Shown here: piece by piece, positions 1 to 46,701 of the stretch
How the letters are laid out: every line of letters starts with the position of its first letter
Numbering within the stretch: the first letter of the stretch is position 1
Translations under genes and position numbers: made by a program
Origin: Ignavibacteria bacterium
Lineage (GTDB): Bacteria; Bacteroidota; Ignavibacteria; UBA10030; SZUA-254
Assembly (NCBI GenBank): GCA_016178625.1
Contig: JACOSX010000112.1
Coordinates: 1-46,701 of the forward strand
Reading direction: 5' to 3'
DNA: 46,701 nt
Notes under the pieces: generated by a model
Database searches by the model: none
Told to the model about the DNA's origin: nothing
The model's input: the letters and a program-made list of their open reading frames with translations, nothing else

Positions 1-34
1 GTTCCGCTTGTTCGCTTCGCGAACGGCGCGGAAC
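1..34. repeat. Nested inverted repeat at window edge
   Basis: GTTCCGC at 1-7 is matched by GCGGAAC at 28-34, and inside it TTCGC at 11-15 is matched by GCGAA at 19-23. The result is a nested hairpin. It lies downstream of the minus-strand gene at 234-1142 but has no T-run, so I cannot call it a terminator. It may be part of a larger element cut by the window edge. Confidence 0.45.
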
Positions 35-36
35 AT

Positions 37-112
37 CGGGAAGCACGTCAATGCGTGCAGGTCGAGCGTTCGCAACAGAAGCTCACGTTCGCCCGCACTG
101 CCGTACTTCCCG
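37..112 (-). ncRNA. Candidate structured RNA or long imperfect hairpin
   Basis: Three arms fold together. Positions 37-47 pair with 102-112, 49-55 pair with 94-100, and 64-67 pair with 81-84. Read on the plus strand, the arms carry C/A mismatches (44/105, 51/98, 63/85). Read as a minus-strand transcript, each becomes a G-U wobble. That favours an RNA transcribed leftward, in the same direction as the gene at 234-1142. I do not recognise the family. It overlaps a short open frame (48-221), so only one of the two readings is likely to be right. Confidence 0.3.
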
Positions 113-221
113 CGCAACGAAGGATGACCACATATGGCTTTGCGCTAACCTGCCTGTCGGACACCATCGGAGCATTTGCAAATAGCATTACCAGAAGCAC
201 CATGCAGAAGATTTTCTTCAT
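48..221 (-). CDS. Possible small secreted protein (57 aa), doubtful
   Basis: A 57-codon frame opens 12 nt after the stop of the nucleotidyltransferase gene. Its first 20 or so residues (start MKKIFCMVLLVML) resemble a signal peptide: two lysines followed by a hydrophobic run. The rest contains several cysteines (CC, C) and no recognisable domain. There is no clear Shine-Dalgarno sequence, and the 3' part coincides with the hairpin at 37-112. I regard it as a weak candidate. Confidence 0.2.
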   Translation of the reverse strand: MKKIFCMVLLVMLFANAPMVSDRQVSAKPYVVILRCAGSTAVRANVSFCCERSTCTH

Positions 222-233
222 TGTATAGCGGAG

Positions 234-1142
234 TCACGCCAGATTATGTTCGTTCAGTTTCTTTTGATACATCGAGAGAACTTTATCAGAGAAATTACCG
301 ACATAAGCGCGTGATTCGTGTTCACTACATCTGAATATTCTCTCACGTGTTACATCGTCGTATTGGGGATATCTTTTTTTCCATATACGTTGCATCGTCT
401 GCATGAGATAACGATCCAATTGGTGCACCCAGTTCCCTCTGAAGGCAAGTTCAAGCAGCTTTTGCAAGTATGAGCGCCTGCTAGTTCCTTCATGAGTCTT
501 TAGGGCAAAACCCTTATAGTTAGGAAAGTACTTTCTGATCCAACTATTCGCGTTCATAAACCTCAGAAAGAGTTCATGGTTATACAGGGGTTTTAAGTGA
601 GCAATCTCGGTCGCAGTATAGTAATTTCTATCATCGACAGTTAGTGTTTTAGCGTCGATGTAGTAATTCAAACAAAAATATTTTTTGCTGTTCAGTAGGA
701 AAATCTTCTTGAAAAGAGTCAGGAGTGTTCTACAGATCCAGAGTCGGTTCTGTTCGGTGACAATGACGTAATCGATGTCACTCTTGGGATTCGCCACACC
801 TTTTGAGAGATCGCCTGAGATAAAAATCCCCCTGACGAATGGACACCGTTTAATGATGTGTGCCATACAACGAGCAATCATGAACCGATGCCGTGCAAGT
901 TTCTCGCGCCGCAGGCGGAGTGATGTCAACTCATTAGATTGATGTGGCAGATAGTAAAAACCGTTGCTTGAAGAGAGCGTTCCCCTCTTCGATAATGTGA
1001 CCAACGCGTCCTCAAACGATGACCTCTTCAAGGAATTGCGAGGGAAAAGATAAAATAATTCCTTCGCAGTGAGAGGATGATCGAATATCTCATAATACAA
1101 CAGTATCCGGACGATATGCTGTTTAAGCTCGACGTCTGTCAT
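234..1142 (-). CDS. Nucleotidyltransferase-fold protein with N-terminal winged helix
   Basis: The protein has 302 residues. The first 70 or so look like a winged-helix segment (HPLTAKELFYLF, then a basic helix). Around residues 108-130 the motif SGDLSKG followed by SDIDYVIV matches the G-S/D...D-x-D signature of the DNA polymerase beta/MNT nucleotidyltransferase superfamily, whose two aspartates bind metal. The C-terminal half is helical and rich in Tyr and Arg and gives no second domain I can name. Members of the superfamily transfer nucleotides to RNA, small molecules or proteins. The substrate here is unknown, and no HEPN partner gene is adjacent. The gene diverges from the PASTA gene, with promoter-like boxes at 1157-1184. 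Confidence 0.65.
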   Translation of the reverse strand: MTDVELKQHIVRILLYYEIFDHPLTAKELFYLFPRNSLKRSSFEDALVTLSKRGTLSSSNGFYYLPHQSNELTSLRLRREKLARHRFMIARCMAHIIKRCPFVRGIFISGDLSKGVANPKSDIDYVIVTEQNRLWICRTLLTLFKKIFLLNSKKYFCLNYYIDAKTLTVDDRNYYTATEIAHLKPLYNHELFLRFMNANSWIRKYFPNYKGFALKTHEGTSRRSYLQKLLELAFRGNWVHQLDRYLMQTMQRIWKKRYPQYDDVTRERIFRCSEHESRAYVGNFSDKVLSMYQKKLNEHNLA

Positions 1143-1156
1143 AGGGAGAATGAAAT

Positions 1157-1184
1157 AATTTACTCATTTTTTGGTAGATTGCAA
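1157..1184 (-). promoter_or_regulatory. Predicted promoter for the nucleotidyltransferase gene
   Basis: Minus-strand TTGCAA (1184-1179), a 16-bp spacer and TAAATT (1162-1157) precede the start at 1142. The untranslated leader would be only about 7 nt. The site is back to back with the promoter at 1207-1235. Confidence 0.45.
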
Positions 1185-1206
1185 ATGCTTCTGTAGGGAA
1201 CGGGAG

Positions 1207-1235
1207 TTGAAGTTCAGGAAAGTAATACCTATATT
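1207..1235 (+). promoter_or_regulatory. Predicted promoter for the PASTA-rpe operon
   Basis: TTGAAG (1207-1212), a 17-bp spacer and TATATT (1230-1235) lie 29 bp upstream of the ATG at 1265. This fits the pattern that recurs throughout the window. Confidence 0.65.
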
Positions 1236-1264
1236 TTCTCCACAAAAAGCGACTTGGATGAATA

Positions 1265-2041
1265 ATGCCGCCGGACTATAAAAAGATTCTCACCTCCAAC
1301 CGATCGAGAAAAATTTTCCTTTATCTCGGCGTTATTCTGCTTCTTTTTTTCCTGTGTAACGATCTTGTTATACCATGGTATGTCAATCATGGAGGAGTCC
1401 TTACAGTGCCCTCTGTTGTTGGAGTCAACTTCGATCTTGCCAAGCGTATCCTTGATTCCCTGGGTCTGGAAGGCAGACAAGCCGACGTACGCTTAGACCG
1501 GGAACATCCGGCGGGTGAAGTAATCATCCAAAACCCTATGGCGGGAGATAAAGTAAAGAAGGGTCGTCGGATATATTTAACCGTGAGTGGGGGCGAGCTC
1601 TTGGTCACCGTCCCGAATGTAAAAGGGAGGACACTCCGAGATGCAAGATTCGGATTAGAGCGAGAAGGGCTAAAGCTTGGTGCAGTGGAGTATCAGTCAT
1701 CAGAAGAGTTTCCCACAAACACCATCATCGAGCAAAAAATTGCCCCCGGTACGAAAGTAAAGAAGGATGTCTATGTCTCAGTAATTGTCAGCCAGGGATC
1801 GGTCTCACAGAGCATTATCGTGCCTGATGTTACGGGAAAGACTCTGACACAAGCCGGAATTATTCTTTCTGGCTCGGGGTTAAGAAGTGGCAACGTTACG
1901 TATATTCCATCTGCAGATCTTCTCCCCAATACGGTGGTTGACCAGTATCCTCGAGGAGGTGAAAGGGTGATCAATGGTCAAGCTGTAGACCTTTTTGTCG
2001 TTCAAGGTGCTGAAAAGAAAAAAGAAATACTCGAAAACTAA
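1265..2041 (+). CDS. Membrane-anchored PASTA-domain protein
   Basis: The protein has 258 residues. A short basic N-terminus is followed by one membrane segment (about 16-38, IFLYLGVILLLFFLCNDLVI). Three PASTA repeats follow (about 45-110, 113-178 and 184-248), each with the hallmark VP-x-V-x-G start and the NP/AP/YP...G...V pattern. PASTA domains occur in penicillin-binding proteins and Ser/Thr kinases, where they bind peptidoglycan fragments or act as spacers. No kinase or transpeptidase domain is present, so this is a stand-alone PASTA protein that would face the periplasm. It probably shares a transcript with rpe, 20 bp downstream, and has its own promoter at 1207-1235. Its precise role is unknown. 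Confidence 0.85.
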   Translation: MPPDYKKILTSNRSRKIFLYLGVILLLFFLCNDLVIPWYVNHGGVLTVPSVVGVNFDLAKRILDSLGLEGRQADVRLDREHPAGEVIIQNPMAGDKVKKGRRIYLTVSGGELLVTVPNVKGRTLRDARFGLEREGLKLGAVEYQSSEEFPTNTIIEQKIAPGTKVKKDVYVSVIVSQGSVSQSIIVPDVTGKTLTQAGIILSGSGLRSGNVTYIPSADLLPNTVVDQYPRGGERVINGQAVDLFVVQGAEKKKEILEN

Positions 2042-2061
2042 TCATCCGACTCTCCACAATT

Positions 2062-2730
2062 ATGATTAAGATTGCTCCTTCCGTACTCTCCGCGGATTTC
2101 TCAAACCTCGAGCGCCAAATTCGTCTTGTTGAGAAGGGAGGTGCAGACTGGCTACACCTCGATGTTATGGATGGCCACTTTGTTCCTAATCTCACCTTTG
2201 GTCCGCTCATCGTGAAAGCAATTCGATCTATTACGAACCTTCCGCTTGATGTTCATCTGATGATAGAACATCCCGATCAGTATCTTGAGGATTTCAAGAA
2301 GGCGGGCAGTGATCGGTTGACGGTTCACGTTGAAACTTGTTCTCACCTTCATCGCACTGTTCAACGAATCAAGGAGCTTGGAATGAAAGCCGGGGTGACG
2401 CTAAACCCTGCGACGCCTGCGCTTACGGTTAAGGAGATTATTCCCTATGTTGATTTAGTTCTCGTGATGACCGTGAATCCCGGATTCGGTGGTCAGAAAT
2501 TTATTTTTTCTATGTTGAAGAAAATCGAAGCAATTTCAGCACTCATTGCCAACGCTGACTCTCATGTCGAATTGGAAGTAGATGGTGGGGTGGACGAGAG
2601 CAATGCGTTCAAGCTCGTGCAAGCCGGAGCGACAGTTATCGTTGCGGGCAATTCGATCTTCTCAAAAAAGAATATTCCTCAAGCCATCCGAAATCTAAGG
2701 AAAGCTGCGCAACACATACCCAGTCTCTAA
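2062..2730 (+). CDS. rpe: Ribulose-phosphate 3-epimerase
   Basis: This 222-residue TIM-barrel enzyme interconverts ribulose 5-phosphate and xylulose 5-phosphate in the pentose phosphate pathway. Family motifs are clear: APSVLSADF at the N-terminus, the metal and catalytic segment HLDVMDGHFVPNLTFG, DVHLMIEHP, MTVNPGFGGQKF, and EVDGGV with a catalytic Asp. GNSIF near the C-terminus belongs to the phosphate-binding part. The length is normal for the family. It lies 20 bp after the PASTA gene and is probably co-transcribed with it. There is no convincing terminator after the stop. Confidence 0.97.
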   Translation: MIKIAPSVLSADFSNLERQIRLVEKGGADWLHLDVMDGHFVPNLTFGPLIVKAIRSITNLPLDVHLMIEHPDQYLEDFKKAGSDRLTVHVETCSHLHRTVQRIKELGMKAGVTLNPATPALTVKEIIPYVDLVLVMTVNPGFGGQKFIFSMLKKIEAISALIANADSHVELEVDGGVDESNAFKLVQAGATVIVAGNSIFSKKNIPQAIRNLRKAAQHIPSL

Positions 2731-2764
2731 CAGAAAAGGGGAGGAACCTCACTCAAAAAAGATC

Positions 2765-2793
2765 TTGACATTGTCCTCCCTATGTCTTATATT
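2765..2793 (+). promoter_or_regulatory. Predicted promoter of the Lrp-like regulator and glnA
   Basis: A consensus TTGACA (2765-2770), a 17-bp spacer and TATATT (2788-2793) form the best-scoring promoter in the window. The expected start point near 2800 falls inside the dyad at 2797-2818. Confidence 0.75.
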
Positions 2794-2796
2794 AGT

Positions 2797-2838
2797 AGGT
2801 ATTCAATGGATAATACCTTATATATTTAGTATATACCT
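2797..2838. promoter_or_regulatory. Candidate Lrp/AsnC operator
   Basis: AGGTATT (2797-2803) and AATACCT (2812-2818) form a perfect 7-bp dyad around an 8-bp centre. A further half-site, TATACCT, lies at 2832-2838, 20 bp after the second arm and therefore on the same DNA face. The dyad overlaps the predicted transcription start. Autorepression by the product of the next gene is a reasonable inference, not something shown here. Confidence 0.5.
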
Positions 2839-2871
2839 CATTAATAGCTTCCTAATTTAGGAACAACAACC

Positions 2872-3330
2872 TTGCTTGACGATATAGACATTCGATTACT
2901 GGATCTTCTTCAAAAGAATGGGAGGACGAAGAGAAACGATCTGGCAGAAGTGGTTGGGCTCTCACTCCCATCAGTAAGTGATCGCTTGCGTAAGCTTGAG
3001 GAGGGTGGACTCATCACCGGATACTTTGCCACAATTGATCCAAAGAAACTTGGGAAAGACATAACAGCATTCATTTTCGTTTCTGTTGACTCACCAAAAC
3101 ACTTTCATAGTTTTGTCGAGCATGCAAGTGCAACTGACGAGATTCTCGAATGCCATGCCATTACGGGAGAAGGTTCGCACTTACTCAAGGTTCGCACTGA
3201 TAATACATTCACCCTTGAAAAACTTCTGGCGAAGGTTCAATCGTGGCAAGGTGTTCAAGGAACACGGACAAGTGTTGTGTTGTCAACGACCAAAGAGACA
3301 ATGCGAATAAAGATTACTAATCACAAATAA
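2872..3330 (+). CDS. Lrp/AsnC family transcriptional regulator
   Basis: The protein has 152 residues. The N-terminal helix-turn-helix (about 3-60: DIDIRLLDLLQKNGR, LAEVVGLSLPSVSDRLRKLEEGGLI) and the C-terminal RAM ligand-binding domain (about 65-145) are typical of the family, whose members sense amino acids and form dimers to octamers. The start is TTG at 2872, with TAGGAA upstream. No ATG fits the family's N-terminus. Its position 25 bp before glnA suggests that it controls nitrogen or glutamine metabolism. A dyad over its own promoter (2797-2818) suggests autoregulation. The effector cannot be read from the sequence. Confidence 0.9.
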   Translation: MLDDIDIRLLDLLQKNGRTKRNDLAEVVGLSLPSVSDRLRKLEEGGLITGYFATIDPKKLGKDITAFIFVSVDSPKHFHSFVEHASATDEILECHAITGEGSHLLKVRTDNTFTLEKLLAKVQSWQGVQGTRTSVVLSTTKETMRIKITNHK

Positions 3331-3355
3331 TTTATCATAATTAAGGAACAAGCAC

Positions 3356-4810
3356 ATGCCAGCGAAAACAGGAGCTCCAAACTCAAAGAGTGTGGAGAAA
3401 CTTTTCAAAGTAATAAAAGATAACAACATCAAAATTGTTGATCTACGATTCTGTGATATGTTGGGTCAGTGGCAACATTTCTCGTTAACACGGACTGAAT
3501 TCACCCCAGATGCATTCGTTGATGGTTTGGGATTTGATGGGTCGAGCATTCGAGGCTTTCAACGCATCCATGAGAGTGATATGTTGCTTCTTCCTGACCC
3601 TGAAGCGTTCTTCATCGAACCGTTTACTTCTATCCCGACAATTAGTATTATCTGCGATATTGAAGACCCTTTGACGAGGAAACCCTATTCGAGAGATTCC
3701 CGATTCATTGCTCTTAAAGCGGAGGAATATCTCAGATCCTTAGGGATTGCGGATGAATGTTATGTTGGTCCCGAGGCTGAGTTTTTTATTCTCGACAGCG
3801 TACGCTTCGATCAGTCACACCACTATGGTTTTTATTACTTAGACTCTGATGAGGGTTTCTGGAACAGTGGCAAGGATGGCAACGGCAATGGTTCCGCAAA
3901 CCTGGGACACAAACCTCGTTTCAAAGAAGGGTATTTTCCGACTTCACCAATCGATAGTCTCCAGGATATTCGCTCCGAGATGGCTTTGACGATGGAGCAA
4001 ATCGGCGTTCGAGTCGAAGTGCATCACCATGAAGTGGCAACCGCAGGTCAGACCGAAATCGATATGCGACGCGATTCTCTTCTGAAGATGGCTGACAATG
4101 TGATGAAGTATAAGTATGTTGTCAAGAATGTTGCTAAGAATCGCGGCAAGACAGTAACGTTCATGCCTAAGCCAATCTTTAACGACAACGGGTCGGGTAT
4201 GCACGTTCACATGAGCCTTTGGAAGGGTGGAAAACCTCTCTTCTACGGAAGCAAGTACGCGCATCTCAGCGATATGGCATTACATTTTATCGGGGGAATT
4301 CTTCGGCATGCGCCTGCGCTGTGCGCGATAACAAATCCGACCACGAACTCGTATAAGCGCATGGTGCCCGGTTTTGAAGCCCCCGTGAACCTTGCCTATT
4401 CTCAGAGAAACCGCAGCGCTGCAGTACGAATTCCGATGTACTCGACCAATCCCAAATCCAAACGCATTGAATTCCGCTGTCCAGACCCCTCATGTAATCC
4501 TTACTTGGCATTCTCAGCTCTTCTCATGGCGGGAATTGACGGCATCAAGAATAAGATTGATCCGGGGAAGCCCCTTGATGTGGATATCTATGATCTCTCA
4601 CCGAAAGAACTCAAAAAGGTGCCCACTGCCCCCGGTTCGCTTGATGAAGCACTCGCACATCTTGAGCGCGATCATGCGTTCCTCCTGAAGGGTGATGTGT
4701 TCACAGAGGATGTCATCGAAACGTGGATTGAATATAAGAAGGAAAAAGAGGTTAAACCCATGCAGCTCAGACCTCATCCGTATGAATTTTCGCTTTACTA
4801 TGATGTATGA
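3356..4810 (+). CDS. glnA: Type I glutamine synthetase
   Basis: This cytoplasmic enzyme of 484 residues makes glutamine from glutamate, ammonia and ATP. It carries the GSI signatures: the FDGSSI loop, the metal-binding stretch GPEAEFF, the [14 protein letters not shown] region, [14 protein letters not shown] (ammonia/glutamate site) and NRSAAVRIP with the substrate-binding Arg. A tyrosine in IYDLSPKE sits where the adenylylated Tyr of the GSI-beta subgroup lies, so covalent control by an adenylyltransferase is possible, but no such gene is present here. AAGGAA precedes the ATG. The gene follows the Lrp-like regulator by 25 bp and ends at a strong terminator. Confidence 0.97.
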
Positions 4811-4830
4811 TTGAATCATTTTCACTTTCA

Positions 4831-4868
4831 AAGCTCTGCTCGCCTTAGGTCGGGCAGAGCTTTTTTAT
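4831..4868 (+). terminator. Rho-independent terminator after glnA
   Basis: GCTCTGC (4833-4839) pairs with GCAGAGC (4854-4860) around a 14-nt loop, and six T residues follow directly. Confidence 0.9.
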
Positions 4869-4875
4869 TTTCCAC

Positions 4876-4904
4876 TTGAGATTGGAGAAGAAGTTTGCTA
4901 TTTT
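4876..4904 (+). promoter_or_regulatory. Predicted promoter of the enoyl-CoA hydratase-apt operon
   Basis: TTGAGA (4876-4881), a 17-bp spacer and TATTTT (4899-4904). Only 7 bp separate the -10 box from the ATG at 4912, so the transcript would start at or next to the start codon (leaderless). The upstream in-frame TTG at 4876 is therefore part of the -35 box and not a start codon. Confidence 0.6.
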
Positions 4905-4911
4905 GTGCCCC

Positions 4912-5694
4912 ATGAATTACACCACCCTCACCGAGTCCACCGAGAACCGCATCACGACGATTACATTGAACTGTTCTGATCGACGTAATGCTCTTGATGA
5001 CGTGATGATCAAAGAAATCAGCGATGCCTTCGCTTCGGCTAACCGAAATAGCAGCTCGCGTATTGTTGTCCTCACGGGTGAAGGTAGTTCGTTTTGTGCG
5101 GGAATGGATCTTGCCTATTTGCAGAGGTGCACACAGTTGGGTCAAGCAGAGAATTTGGAAGACGCACGTAACCTTTCTCGCATGCTTCAATTGATCCATG
5201 GACTGAAGAAGCCTGTCATTGCAATGGTGAATGGTCCGGCTCTTGGTGGTGGCTGTGGACTGGCGTCGGCATGTGATTTTGTCTTTGCTGCAAAGGAAAA
5301 AGCAAGACTTGGCGCTCCCGAAGTAAGATTGGGGTTCCTTCCCGCTGTTATTCTTCTTTACCTTATCAAGAGGATGGGTGAGGGAGCTGCGCGGGAATTC
5401 GTCTTACGGGGTGATATTCTCGATGCGACTGCCGCGAAGGTTAAGGGACTCGTATCGGAGGTTGTGGAAGACAACGAGTTATCATCGACAGTCTACGCAT
5501 TTGCGGAGACGCTAGCTCGAACGACAAGCTCCTCATCAATTACGCTGACTAAAGACCTGTTTGTGAGGTTCCATGAGATGAGCGAGAAAGATGCGCTTGA
5601 GTACGCGGCGAATTTGAATTCGCTCACACGAAAAACTGAAGACTTCAAAAAGGGTATTGATTCATTTCTTAAGAAGGAAACGTTGGAATGGTAA
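4912..5694 (+). CDS. Enoyl-CoA hydratase/isomerase family protein (methylglutaconyl-CoA hydratase-like)
   Basis: The protein has 260 residues and the crotonase fold. Both oxyanion-hole segments are visible: GEGSSFCAGMDL and GPALGGGCGLASACD. The first catalytic Glu of classical enoyl-CoA hydratase (GGGCE) is Gly here. The second is kept in GAPEVRLGFLPAVI. That pattern, followed by a long hydrophobic PAVI stretch, resembles LiuC/methylglutaconyl-CoA hydratases of leucine breakdown more than FadB-type enzymes. The substrate assignment is inference from motifs. The ATG at 4912 is preferred because the family's N-terminus begins there and the promoter overlaps any upstream start. The last codons overlap apt by 7 nt (ATGGTAA), which indicates translational coupling. 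Confidence 0.85.
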   Translation: MNYTTLTESTENRITTITLNCSDRRNALDDVMIKEISDAFASANRNSSSRIVVLTGEGSSFCAGMDLAYLQRCTQLGQAENLEDARNLSRMLQLIHGLKKPVIAMVNGPALGGGCGLASACDFVFAAKEKARLGAPEVRLGFLPAVILLYLIKRMGEGAAREFVLRGDILDATAAKVKGLVSEVVEDNELSSTVYAFAETLARTTSSSSITLTKDLFVRFHEMSEKDALEYAANLNSLTRKTEDFKKGIDSFLKKETLEW

Positions 5695-6227
5695 CTGAAA
5701 CTCCACACGCTCTACAGCGGCATATTCGAAATGTTCCGGACTTCCCAAAGAAGGGGATTGTCTTCAGAGATATTACAACGTTGCTGCAAGACAAAACGGC
5801 TTTCCATCAAGCGATCAATATATTCTATGATCGCTATAGGACCGAATCAATTGATAAGGTCGTGAGCATTGAATCACGAGGGTTTATCTTCGGCAGCGCG
5901 CTTGCGTGTCGACTGGATGCGGGGTTTGTTCCTGTCCGCAAACCGAAGAAACTTCCTTCGTCAACGTTGAGGGAAGAATATCAACTTGAATATGGAACCG
6001 ACGCGCTTGAGATTCACACCGATGCAATCAACAAAGGGGAAAGAGTTCTGATTGTCGATGACTTGATTGCAACTGGAGGCACCGTGATTGCCGCATGCAA
6101 TCTCGTGAGAAAATTAGGCGGAGAGATCATTGGCCTCGCCTTCCTCATCGAGCTGACATTCTTGAGAGGTCGCGATAAGCTAAAGGGATTTGATGTCTTC
6201 TCGATCATCAAATATGATTCAGAATAA
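5688..6227 (+). CDS. apt: Adenine phosphoribosyltransferase
   Basis: This 179-residue purine-salvage enzyme converts adenine and PRPP to AMP and pyrophosphate. It has the diagnostic start (HIRNVPDFPKKGIVFRDIT), the SRGFIFG segment, the KPKKLPS flexible-loop region and the PRPP-binding motif VLIVDDLIATGGT with its two aspartates. The length is normal. The ATG overlaps the preceding stop by 7 nt, so the two genes are an operon, although their biochemical link is not obvious. A terminator follows. Confidence 0.97.
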   Translation: MVTETPHALQRHIRNVPDFPKKGIVFRDITTLLQDKTAFHQAINIFYDRYRTESIDKVVSIESRGFIFGSALACRLDAGFVPVRKPKKLPSSTLREEYQLEYGTDALEIHTDAINKGERVLIVDDLIATGGTVIAACNLVRKLGGEIIGLAFLIELTFLRGRDKLKGFDVFSIIKYDSE

Positions 6228-6256
6228 TTTCAGAGAAGAGTGAAGCAACACCGTAC

Positions 6257-6284
6257 ACCCGGTCTACTCCGATCGGGTTTTTTA
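6257..6284 (+). terminator. Rho-independent terminator after apt
   Basis: ACCCGGTC (6257-6264) pairs with GATCGGGT (6271-6278), including one G-U pair, around a 6-nt loop. A T-run follows. Confidence 0.85.
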
Positions 6285-6294
6285 TTCTCGTCCA

Positions 6295-6323
6295 TTGCTT
6301 CAAACGATATTTTATCGTAGATT
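6295..6323 (+). promoter_or_regulatory. Predicted promoter of tryptophanase gene
   Basis: TTGCTT (6295-6300), a 17-bp spacer and TAGATT (6318-6323). The -10 box abuts an ATG at 6324. Transcription from here would begin near 6330, which excludes that ATG and points to the one at 6348. Confidence 0.65.
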
Positions 6324-6347
6324 ATGCTCGAACAATCAGTTACACCG

Positions 6348-7727
6348 ATGAAAACGATCATAGAACCATTTAAAATCAAGTCGGTCGAACCGGTCCGATT
6401 TACAACTGGTCGGGAACGTGAACGTATCCTTCGTGAGGCGGGATACAATCCTTTCTTGATTCGTGCAGACGATGTGTTAATTGATTTGTTGACTGATAGT
6501 GGCACGTCGGCGATGAGTGCAAAACAATGGGCGGGCATGATGGAGGGTGACGAATCGTACGCTGGGGCGAAGAGTTTTTTCCGATTCGAAAAAATTGCCA
6601 AAGAGCTGACAGGGTTTAAGTATATTATCCCAACCCATCAGGGAAGGGCGGCGGAGAAAATCCTTTTCACGCTTGTTGGCGGTCCACATAAGTGCATCCC
6701 TAATAACACACATTTTGATACGACGCGGGCAAACATTGAGTTCACAGGCGCTCAAGCCTTCGATTTTCTTAACCCACTCGGGAAAGATCCAGTCGCAATC
6801 GCCGACTTTAAAGGGAATATGGACATCACCGCCCTTGAGCGATTTATTCTTGAAAAGGGAAGAGAGAATGTACCGCTCATCATGTTGACGGTGACAAACA
6901 ATGCAGGTGGAGGTCAACCAGTGTCGATGGAAAATATTCGTCACACAAAAGCTGTCGCTGTGAAATACAAAATCCCTTTTTTCCTCGACGCGTGCCGTTT
7001 TGCAGAGAATGCATTCTTCATCAAGAAACGAGAAAAAGGGTACGAACATAAATCAGTCAAAGAGATTGCCCAGGAGATGTTCTCTTACGTTGATGGTTGC
7101 ACCATGAGCGCAAAAAAGGATGCGCTTGTCAACATGGGTGGATTCCTTGGTATGAATGATGATGAAACGGCAATCCGTGCACGGAATATCCTCGTTGTTA
7201 CCGAGGGCTTTCCGACGTATGGTGGACTAGCAGGGCGCGATCTCGAAGCCATGGCGCAAGGACTTGAAGAAGTTCTGGATGAACACTATCTCACCTATAG
7301 AATCAGATCTGTCGAGTACTTAGGCGAAAAATTGTTGCAAGCAGGGGTCCCCATCCTTCAACCGCCGGGAGGGCACGCCATCTATCTTGATGCAAAGCGG
7401 TTTGCTCCTCATATCCCGTCAGAGCAATTCCCCGGTCAAGCGGTCGTGTGTGAGCTTTACAAAATGGGAGGAATCCGTTCTGTCGAGATCGGTAGTGTCA
7501 TGTTTGGTCGGACGGATAAGATAACAGGGAAATTCATTCCACCTGCATTAGAACTTGTGCGCTTAGCAATCCCACGACGTGTGTACACTCAAAGCCACAT
7601 CGATTACGTGATCGAAGCCGTGATTGAAGTGTATCAAAGGCGCCCTGAGCTGTGCGGATACCGGATTGTTTCGGAGGCACCTCTGCTCCGGCATTTTACC
7701 GCTCGCTTCGAACCATTCAATGCGTGA
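6348..7727 (+). CDS. tnaA: Tryptophanase (tryptophan indole-lyase)
   Basis: The protein has 459 residues from the ATG at 6348 (467 if the ATG at 6324 is used). This PLP enzyme cleaves L-tryptophan to indole, pyruvate and ammonia. The PLP lysine lies in SAKKDA (about 257). Two positions that separate tryptophanase from tyrosine phenol-lyase both read tryptophanase. Ile in RSVEIGS (about 381) stands where the lyase has Arg, and His in LRHFTARF (about 449) where it has Phe. FDTTRAN, GGQPVS and EGFPTYGGLAGRD are also family motifs. There is no TnaC-like leader peptide, the upstream region is short, and no tryptophan permease is adjacent. Catabolite or leader control of the E. coli type is therefore not evident. 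Indole may serve as a signal or this may simply be amino-acid catabolism. Confidence 0.93.
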   Translation: MKTIIEPFKIKSVEPVRFTTGRERERILREAGYNPFLIRADDVLIDLLTDSGTSAMSAKQWAGMMEGDESYAGAKSFFRFEKIAKELTGFKYIIPTHQGRAAEKILFTLVGGPHKCIPNNTHFDTTRANIEFTGAQAFDFLNPLGKDPVAIADFKGNMDITALERFILEKGRENVPLIMLTVTNNAGGGQPVSMENIRHTKAVAVKYKIPFFLDACRFAENAFFIKKREKGYEHKSVKEIAQEMFSYVDGCTMSAKKDALVNMGGFLGMNDDETAIRARNILVVTEGFPTYGGLAGRDLEAMAQGLEEVLDEHYLTYRIRSVEYLGEKLLQAGVPILQPPGGHAIYLDAKRFAPHIPSEQFPGQAVVCELYKMGGIRSVEIGSVMFGRTDKITGKFIPPALELVRLAIPRRVYTQSHIDYVIEAVIEVYQRRPELCGYRIVSEAPLLRHFTARFEPFNA

Positions 7728-7730
7728 TTC

Positions 7731-8447
7731 ATGAGCATGCTTGATTGTCCTGTTTGTCACTATCAGAATCATCATCTTGCGATCAATTGTTCATCGTGTG
7801 GTAGTTTCCTGCAGGCGCGGGTAGAGAATCTCGATCTCTTCGCAACCGCTTGGAACATCCTCGAGCGACCGAGGAAGACGTTCCATACGATTGCGATCGC
7901 TAAACATAAAAATTATGTGGTGCCGCTTTCAATGCTCAGTGGAGTAGCTATCATCTACTCAATCTTCTGGATAACGAAGGCTGGCGATCATGCCGAGTCC
8001 CTTCTGAATATTCTTACTGCCAGCGTTGCTGTTGGTCCCCCCTTGGGAATTTTCACGCTCTTCACGTTAGGTGTTCTTATAGCAAGCCTGGGAAAAATTG
8101 TCCGATCGAAGGTGCGTCTTCGGGATGCATTTGCAATTGCCGTTTATGCGCTCATCCCTATTGATCTATCTATTTTTTTGATCCTTCCGATCAAGCTTCT
8201 CTCATTCGGTCAGTATTATTTTACGTCTAATCCTTCTCCCTATCTTCTCAAGCCGAATATTTATGTTGTCTTGTTAATACTTGATGGAACGTTCACGCTC
8301 TGGTCGATGGTTCTCTTATTTCTTGGAATACAAAAATTGTTAGATAGGGCATGGATAACGATTTTGGCAATCGGGTTAGGCGCATGTGGCATTCTCGTAG
8401 GGATGATCGTTACAGTGCTGCGATTGCTCTTTCCAAGTCTGGCGTAA
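7731..8447 (+). CDS. Zinc-ribbon Yip1-type membrane protein
   Basis: The protein has 238 residues. An N-terminal zinc ribbon (CPVC at 6-9, CSSC at 20-23) is followed by a Yip1-like segment (LDLFATAWNILERPRKTFHTIA, a typical entry to this family) and about five membrane helices between residues 60 and 235. Bacterial Yip1-family proteins are integral inner-membrane proteins of unknown role. The gene starts 3 nt after tnaA, so it may be read through from it. It stops immediately before the zincin gene, which suggests joint expression. I make no functional call beyond family. Confidence 0.7.
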   Translation: MSMLDCPVCHYQNHHLAINCSSCGSFLQARVENLDLFATAWNILERPRKTFHTIAIAKHKNYVVPLSMLSGVAIIYSIFWITKAGDHAESLLNILTASVAVGPPLGIFTLFTLGVLIASLGKIVRSKVRLRDAFAIAVYALIPIDLSIFLILPIKLLSFGQYYFTSNPSPYLLKPNIYVVLLILDGTFTLWSMVLLFLGIQKLLDRAWITILAIGLGACGILVGMIVTVLRLLFPSLA

Positions 8448-8450
8448 GTG

Positions 8451-8822
8451 ATGGATCGCGAATCCTTTGAGCTCATTGTTGAGCAAACGTTTGACCGCCT
8501 GCCCGAGCGTTTCAAACAGGCGATCGAAAATGTCGGCGTGGTAGTTGAGGATTTCCCCGACGAGGAGTTGGTTCGCAAACTTCGCTTGCCGTCCAAGTAT
8601 CATTTGCTCGGTCTGTATCAGGGAATTCCGTTGCCCGCCCGAGGACCCTGGTATGGAACGACCCCGGTAGCTCCTGATAAGATTTCTCTCTACCAAAAAA
8701 ATATTGAAGGCCGTTGCACCTCCGAGAAGGAAATCTGTGACAGGATCTATGAGGTTCTTCTCCACGAAATCGGGCATTATTTTGGGATGACCGAAAAAGA
8801 AATTCGAGATGCAGGATTTTGA
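8451..8822 (+). CDS. Small metallopeptidase of the minimal zincin family
   Basis: The protein has 123 residues. The motif HEIGHYFGM near the C-terminus (about 104-112) is a zinc-binding HExxHxxG site with a downstream acidic residue. The rest matches the compact one-domain zincins of the PF06262 type (start SFELIVEQTFDRLPERF, then PDKISLYQKNIE). Proteins of this family are cytosolic, about 120 residues long and of unknown substrate. The ATG at 8451 sits 3 nt after the preceding stop. A GTG directly before it (8448) is the only alternative start. Confidence 0.85.
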   Translation: MDRESFELIVEQTFDRLPERFKQAIENVGVVVEDFPDEELVRKLRLPSKYHLLGLYQGIPLPARGPWYGTTPVAPDKISLYQKNIEGRCTSEKEICDRIYEVLLHEIGHYFGMTEKEIRDAGF

Positions 8823-8886
8823 AAATTTTTGTGTCGGGATATTGAAAAATTTTGTATATTGATCCATACACAGAAAGGTAGGTTCT

Positions 8887-9183
8887 ATGGCTAAAGTAAT
8901 TTTTACAATTTCATATGATGTCAACCCGGAAAAACGAGAGGATTACCTTGCGCTCACCCAGGCAATGAAAGAGCATTTTGCTCAAAGCAATGGGAAAGAA
9001 TATTCAATCTATGAACATAAGGGGAAGAAGAACAGCTTTTCCGAGGTTTTTGTTTTCAAGAGCATGGAAGAGTATGATCAACTCGAAGACCAAGATGAGC
9101 GGATGGCGCAGCTTGTCCAGCAGCTTGAAACCCTTCTTGTGGATGGCAAAATGCGTTACACAACACTCATCGAACTCGAGTAA
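8887..9183 (+). CDS. ABM-like dimeric alpha/beta-barrel protein
   Basis: This 98-residue protein has an alternating beta-alpha-beta pattern: VIFTISYDV, then KREDYLALTQAMKEHF, then EYSIYEHKG, then EVFVFKSMEEYDQLE. The order fits the ferredoxin-like dimeric barrel shared by antibiotic-biosynthesis monooxygenase (ABM) and EthD-type proteins. No catalytic residues can be assigned, so the function is open. AAAGGTAGG precedes the ATG. TATATT at 8855-8860 could be a -10 box, but no -35 box stands at the usual distance. Confidence 0.6.
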   Translation: MAKVIFTISYDVNPEKREDYLALTQAMKEHFAQSNGKEYSIYEHKGKKNSFSEVFVFKSMEEYDQLEDQDERMAQLVQQLETLLVDGKMRYTTLIELE

Positions 9184-9204
9184 GCCACCTCCGCTATACA
9201 TTCC

Positions 9205-9687
9205 ATGAAGAAAACATCTGCGGATCCCATCGCTCAATTGATGCAAGAGCATAATGAGGCGTTGGTTCAGTTGAAGCTTCTCAACAAAGCTGTTCATGCC
9301 TTTTCACAGGATGGATATTCGACGAGACATTTCAACCAGATTAACGCTGCGTTACGGTTCATTGAGGAAGAAGTAAGCGTGCACAACTACAAAGAAGAGG
9401 CCGCGTTATTTCCTGTGCTCGAACGCTATGTCGAAGGCCCGACACGTGTCATGCGAAACGACCATAAGAAACTGAAGAAAGGTTTTAAACAGCTCACCGA
9501 TGCGGTACAGGACATACAAAAGCATCGTGATAGTTTCTCTGCGATTAAGAGATTATCGACCGTTTCTAAAAGTGTCGTGCAATTGTTTGTGAATCATATC
9601 CATAAAGAAAATTATATTCTTTTTCCCCTCGTGCAACAGTTTTTGACGAAGGATGAATTGCGGGAAATTGCGAAGAAGATGTTGTAG
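9205..9687 (+). CDS. Hemerythrin/HHE cation-binding protein
   Basis: This 160-residue four-helix protein keeps the set of diiron ligands expected of an HHE domain: H16 (QEHNEAL), H60 and E64 (HNYKE), H87 (NDHKK), H131 and E135 (HIHKE). Such domains bind O2 or NO, or take part in iron-sulfur repair and redox sensing. It follows the ABM-like gene by 21 bp and precedes a single-domain response regulator by 57 bp. A shared stress-sensing role is possible but not shown. Confidence 0.88.
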   Translation: MKKTSADPIAQLMQEHNEALVQLKLLNKAVHAFSQDGYSTRHFNQINAALRFIEEEVSVHNYKEEAALFPVLERYVEGPTRVMRNDHKKLKKGFKQLTDAVQDIQKHRDSFSAIKRLSTVSKSVVQLFVNHIHKENYILFPLVQQFLTKDELREIAKKML

Positions 9688-9744
9688 CCTAGCAAGCTCC
9701 CCTGAAATCATCATACCTATGAAAAGCCCTCGTTTAATCAACTC

Positions 9745-10134
9745 ATGAAGAAAGTACCAGCGATTCTCTTAGTGGAAGACGAAGCACAACAACGTGAAGT
9801 TCTTACGATGTTATTAGAGATGGAGGGGCTGAACGTAGTCAGTGTCGAATCTGCGGAGGAAGGATTGCGACAACTCAGTCTGCTTGATCTCGACATGATT
9901 GTTACGGATGTCAAACTCACGGGCATTGATGGATTTTCCTTCTTCTCCAAAGTGCGTGAGGATCCTAAATACAAATCACTCCCATTTATTTTCATCACGG
10001 GCTACAACGATCCGAAGGCAATTGAGACCGTGGAAGCCTTTAATGCAGCCGCGTACGTCACGAAGCCGTATAATCTGGAGGAGTTGTTGAAGACAGTAAA
10101 AAAGTACCTCCCTTCGACAGAGCCTGGAAGTTAA
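9745..10134 (+). CDS. Single-domain response regulator (CheY-like)
   Basis: The 129 residues form one receiver domain with no output domain. The acidic pair is E11/D12, the phosphoacceptor is D55 (IVTDVKL), the conserved Thr is T85 (FITGY) and the conserved Lys is K107 (TKPY). Stand-alone receivers pass phosphate within phosphorelays or act by protein contact. No histidine kinase is nearby, so its partner is unknown. Confidence 0.93.
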   Translation: MKKVPAILLVEDEAQQREVLTMLLEMEGLNVVSVESAEEGLRQLSLLDLDMIVTDVKLTGIDGFSFFSKVREDPKYKSLPFIFITGYNDPKAIETVEAFNAAAYVTKPYNLEELLKTVKKYLPSTEPGS

Positions 10135-10191
10135 ACGTCATATATTGTCATACGTAGAGATGTTGACAGGTGCAGGCATGTGAGGTTGACT

Positions 10192-12009
10192 TCACTGACG
10201 CGCTTCCAGCGTTGCTTGCAGAGTTATCTGAGCGGATCCGCGTTTAATAATGACGTCAATGTGATCTCCAGGTTTATGTTCTTCAAGGACATGCATATAG
10301 TCGTAGATATTCTTCACCTCCTTACCACTGAGTTTGATGATCACATCGTTGGCTTTTAAGCCAGCTTTCTCCGCAGCGCTTCCTGCACGAGTGCCTGAAA
10401 TCTTCAAGCCTACTCCTTCATCGGCGTAATCAGGAATTACACCCAAGCTCACACGAAGATTCGTGCGATCGCCTACGGTATTCATCCCCGCGGAGGCTAC
10501 AACTTTTGTGAATGCTGGCTTCACTGGGGCTGTCGAGACGTCCTTTGCAATCCGGGTTACCATCTCCACGACTTTTTGTTCACCAGTATAGTTGATCTTG
10601 TCCCATGTATCGGAGGGTCGATGATAATCATCGTGGAGGTTAGTGAAGAAAAACAATACCGGGATATCTTTCCCATAGAAGGACGAATGATCGCTCGGAC
10701 CGAAACCGTCCGGTTTGAGTTTGAGACGCAAGGAATCGCGGTTTTCTTTCTTCACAAGTTCTTCCCACATCGATGACGTTCCCATTCCCTCGATGACCAG
10801 TGTGCTGTCTTTCATCCGACCGATCATGTCCATGTTGATCATTCCAATCGTTCGCTCAATGGGTACGAATGGGTGTTTGACGTAATAATCAGAACCGAAC
10901 AGTCCAAGTTCTTCACCAGTGAACGCGATAAAGAGGATACTCCGCCGAACTGATTGTCGTTGCGAGGCAAGATATTGGGCAGTCTCGATAAGACCTGCGG
11001 TACCTGAAGCATTGTCATCTGCGCCATGATGAATAGCCACAGTGTCCGGTTTCAAGGATCCAGAACCCTGTCCTCCCAGACCAAGGTGATCCATGTGTGC
11101 GCCGATGACCAATGCCTGATCTTTGACGGTTGAATCTGTCCCTTCCAGAAATCCGACAACATTTGCGCTCTGGCTGTAGACTTTGATGATCTGTGTTCGT
11201 AGTGTCACCATTGTATTAGGGATTTCGAAGGAGGATGGTGTTTGCGTTGAATCAATGTGCTGCTGGATGTCGTACAGGTTTTTTCCCTGCGGACGGAGAA
11301 GAGAATCAATGTCAGACCAGCGCATGCAAATCGCGGCAATACCGGAGTTTGGAAAGTTGTACTGTTTAAGGAAGTCTTTTAACTCCGAGCCCTCTTTACC
11401 AGGAGGACCTGTGAGGAAGACGATAGCCGCCGCTCCCTTTTCACGGGCGGTGATCGATTTATCGATGAGGCTTGCGAAGCGAGCGAACGTATTGTTTCCG
11501 GGTCCCCCGGGAGAGTATCGTAATGCAATAACAATTTTGTTCTTAACGTGGATGCTCGCGTAGTCATCATAGGTGAGTGAGTCATGTGCTGAGATCCCGT
11601 ATCCTACAAATGCTACAGGTGCTGTCACCAACGTATCTTCAGAGAAGGAGAGGGTCCGGTATTCTTCCTCAGACTTGTAACGACGTGTTATTTCTCCTGA
11701 ATGTATACTCAGGCTGTTGCTTTCACCCACTCGTCTTGCGGCAATGAACGAGAAATTTTGAAAATAGCTCCCATGGTCACCTGCGGGGGTTAACCCGGCT
11801 CGCTCAAAGTATCCGGCAATATACGCGGCAGCAAGTTTGTTTCCTTCTTCTCCGGTTCTGCGACCACGAAGCTCATCTGAGGCGAGATACTTCACGTGGT
11901 CTCTAAGCTCCTGAGCGGTAATGTCAGTAGATAGATACTCGCTGACCTTCGGGGCGCACCCAATAAGGAGGAGGAGCATTATCACCGCATGGTGTAGTCT
12001 TGTCTTCAT
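10192..12009 (-). CDS. M28-family zinc aminopeptidase lipoprotein with PDZ domain
   Basis: The protein has 605 residues. The signal peptide ends in the lipobox LLIGC (Cys18), so it should be lipid-anchored. A PA insert spans roughly 125-290. The M28 catalytic core carries metal ligands and catalytic residues at H305 (HMDHLG), D331 (GADDNASG), E366/E367 (TGEELGLFGS), D394 (NMDMIGR) and H463 (DDYHRPSDTWD). A PDZ domain closes the protein (about 515-600: LGVIPDYADEGVGLKI, AGLKANDVIIKLSG). The arrangement is common in Bacteroidota and Ignavibacteria envelope peptidases that trim peptides outside the inner membrane. It is the last gene of a minus-strand group of envelope proteins, 15 bp after the small lipoprotein gene. 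Confidence 0.92.
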   Translation of the reverse strand: MKTRLHHAVIMLLLLIGCAPKVSEYLSTDITAQELRDHVKYLASDELRGRRTGEEGNKLAAAYIAGYFERAGLTPAGDHGSYFQNFSFIAARRVGESNSLSIHSGEITRRYKSEEEYRTLSFSEDTLVTAPVAFVGYGISAHDSLTYDDYASIHVKNKIVIALRYSPGGPGNNTFARFASLIDKSITAREKGAAAIVFLTGPPGKEGSELKDFLKQYNFPNSGIAAICMRWSDIDSLLRPQGKNLYDIQQHIDSTQTPSSFEIPNTMVTLRTQIIKVYSQSANVVGFLEGTDSTVKDQALVIGAHMDHLGLGGQGSGSLKPDTVAIHHGADDNASGTAGLIETAQYLASQRQSVRRSILFIAFTGEELGLFGSDYYVKHPFVPIERTIGMINMDMIGRMKDSTLVIEGMGTSSMWEELVKKENRDSLRLKLKPDGFGPSDHSSFYGKDIPVLFFFTNLHDDYHRPSDTWDKINYTGEQKVVEMVTRIAKDVSTAPVKPAFTKVVASAGMNTVGDRTNLRVSLGVIPDYADEGVGLKISGTRAGSAAEKAGLKANDVIIKLSGKEVKNIYDYMHVLEEHKPGDHIDVIIKRGSAQITLQATLEARQ

Positions 12010-12024
12010 TGTGTTATTGTACGA

Positions 12025-12423
12025 TCACTGGGAGGTATGGATGATGTGGAGTACTTCAACAACTTTGCCGGTCATACACGTGCTCATCATATCGGGAATC
12101 TCACGGACGACAAGCTCTGCGTGAAGCTTGTCATGAAAAAGGGAATTGAGATTATCACCCATCAGCTCGTATGACTCTCCGTCCGCGGCGATGAATTGCC
12201 AACATCCATGCTCGACGCCGGTATGTTGCATCGTGCCGGTAAGTGAAAATGTTCCGGGACCGTATTCCTTTGTTTCTTCAGAACCTGTACAACTATGTAA
12301 TACGCAAGAGGCAAGGGAAACGAAGAAGAAGAGTGCTATCTTTGATCTAAAGGGCAAAGCTATGAACTGTCGGTTCAGTGAGTGAGGTTCACGTCGTTTC
12401 GTATGAAAGATCTTCCTTCCCAT
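12025..12423 (-). CDS. Small putative lipoprotein, function unknown
   Basis: About 132 residues from the ATG at 12423; a GTG at 12447 would overlap the upstream stop. A hydrophobic stretch (KIALFFFVSLASCVLHSC) ends in a lipobox-like Cys, but the N-terminal region before it is unusually long for a signal peptide. A TTG at 12357 would give a more normal one. The mature part is about 85 residues and carries GCWQFIAADGESYEL, a pattern seen in small secreted beta-rich proteins. I cannot name the family. It sits 11 nt after the propeller gene and 15 bp before the M28 peptidase, so it is probably part of the same operon. Confidence 0.55.
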   Translation of the reverse strand: MGRKIFHTKRREPHSLNRQFIALPFRSKIALFFFVSLASCVLHSCTGSEETKEYGPGTFSLTGTMQHTGVEHGCWQFIAADGESYELMGDNLNSLFHDKLHAELVVREIPDMMSTCMTGKVVEVLHIIHTSQ

Positions 12424-12434
12424 GGAGGCTTGAG

Positions 12435-13433
12435 TTAATCTTTCCACTCCGCGAGAAATATATTTGTCTCCCTCGGTTGTTTAGCATGACGATTGGATGC
12501 GAAGACAAGCCACTGTCCATCCTGACTAAACATGGGGAAGCCATCGAAGGTCTCGTTATAGGTGATCCGTTCGAGATGTGTGCCATCCGTTCTGATCATG
12601 TATAAATCAAAATTCATGGGGATACGCGATGTATCTGCCATATTCGAGGCAAAAATGATGTGCTGGCCATCGGGGTGCATGAACGGTGCGAAGTTTGCCG
12701 CGGCATTGTTCGTAAGCCGAGTTTTGTGCGATCCATCGGTATCCATCAACCAGATCTGAAGGTTCATCGGCTTGATCTTTTCTTCCGTCAGAAGTGCTTT
12801 ATAGTCAGAGATCTCTCTTTCCGTTGTTGGATGGTATGCGCGGTATACTATTTTTTTTCCGTCAGGTGAGAAGAACGGTCCGCCATCATACCCAAGTTCA
12901 TGTGTTAGTTGCCTGACATCGGAACCGTCGAGGTTCATCGAATAGATTTCAAGGTCACCACTTCGGATGGACGTAAATACAATCTTATCGCCGATAGGGG
13001 AAATGACTGCTTCAGCATCATAGCCCGGTGTGTCGGTCAACCGTTTCGTGATGGTACCGTTCGTGTCGGCGATGAAGATGTCATAGGAGGGATAAAGAGA
13101 CCATACGTATCCTCGCTTCCGATCCGGTGAAGGTGGACATTGCTCGTTGCCAAGGTGTGTTGAGGCGTACAGAACATGTGCACCATCTGGAAGAAAGTAC
13201 GAACATGTCGTGCGACCTTTACCAGTCGATACGAGTTTGACGTGGGAGCCGTCGAGATTCATCGTGTAGATCTGATCGCACTGGAAGCTATCCCGTTGCG
13301 ATTGAAAGACAAGTTTCTTTCCGTCAAAGGAGAAATACGCTTCAGCATTCTGACCGCCAAATGTCAACTGGCGAATATTGCTCAAATGCTTCTCGCCTGG
13401 TAGACGAAGGCTGTCACGCGATTGCCCCGGCAC
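12435..13433 (-). CDS. TolB-like (PD40/WD40) beta-propeller protein, probable lipoprotein
   Basis: At least 332 residues. Five or six blades repeat the TolB-type motif: FSPDGKKIVY, SPIGDKIVFTS, HPDGQHIIFAS and FSQDGQWLVFAS, each followed by an LDG/TDG turn. Such propellers are periplasmic or outer-membrane binding platforms. The first standard start codon is GTG at 13433, but the frame stays open upstream and encodes a good lipoprotein signal (KHIRRVLNAIIVALLLLTC) ending just before it. No ATG, GTG or TTG precedes that segment. Only ATA at 13487 or CTG at 13505 could start it. The true start is probably non-canonical, or a sequence error has removed the ATG. Confidence 0.8.
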   Translation of the reverse strand: MPGQSRDSLRLPGEKHLSNIRQLTFGGQNAEAYFSFDGKKLVFQSQRDSFQCDQIYTMNLDGSHVKLVSTGKGRTTCSYFLPDGAHVLYASTHLGNEQCPPSPDRKRGYVWSLYPSYDIFIADTNGTITKRLTDTPGYDAEAVISPIGDKIVFTSIRSGDLEIYSMNLDGSDVRQLTHELGYDGGPFFSPDGKKIVYRAYHPTTEREISDYKALLTEEKIKPMNLQIWLMDTDGSHKTRLTNNAAANFAPFMHPDGQHIIFASNMADTSRIPMNFDLYMIRTDGTHLERITYNETFDGFPMFSQDGQWLVFASNRHAKQPRETNIFLAEWKD

Positions 13434-13510
13434 GTCACACGTCAGAAGGAGCAGCGCAACGATTATTGCGTTGAGAACGCGTCGTATGTGTTTGCCGCCA
13501 GACAGAGATG

Positions 13511-14053
13511 TTATTGGAGATCTTTGAGCGCAGCTTGAAGTTTTTGAAACGAGTTCATATCTCGAACGCTATAGCTAAGATCGATGTATGCGATCTTACC
13601 TTGTTTGTCGATCACATAGACGGTTCGTTTGTTGTAACCTGCAGCCTCATTGAAACTACCGTATGTTTTCGCGACTTCATGCTTATGATCGGCAATAAGC
13701 TTGAAGGGGAGATTGTGGTGCTTTGCCCATTCGTGATGAGAATATTCGTAATCTCCACTGACGGCGAGGATCTCCGCGTTCAGTTTGGAAAGATCCGGAA
13801 AGTTATCGCGTAAGGTGCACACTTCCTTTGTGCATTCACCACTCCAGTCCGCGGGATAGAACGCAAGAATAATACTTTGTTTCCCAAAGAGACTTGAAAG
13901 CCTCAAGTCATACGAACCGATAGAATCTTTCGTGGCGTAGGGAAGGGAAAAATCTGGTGCTTCATCACCAACTTTCAAATTCTCGGTAACCTGTGGATAC
14001 AGAAGTCCGCAGAAAGCAATGGTGAGTACAGCAAGTGATAAGATAGCTTTCAT
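13511..14053 (-). CDS. Secreted PrxQ/BCP-type peroxiredoxin
   Basis: 180 residues from the ATG at 14053. That start is chosen because GAAGGAA lies about 10 nt upstream and a signal peptide follows directly (MKAILSLAVLTIAFCGLLYP). The thioredoxin-fold domain has the PxxxSxxC active site (P67 to the peroxidatic Cys74). A second Cys five positions on (CTKEVC, Cys79) gives the spacing of atypical two-Cys PrxQ/BCP enzymes, which reduce hydroperoxides using thioredoxin. Export implies a periplasmic role in detoxifying peroxides. The gene has its own promoter at 14120-14148. Confidence 0.88.
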   Translation of the reverse strand: MKAILSLAVLTIAFCGLLYPQVTENLKVGDEAPDFSLPYATKDSIGSYDLRLSSLFGKQSIILAFYPADWSGECTKEVCTLRDNFPDLSKLNAEILAVSGDYEYSHHEWAKHHNLPFKLIADHKHEVAKTYGSFNEAAGYNKRTVYVIDKQGKIAYIDLSYSVRDMNSFQKLQAALKDLQ

Positions 14054-14119
14054 AGATAGCGATTCCTTCATAAATGGGTCTTGAACCTGTTGAGCGGCAC
14101 ATAAAGCTTTAACGCTCAA

Positions 14120-14148
14120 AACATAATGAAAGAATCTGTGAGAAACAA
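14120..14148 (-). promoter_or_regulatory. Predicted promoter of the peroxiredoxin gene
   Basis: Minus-strand TTGTTT (14148-14143), a 17-bp spacer and TATGTT (14125-14120). The leader to the ATG at 14053 would be about 60 nt and contains a small GAGCG/CGCTC hairpin. Confidence 0.5.
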
Positions 14149-14153
14149 CTTTA

Positions 14154-14588
14154 TTACTTCTTTGGGGGAGGAGGAGGAAGAGCGCCAAGCTGGTGCATCA
14201 GGTTAAACATATCGAGGTAAACCCAGATATCCTTTATTTTTCCATCCTTGCAATGAAAAATCTTCACTCCATTGAGACGGATTTCTTTCCCTGTCGGCTG
14301 AATCCCCTTGAACAGCCCTTTGTGTGTTCCCTGAAATGAGAACCGTCCCATCACGCGGTCGCTCTCGGCGATTTCTTCCTCGGGGGTAAAGTGAACATCT
14401 GGAAAGGCTGTTCGGAACTGTGAAACGAACAGCTTAAAATTCTCGATTCCAGTAATTGCCTCTGAAGCTCCCGTGTCGTGATAAATGAAATTGCGGTTAA
14501 AGATTTTTGTCGCTACTTGGAGATTGCCATTATTCAACAACTCTCCAAAGTATCGACGGACGACGAGCTTATTAGCCTCTACCGACAT
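14154..14588 (-). CDS. SnoaL-like (ester cyclase/NTF2-fold) protein
   Basis: The protein has 144 residues. The cone-shaped NTF2-like fold of SnoaL-type proteins is indicated by NKLVVRRYFGELLNNGNL, NFIYHDTG, FRTAFPDVHFTPEEEIAE, GTHKGLFKGIQPTGKEI and KIFHCKDGKIKDIWVYLD. These are found across the family of SnoaL-like cyclases of unknown substrate. A proline run (LPPPPPKK) forms the C-terminus. GGAGGA stands 7 nt before the ATG, the best Shine-Dalgarno in the window, and a promoter lies at 14618-14646. The product has no evident link to the glyoxylate genes upstream. Confidence 0.8.
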   Translation of the reverse strand: MSVEANKLVVRRYFGELLNNGNLQVATKIFNRNFIYHDTGASEAITGIENFKLFVSQFRTAFPDVHFTPEEEIAESDRVMGRFSFQGTHKGLFKGIQPTGKEIRLNGVKIFHCKDGKIKDIWVYLDMFNLMHQLGALPPPPPKK

Positions 14589-14617
14589 TTGAATATCCTC
14601 CGTAACACAATTGAAAA

Positions 14618-14646
14618 AATGTATGCAATTTGTAGTTTGAATTCAA
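14618..14646 (-). promoter_or_regulatory. Predicted promoter of the SnoaL-like gene
   Basis: Minus-strand TTGAAT (14646-14641), a 17-bp spacer and TACATT (14623-14618). It is 30 bp upstream of the ATG, with the Shine-Dalgarno sequence between them. Confidence 0.6.
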
Positions 14647-14655
14647 GTGAGACGG

Positions 14656-15984
14656 TCAAACATTTTTTATGGAATGCTTAACAGCGTGTTTGGAGGGTGT
14701 TCCGTTCGACGGAGTGATGTGAAATTGTTGTTCCTCCGTTGAACCCGTAAGCGCCAGGGTGGATGAAGATCCATTTGTGATGACTTGGGTGAGTTCATCA
14801 AAAAACCCTGTGCCCACGAACTCCTGATGTCTGACGGCTTTATAGCCGGAGATTTCACTGTTAAATTCGGTCTCCTGGAAGTCAGCGTATGCAGTCATTC
14901 CCCACTCTCGATATGCTTGAGCGAGCTTGAACATGGAATGGTTGAGGGCATGGAAGCCTGCAAGGGTTACAAATTGAAATCTGTAACCCATCGTAGCAAG
15001 CTCCTTTTGGAACTTCGCGATTGTGCAGGAATCCAGTTTCAGTTTCCAGTTGAACGATGGGGAGCAATTATACGCGAGAAACTTGCCCGGATATTCTGCG
15101 TGGATCGCAGTGGCGAAGCGATGCGCTTCCTCAAGGTTCGGTTCCGAAGTTTCACACCAGATCATGTCGGCATACGGTGCGTATGCAAGACCTCGAGAGA
15201 TGGCAGCATTCAACCCACCACGCATGACATAAAATCCTTCCTGTGTCCGTTCACCTGTAAGAAATGTATGATCTCTTGGATCGATATCGCTGGTGATCAA
15301 TTGAGCACTATTGGCATCCGTTCTCGCAATGAGGATTGTCGGAACATCGAGAATATCAGACGCCAATCGTGCAGCGACCAATTTTTGAATGAATTCCATT
15401 GTCGGCACCAACACCTTGCCACCCATGTGTCCGCATTTTTTTGCAGAAGCCAATTGATCCTCAAAGTGTACCCCGGCAGCACCTGCTTCAATCATCCCTT
15501 TCATCAATTCAAAGGCATTAAGACAGCCGCCGAAGCCGGCTTCGGCATCTGCGACGATCGGCGCAAACCAATCGATATCGGTTTTACCTTTTGCATGCTG
15601 AATCTGATCTGCGCGGATGAAAGCATTGTTGATTTTGCGGACAACCGTGGGCACACTATCGACAGGGTAAAGACTTTGATCGGGATACATCTGCCCCGCG
15701 TTGTTAGCATCTGCCGCGACTTGCCACCCACTGAGATAAATCGTTTTCAAACCTGCCTTCACCTGTTGGATAGCTTGATTCCCTGTCAGTGCACCTAACG
15801 CTGCCACATATGGTTCTGTATTCAGCAACTCCCAGAGTTTCCTGGCACCCATCGTTGCGAGAGTATTCTCGATGTGAACCGATCCACGGAGCCGGTAAAC
15901 ATCTTCGGGAGAATACGCTCGGATAATTCCTTTCCATCGTTCCTCTGTTTGCCATCGCTGGCCAAGTCCATTGTTTTGATGCAT
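14656..15984 (-). CDS. aceA: Isocitrate lyase
   Basis: The protein has 442 residues, within the normal range. It splits isocitrate to glyoxylate and succinate, the first step of the glyoxylate shunt. The catalytic motif KKCGHMGGK places the active-site Cys at 184. Other family segments are [45 protein letters not shown] and [13 protein letters not shown]. It lies 26 bp after aceB on the same strand, so the two shunt enzymes form an operon that allows growth on acetate or fatty acids. No aceK or IclR-type regulator is present. Confidence 0.97.
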
Positions 15985-16010
15985 GATCTTCGCTCCTCAA
16001 GGTTTATTGT

Positions 16011-17606
16011 CTAAAGATATTCATAAGCGGGTAAGGTGAGAAATTCAACAAATTCTTCCTGAGTAACAATTCGATCAAAAAGTGTTGCCGCCAACTCAAA
16101 TCTGCCTTCACGAAAGCGTAGATCCCCCACCATTGTGCGAATGTTTTCCAGCTCCTCTCGTATCGTTTGACGAACCGATTCAACAGTAATATGTTTCCCT
16201 TCCACCGTCGAAATATTATGATGAATCCACTGCCACACTTGTGCCCGAGAAATCTCAGCAGTCGCGGCGTCTTCCATCAGATTGTACAACGGGACTGCGC
16301 CCGCTCCTCTGAGCCACGCTTCGAGATATTGGATGCCGACATCAATATTCGTTCGAAGTCCTTGTTCTGTAACTGGTCCTTCAGGCACAGCAAGAAGATC
16401 GTTCGCTGAGATTACGACGTTCTCGCGTTGAATGTGTACCTGATTGCTTCCTTCCATCCGTTCATCAAATACCTCTTTCGCGACAGAGACCATCCCCGGG
16501 TGAGCGACCCATGTTCCATCGTGACCCTCATGGACTTCGCGCTCTTTATCTGCCCGCACTTTATGAAATGCCATCGTATTCGCTCCGTCATTATTTTTCA
16601 CCGGAATCTGTGCTGCCATTCCTCCCATCGCGTGGGCGCCTCTCTTATGGCATGTCTGGATCAATAGTTTCACATAGGATGCGAGAAAGCCTTTGTCCAT
16701 TGTGATGCTCGAACGATCAGACAAAACAAAAGAACGGTATTTATGGAATTTCTTGATGAAGCTGAAGATATAATCCCAGCGTCCACAGTTCAAACCCGCA
16801 GAATGCTCTCGTAGCTCATAGAGGATCTCATCCATTTCAAATGCGGCGAGAATTGTTTCAATAAGAACAGTCGCTTTGATGGTTCCGCGTGCATTGCCAA
16901 GCTCGTTTTCGGAGAAGGTGAACACATCGTTCCATAGACGCGCCTCGAAGTGGTTTTCTATCTTGGGAAGATAGAAATATGGTTGTGTGCCTTTCCTTAG
17001 AAGATCGAAGGTGTTGTGATAGAAAAATATCCCGAAGTCGAAGAGGCTTGCAGAGATTGGTATGCCATCGACATAGACATGTTTTTCATGTAGGTGCCAC
17101 CCTCGAGGGCGCATCATCAGCACTGCGACTTTTTTATTCAGCTGATAGTTCTTACCATCGGGGCTGATGTATTGGATGGTTCCTCGAATAACGTTGCGAA
17201 GATTTAGTTGGCCGCGAAGAGTATTCTCCCATGTCGGGGATTGAGCATCTTCAAAATCTGCCATGTATACATTTGCCCCGGAGTTCAGTGCGTTAATGAC
17301 CATTTTCGTGTCACCTGCCGGTCCGGTGATCTCCACCCGACGATCATGAAGTTCAGATGGAACCGATGCGATTGCCCAGGAAGAATTCCGAATATGTTTC
17401 GTCTCTGACAAGAACGAAGGTAATTTCCCATGATCGATTTCGATTTGCCTCTCAGCCCTTCGTCGCAATAATAGCTCACGTTGCCTGGAGAACTGTCGAG
17501 ATATTTTCGCCACGAACCGCAAGGCATCGGCAGTCAAGAATTCAGAAAATTCCGGAGCGATTGTTTCGCGGACCTCGATTCCTTCCTCAACAAGAGACGG
17601 TATCAT
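16011..17606 (-). CDS. aceB: Malate synthase A
   Basis: 531 residues from the ATG at 17606. It condenses glyoxylate with acetyl-CoA to malate. Signature segments are RRVEITGP, MADFEDAQSPTWEN, the catalytic Arg in MMRPRGWHL, PYFYLPKIENH, GTIKATVLIET, FEMDEILYELREHSAGLNCGRWDYIFS, and LMEDAATAEISRAQVWQW with the catalytic Asp. An ATG at 17711 would add 35 residues. I prefer 17606 because family members of the E. coli AceB type begin about 15 residues before the conserved APEF...LT segment. Neither start has a clear Shine-Dalgarno sequence. I found no promoter of the recurring type upstream. Confidence 0.95.
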   Translation of the reverse strand: MIPSLVEEGIEVRETIAPEFSEFLTADALRFVAKISRQFSRQRELLLRRRAERQIEIDHGKLPSFLSETKHIRNSSWAIASVPSELHDRRVEITGPAGDTKMVINALNSGANVYMADFEDAQSPTWENTLRGQLNLRNVIRGTIQYISPDGKNYQLNKKVAVLMMRPRGWHLHEKHVYVDGIPISASLFDFGIFFYHNTFDLLRKGTQPYFYLPKIENHFEARLWNDVFTFSENELGNARGTIKATVLIETILAAFEMDEILYELREHSAGLNCGRWDYIFSFIKKFHKYRSFVLSDRSSITMDKGFLASYVKLLIQTCHKRGAHAMGGMAAQIPVKNNDGANTMAFHKVRADKEREVHEGHDGTWVAHPGMVSVAKEVFDERMEGSNQVHIQRENVVISANDLLAVPEGPVTEQGLRTNIDVGIQYLEAWLRGAGAVPLYNLMEDAATAEISRAQVWQWIHHNISTVEGKHITVESVRQTIREELENIRTMVGDLRFREGRFELAATLFDRIVTQEEFVEFLTLPAYEYL

Positions 17607-17711
17607 TGTGGAACGCGTTTCATTGTGCTCTTGGATTTGGTCGGCTGGTACTGTTCGGTCTAATTCATTGATGGCTAAATGCACTTCACTGTTCTCCCAT
17701 TCATGGTACAT

Positions 17712-17960
17712 GAAACAAACGATTTAATGGTATCGGTTGCTGATCAGGTGAAAATCCATTCTTTTCGGTTCGAGGTGAGACTCTCTCCGATTCCCAAAAT
17801 TGATTTGGCTATGAGCAGTCTTGTGAGGAATATGGCAAATGGGAAGCAGGCAGGTTGTGACGAGGGATAAAACCGACGACTCTCAGTGAAGATTATCCAA
17901 AGATAATTGGGCAAATTGGGTACTCATGTCCATTTGGGAATGGCTGAAAGGTTTTTTATA
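17712..17960. other. Divergent intergenic region between aceB and the M49 gene
   Basis: About 250 bp without a gene (355 bp if aceB starts at 17606). I see no riboswitch, tRNA or long repeat. The only recognisable element is the promoter-like pair at 17934-17962 facing right. The control region for aceBA must lie here, but I could not locate its promoter. Confidence 0.6.
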
Positions 17961-17962
17961 AT
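17934..17962 (+). promoter_or_regulatory. Possible promoter of the M49 peptidase gene
   Basis: TTGGGA (17934-17939), a 17-bp spacer and TATAAT (17957-17962). The -10 box overlaps the ATG at 17961. If it is real, translation starts at the next ATG, 17979. Confidence 0.4.
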
Positions 17963-19661
17963 GACCAATTACTCACGAATGAGGATTCACATGTTATTAT
18001 CAATCTGGTTCTGCTTTTTGTTCATACTGACATTGGATGTGCCGTTGTATGCCCAAATCCCTTCACCTCCGCAATCGACGAATGAAAAATACCTTGCGCA
18101 GTATTCACCGTATGAGATGACGTTTGACGCAAGCAAGTATTCGGTCAGAGACAAGACGCTCCTCAAGAAATTGGTGGAGGCATCAGAATATCTTGATACA
18201 GTTTACTGGCTGCAAACTTCCACCTACGGCAAGAATTTGCGTGATAGCTTGGCGAGACTCCAGGGAGATGAACAGACTGCCAAGCTTCGTACGCTTCTCG
18301 AGAGGAACGGCGGTCCTTTCGAGCTGCTCAATGAGTACGTACCGTTTATTGGAGACCGGAAATACTATGCTGGGGAGGAGTTCTATCCGCGTGGAATGAC
18401 CGAACAACAATTTGACGCTTATGTGAAGGGTTTGTCGGAAGCTGATCGTACGGCATTCATGTCTCCCTACACAGTTATTCGCGAAGATGGGAGGGGAGGC
18501 TACAAAGCAGTCCCTTTTCACGATGAGTATAAGCCGTATATCGAAAAGATTGCCAAGCTCGTAGAGGAGTGCGCTTACCTGGCAGATAATGAGTCGTTTG
18601 CAAACTATCTTCGACTAAAAGCACAGGCATTGAGATCAGATCAATACTTTCAATCGGATGTTTCATGGATTGACATGCAAGGGAGTAAGTTCGATATCGT
18701 CTTTGGTCCCTATGAGACATACGCAGACGGGATCAAGGGGATCAAAGCAAAGTACGAAGCCAGTATAGAAGTGGTTGATCAAGAGGAATCGAAAAAACTG
18801 GAAATCTATACGAGTTATCTACAGGACATGGAAGAGAATTTGCCGATCCCTCCAGAATATAAATCAGAGGTCAAGGGACTGACTGCTAAATTTGTTATCG
18901 TTCGCGATATCATACGTAAGGGTGAAGCTGCCGTTGGCTATCAGGCAGTTGCGACGAATTTGCCCAATGATCCCGAAGTACATGCCAAGAAGGGGACAAA
19001 GAAGACATTCTGGAAAAACATGTTTACCGCGCGATTCAATACAATCATCAAGCCTGTAAGTCTACGGCTGATCGATCCACAACAGCAGCGATATCTCTCC
19101 GATGAAGGTTTTTTCCAGGTTGTCTTGATGCACGAAATCTGTCACGCAGTCGGTCCTCGCACAGTAAAGGTCGGACCGAATAAAGGGATGGCAGCAAACG
19201 CTTCCATTGGACCGAGCTACAGTCCGCTCGAGGAGGAAAAGGCAGACATTGCAGGATTGCATTCACTTGCACTCTTGCTCGATAAAGGTGTGATCGATAA
19301 AAAAAGAGAAAATGAATTTTATATTTCATACTTGGGCAGCCTGTTCCGGTCGATCCGCTTTGGTCTCAATGAAGCGCACGGAAAGGCGGCGGCTATTGAA
19401 TTGAACTACCTGACAAAACAGGGTGCAGTTATCTTTAATCACGAGAAAAAGACGTGGTCAATTGACTTTAGCAAAATCAGAGATGGTGTCAAAGCTCTCG
19501 CATCTGAGCTCTTGATTTTAGAAGGCAATGGCGATGGGAAAAAGGTTCAAGAGTTCTTTGATCGTTGGACGTACATGACTCCCGAACTACAATCGAGTCT
19601 CGATGCTGTTAAAGATATCGCAATCGACGTCTTGCCACATTACTCGATTCAGTGGGAGTGA
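17961..19661 (+). CDS. Exported M49-family (dipeptidyl-peptidase III-like) metallopeptidase
   Basis: 566 residues from the ATG at 17961, which has AAAGG 9 nt upstream; the ATG at 17979 is the alternative. A signal peptide is visible (LLSIWFCFLFILTLDVPLYAQ). The zinc site is HEICH at about 391-395, followed some 30 residues later by EEEKAD with the third ligand Glu. Mammalian and yeast DPP III have a hexapeptide HExxGH site. The pentapeptide HExxH form is known from some bacterial members such as that of Caldithrix. The family removes dipeptides from peptide N-termini. An exported, probably periplasmic, member would serve peptide scavenging. Neighbouring genes give no further hint. Confidence 0.82.
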   Translation: MTNYSRMRIHMLLSIWFCFLFILTLDVPLYAQIPSPPQSTNEKYLAQYSPYEMTFDASKYSVRDKTLLKKLVEASEYLDTVYWLQTSTYGKNLRDSLARLQGDEQTAKLRTLLERNGGPFELLNEYVPFIGDRKYYAGEEFYPRGMTEQQFDAYVKGLSEADRTAFMSPYTVIREDGRGGYKAVPFHDEYKPYIEKIAKLVEECAYLADNESFANYLRLKAQALRSDQYFQSDVSWIDMQGSKFDIVFGPYETYADGIKGIKAKYEASIEVVDQEESKKLEIYTSYLQDMEENLPIPPEYKSEVKGLTAKFVIVRDIIRKGEAAVGYQAVATNLPNDPEVHAKKGTKKTFWKNMFTARFNTIIKPVSLRLIDPQQQRYLSDEGFFQVVLMHEICHAVGPRTVKVGPNKGMAANASIGPSYSPLEEEKADIAGLHSLALLLDKGVIDKKRENEFYISYLGSLFRSIRFGLNEAHGKAAAIELNYLTKQGAVIFNHEKKTWSIDFSKIRDGVKALASELLILEGNGDGKKVQEFFDRWTYMTPELQSSLDAVKDIAIDVLPHYSIQWE

Positions 19662-19676
19662 ATGCTCGAATAGCCA

Positions 19677-20024
19677 ATGTCTCATCAGAAACGTTTCAGA
19701 GATCTCTCCGAGTTACGGCAATTGTTGCCCCCAACAGATGGACCCGTACCTCAAGCGGGTCGGACCAAGCCCAACAGTGTCGAGCATGACGGAAAAGGAA
19801 AGAAGGTTCGTGTCTCTCTCGAAACGGTTGGAAGAAAGGGAAAGGCGGTCACGATCGTTTCGGGATTACAACATAATCCTTCGACGATGACCGAGATAGC
19901 GCGAATCCTCAAACAACATTGTGGAGCGGGGGGTACAGTGAAAGGAATGGAGATTGAGATCCAGGGTGACCAGCGAAATCGCGTCACAGAAATTTTGAGG
20001 CAGATGAATTACATCGTTACCTAA
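19677..20024 (+). CDS. SUI1/eIF1-family translation factor (YciH-like)
   Basis: The protein has 115 residues. A basic, disordered N-terminus precedes the SUI1 fold (about 42-113): KKVRVSLETVGRKGKAVTIVSGL, then the AGGTVKGMEIEIQGD segment typical of eIF1/SUI1 proteins. Archaeal and eukaryotic relatives check start-codon choice. The bacterial YciH type has been reported to inhibit aberrant initiation complexes. It follows the peptidase gene by 15 bp and may be co-transcribed with it. Confidence 0.9.
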   Translation: MSHQKRFRDLSELRQLLPPTDGPVPQAGRTKPNSVEHDGKGKKVRVSLETVGRKGKAVTIVSGLQHNPSTMTEIARILKQHCGAGGTVKGMEIEIQGDQRNRVTEILRQMNYIVT

Positions 20025-20060
20025 AATCTCTTCCAGATACACAATCAATCACCCGAGCCG

Positions 20061-20882
20061 TTACTTGTGTAGGGTGCCTTTGGCAAATCGAATGATTGAC
20101 ACTAACACAAAGATAGTGCCGAGGATCGCAACAATCGATGAACCAGCCGGGAAGTCAAAGTGAAGGGCAAACATCAATCCCCCAAAGCCACCGAGAACAC
20201 TAATGACCATCGCGATGAGAACGACTGACCAGTTAGACTTGGCGAGCATGATCGCCGAAACTGAGGGGATGATCAGGTAGGAGAACACCGGAATTACTCC
20301 TCCGGCACGAACAGCAAGTACAATGGAGAGGCCGATCGAGAGGTAGAATAAGAAATTCCACAAGTTAAACACGCCCACCTTCTCATTCTCGCGCTGCTCA
20401 AACATTTCCGTAAGATGGAAGAATTTCTTATGAAAGATCGCCTGAACGATTCCGATGATCCCAAATACAATTGCCATGTGGAGAATCTGATCGGGAGCGA
20501 CGGTGAAGAGGCTTCCGAAGAGCACTTCAGAGATATCAGATTCGCCATGAGGAGTCTTTGCGATGAAGAGCACTGTTGCCGCTGACGCCACCGCATAAAT
20601 GATTCCGATGATTGCCTCCTGCTTCAGCCGCTTGTCTGTGATGTTGATGAACGAGAGCAGGAACGCGCCACCCATCGTGAAGATGATCGAAACGAGCGTC
20701 GCGTCCTTCTCGATGAATCCGGCAAAGGCGACGCCGAGCATCGATATCTGTCCGAGGGCAAGATCAACGAACACGATTCCCCGCCCAACGACGTGGACAC
20801 CGAGATAGGAAAGCAGCAGTCCCATGATGATGCTCACCTTGAGCGCGTTGAAAATGAAATCTTGCGTAAACATGTCAAGCAT
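20061..20882 (-). CDS. Metal ABC transporter permease (ZnuB/TroC family)
   Basis: This 273-residue, highly hydrophobic protein has about eight membrane helices and the ABC-3 signature (GRGIVFVDLALGQISMLGVAFAG, QEAIIGIIYAVASA). The family moves Zn2+, Mn2+ or Fe2+ across the inner membrane using energy from a cognate ATPase. It follows the binding-protein gene by 32 bp. No ATPase gene of the ZnuC type is present in the cluster or elsewhere in the window, so that subunit must be encoded in trans. Confidence 0.92.
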   Translation of the reverse strand: MLDMFTQDFIFNALKVSIIMGLLLSYLGVHVVGRGIVFVDLALGQISMLGVAFAGFIEKDATLVSIIFTMGGAFLLSFINITDKRLKQEAIIGIIYAVASAATVLFIAKTPHGESDISEVLFGSLFTVAPDQILHMAIVFGIIGIVQAIFHKKFFHLTEMFEQRENEKVGVFNLWNFLFYLSIGLSIVLAVRAGGVIPVFSYLIIPSVSAIMLAKSNWSVVLIAMVISVLGGFGGLMFALHFDFPAGSSIVAILGTIFVLVSIIRFAKGTLHK

Positions 20883-20914
20883 GGATCAATCTCCTAAAAG
20901 TATTTGCCTGAAAC

Positions 20915-21823
20915 TTATTTGAACGCTTCAACCAATTTATTGACATTGTAATCAAAAAGGTCAAAAAATGTTTTGATATGTTCCTCTGCACCCACAGATG
21001 TTGCAAGAACGACGACCTTCGCGCCAGTTTGTCGTGCAACGAGGTCGGCAGATTCCGTTGTGAAGTACGGCGAAGAGATGATGACCTTGATATTCTCTCG
21101 CTTGATCTCTCCAATGACCTTCACCAGTTGATTCGGTGATGGGGGGATGCCTGGCTTCGGTTCGAGAAAATCAACGATTTTAAGTCCGAAGCGTTCCTCG
21201 AAGTATGGCCACTCGTTGTGATACGCGATGATCTTGGAACCTTTGTACGGTGCCATCCTTGTAATCCATTCTTTGGTCTTCGTATCGATCCTATCGTTGA
21301 AGGTCTTAAGATTTGTCTGAAAATAATTTTGGTTATCCGGTGATGCCTTCACCAATCCTTGAAAAATATTTTCAGCAATTTGTTTTCCACGTACCGGGTC
21401 GATCCAGAAATGTGGATTTCCGTAGATATGGATATCGCCTTCCGCACGATTCACACTGGATGGAACCTGCAGCAGTGGAACGTTCGTCGAGGCGTCGATG
21501 TATCCTTCACTTCCTTTTTGAATCTTCGCGTTGCGAGCACTGTTGAGAAGCGGTGGCACCCATCCGGTTTCCAAATCTAAACCGACCGTAACAAACAGAT
21601 CTGCCTTCGCAAGCTTGAGGATGTAACTCGGTTTTGGGTCGACGAAGTGTGGGTTTTGGTAGCCAGTCGCGATAGCGAATACGTCAACTTTGTCGCCGCC
21701 AATTTCCTCTGTAATGCTTTTGAGGTCCGGGAGCGTGGTAACAACCTTGATCTTTGAATCTGCATACAGGGAAAATACTGAAACAATCAGAAGAATTATT
21801 ATGAGTGAAAAATAATGTTTCAT
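20915..21823 (-). CDS. Metal ABC transporter substrate-binding protein (ZnuA/TroA family)
   Basis: The protein has 302 residues. The signal peptide (MKHYFSLIIILLIVSVFSLYA) is followed by the cluster A-I binding fold. Candidate metal ligands are H59 (NPHFVDP), H138 (GNPHFWID) and H202 (YHNEWPYF), which match the three-His set of zinc/manganese binding proteins. The His/Asp-rich loop usual in dedicated zinc binders such as ZnuA is missing, so zinc is likely but not certain. It captures the metal in the periplasm for the permease downstream. It lies 24 bp after the porin-like gene. Confidence 0.92.
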   Translation of the reverse strand: MKHYFSLIIILLIVSVFSLYADSKIKVVTTLPDLKSITEEIGGDKVDVFAIATGYQNPHFVDPKPSYILKLAKADLFVTVGLDLETGWVPPLLNSARNAKIQKGSEGYIDASTNVPLLQVPSSVNRAEGDIHIYGNPHFWIDPVRGKQIAENIFQGLVKASPDNQNYFQTNLKTFNDRIDTKTKEWITRMAPYKGSKIIAYHNEWPYFEERFGLKIVDFLEPKPGIPPSPNQLVKVIGEIKRENIKVIISSPYFTTESADLVARQTGAKVVVLATSVGAEEHIKTFFDLFDYNVNKLVEAFK

Positions 21824-21847
21824 ATAGTGTCCTTTGAATGATACCGT

Positions 21848-22990
21848 TTAATACGCGTGGGCGCCGTGAGACCCAATGACGAAGATCCACCGAAGCATCG
21901 CTTGGTAATACTGATCCTGGAAATTGCTTGTTGTTGTTTTTCCTTCTAACTCGATTTTCTGGAATTCGGTCGCGTACCAGCCGAGCGCTGCCGAATACGC
22001 CCGTTCGACAAGAGCTGATGAAAAGGGAAAGTTTGAGTAGTCGAATCGCCCTGTTAAGAACCACCGTTTCTCAAGCTGATAAGTGATGAAAGAATATATT
22101 CCCCAGGAATTGACTACAGCATCTTCGGCATATTTTGCTTTACTGAAATAGGCTTCCGACTGCCATACAAACGATTGATATGTGTTGTATTGAAGCGGTT
22201 TCCATTTATAGGTCAGATCAACTGCCCCCATCGTTGTTGAGAATGATGAATCATTTGCTCCCACCATCCCTGACAAACCCAACTCGAGCGTTGCGTTTTC
22301 AGTGAGGTCCCAGAAATTCTTGAGGTGTCCAAAGTAAAGATATTTGCTTATCGGACTACGGGTGAAACTTGGATTATCTAGAGGTCCATTTGTGACTTCA
22401 AGAGTCAATTCCTGGTAGAAGTCGAATGGGTTAGGCACAAGCCAGCTCAGAGATAATCCTTCGTCCTTTACTCCATCCTCACCAAAAAAGTTTACAAAAG
22501 CATTTGGCAAGTCGATGAAGGGTAATGCATGGGGGTGAACAGGATTGATGCGTCCAAGGCTCATGCGAAATTTTCCAGCCTTGAGCTGAAGATTTGCCGG
22601 AAGGTCGATTGTTGTCAAGTATGCCTCTTCAATGTCCGCTTCAAACTTTCCAGAAGAAGCATCTCTTGCGACGGAGAGAAAAAAATCGGCCCTCGCATAG
22701 GGATCAACGAACGACTGGAATGAGAATTCCGCTTCATTAAAGAATAGATCGAAATTCCTGTCAGCCATGTTTCGATAACTCCCCTGGAAATCACCGATCG
22801 CACTCATATTTGGATTGGTCGACGCAGAACTGCGTGCTTGTGGGGGCGGAGACACTTGTTGTTGAGTTTGCTGTGTTTGCAGCTCAATCCGCTTCAACAA
22901 CAGAGAATCGACCGCCGTGCTGTCCATCTGTGAATATACTAAGCAAGCAGAAAACCATGTAATGGTAATTACTGTTTTGAGTCTGTTCAT
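21848..22990 (-). CDS. Outer-membrane beta-barrel (porin-like) protein of the metal locus
   Basis: The protein has 380 residues. The signal peptide (ending at about ACLVYS) is followed by a Gln/Ser/Pro-rich stretch (37-60) that may be a periplasmic linker. Amphipathic, aromatic-rich strands then run to the C-terminus (NFDLFFNEAEFSFQSF, ARADFFLSVARD, LQLKAGKFRMSLGR, YSAALGWYATEFQKIELEG). The INPVHPHALPFID region and the His-containing tail GSHGAHAY could bind metal. It precedes the binding-protein gene by 24 bp, so it is probably the outer-membrane entry route for the same metal. I cannot place it in a named porin family. Confidence 0.7.
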   Translation of the reverse strand: MNRLKTVITITWFSACLVYSQMDSTAVDSLLLKRIELQTQQTQQQVSPPPQARSSASTNPNMSAIGDFQGSYRNMADRNFDLFFNEAEFSFQSFVDPYARADFFLSVARDASSGKFEADIEEAYLTTIDLPANLQLKAGKFRMSLGRINPVHPHALPFIDLPNAFVNFFGEDGVKDEGLSLSWLVPNPFDFYQELTLEVTNGPLDNPSFTRSPISKYLYFGHLKNFWDLTENATLELGLSGMVGANDSSFSTTMGAVDLTYKWKPLQYNTYQSFVWQSEAYFSKAKYAEDAVVNSWGIYSFITYQLEKRWFLTGRFDYSNFPFSSALVERAYSAALGWYATEFQKIELEGKTTTSNFQDQYYQAMLRWIFVIGSHGAHAY

Positions 22991-23017
22991 TGGAAGATCT
23001 ATATCTTATTGTTAGGG

Positions 23018-23038
23018 GTGCCGATAGTCTATCGGCAC
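23018..23038. promoter_or_regulatory. Perfect 21-bp palindrome, possible operator
   Basis: GTGCCGATAG (23018-23027) and CTATCGGCAC (23029-23038) are exact inverse complements around a single base. It sits in the 53-bp gap between the DUF2946-like gene and the porin-like gene. Length and symmetry fit a dimeric repressor site (Fur/Zur class), though it is more GC-rich than most of these. As RNA it could form a 9-bp hairpin. No T-run follows on either strand. Confidence 0.45.
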
Positions 23039-23043
23039 GTGAA

Positions 23044-23394
23044 CTAAACAAGAGTATAGACAGGTGGAGGAGCGCGATCCGAGAAGGGAGACCAGTCAGA
23101 GAATTTGAGAATTATCTGAGGAAAACTTGAGGTAAGCTTCTTGAAGTAGGTAGCTGAATGAGAAACAAATGGATGCTCAAAGAAAACCTGTGCTGAATTA
23201 ATCCTTAAGCAAAGAGCGCAATAGAGCGGATGACTTGAGAGAGATTGTTTCCCCTGAGCGCAAACAACATTCGATGAGTGTGCGAGAATTGGCAGATCAT
23301 GTGAGTGCACCGCAGGGAGGATCAAAAATGTTCCGCAGTAACACCCGAGAAGACAAATGCTGAAGACTATTTTGAGAGATTTGGCTAACCTCAT
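23044..23394 (-). CDS. DUF2946-like small exported protein
   Basis: The protein has 116 residues. A signal peptide or anchor (about 8-30, with CLLGCYCGTFLIL) is followed by HSHDLPILAHSS, a cysteine pair (YCALC) and the C-terminal motif SDRAPPPVYTLV. His/Cys content together with a terminal R-(A/G)-PP is the pattern of DUF2946, whose genes often accompany metal-uptake loci in Gram-negative bacteria. The assignment is by pattern only. It is the first gene of the minus-strand metal locus and has a predicted promoter at 23406-23434. Confidence 0.6.
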   Translation of the reverse strand: MRLAKSLKIVFSICLLGCYCGTFLILPAVHSHDLPILAHSSNVVCAQGKQSLSSHPLYCALCLRINSAQVFFEHPFVSHSATYFKKLTSSFPQIILKFSDWSPFSDRAPPPVYTLV

Positions 23395-23405
23395 AGACTG
23401 CCAAG

Positions 23406-23434
23406 AAGTTAGTCAATTTTGTAATCAACTGCAA
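23406..23434 (-). promoter_or_regulatory. Predicted promoter of the metal-uptake locus
   Basis: Minus-strand TTGCAG (23434-23429), a 17-bp spacer and TAACTT (23411-23406), only 11 bp from the ATG at 23394. The mRNA would have a leader of about 4 nt. Confidence 0.45.
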
Positions 23435-23461
23435 CTCAGTATCGCATGCCGGATCAGCTTG

Positions 23462-23494
23462 GGACAGCGCCGAGGGTGGGGTAATCGGCTGTCC
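23462..23494. other. Hairpin in divergent intergenic region
   Basis: GGACA (23462-23466) pairs with TGTCC (23490-23494), and GCCGA (23470-23474) pairs with TCGGC (23485-23489). This is a 10-bp stem with a small bulge. It lies upstream of both divergent promoters (23406-23434 and 23509-23537) and could be a binding site. It is not transcribed from either of them. Confidence 0.35.
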
Positions 23495-23508
23495 GTATCA
23501 TGCATTGG

Positions 23509-23537
23509 TTGACAATCACTCCTCAAAATGATATATT
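23509..23537 (+). promoter_or_regulatory. Predicted promoter of the seven-gene SDR-to-purL cluster
   Basis: A consensus TTGACA (23509-23514), a 17-bp spacer and TATATT (23532-23537). The expected start near 23544 rules out the in-frame ATG at 23500 and supports 23557 as the SDR start. Confidence 0.75.
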
Positions 23538-23556
23538 TCTGACGATTGGAGAGGGC

Positions 23557-24264
23557 ATGATGACATTGAAAGACAGAACTGCATTGATCACCGGTGGAAC
23601 GGGAGCCCTCGGTCATATCGTCGCGGAGCGATTTCTCAGAGAGGGGGCAAACGTAGCGACGTCTTACCTCTTCGAAGATGAATTGAAACGACTCACGGAA
23701 AGCTTTAGGAAAAGTGTTTTTATTGTACGCGCTGATGTAACGCACGATGAAGATGTTATCGCCCTCTTTCACCAACTTACAAACAAATTCGGAAGAGTTG
23801 ATATCCTCATCAATCTGGTTGGCGGATTTCTCCCTAGTTGCAAGGTGAAGGATGTGAAGACGAAGGATTGGGATCATATGCTGAACATCAATCTCCGATC
23901 GATGTTCCTTTGTTCTCGGCAGTTTCTTCAGAGTTTGAATAACGCACCGTATGGTCGTATCATATCTATGGCTGCAATGCCTGCCTTGAAGCCCTCTGCA
24001 GGCCGCGGACCCTATGCCGTTTCGAAAGCAGGAGTTATTATGTTGACGCAGGTTCTTGCAGAAGAGCTCAAAGGAACAGGTGTCACTGTGAACGCGATCG
24101 CCCCAAGTATTCTGAAGACGCAGGCAAATGTCGAATCGATGTCGAAAGAAGATACATCTAAATGGGTATCTCCAGAAGACGTCGCAGAGATGATGCTTCT
24201 CTTGTGCTCGGAGAATGGTCAATCAATCAACGGCGTGTGTCTTCCAATGTTCGGAGGAGTATGA
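23557..24264 (+). CDS. Short-chain dehydrogenase/reductase (SDR)
   Basis: 235 residues from the ATG at 23557 (or 23560), with GGAGAGGGC just upstream. It has a Rossmann fold with the NAD(P)-binding TGGTGALG, Asp for the adenine ring (RADVTHDED), INLVGGF in place of the usual NNAG, a catalytic Ser in SMAAMPA and the YAVSK active site. The substrate is unknown. The gene opens a plus-strand run through purL in which every gap is 13 bp or less. A functional link with those housekeeping genes is not obvious. Confidence 0.88.
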   Translation: MMTLKDRTALITGGTGALGHIVAERFLREGANVATSYLFEDELKRLTESFRKSVFIVRADVTHDEDVIALFHQLTNKFGRVDILINLVGGFLPSCKVKDVKTKDWDHMLNINLRSMFLCSRQFLQSLNNAPYGRIISMAAMPALKPSAGRGPYAVSKAGVIMLTQVLAEELKGTGVTVNAIAPSILKTQANVESMSKEDTSKWVSPEDVAEMMLLLCSENGQSINGVCLPMFGGV

Positions 24265-24277
24265 AAGAGTATAGACG

Positions 24278-24736
24278 ATGGCAATGATTGATAAGATTTC
24301 GGAAGACCTAAAAGCAGCAATGAAATCAGGGGATGTTCTTCGTCGCGAGACGTTGCGTACCCTTCGAGCCGCCTTTCTGGAGAAGCAGGTGGAAAAACGC
24401 CCATCTGGTGGAATGACAAATGAGGATGAAACAGCGGTTCTCCTCTCGGCTTCTAAGAAGCGAAAGGAGTCGATTGAGATATTCCGACAGAACGGGCGAT
24501 CCGACTTAGCAGATCAAGAGGCAAGTGAGCTTGCGATCATTCAAGAATATCTACCCAAACAACTATCATCGGTTGAGATTGAAGAGGTTGTGAGAAACAT
24601 TGTCATCTCCACCGGGGCTGCATCTCAGAAAGATTTTGGGAAGGTCATGTCTGCTTCGATGAAGGAATTAAAGGGCAAGGCTGACGGGAATTTGATTCAA
24701 GATATCGTTAAGAAATTTTTGGGAGATAAGCGGTGA
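24278..24736 (+). CDS. YqeY-like GatB-tail domain protein
   Basis: This 152-residue protein has the YqeY layout: a helical N-terminus (ISEDLKAAMKSGDVLRRETLRTLRAA), the EYLPKQLS hinge and the C-terminal FGKVMSASMKELKGKADGNLIQDIVKKFL helical domain. The C-terminal domain is shared with the tail of the amidotransferase subunit GatB, which contacts tRNA. Stand-alone YqeY proteins have no firmly assigned role. ATG at 24284 is an alternative start. The stop overlaps the cvpA start by 4 nt. Confidence 0.92.
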   Translation: MAMIDKISEDLKAAMKSGDVLRRETLRTLRAAFLEKQVEKRPSGGMTNEDETAVLLSASKKRKESIEIFRQNGRSDLADQEASELAIIQEYLPKQLSSVEIEEVVRNIVISTGAASQKDFGKVMSASMKELKGKADGNLIQDIVKKFLGDKR

Positions 24737-25266
24737 ATACAGCAGATATTTCAATCCTTCTCGGTATACTGTTTTTTGTTGTCCTGGGATTTCGGGATGG
24801 TTTTCTTAAGAAGTTGTTTACTGCTCTCGGATTCCTGGGTGGGCTGATTATCGCGACAAAATTTATGTCCGACCTTGGAGCGGTTTTTTCCAGTTGGCTG
24901 AATTTCTCACCTGATTCGGCGCTTGTGATGGCGTTCTTCACCATCTTCATGTTTGCCATCATCACCGTGAATTTATTCTATCGGTGGTTTGGTCAAACAG
25001 GTTCTGAAACATTGAAAGTATGGTCGCGCATCGCCGGAGGATTGCTCGGTGGCTTTCAGGGTGCCATCGCAGTTAGCCTGATCCTGATTATGCTTGATGT
25101 GTTTGATGTTCCAGAGGATGGAACAAAAAGGGAATCAATGCTCTACGAAGATTCTGTTAAGATTGCACCTGCCATCTTTGATTACACAACCGACTGGATG
25201 CCATCGTCTAAAAAGTTTTTTGAGGAAGTCGGAGACAAAATAGAGAAGTACAAGAATATCCGTTAG
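24733..25266 (+). CDS. CvpA-family inner-membrane protein
   Basis: The 177 residues include four membrane helices (about 5-22, 28-48, 60-80 and 100-120), with the conserved opening DISILLGILFFVVLGFRDGFLKKLF. CvpA proteins are needed for colicin V production and for envelope stress resistance in enterobacteria. The molecular function is unclear. GTG at 24733 is the start and overlaps the preceding stop (GTGA), a sign of translational coupling. Pairing of cvpA with mutS2 downstream is frequent in bacteria and supports the assignment. Confidence 0.9.
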   Translation: MNTADISILLGILFFVVLGFRDGFLKKLFTALGFLGGLIIATKFMSDLGAVFSSWLNFSPDSALVMAFFTIFMFAIITVNLFYRWFGQTGSETLKVWSRIAGGLLGGFQGAIAVSLILIMLDVFDVPEDGTKRESMLYEDSVKIAPAIFDYTTDWMPSSKKFFEEVGDKIEKYKNIR

Positions 25267-25276
25267 ACGACCGTGC

Positions 25277-27625
25277 ATGCGAGAGTTCCTTAATTCGTTC
25301 CAGAAGCTTGAGTTTGATAAGGTAAAAAAATACATCCAGCGGTATGCCCTCTCTGATCTAGGTAGAGAGCTGATTGAGCGGCTGCTCCCGTCCTCTGATC
25401 TTAACCTCGTCGAAGAAAATCTCCGCCTTGTTTCGGAGATGAAATCTCTCCTCGAAGGAGATGATCCTCTTCCTCTTGAAAACATTTTTGATGTACGATC
25501 GAGTCTACATCGGTCGACAATTGAAAATTACATTTTATCATCAGATGAGCTACACAAGATTGAACTTCTCCTGAAGACATCGAGAGTAATCCAGATCTAT
25601 TTTGCTCGAAGGGCGCAGACATATCCATCTTTATTTTCAAGATCTAGAGGGATTTATATTGAAAAAGTCATTGAGTATAATATTGGTCAAGCGATCGATG
25701 ATGAGGGACGAGTTAAAGATTCAGCGAGCAAAGAACTTTCCATCATTAGGAAACAGATCGTCAGGAACAATGATCATCTCAAATACAATCTTGAATCTAT
25801 TTTGAAGAACATTTCCGGAAAAGACTGGGTTCAGGAAGAGATCATTACTACTCGCGAAGGCAGGATGGTTATTCCTGTGAAGGTAGAACATAAAAATCGC
25901 GTCCCCGGATTTATCCATAGTGCTTCTGCCAGTGGGGCAACCGTTTTTATCGAGCCAACAGAAACTTTGGAACTTAATAATGAAATCCAAACGCTTCACT
26001 TTCAGGAGCAGCGTGAAATCGAGAGAATTCTCAGGAATTTGACGGAACAAGTTCGAGACAGTAAAGAGAAGATTGTTCAAGATGTGCGGATTCTTGGTGA
26101 ACTTGATTTCATTCAAGCCAAGGCGAAGTACTCTGTCGAAGTGTTAGGCATTCAGCCGAGAATAAACGAAGAAGGATCTTTAAAACTCGTGAACGCTCTT
26201 CACCCGATTTTGCTTCAACGACACGATAGAAAAAATATAGTGCCATTGCATTTGGAGATATCTGATAATGTGAATACACTGATTATTACGGGTCCTAATG
26301 CTGGGGGAAAAAGCGTCGCAATGAAAACGGTTGGTTTATTATCGCTTCTCTCGCAATCAGGTTGCCATATCCCGGTGTCTCCGGAAACGGAACTTATGAT
26401 GTTTTCTGATATCTTCGTCGATATGGGCGATGAGCAGTCAATTGAAGATGACCTGAGTAGTTTCAGTTCACATTTAAGAAACTTGAAACAAGTTATAGAG
26501 AATGCAAATGAGAGAAGCCTTGTGTTAATAGATGAGATCGGCTCAGGAACAGATCCAACAGAAGGGGCATCGCTGGCAGCTGCAATTCTTGAACGACTGA
26601 CGGATATCGGTTCAATAAATATTGTCACAACACATCATGGAGCACTAAAGACATTTGCTTTCGAACATTCACACATACAAAATGGTGCAATGGAATTCGA
26701 CCAGCACACTTTACAACCAACGTATCGTTTTCGCTCAGGGATTCCGGGAAGCAGCTACGCAATCGAAATGGCTGAGCGAATGGAGATTCCTAAAGATATT
26801 ATCCAGCGTTCTCGTACTCTTAAAGGGACCGATGCCAACAAGCTTGAAAATTTGATTATTGATCTGGAGCGCCACTCACAGGAACTCAAGAACAATTTGG
26901 AAAAAGTTGATCAGGATAGAAATCACCTCAATAGCTTGAATGAGTTTTATGAAAGGAAGGTAAACGCCTTAGAAACAGAGTTAAAAGCCATGAAGCTTCG
27001 GGCAATAGAAGAAGCTCGATCGATTATTGGCAAGGCAAACGCGATTATTGAAAAGTCGGTTCAAGAAATTAAGGAAAGTACGGCGGACCGGGAGGTCATT
27101 AAGCGAGCCAAGGAAGAAGTAAAGAAGCTTGAGGAAGAGTTTTCTGTTGTCAGCAAGGAACTAAGTGCCCCTCATATCTCCACCGATTTTAATGTTGGAG
27201 ACCATGTAAGACTACGCCAAAGTAATACTTCAGGTGAGATTGAATCAAAATTGGATATTGATCACTACCTCGTACTAATGGGGGAATTGAAAGTCAAAGT
27301 TCATAGGGACGACCTTGAGTATAGTGCTGAGAATCACCAAGTGAGAAAGGCGGAGCACATTTTTCATGCCGCGGTAGAGGACATAAAGCGGGAAATTGAT
27401 TTGAGAGGGATGTACGGTGATGAGGCAATCAGTGCAATTGATAAGTTCCTCGATGATGCTGTGCTTGCTGGTCTTCATCGCGTGGACTTGATCCATGGAA
27501 AAGGCACCGGCGCGTTGAGAAGAAAGATTAATGAGTATCTGAAAAAAAATTCATCTATTAAATCCTTTAGATTAGGTGAGTGGAACGAAGGAGGAACAGG
27601 AGTTACAGTTGTTGAACTCTTATAA
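25277..27625 (+). CDS. mutS2: MutS2 ATPase/endonuclease with Smr domain
   Basis: This 782-residue protein lacks the mismatch-recognition domain of MutS. It has the core and clamp domains, an ATPase domain (Walker A GPNAGGKS at about 338, Walker B LVLIDEIGSGTDP at about 414), a coiled coil (about 515-640) and a C-terminal Smr nuclease domain (from about 704: IDLRGMYGDEA, then HGKGTGALR). MutS2 proteins suppress recombination by cutting branched DNA, and in Bacillus they also split collided ribosomes. The first Smr motif reads DLRG instead of DLHG, a common variant. The length is normal. It starts 10 bp after cvpA. Confidence 0.96.
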   Translation: MREFLNSFQKLEFDKVKKYIQRYALSDLGRELIERLLPSSDLNLVEENLRLVSEMKSLLEGDDPLPLENIFDVRSSLHRSTIENYILSSDELHKIELLLKTSRVIQIYFARRAQTYPSLFSRSRGIYIEKVIEYNIGQAIDDEGRVKDSASKELSIIRKQIVRNNDHLKYNLESILKNISGKDWVQEEIITTREGRMVIPVKVEHKNRVPGFIHSASASGATVFIEPTETLELNNEIQTLHFQEQREIERILRNLTEQVRDSKEKIVQDVRILGELDFIQAKAKYSVEVLGIQPRINEEGSLKLVNALHPILLQRHDRKNIVPLHLEISDNVNTLIITGPNAGGKSVAMKTVGLLSLLSQSGCHIPVSPETELMMFSDIFVDMGDEQSIEDDLSSFSSHLRNLKQVIENANERSLVLIDEIGSGTDPTEGASLAAAILERLTDIGSINIVTTHHGALKTFAFEHSHIQNGAMEFDQHTLQPTYRFRSGIPGSSYAIEMAERMEIPKDIIQRSRTLKGTDANKLENLIIDLERHSQELKNNLEKVDQDRNHLNSLNEFYERKVNALETELKAMKLRAIEEARSIIGKANAIIEKSVQEIKESTADREVIKRAKEEVKKLEEEFSVVSKELSAPHISTDFNVGDHVRLRQSNTSGEIESKLDIDHYLVLMGELKVKVHRDDLEYSAENHQVRKAEHIFHAAVEDIKREIDLRGMYGDEAISAIDKFLDDAVLAGLHRVDLIHGKGTGALRRKINEYLKKNSSIKSFRLGEWNEGGTGVTVVELL

Positions 27626-27628
27626 TTC

Positions 27629-29131
27629 ATGAAAAGGAAAATCAATAAAATTCTGATCGCCAACAGAGGCGAGATTGCTGTCAGAGTGATCAAAACATGC
27701 AACGAATTGGGCATCAAGACAGTAGCTGTCTATTCAGAGGTCGACAGGAATGCACTTCATGTAAAGCGGGCGGATGAATCGTATCTCTTGGGTTCTGCTC
27801 CGGCAACAGAAAGCTATCTCGATAAAGAAAAGATATTACGCTGTGCCAAAGCCTCTGGGGTAGACGCCATCCATCCTGGCTACGGGTTTCTATCGGAGAA
27901 CCCAGATTTTGTGGAGATGGTAGAGAAGCAGGGAATTGTTTTTATAGGACCTGGGGTTGAAGCGATGCGAGCAATGGGTGACAAGACCACAGCACGTCAC
28001 TTAGCGAAAACGCTTGGCGTCCCAATCGTTCCTGGTACTGCAGAAGCTGTTACGTCATCGGATCAGGCTATGGTACTCGCTGAAGAGATCACGTATCCCA
28101 TTCTTCTCAAGGCTGCGGGTGGCGGAGGTGGTAAAGGGATGCGAATTGTGCGATCGGAAGCTGAGCTGGATTCAGCGCTTAAAGCGAGCCAATCTGAGGC
28201 TGCTTCATCCTTTGCGGATGATAGAGTGTACATTGAAAAATATCTCGACGATCCTCGCCATATAGAAATTCAAATTCTCGCTGACTCACATGGCAATGTT
28301 GTTCACCTCGGGGAGCGAGAGTGTTCTATCCAGCGAAGGCACCAGAAAATAGTTGAAGAGTCCCCGTCAACTATTGTTGATCAAAATCTTAGAAGAAAGT
28401 TAACTGAAGCGGCGATTAAGCTTGTGAGTGCATCTGGGTATCGAGGTGCTGGTACGGTCGAGTTCATGGTCTGCGGAGACAAGACCTTCTATTTTTTGGA
28501 AATGAATGCGCGACTCCAGGTAGAACATCCAGTAACCGAAATGCGGGTGGGAATTGATTTAGTTCGGGAGCAGATTATGATAGCACGGGGGGAGCGTCTT
28601 ACATATACGCAGGAGGATATACAGTTCCAAGGTCATTCAATCGAGTGTCGCATATATGCCGAAGACCCGATGAACAATTTTTATCCTTCCATCGGAGAGA
28701 TAGTTTTATTACGATCACCTTCGGGTTTTGGGGTCCGTGAAGAGAGCGGACTTGAGGAGGGATGTGAGGTTACCACTTATTATGATCCATTAATAGCAAA
28801 ACTCATTGTGTGGGGTAGAACAAGAGAGGAAACAATCAACCGAATGCTGAACGCGTTGTCGAGCTATAGAATTTACGGCATACGAACAAATCTCCCCTTA
28901 TGCTCGTGGATAATCGATCATGAGGAGTTTCGACGCGGAAACATCGACACGAATTTCTTGACCAAGCATTGGTCGCCGAAGTCATCGCCAAAGCCTCCAG
29001 AAGAAATTCGAACGGCAGCGGTTATCATTGCTGCCTTACGAGAACAGTCCCTCCAGAAACCTTACGCTTCAAGGAACCATGTGGCTTCAAAGAGTAAGTG
29101 GAGGAATAAGTTGCTCGAAGGATTGAGGTAA
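27629..29131 (+). CDS. accC: Biotin carboxylase subunit of an acyl-CoA carboxylase
   Basis: This 500-residue ATP-grasp enzyme carboxylates protein-bound biotin. Motifs are ILIANRGEIAVRVI, HPGYGFLSEN, the Gly-rich KAAGGGGGKGMR, RDCS-type GERECSIQRRHQK, the catalytic EMNARLQVEHPVTE and ARGERL. It is about 50 residues longer than E. coli AccC, with a tail (450-500) typical of subunits in propionyl/acetyl-CoA carboxylases. The biotin carrier follows after 6 bp. No carboxyltransferase gene is present in the window. Either acetyl-CoA or propionyl-CoA could be the final acceptor. Confidence 0.93.
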   Translation: MKRKINKILIANRGEIAVRVIKTCNELGIKTVAVYSEVDRNALHVKRADESYLLGSAPATESYLDKEKILRCAKASGVDAIHPGYGFLSENPDFVEMVEKQGIVFIGPGVEAMRAMGDKTTARHLAKTLGVPIVPGTAEAVTSSDQAMVLAEEITYPILLKAAGGGGGKGMRIVRSEAELDSALKASQSEAASSFADDRVYIEKYLDDPRHIEIQILADSHGNVVHLGERECSIQRRHQKIVEESPSTIVDQNLRRKLTEAAIKLVSASGYRGAGTVEFMVCGDKTFYFLEMNARLQVEHPVTEMRVGIDLVREQIMIARGERLTYTQEDIQFQGHSIECRIYAEDPMNNFYPSIGEIVLLRSPSGFGVREESGLEEGCEVTTYYDPLIAKLIVWGRTREETINRMLNALSSYRIYGIRTNLPLCSWIIDHEEFRRGNIDTNFLTKHWSPKSSPKPPEEIRTAAVIIAALREQSLQKPYASRNHVASKSKWRNKLLEGLR

Positions 29132-29137
29132 GCTCCC

Positions 29138-29668
29138 GTGAAGTCACTGAGTTTTATCGTCGATGATGAAGCATTTGAGGTTAAAGACCTTTTGTTTGAT
29201 AAAATAATTATTAATCGCCGTGAGTATGAGTATAAGATCCATTGCGTGTCGAATGGGAAAAATGTTTATCAACTGATTGTGGATGATCGGCTATTCGATT
29301 TTTTCGTTAAAGCAAATTCAGATACTCAATATGATATTTGGATTAACCAAGATATTCTTACAGTAACAGTTCAAGATCTTAGGGCGCAAATTATTTTCCA
29401 TTTGAACGAGCTTATTCCAAGAGGAACCCATCCTTCATACTGCACAGCTCCTATGCCGGGGTTAGTGACAACAATCAATGTGCATCCTGGTGATCTCGTG
29501 GAGCCCGGGAAGCCTCTCCTTATTTTGGAGGCAATGAAGATGGAGAATGAGATTCGGGCTGCAATTCGGGGCAGAGTTAAAAGTGTTGAGGTAAAAAATC
29601 GTACATCAGTTGAGAAGGATCAAATCCTGATGATCATTGAACCAATCCATAACAAAGAAAATGATTAA
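29138..29668 (+). CDS. Biotin carboxyl carrier protein
   Basis: 176 residues starting at GTG. The C-terminal 70 or so form a biotinyl domain with the biotinylated Lys in EAMKMEN and the partner segment [22 protein letters not shown]. The N-terminal 90 residues alternate short strands ([34 protein letters not shown]) and resemble the linker (BT) domain of propionyl-CoA carboxylase alpha chains. The pair accC plus this gene therefore looks like an alpha chain split in two. Its last codons overlap the purL start by 8 nt. Confidence 0.9.
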
Positions 29669-31916
29669 AACAATCTCTGAAGCATTTGAGCCAAAAGTAG
29701 ATATTGAGCTTGCACTGAAGCATGGTCTAATAGAAGAAGAGTACGAGAAGATCCTTTCCATCCTCGGTAGAGTTCCAACCTACACGGAACTCGGAATTTA
29801 CAGTGTCATGTGGAGCGAACATTGTAGCTATAAGAATTCTATTGCGGAGTTGAAAAAATTGCCTCGGAGTGGAGAGAGACTCTTAGTAAAGGCAGGGGAG
29901 GAGAATGCAGGTCTCGTCGATATTGGCAATGGTTATGCGATTGCATTCAAGATCGAGAGCCATAATCACCCCTCAGCTGTTGAACCTTACCAGGGTGCCG
30001 CTACAGGGGTGGGTGGAATTATGCGAGACATCTTCACTATGGGAGCACGACCCATTGCAGCGTTAAACTCACTTCGTTTTGGAGACCTTGCTAACCCAAG
30101 GACGCGTTACTTGCTCAAAGGTGTTGTCAAAGGAATCGGAGACTATGGAAATAGTTTTGGCGTACCTACAATTGCCGGAGATGTTTATTTCGACGAATGT
30201 TATAGCGAGAATCCACTTGTCAATGCAATGGCGGTCGGCATCGTCAAGCACGATGAGATCGCTCGTGCGATAGCCAAAGGTCCCGGCAACATCGTGATGA
30301 TCGTTGGGTCATCAACAGGCAGAGATGGCATCCATGGGGCGACCTTCGCTTCGGAGGAAATTTCGGATGAGTCAGAGAGTAAGCGACCTTCTGTTCAAGT
30401 TGGAGATCCATTCACAGAAAAATTATTACTCGAAGCAACACTTGAAGTAATTCGGGCCGGCTATGTTGTTGGCATACAAGATCTGGGCGCTGCTGGAATC
30501 ACTTGTTCAGCTTCTGAAATGAGTGCGAAGGGAAGCTGCGAAATGGAAATCGAATTAGATCGCGTGCCGATTCGTGAAAAAGAGATGACGGGGTACGAGA
30601 TTATGTTGTCGGAATCCCAGGAACGAATGTTGCTGATCGTTCTACCCAGCCACGAACAGGACGTCAGACAAGTTTTTGAAAAATGGGATCTTCGATGTCA
30701 GACGATTGGCAAGCTGAAAGAGGGTAATGCCCTTCGAGTTAATTACAAAGGTGAACGAATTGCCGAAGTCCCAGCTCAGAGCTTGGTTCTTGGGGGAGAT
30801 GCTCCGGTCTATTACCGTGAGAGCAAAGAGCCAGAGTACATACAGCATCTGAGAAAATTTGATCCCAACTCCTTGCCGGAGCCTACTGATTACAATGAAT
30901 CTCTTCTCAAACTTCTTGAGTCTCCAAACATCTGTTCTAGACGATGGATCATTTCTCAGTACGATACGATGGTCCGCACTAACACGATAATTGATGTCAT
31001 TGGTGATGCGGCAGTTATTCGACTTAAAGAATTCGAAAAGGCACTAGCGGTAAAGACTGACTGTAATGCTCGGTACGTATTTTTGAACCCATATAAAGGT
31101 GCTCAAATTGCTGTTGCTGAGAGCGCGAGAAATGTTGTTTGTGTTGGCGCTAGACCATTGGCGATCACGAACTGCTTGAACTTCGGAAATCCGTACAAAC
31201 CCGATATCTACTGGCAGTTTAAGGAGTCGGTTCGTGGAATTGCTGATGCCTGCAATGTGTTAAACACTCCGGTTACCAGTGGAAATGTCAGCTTCTACAA
31301 TGAAAGTCCAGATGGATCAATTTATCCGACCCCAATCATCGGCATGTTGGGTGAGATCAATGACGTCTCGAAAGTCATCTCGGCAGATTTCAAGAACAAA
31401 GGAGATATAGTTCTTTTACTCGGGCAAACCATAGGTGATATCGGTGGCTCGGAATACCTTAAGGTCATCCACGGAAAGGTTTGTGGTGATGCACCTTCCA
31501 TCGATTTATATATAGAGAAACGGCTCCATGAAGCCTGTCTTGAGATGATAAATCTTAGTATAGTTAAATCAGCTCACGACTTGAGCGAAGGAGGATTAGC
31601 TGTGGCATTAGCTGAGTGTAGTCTTTTTGCATTTGCAAAAGGGAAATCACTCGGTGCATCTATTAGCATACCGCGTCCAATGCGAACAGACTTCGCTTTG
31701 TTTTCAGAAGATCAGTCAAGAATTTTGGTTACAGCTTCTGAGACAAACCTCCCTAAGATTAAAGAAATCTCGCAACGGCATCAGGTTACTGTGAGAATGC
31801 TTGGGGAAGTAATTCAGGATCGCATTGAGGTTAGGGAAAAAATCAATCTATCAGTTAGGGAAGCATCTATCGCATATTATGGAAGCCTGGAGAGGAAGGT
31901 GGGAGTTTCTTCATGA
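29661..31916 (+). CDS. purL: Phosphoribosylformylglycinamidine synthase subunit PurL
   Basis: 751 residues from the ATG at 29661. Upstream TTG at 29637 is rejected because it would overlap the carrier gene further and adds non-family sequence. PurL uses ATP and glutamine-derived ammonia to make FGAM in purine synthesis. The small form seen here works with PurS and PurQ, which are not in the window. Motifs are [48 protein letters not shown], the second-half repeat [27 protein letters not shown] and AHDLSEGGL. It ends the plus-strand cluster. Confidence 0.96.
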
Positions 31917-31976
31917 GCGACTGAAAAAAACCCGAAGTTTGCAATGAAAGTGAGTTTACATAATATACATTATTAG

Positions 31977-32000
31977 AAATCATAATCTTTTGTATGATTT
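31977..32000 (-). terminator. AT-rich hairpin between convergent units
   Basis: AAATCATA (31977-31984) pairs with TATGATTT (31993-32000) around an 8-nt loop. It lies directly after the stop of the small membrane protein gene and could end the minus-strand unit. It is weak because it has few GC pairs and no long T-run. Confidence 0.35.
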
Positions 32001-32001
32001 T

Positions 32002-32160
32002 CTATATTCCTTTCTTATCGTCGCTTTCCCTCATTTTAAAATATACGAGTAGAATTGTTACTATAAGCATGAACGTTATCACCACAAACAAAGTGATACG
32101 AGTGCCGATGTCAGGTATGCCAGCAAATGTATTTGCATGTTGGCTGAGTGTGTCTCTCAT
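32002..32160 (-). CDS. Small single-pass membrane protein of the cytochrome b locus
   Basis: 52 residues. Start ATG at 32160 has GAGGA 5 nt upstream and follows the cytochrome b stop by 7 nt. One hydrophobic helix (about 22-41, ITLFVVITFMLIVTILLVYF) is followed by a charged tail (KMRESDDKKGI). This suggests an N-out, C-in membrane protein. The size, layout and position resemble small accessory subunits of respiratory complexes such as the PetG/PetN or CcoQ/CcoS proteins. There is no sequence identity that I can recognise. A role in the Rieske/cytochrome b complex is an inference from its position and translational coupling. Confidence 0.7.
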   Translation of the reverse strand: MRDTLSQHANTFAGIPDIGTRITLFVVITFMLIVTILLVYFKMRESDDKKGI

Positions 32161-32167
32161 AGCTTCC

Positions 32168-33253
32168 TCAGGTTAAATAGGCTAAGCTTATAGCAATAAT
32201 CACATAAAATATCGCAACGACACCTATCCATGTAAAACCGGAGCTATACTGTTCCATCCTCGCCTTTCGATCAATCATTGGTGTCATCAATAGGAATGCG
32301 CCCGCAATTCCTACACAAACATTCACAATTGTTTCACTATTAACTCCCAAGATAGCGGCAGGTACTATCCTGAGGGTTTGATACAAGGTTAAGAAATACC
32401 ATTCAGGTTTAATCCCGACCGGTGCTGATGCAAATGGATCAGCCTTCGGCCCGATTTGGACGGGAAAGATAAGACATAACCCGAACAGGAGTATGAGTGC
32501 GGCGATCCAGGCAATGGCATCTCTAAAGAGATAGTTTGGGAAGAACGGGATCGGTTCTCTTAGGGAACGGATGCCGATGGGTATACTTGTTCCATGAACT
32601 TGATTTAAAATCAGATGAAATAATACAACCGCTAATGTTATCAACGGCAGAATGACTACATGTAATGCAAATAATCTCTTAAGACTTTCCTCATCAATGA
32701 ATTCTCCACCACGCAAGAGACGAACAATAAATTCCCCCAGGACCGGAATGCTACGAGGAATCTCTGTGCCAATCTGTGTTGCGAAATACGCTGTTGTATC
32801 CCAAGGAAGTAGATAGCCTGTAAATCCAAAGCCTAGCACAAGAAACAGCAAGAATACGCCGCTTACCCACATCAACTCGCGAGGTTTGCGGTATGCTTTC
32901 ATAAAGTAAGTGCTGAAGAGATGAAGGATCACGGTTGCTATCATTAGATTAGCTGACCAACTGTGCAGAGACCGTACAAGCCAACCGAAGGAAACCTGAT
33001 TAACAATCACTCGGACACTTTCATTCGCGGTGTTAGGTGTAGGACTATAATACAAGAGCAACAAGATTCCCGTTACGATTTGAACGATAAAGAAGAAGAG
33101 GGCGAGCCCACCGAACAAATACCAAAATGAATACTTATGTCGCGGGACCAACTTCTTCGCGAGCAAATCGATAAGGGGCTTTAACCGCAATCTATCTTCA
33201 ATCCAAACGCGAGAAGATTCTCTAAAATGAAGCCACGATGGTCGAATTATCAT
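32168..33253 (-). CDS. Cytochrome b of a Rieske/cytochrome b complex
   Basis: This 361-residue protein has about eight membrane helices and holds two b hemes and the quinol site. Heme ligands are H97 and H111 and then H198 and H213. The 15-residue step of the second pair is that of b6-type proteins (14 in mitochondrial-type cytochrome b). GFTGYLLPWD and the quinol-site motif PEWY (283-286) are intact. Helices normally split between cytochrome b6 and subunit IV are in one chain here. It lies 19 bp after the Rieske gene. No cytochrome c1 or f gene is linked, as is also known from green sulfur bacteria. Confidence 0.93.
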   Translation of the reverse strand: MIIRPSWLHFRESSRVWIEDRLRLKPLIDLLAKKLVPRHKYSFWYLFGGLALFFFIVQIVTGILLLLYYSPTPNTANESVRVIVNQVSFGWLVRSLHSWSANLMIATVILHLFSTYFMKAYRKPRELMWVSGVFLLFLVLGFGFTGYLLPWDTTAYFATQIGTEIPRSIPVLGEFIVRLLRGGEFIDEESLKRLFALHVVILPLITLAVVLFHLILNQVHGTSIPIGIRSLREPIPFFPNYLFRDAIAWIAALILLFGLCLIFPVQIGPKADPFASAPVGIKPEWYFLTLYQTLRIVPAAILGVNSETIVNVCVGIAGAFLLMTPMIDRKARMEQYSSGFTWIGVVAIFYVIIAISLAYLT

Positions 33254-33272
33254 CTTTTTGGCAGGACTAGCT

Positions 33273-33716
33273 TCAAATTCGTGATATGATTATGTCACCT
33301 TCTTTGATATCAACCTTGAAGGGCTGCAATGGTCTCGGAGCTGGTCCTGAGATGTTCCTCCCTTCAAGGTCAAATTCACTCCCATGGCAGTTGCAGTGGA
33401 ATACCTTTCGATCTGATTGATATTGAACGATGCAACCAAGATGAGTACAAACGGCAGAAAGCGCCCGAACTTGTCCCTGCTCCGACTTCAACAATGCTAT
33501 TGCTTGCTTGTTGAACTTAACAATTTTGGCGCTTCCGACAAGAAGGTCTGCTTCTTTTGCAACATGCATACTTTCCAATATTCGATCTCGAATCTTTGAA
33601 GGTAGTGCGTACTCAACCATACCATACAACACTGGAAGTACTGAAATAGAAATCCAACCAGTCAGTGCTTGAGATAAAAAATTTCTTCTTGATATTTCCT
33701 TATCTTGTGCTGTCAT
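33273..33716 (-). CDS. Rieske iron-sulfur protein
   Basis: 147 residues from the ATG at 33716. A TTG at 33740 would add 8 residues. A twin-arginine-like start (SRRNFLSQ) and one membrane segment suggest Tat-dependent insertion. The 2Fe-2S site is complete: CTHLGC (C90, H92, C95) and CNCHGS (C108, C110, H111). The Cys at positions 90 and 108 and the His at 92 and 111 bind the cluster, and C95-C110 form the usual disulfide. It passes electrons from quinol at the cytochrome b site to a c-type carrier or another acceptor. It is co-transcribed with dapF upstream. Confidence 0.94.
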   Translation of the reverse strand: MTAQDKEISRRNFLSQALTGWISISVLPVLYGMVEYALPSKIRDRILESMHVAKEADLLVGSAKIVKFNKQAIALLKSEQGQVRALSAVCTHLGCIVQYQSDRKVFHCNCHGSEFDLEGRNISGPAPRPLQPFKVDIKEGDIIISRI

Positions 33717-33744
33717 ATTCTTTTGGTGCAACGAATTCAATTGA

Positions 33745-34635
33745 TTAAAAGGTGAATGCTAACCTTACAGTAGGAGACCCGGCATGATCATGCTGAACAG
33801 TAAACTTTCCGCGAAATACAAACTTGACTGGTCCAATCAGGCTGACGTCCGAGAAACCGGTAGAATCCCTTTGGAATTTGACGATAAGAACCTGATTGCT
33901 ACGAGTTTTTACATTGACAGGTGAAGTAAAACCTTTGACTAATGCCGAGGCAATCGCACTTGCCACCGCACCTGTTCCGCACGCGAGTGTTTCAGCCTCC
34001 ACACCTCGTTCGTACGTTCTCATTGAGATTTCATTTTCTCTGATAATCTCGATGAAATCAACATTCGTACCTAAGGGAGCAAACTTTTCGTGGTTGCGAA
34101 TTGTTCTCCCGAGTGCCTCTATTCCCTCTTCCGCTACCTTTGATTGGAGTATCGCTGGCAGATCGCAAACAAAGATGACAGCATGGGGAGATCCAGTATC
34201 TATCAAACGCAACGGGATTGACTTGCCACATATTTGGATGGTTATCTCTGATTCGTGGAATATCGGCTGCTTCATTTTCAACTGTATGTCTTTTCCGATT
34301 TGCTGTGCACCATAGAGATGATTCAATGCCTCGAAGCGAACGTCCACCCTATGATCTTTAGACATAACGTAAGCAGCTGCGCAACGTCCTCCATTGCCAC
34401 ACATCCCCCCATAGGTACCATCAGCATTGTAATAAAGCATCTTGAACTCTGCTCTTGAGCTCTTCTCGATCACAAGAAGACCGTCTGCTCCGATGCCGAA
34501 CCGCCGATCGCATAACTGTGGTGCCAACAGTGTCCAGTCGAGCATGAATGATGAGGACATATTGTCGATGAGAATAAAGTCATTCCCTGCACCGGTAACC
34601 TTTAGGAAATCTATATCGTGATTGTTTAAGCTCAC
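33745..34635 (-). CDS. dapF: Diaminopimelate epimerase
   Basis: This 296-residue enzyme converts LL- to meso-diaminopimelate for lysine and peptidoglycan synthesis. The two catalytic cysteines are C79 (GMCGNGGRC) and C219 (ETLACGTGA), and TGAGNDFILID opens the fold. The start is GTG at 34635. The gene is unexpectedly the first of the Rieske/cytochrome b transcript, with only 28 bp before the Rieske ATG. I found no promoter of the recurring type upstream, only an AT-rich stretch (34640-34670). Confidence 0.95.
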   Translation of the reverse strand: MSLNNHDIDFLKVTGAGNDFILIDNMSSSFMLDWTLLAPQLCDRRFGIGADGLLVIEKSSRAEFKMLYYNADGTYGGMCGNGGRCAAAYVMSKDHRVDVRFEALNHLYGAQQIGKDIQLKMKQPIFHESEITIQICGKSIPLRLIDTGSPHAVIFVCDLPAILQSKVAEEGIEALGRTIRNHEKFAPLGTNVDFIEIIRENEISMRTYERGVEAETLACGTGAVASAIASALVKGFTSPVNVKTRSNQVLIVKFQRDSTGFSDVSLIGPVKFVFRGKFTVQHDHAGSPTVRLAFTF

Positions 34636-34708
34636 ACTTCAAAGAAGATTATATTATTTATAGAAAAAAGCAAGTTCGGAAAGTTTCACAACGTGTAGTA
34701 TTTACTAA

Positions 34709-34727
34709 TTGCTCGCCTAAGGAGCAA
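34709..34727 (-). terminator. Possible weak terminator after tmRNA
   Basis: TTGCTC (34709-34714) pairs with GAGCAA (34722-34727), about 65 nt downstream of the tmRNA end on the minus strand. It has no T-run, so its function as a terminator is doubtful. The interval between dapF and the tmRNA holds nothing else I can identify. Confidence 0.3.
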
Positions 34728-34791
34728 GGCTGCGAGATTGGACAAGGAAGGAGAGTTTCCGAACTCGATGCTGTTCTGAGATAGTTGGTTG

Positions 34792-35142
34792 TGGAGATGC
34801 GGGGAATCGAACCCCGGTCCGAAGAGAAGAGCACCAGAATGCCTACATCTTTAGTTTGCTCTTAAAACTTCATCTGCAGAATCTGGAGCAAACGCGGTTC
34901 AACAGATTATCTCAGAGAGAATTCACTTCAACACCCTGAGCAAATGTTGAAGCTATCCCGACTTAGTCGACACCCTTCTATGGCCCGGCGGGCGAAACCA
35001 TAGAGGATGGGTTGCTTTAATTAAGCAGCCAGTGCGTAGTTGTAATCTGCACTTATAGTTTTCCGCTTTATTATCGTGCAACTCGGAGAGCACGAGATGC
35101 CATTCTGACCATCCTCATCCCCGTCGAAACCATATCATCCCC
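34792..35142 (-). ncRNA. ssrA: tmRNA (ssrA)
   Basis: This 351-nt RNA releases stalled ribosomes by trans-translation. Its 5' end GGGGAUGAUAUGGUUUCGAC and the 3' T-loop segment GGGGUUCGAUUCCCCGCAUCUCC form the tRNA-like domain, and the acceptor pairs G-G-G-G-A-U-G with C-A-U-C-U-C-C. CAGAATG and CATTCTG form helix P2. The tag frame starts with GCA at 35050, after UAAGU, and encodes ADYNYALAA followed by TAA (35021-35023). CCA is not encoded and must be added. The tag ends in ALAA, as in most bacteria. Confidence 0.95.
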
Positions 35143-35150
35143 TTGACTAG

Positions 35151-35179
35151 AATATACTGGAGAAAAATCACTTAAGCAA
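35151..35179 (-). promoter_or_regulatory. Predicted promoter of tmRNA
   Basis: Minus-strand TTGCTT (35179-35174), a 17-bp spacer and TATATT (35156-35151). The -10 box ends 8 bp before the mature 5' end at 35142, so little 5' trimming would be needed. Confidence 0.75.
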
Positions 35180-35224
35180 ATTTATATCAACATAACTGTT
35201 CATTCTTATTCAAATATCTAAGTC

Positions 35225-36052
35225 CTATCGTAATCGGATTAATTTTTTCTTGAGATACTGAAAAGCCTCTTCGGGGGTGTCAGCAAATCTAAAAAGTCTG
35301 AGATCATTCTTCGAGATTGTCTTATGTTTTACCATTGCATCGAAATTGAGAATTTCCTTCCAGTACTTGCTCCCGTACAAGATAATCGGCATATATTTCT
35401 TCACTTTTTTTGTCTGAATGAGCGTTAGCACTTCCATCAACTCATCCAGTGTTCCAAATCCGCCAGGAAACATTATGAGTGCTTTCGCTAGGTAAACAAA
35501 CCAGAACTTTCGCATGAAGAAGTAATGGAACTCAAAGCTGAGGTTCTTTGAGATGTATGGATTTGAATACTGTTCCAATGGTAGGCTTATATTTAATCCT
35601 ATCGACTTCCCTCCTGCCGATATTGCTCCTTTGTTCGCTGCTTCCATGATCCCAGGACCACCCCCCGAGCATATAACGAAGTGTTTTTCCCTGTCAAATT
35701 TCTTTGACCACTTTGTCAAGATAGATGTCAGCTTCACTGCGTCTTCGTAGTAACCTGACATCTCAAACTCCATCCGAGCATCTTTGAGTTTTCGTTTAAG
35801 GATACCAGAAGGATTTTTTTGTTTAGATAGAGTTAACTCGATTTTCCGAAGCCTTTTCTTGGCTATACTTCTCGGAAGGATTCGAGCAGATCCAAATATA
35901 ACAATGGTGTCTCTTATACCCTCTCGGCGAAATCGGTTCATGGGCTCCAAGAATTCTGAAAGGATCCGGAGCGTTCTTGCTTGAGGGCTGTTTAGAAATT
36001 TAAGATTGTTATATGCTTTTGGCGGGTGAAATCGTTTGACGGGCATGTACAT
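35225..36052 (-). CDS. LOG-family (lysine decarboxylase-like) nucleotide hydrolase
   Basis: The protein has 275 residues. The LOG motifs GGGPGIMEAANKGA and PGGFGTLDELMEVLTLIQ are intact. The family removes ribose 5-phosphate from cytokinin or purine nucleotides. A basic N-terminal extension of about 75 residues precedes the domain (FGSARILPRS at about 52). Bacterial members often act on AMP or pyrimidine nucleotides, so the substrate here is open. It lies 8 bp after the SDR gene on the same strand. Confidence 0.9.
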   Translation of the reverse strand: MYMPVKRFHPPKAYNNLKFLNSPQARTLRILSEFLEPMNRFRREGIRDTIVIFGSARILPRSIAKKRLRKIELTLSKQKNPSGILKRKLKDARMEFEMSGYYEDAVKLTSILTKWSKKFDREKHFVICSGGGPGIMEAANKGAISAGGKSIGLNISLPLEQYSNPYISKNLSFEFHYFFMRKFWFVYLAKALIMFPGGFGTLDELMEVLTLIQTKKVKKYMPIILYGSKYWKEILNFDAMVKHKTISKNDLRLFRFADTPEEAFQYLKKKLIRLR

Positions 36053-36060
36053 AAAAGTAA

Positions 36061-36795
36061 TTATTGAATTGAGCTCCCACCATCTACCGCGATGACCTGA
36101 CCAGTGATGTAGTCAGCAGTGCGGGCGAGGAAAAGAACAGTATCAATGATGTCGGATGGTTTGCCATATCTTTGTAGCAATATCTTCTCTGTTCGAATGT
36201 GCTTGACAGATCGATTCTCTTCTCCACTGAGAATAATCGTACCAGGTGCAATTGCGTTCACGAGGATATGCGGAGCAAGCGACTTTGCCATAATTCTTGT
36301 CAACATGATGACGCCTGCTTTTGAGATGCTATACGGGAGGTGAAAGCTCCATGGTTGAATTCCACCAAGTGAAGCGATGTTGATGATTCGTCCCCTTTTT
36401 TGCTTAAGCATCTGTGGTGCAACAATTTGTGAACACAAGAATGTTCCTTTCAGGTTGATATCAATTGTTGTATCCCAGATATGTTCTGTGGTTTTATTCC
36501 ACGGACTTTTAATGAAGATAGCTGAGTTATTAATTAGTAAATCAATTCTACCAAATCTCGAGAGAGTTTCCTCCACGAGTCGGTGAACTTGTGACTTCTT
36601 GGAAATATCTGCTTTGATGGCGATGCTGTCTCTTCCGATGGCGTGAATTGACCGCACCGTGAGTTCAGCTTCTTTCCTGGATACATGGTAATTGATAGCT
36701 ACGTCGTATCCATTCTTGGCAAGGGCGAGTGCAATTTGTCTACCCAGCCTACGCCCACCCCCGGTTACTAAGGCAACAGATTGTTTGGTCTTCAA
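36061..36795 (-). CDS. SDR oxidoreductase, pteridine-reductase-like
   Basis: The protein has 244 residues. The cofactor loop TGGGRRLGRQIA, with Arg following the glycines, favours NADPH and is characteristic of pteridine reductases. NNSAIF, the catalytic Ser (NIASLGG) and YSISKAG complete the active site. Its neighbour YgfZ, a folate-dependent protein, makes a pterin or folate role attractive, but this remains inference. It starts 47 bp after the ygfZ stop. Confidence 0.82.
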   Translation of the reverse strand: MKTKQSVALVTGGGRRLGRQIALALAKNGYDVAINYHVSRKEAELTVRSIHAIGRDSIAIKADISKKSQVHRLVEETLSRFGRIDLLINNSAIFIKSPWNKTTEHIWDTTIDINLKGTFLCSQIVAPQMLKQKRGRIINIASLGGIQPWSFHLPYSISKAGVIMLTRIMAKSLAPHILVNAIAPGTIILSGEENRSVKHIRTEKILLQRYGKPSDIIDTVLFLARTADYITGQVIAVDGGSSIQ

Positions 36796-36842
36796 TAGCC
36801 AGCGTTAAGCTTCGTGTTTGAATGAAGTAATAGTTAATTTAT

Positions 36843-37910
36843 TCAAGTGTTGTCGATAGAAATATGAGCACCGGATTTGAATGGGAGGTTGCAAATTTTT
36901 GCTCCATGGCGCTCCATCTGTCCTTGAGACTCAAGTTCCACTCTTTCCCCGACTTGCCCCTCTTTCAGATAACCCAAGGCAATCCCTGCGTCCATCCGCT
37001 GGGAATAAGTATGTGAGGTTGTCCAGCCTACTTCAAATCCTCCAGAAAAGAGAGTGCCTGGAGTGAGATCACTGATATCCTTCCTATCGAACACAAATCC
37101 TGAAAGCTTTCTTTGGGTTTTCTTGTACGTATCCAACCTCGCGATCACTTCTTGTCCGATATAACAACCTTTTGTAAAACTTATGAGAGGCTGAAGACCT
37201 GCTTCGAGCGGGTTTACCTGCTCAGTGATTTCTCTGCCGGATTTCGGGATTCCTTCTTCAATTCTTACCATCTCAACAGTCTGAGGGTTGAGAGACGGGA
37301 GGATTCTGGTCAGGAGTTCAGAAATCTTTTCAGCATCACCTGATCCCAGCATAACATTAAACGAGGGAAGGGTCCACATTGGGTCCCGATAGACATAAGC
37401 ATTACTCTCCCCTATTTCGGCTTTTGTGATACTCCATCTGTCGGTTAAAATGTTTCCGTTCGTGAGATATGATATAATAGATTCTGCCTGAACTCCCATG
37501 ACTGTAAATATTGAAGTCCCAATAGTTACATCTAGAATTTCAAGTTCTTCCATGATTATAAACTTGTCCAACCACTCTTTTACAGCGACAGCATTGTTGC
37601 CACCAGTGAGGAGAGTTAGGAAATCACCATGGTTGCATACTGTAATGACATCAATAATTCGACCCTTTTCTGTCGTTAGCACTGTTTGAACGATGCGGTG
37701 CGGTTGCAAGGTTTTGATATCATTCGTAGACAGACGGTGCAATAAATCAAGGGAGTCTTTTCCCCTAAGCTCTAGGATGCCGATTTTTTTGGTGTAGAAT
37801 CCTGCTCCGGATTGAATCCACTCATATTCCTGTTCAATGAGTGCTCTCGGTTGTGTTAGATCTGATGAGGCAATATGGTTTACAAAAGCTTCCATTTCGT
37901 AGGTAGTCAC
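36843..37910 (-). CDS. ygfZ: YgfZ/GcvT-like folate-binding iron-sulfur assembly protein
   Basis: This 355-residue protein resembles the glycine cleavage T protein and carries the YgfZ motif KGCYIGQEVIARLDTYKK, whose Cys is essential in E. coli YgfZ. It uses tetrahydrofolate in the maturation or repair of iron-sulfur enzymes. The start is GTG at 37910; ATG at 37895 is an alternative. The predicted -10 box ends 9 bp before the GTG, so the mRNA would be nearly leaderless. Proximity to the pteridine-reductase-like gene fits a folate link. Confidence 0.9.
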   Translation of the reverse strand: MTTYEMEAFVNHIASSDLTQPRALIEQEYEWIQSGAGFYTKKIGILELRGKDSLDLLHRLSTNDIKTLQPHRIVQTVLTTEKGRIIDVITVCNHGDFLTLLTGGNNAVAVKEWLDKFIIMEELEILDVTIGTSIFTVMGVQAESIISYLTNGNILTDRWSITKAEIGESNAYVYRDPMWTLPSFNVMLGSGDAEKISELLTRILPSLNPQTVEMVRIEEGIPKSGREITEQVNPLEAGLQPLISFTKGCYIGQEVIARLDTYKKTQRKLSGFVFDRKDISDLTPGTLFSGGFEVGWTTSHTYSQRMDAGIALGYLKEGQVGERVELESQGQMERHGAKICNLPFKSGAHISIDNT

Positions 37911-37919
37911 TCAAGCAGA

Positions 37920-37948
37920 AATCTAAACAAAACCATAACGATATTCAA
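37920..37948 (-). promoter_or_regulatory. Predicted promoter of the ygfZ operon
   Basis: Minus-strand TTGAAT (37948-37943), a 17-bp spacer and TAGATT (37925-37920). Transcription would begin about 3 nt before the GTG at 37910. Confidence 0.55.
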
Positions 37949-37973
37949 GGAAGGAATAGTTGAGGAAATGAAG

Positions 37974-38046
<73 letters not shown>

Positions 38047-38076
38047 AACAAAAAGAAACTCAGGTGATAGATGAAC

Positions 38077-38421
38077 CTACTTGCCCTGTTGCTGTGGAGT
38101 CGCCGCAGGTTGACTGCTGGGTGGGAGAGCACTCGGACGTGCAGCGGGAGTTGCTCCCTTTTGGATAATACTATCAGAGCCAGCTTTCTTTCCCGGTAAG
38201 AAGAAGATATTTGTTATAAGGCATAAACCTATAAAGATTGTTGCCAGAATTGTAGTCGCACGGCTGAGGAAATCGGCAGTCCGACGAACCCCAAATACCG
38301 TTCCCATTGAACTTCCTCCGAGCGATCCCGCTAATCCCCCTCCCTTACTGGATTGCATGAGGACGACAATCATGAGCAAAATACTCACAATAATTTCAAT
38401 TGCTAATAAGACTCCAAACAT
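38077..38421 (-). CDS. secG: SecG, preprotein translocase subunit
   Basis: This 114-residue protein has two membrane helices (about 5-22 and 52-72), joined by the family's signature loop SSKGGGLAGSLGGSSMGTVFGVRRTADFLSRAT. It is part of the SecYEG channel. The Pro/Ala/Gln-rich C-terminal tail (85-114) is longer than in E. coli but common in this phylum. It has its own promoter at 38459-38487. Confidence 0.95.
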   Translation of the reverse strand: MFGVLLAIEIIVSILLMIVVLMQSSKGGGLAGSLGGSSMGTVFGVRRTADFLSRATTILATIFIGLCLITNIFFLPGKKAGSDSIIQKGATPAARPSALPPSSQPAATPQQQGK

Positions 38422-38458
38422 GGGTTTCCTGCGAAAGTGATTAGTTATGAGCGGTTAA

Positions 38459-38487
38459 AAGATACAAAAAATTTCCTCCAACTTCAA
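38459..38487 (-). promoter_or_regulatory. Predicted promoter of secG
   Basis: Minus-strand TTGAAG (38487-38482), a 17-bp spacer and TATCTT (38464-38459). The -35 box overlaps the TGA of the upstream gene and the loop of the hairpin at 38478-38493. Confidence 0.55.
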
Positions 38488-38493
38488 GGTTGG
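38466..38493 (-). terminator. Possible terminator of the xseA-ribE cluster, overlapping the secG promoter
   Basis: On the minus strand CCAAC (38493-38489) pairs with GTTGG (38482-38478). AGGAAATTTTTT follows. The stem is short, so termination may be partial. Confidence 0.4.
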
Positions 38494-39263
38494 ACTAAAG
38501 GATTCTCCAGCTCGAATCGTGTGACTTTTTTATTGAGGTCGAATCCCTGAATGTCATCTCCATTGATATCGAAATTGTTTTCAAACCCCAACCAATTCCA
38601 ATCCTTGAGGATGCTGAGTCTCTCATCGAACGTCATCTCATTGAAGTCCATGATCGTTGTTTGGAATCGCGGAAATTGGTCATACTTGGTTGCATCCACG
38701 ACCGAAAAAATCCGACGATGTAAGATCATATTAGTGAAACGAGCTGTCTTTGTCTCGTCTCTCAAAGAAAGTTTGATTCCGCCTCTGTGTACTTTGATAC
38801 TCTTTGGTTTAATGAATTCGCCTTCGTCGTAAATGACAATTCGTGCCTCTTTAGCTATTAGCGATGCCTTGAGGAGAAAGTCACAAACAAGATATGCGTT
38901 GAATTCATTTCCCGCTACTCGTGTAAAACCACTTGCGAGACATTGATCAAAGTACCCCCCTTTTTGTGCGATGATAAGTCCTTCAGACTCAAGCCGATTA
39001 ATTGTCTCGTTGTCCGATAATCCTTGTTGTTCAAGCTCGATTCGGCGCTGAATGATCCTCTGGCGGATTGCATCTGCATCGTTCGAGTGCTGGCCTATAT
39101 TGGGGAACACCGCGAACATCTTGAACGCCAATCTTCCCGCTGTCCAGATGAATTCTGAATTGTACCAGTGTTGCAGCCGCAGAATTTCTTCCCATTCAGC
39201 GTCTCTGATCTTATTTATTCCATCGTCAATGATCTTGTAGTACAATTTTCGAGCCATGGTCAA
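38484..39263 (-). CDS. Conserved-looking protein of unknown function in the riboflavin cluster
   Basis: 259 residues, with no signal peptide or membrane segment. I do not recognise it. The N-terminal 60 residues are rich in Trp and Tyr (AEWEEILRLQHWYNSEFIWTAGRLAFKMFAVFPN). A charged helix follows (about 70-110, IRQRIIQRRIELEQQGLSDNETINRLESEG). The remainder is mixed alpha/beta with YDEGEFIKPK and an acidic C-terminus (NNFDINGDDIQGFDLNKK). Codon use matches the neighbours. Its ATG overlaps the ribE stop by 4 nt, so it is translated with riboflavin synthase and is the last gene of the cluster. That coupling is the only functional hint. Confidence 0.7.
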   Translation of the reverse strand: MTMARKLYYKIIDDGINKIRDAEWEEILRLQHWYNSEFIWTAGRLAFKMFAVFPNIGQHSNDADAIRQRIIQRRIELEQQGLSDNETINRLESEGLIIAQKGGYFDQCLASGFTRVAGNEFNAYLVCDFLLKASLIAKEARIVIYDEGEFIKPKSIKVHRGGIKLSLRDETKTARFTNMILHRRIFSVVDATKYDQFPRFQTTIMDFNEMTFDERLSILKDWNWLGFENNFDINGDDIQGFDLNKKVTRFELENPLVQP

Positions 39264-39910
39264 TACCCCATCTTACGTAAATATTGTTCTGATAAACCTC
39301 GTCCGTCATTGTGTGCAGTCGGTTGCGCAATAATCATCCGCTCGATGTATTTTCCTATGATGTCGAATTCCACATTCACATCACTGCCGACTGCATACGA
39401 TGTAAAGATTGTGTGGTCCATCGTGTGTGGTATGATAGATATGGTGATCGAACAATTTTCAACGGCGGCAACCGTGAGACTCACCCCATCGATCGCTATC
39501 GAACCTACCGGAACAATGTATTTTGAAAATTGCTCGGGGATTCTCACCGTGAACATCCAACTATTGTCTCTGGCTTGTATGGCAGTGATCTTCCCAACAG
39601 CGTCGACATGACCAAGGACAATGTGCCCGCCTAAGCGGTCGTTTACCCTCATTGGTAATTCAACATTGACTTTATCACCGGCTTTCAATGAGGGGAACGT
39701 TGTTTTCCCCAGGGTCTCCTCGACAGCCTCCACTGCAAAAGAAGAGGAATTTTTGGAAATCACGGTTTGGCACACGCCGTTGATTGAAACGCTATCATTA
39801 ACCTTCAGCTCTGACAGTGCGCCCGGAGCCGAGATTTGGAGACGAAGACCACCTTTCGTGCGTTCAACGTGAGAGATTTTTCCGACTTCTTCAACGATTC
39901 CAGTGAACAT
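39260..39910 (-). CDS. ribE: Riboflavin synthase, alpha chain
   Basis: This 216-residue protein has two lumazine-binding repeats (about 1-95 and 96-195), each starting with a TGIVEEVG or GHIVLGHVDAVG segment and containing SVSINGVCQTV or SIAIDGVSLTV. It converts two molecules of 6,7-dimethyl-8-ribityllumazine to riboflavin. The MFTGIVEE start is diagnostic. It follows ribD by 25 bp. The lumazine synthase (ribH) and ribBA genes are not in the window. There is no FMN riboswitch upstream within the cluster. Confidence 0.96.
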   Translation of the reverse strand: MFTGIVEEVGKISHVERTKGGLRLQISAPGALSELKVNDSVSINGVCQTVISKNSSSFAVEAVEETLGKTTFPSLKAGDKVNVELPMRVNDRLGGHIVLGHVDAVGKITAIQARDNSWMFTVRIPEQFSKYIVPVGSIAIDGVSLTVAAVENCSITISIIPHTMDHTIFTSYAVGSDVNVEFDIIGKYIERMIIAQPTAHNDGRGLSEQYLRKMGY

Positions 39911-39935
39911 GATATTAATAGATACTGCTTATTTC

Positions 39936-41045
39936 TTATTTATGCAAATATGCTTCAATGAGGAGATCATCCCCTAACCTCATCACGGGATTTTGTGAAA
40001 AATAAAGTTGATGTGAGGAAAGCGAACCCTCGAAGTGAGGAAAAGGGCTCAAGCCTTCTCCGAGAATCTTTGGTGCGATAAATACGATCACTTTGTCAAC
40101 CAATCGCGCATCCAGAAACGCGCTGAATGTTCTCGCACCTCCTTCCACAAGAAGTGATGCGATCCCTCTTGATCCAAGGAGTTTTAGAACCTTCTTCAGC
40201 GGAAGTGAACCATTGACCTGACCAGGTAGCACAACAATCTCAGCTCCGTTTTTTTTGAGCGTTTTCATTTTCTTTTGGTGCTTCTTTGCCCCATGGGTCG
40301 AGGTAATGACAATTGTACGAACGTGTGAAGGTGCCGCGACCTTTGCATGGGGATCGATTGATAATTGTCCGTCAAGAATAACACGGACTGGGTTTCGTCC
40401 GCGGACGTCTCGCACAGTGAGCAGAGGATTATCTTGTGCAACTGTTCCAGCGCCAACGAGCACGGCATCAGATGTTGCGCGTAAGCGATGAACCAATGTT
40501 CTCGAAGCCGGGTTTGTAATCCAGTGTGAATTACCTCGCACATTGGCAATCTTGCCATCAAGAGTTTGAGCGACTTTCAGAGTGACAAACGGAGATCCTG
40601 TGACAATGTATTTTGTAAACGCTTCGTTGAGTTTCTCACACTCCTTGCTGAGCACGCCAACATCGACCGAAATTCCTGAACGACGAAGCTGGCGAATTCC
40701 CTTTCCTGCGACAAGAGGATTTGGGTCTTTCATCCCGACCACGACCCTCGAGATCCCCGATGAGATTATCAAATCGGTGCAGGGTGGTGTCTTCCCATAG
40801 ATATTGCATGGTTCTAAATTAACATACAGTGTCGCGCCTCTGGTGGAGACGGTTGATGACCGTAGCGCACTCACTTCAGCATGTGGTCCGCCAAATCGGT
40901 TATGGTAACCGCGTCCGATAATCTTCTTGCGTTGTGTGAGGATCGCTCCAACGAGGGGATTAGGGCTGACATTTCCCCTCCCCTTTTCCGCGAGGGTGAG
41001 ACATTCCATCATGAAGACAGCATCTATCTCCGATCGCTTCGTCAT
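39936..41045 (-). CDS. ribD: Bifunctional riboflavin-specific deaminase/reductase
   Basis: This 369-residue protein has an N-terminal cytidine-deaminase-like domain (zinc ligands H55 in GPHAEVSAL, C80 and C89 in PCNIYGKTPPC, catalytic E57) and a C-terminal reductase domain (from about 148: TLKVAQTLDGKIA, LLVEGGARTFSAFL). It carries out the second and third steps of riboflavin synthesis. Length and order are normal. It starts 2 bp after the preceding stop. Confidence 0.96.
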   Translation of the reverse strand: MTKRSEIDAVFMMECLTLAEKGRGNVSPNPLVGAILTQRKKIIGRGYHNRFGGPHAEVSALRSSTVSTRGATLYVNLEPCNIYGKTPPCTDLIISSGISRVVVGMKDPNPLVAGKGIRQLRRSGISVDVGVLSKECEKLNEAFTKYIVTGSPFVTLKVAQTLDGKIANVRGNSHWITNPASRTLVHRLRATSDAVLVGAGTVAQDNPLLTVRDVRGRNPVRVILDGQLSIDPHAKVAAPSHVRTIVITSTHGAKKHQKKMKTLKKNGAEIVVLPGQVNGSLPLKKVLKLLGSRGIASLLVEGGARTFSAFLDARLVDKVIVFIAPKILGEGLSPFPHFEGSLSSHQLYFSQNPVMRLGDDLLIEAYLHK

Positions 41046-41047
41046 TC

Positions 41048-41836
41048 TTAGGATATCTCTAAGTAAATCTTCTGACTGATATTCACGCCGAGGAGCTTCG
41101 CAGCATTGGCTTGTTTTACGGAAACCTCGAGGAGTCCAGAACTGCCCCGAATCATGAAAGGTTCGTCTATATCGGCATTTGCATATGTAGGAAAGTATCT
41201 CTTGACCAACCGATGTCCGATCTTGAGCTTCAGACTACGAGGGAGACGCTCTGGAATTAGGATATTTGTAATCATGTTACCAAAGTGATCCACGTGTACA
41301 ATCACTCCTTCGTATTCGCTCCCCTGGTGTGGGTTGATCGTGATGAAATGCTCGGCGCCAAACTGTGGAGTGTACTTTGCTCCAACTGATTTCACTGGTT
41401 TCCCCCCCGCTAACCATGCTGCAACTGGCGCGAAAATGTCACGGCCGTGAAACGTTGAAGAAACCTGTTGCTGGAATAATTTCTTGTTGGTGACTTGATA
41501 GACCTTCGGCTTACGCAGAATGCCCAAGATATATTTCAGAATTCCGTTGTCGGGAGCGAGGAAGCAGTAATCGTTGCCTTCGACGCAAATGATCTTTCTC
41601 AGACTGCCCACTCCAGGATCAACAACACATACAAAAATAGCATGTTCGGGAAAATACTTATATACGGTCCAAAGAAGAAACGCTGCTTGCCTGACGTTAT
41701 GGGGTTCAATGGAGTGGGAGATATCAACAATGGTGATTGCCGGATTGATTGAGAGAATCGTTCCTTTCATTGCGGCGACATACCCATCACTCATTCCAAA
41801 GTCGGTGAGCAACGCTATGAGCGGTTGTCTCTTCAT
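41048..41836 (-). CDS. S-adenosyl-L-methionine hydroxide adenosyltransferase (DUF62 family)
   Basis: This 262-residue protein resembles archaeal and bacterial enzymes that hydrolyse SAM to adenosine and methionine, and is related to fluorinases and chlorinases. LLTDFGMSDGYVAAMKG opens the fold. The Asp-Arg-His triad that activates water is present as D73 (VVDPGVGSLR), R80 and H130 (STFHGRDIFAP), which argues against a halogenase. The physiological reason for destroying SAM is unclear. It lies between the Gfo/Idh gene and ribD. Confidence 0.9.
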   Translation of the reverse strand: MKRQPLIALLTDFGMSDGYVAAMKGTILSINPAITIVDISHSIEPHNVRQAAFLLWTVYKYFPEHAIFVCVVDPGVGSLRKIICVEGNDYCFLAPDNGILKYILGILRKPKVYQVTNKKLFQQQVSSTFHGRDIFAPVAAWLAGGKPVKSVGAKYTPQFGAEHFITINPHQGSEYEGVIVHVDHFGNMITNILIPERLPRSLKLKIGHRLVKRYFPTYANADIDEPFMIRGSSGLLEVSVKQANAAKLLGVNISQKIYLEIS

Positions 41837-41872
41837 ACTCAGTATTCTGCACTCGGAAGAACTTTCGCTTTC

Positions 41873-42877
41873 TTATTTTAGGACAATTTCTTTGCCCTTC
41901 GCTGCTGAACGATAGATCGCATCCACAACCTTCATTCGGTGAACCGCTTCGTCTCCCGTAGAAATCACTGGGTGAAGTTCTCGAACTGCCCCGACGAAAT
42001 GTCTCAATTCATTTTCGTAGCTCTTCTTGAATAGATTGAAAGGAGTTTCAGTCTTTGCAGGTGTGACATTAACAAGATTGCCATGAAGCTGTTTATGAAT
42101 TCGAAGGGGGTTGATCATCGCGCTCCCGTCTGACCCGAAGAAATCACAATAGAAGAAATCTTCGGCGGACTGAAATGACCAGCTAGTCTCCAACATCATG
42201 GAGGTTCCATATTTCATCTCAAGAAACACGATACATGAGTCTTCCACACTCTTTGTCTTGTGCATATACATCTTCGAGTTCACACGAGCCACCGGCGGAA
42301 ATGCCATCATCCAGAGAATCAGATCAAGCATAACGATCCCGAGATCGAGAAAGACTCCTCCGCCCGACTTGTCCTTGTGGGTGATCCAGGGATTATCGTT
42401 CGATAATTTTTTCAGCCAGCCGGCTTTCACGTAGAAAATCTTACCGAGTTCCCCCTTTTCCAAGAAACTCTTTAAGATCAGGGTATCAGGCCTGAAGCGG
42501 TTATTCATCCCAACCATGAGCTTTCGTTTGTGGTGTTTTGCTGCTTCAGCCATCTGGACTGCTTCGTCGTACCGACGAGCGATCGGTTTCTCGACAAAGA
42601 CATCCTTCCCTGCCTCGAGCGAAGCCATCGTAATTGGCAAATGTGCATCTGTGCTTGTGCATACATCGATTGCTTCGAGATCTTCCTTGGCAAGCATCTG
42701 CTGATAATCGGTATAGACACGATGGACGTTGAATCGTTCGGCAATCATGCGCGCGCGCGATTTATCCTTGTCGCAGACAGCGACAACCTCAACATCTTCG
42801 AACTTGGAGAGGAGTGGCAGATGGAACACCTGTGAGACCCACCCGAGACCGACGATTCCTATACGGAGTTTATTCAT
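41873..42877 (-). CDS. Gfo/Idh/MocA-family oxidoreductase
   Basis: This 334-residue protein has an N-terminal NAD(P)-binding domain (RIGIVGLGWVSQVFHLPLL), the EKPIA motif (FVEKPIA, about 94-100) with the key Lys, and a C-terminal beta-sheet domain (GGGVFLDLGIVMLDLILWMM). Family members oxidise or isomerise sugars and inositols. Nothing in the context, dxs upstream and the SAM hydrolase downstream, fixes a substrate. Confidence 0.9.
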   Translation of the reverse strand: MNKLRIGIVGLGWVSQVFHLPLLSKFEDVEVVAVCDKDKSRARMIAERFNVHRVYTDYQQMLAKEDLEAIDVCTSTDAHLPITMASLEAGKDVFVEKPIARRYDEAVQMAEAAKHHKRKLMVGMNNRFRPDTLILKSFLEKGELGKIFYVKAGWLKKLSNDNPWITHKDKSGGGVFLDLGIVMLDLILWMMAFPPVARVNSKMYMHKTKSVEDSCIVFLEMKYGTSMMLETSWSFQSAEDFFYCDFFGSDGSAMINPLRIHKQLHGNLVNVTPAKTETPFNLFKKSYENELRHFVGAVRELHPVISTGDEAVHRMKVVDAIYRSAAKGKEIVLK

Positions 42878-42896
42878 GCGTGTGGAAAGGGATGCG

Positions 42897-44849
42897 TTAG
42901 GCTATTGTTTCAATGGAATGTGGTTGTGGCTTCTCACGGAAAAAATTCTTGACGACACTTGCGATTCCAGGTGCATCAAGCTTCAGCATTGCGTATAATT
43001 CGCCGGGTGTACCATGCTCGATGAAATCGCCCGGCACACCGTGAACTTTCACGTGAGTATCATGGATCTTCTTCGAGGCGATCGCTTCCAAGACTGCGCT
43101 CCCGAAGCCTCCATCAACGACGTGATCCTCTACGGTCAGCAAGTAGGAAAACCGCTTACAGAGGTCCTCGATCAGCTCGGCATCGATCGGTTTGACGAAT
43201 CTCATATTCACCACTTCCGCATCGATACCATCTTTCAAAAGAAGATCGGCAGCTTTCAGCGACGGGTAGACCATATTTCCGATTGCGAGAATGGCAACAT
43301 CCTTGCCAGGACGTACGATCTCTCCTTTGCCAATCTCCAACATATCAAACGAAGATTTGAGCGAGACACCCAATCCATTTCCTCTCGGGTAGCGTAACGC
43401 GATCGGACCCCCTTTATACTGCACGGCAGTGTATAGCATATCTCGCAATTCACTTTCATCCTTCGGCGACATTACAATCATATTTTGGATGCACCGCAGA
43501 TACGCGAGGTCGAGAACTCCATGATGAGTCGGACCATCGGCACCAACTATGCCGGCACGGTCAAGGCAGAACACAACATGAAGGTGTTGGATCGAGACAT
43601 CATGGATGATTTGATCGAATGCTCGCTGCAGAAACGTTGAATAGATGGCTGCGATCGGGATATACCCTTGCGTTGCAAGACCGGCAGCAAAAGTTACAGC
43701 GTGTTGTTCCGCGATACCGACATCGAAGAACCGTTCCGGAATTTCCTTCTGTAATTGATCGAGACCAGTGCCATCAGGCATTGCAGCCGTTATTCCAACC
43801 ACGGTTGGATTCTGTTTCGCAATCTCAACAACAGCTTTCCCGAACACTTTCGTATACGCTGGAGCAGTATCCGGCTTCTTCGGAGAAATGCCTGTCACCT
43901 TATCGAATGGAGTGACCCCATGGAGGGCTTGAACATCATTCTCAGCGGGTTTGTATCCCTTCCCTTTGCGTGTTATCGTGTGAACAAGGATAGGGCCCGG
44001 TAAATCTTTAATGTCTTTGAAGATCTTGACGAGCTGAGTAATATTGTGCCCGTTGATTGGTCCGAAGTACCGGAAGCCGAGCGCTTCGAACAGCATTCCG
44101 GGAGTAACCACAACTTTAATTCCTTCTTCAACTCGTGCCGCTATCCTGCGAATGCGATCACCAATGCTCTCAAGTTTCCCTGTCAGATCCCAAACGTTCG
44201 CTTTGAATTTATTGTAGGATGGATTCGCGATGAGTTCCGTGAAATAATTTGACAGAGCCCACATATTCGGCGCAATCGACATATTGTTATCATTGAGCAC
44301 GACAATCAGGTTTCTCTTTTGAAGGCCAGCATTATTCATCGCCTCATACGCCATACCACCGGTCATTGCACCGTCTCCAACAATGGCGACAACCCTGAAT
44401 TTGTCGCCCGCGAGGTCTCTCGCGACTGCCATTCCAAGTGCTGCCGACATCGCAGTGCTTGCATGACCTGCCCCGAATGTGTCATACGGGCTCTCAGAAC
44501 GCTTCAAGAACCCGCTGATACCTCCTAACTGGCGTATTGTATGAAACGTGTCTCTGCGCCCGGTTAATACCTTATGGGGATAGGCTTGATGCCCGACGTC
44601 CCACACGAGCTTGTCCTCTGGAGTATTGAAGACATAATGGAGCGCAACCGCAAGTTCTACTGCGCCCAGACCTGCACCAAGATGTCCGCCCACTTTGGAG
44701 ACGGTGTCGATGAGAAATTCTCGTACCTCCGAACAAACAACTTTTAATTCGGGGATGCTGTGCTTTCGCAGATCTGCTGGTGAATCAATATTGGACAAAT
44801 ACTTGTAGGGCACGTTGAATTCTTTGGTGTTATTCTTCCGTATTGTCAA
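42897..44849 (-). CDS. dxs: 1-deoxy-D-xylulose-5-phosphate synthase
   Basis: This 650-residue thiamine-diphosphate enzyme condenses pyruvate with glyceraldehyde 3-phosphate at the entry of the non-mevalonate isoprenoid pathway. Conserved parts include GGHLGAGLGAVELAVALHYVF, the ThDP motif GDGAMTGGMAYEAMNNAG...NDNNMSI, the catalytic DVGIAEQHAVTFAAG and DRAGIVGADGPTHHGVLDLAYLR. Length is normal. Its start overlaps the end of xseB by 20 nt. Pairing xseB with dxs (often with ispA) is a frequent bacterial arrangement. Confidence 0.97.
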   Translation of the reverse strand: MTIRKNNTKEFNVPYKYLSNIDSPADLRKHSIPELKVVCSEVREFLIDTVSKVGGHLGAGLGAVELAVALHYVFNTPEDKLVWDVGHQAYPHKVLTGRRDTFHTIRQLGGISGFLKRSESPYDTFGAGHASTAMSAALGMAVARDLAGDKFRVVAIVGDGAMTGGMAYEAMNNAGLQKRNLIVVLNDNNMSIAPNMWALSNYFTELIANPSYNKFKANVWDLTGKLESIGDRIRRIAARVEEGIKVVVTPGMLFEALGFRYFGPINGHNITQLVKIFKDIKDLPGPILVHTITRKGKGYKPAENDVQALHGVTPFDKVTGISPKKPDTAPAYTKVFGKAVVEIAKQNPTVVGITAAMPDGTGLDQLQKEIPERFFDVGIAEQHAVTFAAGLATQGYIPIAAIYSTFLQRAFDQIIHDVSIQHLHVVFCLDRAGIVGADGPTHHGVLDLAYLRCIQNMIVMSPKDESELRDMLYTAVQYKGGPIALRYPRGNGLGVSLKSSFDMLEIGKGEIVRPGKDVAILAIGNMVYPSLKAADLLLKDGIDAEVVNMRFVKPIDAELIEDLCKRFSYLLTVEDHVVDGGFGSAVLEAIASKKIHDTHVKVHGVPGDFIEHGTPGELYAMLKLDAPGIASVVKNFFREKPQPHSIETIA

Positions 44850-45090
44850 TCAAACGGAAATTACCATTGATATCTTTACTTAAGCGTTTCAATTTCAACT
44901 CTGCCTGGGTGAGTTGCTCGAGGCAAGCTTTTGAGAGATGTACACCTTCTTCATACATTTTCATAACCTCGTCGAGGGAAACCTCACCACGTTCCAGCGT
45001 TTCTATGATCTCCTCGAGTCGCTTTAATGAGCGCTCAAAATTTCCCCCACTTTGCTTTCCATCAGATTTCTTCGGACTCATACCAGTCAA
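44830..45090 (-). CDS. xseB: Exodeoxyribonuclease VII small subunit
   Basis: This 86-residue protein has the family core GGNFERSLKRLEEIIETLERGEVSLDEVMKMYEEGVHLSKACLEQLTQAELKL. This helical hairpin pairs with XseA to degrade single-stranded DNA to oligonucleotides. It lies 39 bp after xseA and overlaps dxs by 20 nt. Confidence 0.95.
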   Translation of the reverse strand: MTGMSPKKSDGKQSGGNFERSLKRLEEIIETLERGEVSLDEVMKMYEEGVHLSKACLEQLTQAELKLKRLSKDINGNFRLIDNTEE

Positions 45091-45129
45091 TGCCTGACCT
45101 CACCTATGTGCGCGTACGACTCGTATTCT

Positions 45130-46317
45130 TCATTTGATTTCTGCGGGAACGATTCCATCATGGAACTTTATGCCCACATGATCGGATTGAGATAGCACCT
45201 TTGCGCGGCTGACCACCTTTCCGTTACGCGTGACCATTGCATATCCTCGCTCGAGCGTTAACTCCGGATTAACCGATGCGACTCGCTTTTGGAGAGAACC
45301 AACATGCTCCTGAAGCAACCGAAAGTGATGTGCCACGGATTGAGAGAGCGTGTGTTTAACCTCATCTAAGCGCTGTGAATATTGCCGAACAAGGTCGAGT
45401 GGTCGATTGAACGTGTGACTGCGGAGCAATGCCTTGATTCTTTCCTTTTCCAAAGAGATTTTGTTGCTGGCGATCTGATGAGCATTATACCAAAAATTGC
45501 GTACAATTTCAACAATCTCGCTTCGGTCAACGACGACTAACTCCGCTGCCGCCGAGGGAGTAGGGGCGCGAAGATCGGCGACAAAATCCGCGATCGTGAA
45601 ATCAATCTCGTGACCCACCGCGCTGATGACAGGAATCTTCGATCCATAGATTGCACGAGCAACCACCTCTTCGTTGAACGCCCATAGGTCTTCTAACGAA
45701 CCTCCTCCCCGCCCGACAATCATCACGTCGATTTTTCCATAGCGGTTGAAGTCTCGGATTGCGGTGGCAATTTCTTCTGCGGCACCAACACCTTGGACCT
45801 TGACCGGACAGAGGATCAATTCAACTGCGGGAAAACGGCGTGAGATGATGTTGACGATGTCTTTAATCGCGGCTCCTGTCGATGATGTGACGATCCCAAT
45901 TCTCCTTGGGTATGGAGGGAGCGGTTTCTTACGTTCCACATCGAATAAACCCTCTCCCGCCAGTCGCTGTTTGAGTCGCTCGAATGCCAATTGAAGTTCA
46001 CCGATACCGAGAGGACGTAGTTGAACGACATCGATCTGATACACACCGCGAACCTCATAGACGGTGATATTACCCCGAGCAATAACGTTCATTCCATCTT
46101 GTGGAGTGAAAAATAAATTGCCAACTCTACTCCGCCACATGACTGCTTGGAGTTGGGCATGCTCATCTTTGAGCGTAAAGTATAAATGCCCAGAAGAGTG
46201 CAGCTTACAATTTGATATTTCACCTTGTACAGCGAGGTTGGAAAAACGTGCTTCAAGGACTCCTTTGATCGTCCTTGTCAATTCCGTGACGGAAAGTACG
46301 GTAAGGTTGTTAGCCAT
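45130..46317 (-). CDS. xseA: Exodeoxyribonuclease VII large subunit
   Basis: This 395-residue protein has an N-terminal OB fold (about 5-100: LSVTELTRTIKGVLEARF, VQGEISNCKLHSSGHLYFTLKD) and the catalytic domain (RRIGIVTSSTGAAIKDI, VGRGGGSLEDLWAFNEE, SAVGHEIDFTIADFVADLRAPTPSAAAE), then a coiled coil (about 285-345). It is shorter than the E. coli protein (about 456), mainly in the coiled-coil and tail. It heads the eight-gene minus-strand cluster and may be translated from a leaderless mRNA. Confidence 0.96.
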   Translation of the reverse strand: MANNLTVLSVTELTRTIKGVLEARFSNLAVQGEISNCKLHSSGHLYFTLKDEHAQLQAVMWRSRVGNLFFTPQDGMNVIARGNITVYEVRGVYQIDVVQLRPLGIGELQLAFERLKQRLAGEGLFDVERKKPLPPYPRRIGIVTSSTGAAIKDIVNIISRRFPAVELILCPVKVQGVGAAEEIATAIRDFNRYGKIDVMIVGRGGGSLEDLWAFNEEVVARAIYGSKIPVISAVGHEIDFTIADFVADLRAPTPSAAAELVVVDRSEIVEIVRNFWYNAHQIASNKISLEKERIKALLRSHTFNRPLDLVRQYSQRLDEVKHTLSQSVAHHFRLLQEHVGSLQKRVASVNPELTLERGYAMVTRNGKVVSRAKVLSQSDHVGIKFHDGIVPAEIK

Positions 46318-46325
46318 GTGGAAAA

Positions 46326-46354
46326 AATATATTCAAATATTCACCGTAAATCAA
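46326..46354 (-). promoter_or_regulatory. Predicted promoter of the xseA-ribE cluster
   Basis: Minus-strand TTGATT (46354-46349), a 17-bp spacer and TATATT (46331-46326). The -10 box is 8 bp from the ATG at 46317, which leaves at most one or two leader nucleotides and no room for a Shine-Dalgarno sequence. Confidence 0.65.
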
Positions 46355-46421
46355 ATTCCTGACCTGTCATAAGAAAACCTGATGGTGTGGGTAAACGAAC
46401 CAATAAGTTCAACCGGGAAAT

Positions 46422-46451
46422 AAAAAAGCCGCAGACGGTCGACTGCGGCTT
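46422..46451 (-). terminator. Minus-strand terminator upstream of xseA
   Basis: AAGCCGCAG (46426-46434) pairs with CTGCGGCTT (46443-46451). Read leftward the stem is followed by TTTTTTATTT. It must end a transcript coming from beyond 46451, possibly from a gene to the right of the window. Confidence 0.85.
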
Positions 46452-46501
46452 CTGGTTGATAGGTGGGTTGACCCTTAGATTAGATAGAAACGGCTGGACC
46501 C

Positions 46502-46701
46502 CTCTCGTTTGACGTAGGTTGGTTTGGAGTTATATTTCCCAACCAGAGCTATACGAGAGATTTTATTCCCTTCGGGTTTAATACCCCGAAGCTTGCTTCG
46601 TTCTTTTTGGCCTCGTCATGCTGAAATGCTTTTGTTCAGCATCCAAGCGTTGCCAATCAGCGTAGCCCTGCGTTTAGATTCCGAACAGAAACATTTCGGA
46701 A
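46502..46701. repeat. Cluster of inverted repeats, partly REP-like
   Basis: Five inverted repeats follow one another. CTCTCGT/ACGAGAG (46502-46508, 46553-46559) encloses GGTTGG/CCAACC (46517-46522, 46539-46544). CTTCGGG/CCCGAAG lies at 46570-46576 and 46585-46591, and CGAAGC-TT-GCTTCG at 46587-46600. ATGCTGAA/TTCAGCAT lies at 46618-46625 and 46635-46642, and TTCCGAA/TTCGGAA at 46679-46685 and 46695-46701. The ACCCCGAAGCTTGCTTCG and GCTGAA/TTCAGC units resemble dispersed REP-type palindromes of other phyla. No Y1 (RAYT) transposase lies in the window. The 384 bp from 46318 to the end hold no supportable gene. Confidence 0.55.

Follow-up and report, generated by a model that had tools for sequence, protein, structure and literature searches.

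Rieske/cytochrome b complexes that work without a heme subunit of the cytochrome c1 or f type are poorly known. In Kuenenia, multiheme cytochromes take the place of cytochrome f in such complexes, according to the accessible part of the published description (PMC12954380). AlphaFold3 models of two of these complexes, in the same part of that source, set the helices of dissimilar multihemes at the same position, in line with a fixed anchor site. No headless form is reported there. Caldithrix possesses c1-less Rieske/cytochrome b pairs, for which multihemes are proposed as the acceptors (accessible part of PMC5317091). Across the accessible parts of both papers (PMC5317091, PMC12954380), a small subunit is mentioned for neither multiheme-bearing nor c1-less complexes, a weak absence, most subscription papers lying outside the search.

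Gene cluster and the small protein

The window, the whole stretch of DNA that was analysed, is 46,701 nt long and belongs to an Ignavibacteria genome of 3.36 Mb. The features of the cluster are listed in window coordinates.

32002..32160, minus strand: gene of a 52-residue single-helix protein, putative headless anchor subunit (open reading frame, translation, conservation downstream of cytochrome b, purifying selection, predicted helices)
32035..32037, minus strand: Lys42 codon, 21 residues past Arg21 (first basic residue after the helix)
32038..32097, minus strand: predicted membrane helix, residues 22-41 (hydropathy 2.85; AlphaFold2 helix 18-49)
32098..32100, minus strand: Arg21 codon, pairing with the first Arg of FRRxGL in multiheme anchors (invariant in the alignment)
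32113..32115, minus strand: Pro16 codon, opening the P-x4-R motif (alignment)
32165..32169, minus strand: Shine-Dalgarno-like GAGGA that overlaps the stop codon of cytochrome b (sequence)
32168..33253, minus strand: fused cytochrome b, PetB plus PetD-like, 361 aa (Pfam PF00033, PF13631, PF00032; HX13H/HX14H and PEWY motifs)
33273..33740, minus strand: Rieske [2Fe-2S] protein, whose gene opens the Rieske-cytochrome b-small gene cluster (Pfam PF00355)

The 52-residue frame is a real, conserved gene. Translated from 32002..32160 on the minus strand as MRDTLSQHANTFAGIPDIGTRITLFVVITFMLIVTILLVYFKMRESDDKKGI, followed by the stop codon. The cytochrome b stop, TGA, occupies 32170-32168; the ATG of the small gene follows at a distance of 7 nt, at 32160, with GAGGA 4 nt ahead of it. 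No terminator-like site is found between the two genes. The next gene downstream, purL-like (end at 31916), is convergent, which makes the small gene the last of the cluster. When the downstream region was simulated by 20,000 first-order Markov sequences, 2.2% had by chance an ATG no more than 20 nt away that opened a frame of at least 45 aa; none had one whose frame also reached a 19-residue hydropathy of at least 2.5. A spurious frame is ruled out by conservation and by dN/dS.

Two helices are predicted (AlphaFold2, 11 relatives), a weak N-terminal one at residues 3-11 and a long one at 18-49, with a break at the GIPD motif. The block of residues 21-40 has pLDDT values of 94 and 96. CxxCH motifs are absent from the 52 residues, and no Sec signal peptide is discerned by eye. 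Pfam, NCBIfam and the PDB hold no family matching the protein, and no relative of the small family is present among the solved structures. COX4_pro_2 (bacterial aa3 oxidase subunit IV) was rejected as an assignment, scoring 14.1 bits against a cut-off of 22, with the window protein its only match among 22 family members.

The HX13H, HX14H and PEWY motifs of the cytochrome b lead one to expect hemes b and a quinol site. No Cys occurs at the b6 heme-ci region of this cytochrome b. Upstream, 4 nt separate the annotated Rieske gene from dapF (diaminopimelate epimerase, PF01678; 33745..34635, minus strand), which makes cotranscription of the respiratory cluster with this biosynthetic gene possible. 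Elsewhere in the window, adjacent isocitrate lyase-like and malate synthase-like genes (14656..17711, minus strand) form a putative glyoxylate shunt pair, as read from sequence.

The genome as a whole encodes a heme-copper oxidase as well as cytochrome c domains, including one on an open frame of 155 aa. It also contains two extra bc-type loci (G000:C73:12198-13825 and G000:C116:2945-6301; L002-L004, L147, L148). A b6-like cytochrome b is accompanied by a 323-aa SUIV-cytochrome c fusion with two CxxCH, and a further bc-type cytochrome b has as neighbours a membrane protein of 294 aa and an open frame of 864 aa with several cytochrome c domains.

Distribution and conservation of the small gene

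Relatives of the cytochrome b were drawn from two sources, 98 genomes of the order and a collection covering 84,980 species, and the slot after each cytochrome b was read. The resulting cytochrome b tree has 106 rows. The clade of the window (branch support 98/93) has 25 cytochrome b genes, and 24 are followed by a small gene encoding 42-177 aa; in family f10 the small gene is present in 13 of 13 genomes. Small-gene relatives are 46-66% identical in cytochrome b. Where the start is clear, the small gene of the relatives begins -4 to +19 nt from cytochrome b. The Rieske gene is upstream of cytochrome b in nearly all of these loci too. Genes of CxxCH proteins are found in the flanks of none of the true small-gene loci.

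The sole clade cytochrome b without the small gene is that of L010 (L010 / L150, G042:C28). An integrase-like open frame lies about 150 nt on, and no small gene is found further along the contig within the stretch read. The integrase-like frame is perhaps part of a mobile element that displaced the small gene.

Searched with an HMM of the small protein, 395 genomes of the phylum give five strong matches, all adjoining Rieske/cytochrome b genes. Matches L124-L126 (E 3e-4 to 7e-4) have no cytochrome b beside them and are regarded as chance. Sixteen genomes with a related cytochrome b (Chlorobiota, Calditrichota, Acidobacteriota and others) yield 0 matches at E<=0.001, with a profile short enough to miss divergent members.

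Members of the family measure about 42-180 aa and combine P-x4-R with a single membrane helix and a charged tail. An alignment of 22 of them shows Pro16 and Arg21 in every sequence, with identity to the window protein otherwise ranging over 10-54%; L136, a relative outside this set, carries Leu at the Pro position. Arg is separated from the first Lys or Arg after the helix by 21 residues in 21 of 25 proteins and by 20 in the remainder. No CxxCH motif is found in any small-gene relative. In L037, L040, L043 and L049 an N-terminal hydrophobic stretch is present (e.g. MAYYIIFIIWIWLL), which may represent either a signal peptide or a further helix.

The frame is under purifying selection in relatives, the genus of the window having no second sequenced species among the genomes covered. 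Counting-based dN/dS values for close pairs are 0.02 (L128/L129), 0.10 (L127/L128) and 0.09 (L008/L016); sites are saturated in distant f1 pairs, whose ratios are uninformative. In frame, mean pN/pS is 0.32; the two remaining frames, both interrupted by stops, give 1.04 and 2.38. The core sequences of 17 relatives tested are free of in-frame stops.

The first-pass annotation had described, 7 nt past the stop of cytochrome b, a well-formed gene (GAGGA, ATG, one helix, charged tail), and the coordinates, the Markov controls and the conservation bear this out. It had counted absence from relatives, or lack of purifying selection, against such a gene; the frame is conserved throughout the clade apart from L010, and dN/dS lies at 0.02-0.10 in the closest pairs of relatives. 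A conserved single-helix protein, coupled to the Rieske/cytochrome b pair and matching no described family, is thus what is found. Annotation gains a family absent from Pfam and NCBIfam, recognisable by its place behind cytochrome b, a length of about 42-180 aa and the pattern P-x4-R-helix-K.

The multiheme cytochrome in the same slot

In 65 of the 106 tree rows the slot after cytochrome b is occupied by a multiheme c-type cytochrome instead. These proteins are 415-526 aa long and carry 8-11 CxxCH as well as a signal peptide; their one helix is C-terminal. The heads match Pfam Cytochrom_c3_2 or Paired_CXXCH_1, and the C-terminus has the form FRRxGL-helix-LKIRxIE (K/R..IE following the helix). 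Slot multihemes occur in Ignavibacteria, Acidobacteriota, Aminicenantes, KSB1, Omnitrophota and others. No homolog of this subunit is found in the genome of the window. Many genomes hold both complexes (G002, G003, G006, G007, G032, G042, G054, G342, G134). In some Rokubacteria and Gemmatimonadota (L051, L096, L110), a multiheme with the FRRxGL-helix-K anchor is encoded upstream, near cytochrome b and outside the slot; the gene order of the complex therefore varies.

The co-occurrence bears on whether the small protein is a subunit at all. A separate factor coupled to the complex, for instance one that assembles or inserts cytochrome b or the Rieske protein and is not a stoichiometric subunit, would fit the small size and the position directly after cytochrome b. 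It is given a very slight probability: in sister complexes a structural subunit fills the slot, and the multiheme-bearing complexes of the same genomes do without a separate small gene.

Aligned with hhalign, the profiles of the small proteins and of the multiheme anchors match in register over the helix with a score of about 29-31 (29.0 at E 1.7e-6). Controls reach at most 23.95 (100 block-shuffled anchors), 18.5 (reversed anchor), at most 14.8 (six cytochrome b helices) and 6.9 (Rieske helix). A second alignment with 27 anchors gives a probability of 87.8 over 38 gapless columns. In the gapless alignment Arg21 is matched by the first of the two Arg in FRR, with Lys42 in register as well. The two families differ in detail. 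The Pro of the small proteins is not present in the anchors, which have Asp, and the spacing from Arg to the basic residue is 20-21 in the small proteins versus 21 or 23 in the anchors.

Searches in both directions agree. The best ten non-self matches of the small profile among 820 helix-bearing open frames are all multiheme cytochromes; the multiheme proteins of this background are interrelated, which makes hypergeometric P values optimistic. Among the ten best non-multiheme frames found with the anchor profile, seven are small proteins, the window protein being third. Multihemes are not retrieved when the Rieske helix or cytochrome b helices serve as the profile. One cytochrome b helix profile has ten small proteins among its top twenty, at low scores, helices being noisy.

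Intermediate plans occur in the small family. L036 (89 aa) has a signal-peptide-like N-terminus, about 40 heme-free residues and the anchor, and L009 has the same plan. L013 (177 aa) likewise, with about 100 low-complexity residues between signal peptide and anchor. The small proteins of f1, f5 and f10 possess a short N-terminus only. Judging from the relatives with signal peptides, the N-terminus of the small protein is, with good support, placed in the periplasm.

On these comparisons the helix of the small protein is probably homologous to the C-terminal anchor of the multihemes. An unrelated supernumerary subunit, arisen de novo or recruited, could also stabilise or assemble the complex in the manner of PetG/L/M/N or CcoQ, its resemblance to the anchor (a basic residue at each end of the helix) being convergent. 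Gene coupling and conservation fit such a subunit equally well, and similarity confined to a helix is a weak sign of common origin: the best PDB match of the anchor profile is the helix of human EGFR (E 0.006), a warning of convergence for single helices, and the best prokaryotic one is Paracoccus cytochrome c1, at E 1.5 only. It is nevertheless considered unlikely, as it would leave to coincidence the slot shared with the multiheme gene, an in-register alignment better than all controls, the reciprocal HMM picks and the relatives that retain signal peptide, linker and anchor. Furthermore, the Arg at the outer end of the helix in both families defies the positive-inside tendency and is unlikely as a shared accident.

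The direction of change is read from the cytochrome b trees. Rooted with an outgroup of five cytochromes b from the same order, whose branches are long and supports moderate, the tree places the small clade (92/84) as sister to Chlorobiaceae (88/86), inside a paraphyletic, poorly resolved multiheme group. Nested among multiheme-bearing lineages in this way, the small clade is explained more simply by loss of the head than by its gain. The reverse course, in which the multiheme arose by fusion of a heme-bearing head to an ancestral small helix subunit, agrees with midpoint rooting of the 106-row tree, where the small clade is set against all others and is not nested. Only a slight probability is given to it, since outgroup rooting nests the small clade in a paraphyletic multiheme group spread across many phyla, the sister Chlorobiaceae have no small gene at all, and signal-peptide and minimal forms are intermixed within the small clade. 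The forms would make a dated chain from multiheme through linker-only to minimal anchor.

Proposed role and comparison with known systems

The small gene is rather likely to encode the third subunit of a quinol-oxidising Rieske/cytochrome b complex, a headless homolog of the multiheme anchor. Gene order and co-conservation are what suggest its membership in the complex. The idea of a third, single-helix subunit, put forward in the first-pass annotation, is likely right. Its analogy with PetG/PetN or CcoQ is replaced: no Pfam match to PetG, PetL, PetM, PetN or CcoQ (FixQ) is obtained for the window protein (E<=1) or for any of the 22 members (E<=0.1), and the comparison points to the multiheme C-terminal anchor of the same slot. 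No c-type cytochrome gene lies near the loci; where the first-pass annotation saw a missing cytochrome c1 or f, a lost heme-bearing head is the better reading.

A heme-bearing subunit would once have occupied the slot; its head would have been lost and the anchor helix retained as a structural helix. The helix would pack on cytochrome b at the anchor site of the multihemes, perhaps also that of c1 and f, and may keep either the dimer or the Rieske neck in position. The Arg common to the outer ends of small proteins and anchors suggests a specific contact. Menaquinol would be oxidised at the outer site. The Rieske head would pass one electron directly to a soluble acceptor, e.g. a cytochrome c feeding the heme-copper oxidase, and the second electron would cross the membrane via hemes bp and bn, as usual. 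These bacteria may thus run a Rieske/cytochrome b complex without a c-type heme subunit, the anchor helix being kept. More tentatively, bc-family complexes in general could keep one cargo-independent site for an anchor helix on cytochrome b, whether the cargo is c1, cytochrome f, a multiheme or nothing, with a role of the helix itself at the dimer, the quinol site or the Rieske neck, and with no bound c-type heme in the present complex; this generalisation is possible but doubtful. A bare-anchor subunit would split two roles fused elsewhere, cohesion of the complex and taking of the Rieske electron, and would make the first testable alone.

PetG, PetL, PetM and PetN of the b6f complex and CcoQ of the cbb3 oxidase resemble the small protein as short single-helix subunits of respiratory or photosynthetic complexes; they differ in giving no profile match. 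The complex of green sulfur bacteria has a cytochrome b sister to that of the small clade (88/86) and no adjoining gene of a c1 or f subunit, but the small gene occurs neither after cytochrome b nor elsewhere in three Chlorobiota genomes. Cytochromes c1 and f of bc1 and b6f complexes are likewise anchored by an outside-in C-terminal helix of a c-type heme subunit; unlike the small protein they have a monoheme head, and sequence similarity is not significant. The Kuenenia complexes differ in hexa- or octaheme heads, split b6/SUIV and NAD(P) reductase subunits, as given in the accessible part of their description (PMC12954380). The multiheme subunit of Rieske/cytochrome b complexes differs from the window protein in its heme motifs, head and signal peptide and in size (415-526 versus 52 aa); it agrees with the small protein in the slot after cytochrome b, the N-terminus outside, and the C-terminal helix with a basic residue before it and Lys/Arg and an acidic residue after it.
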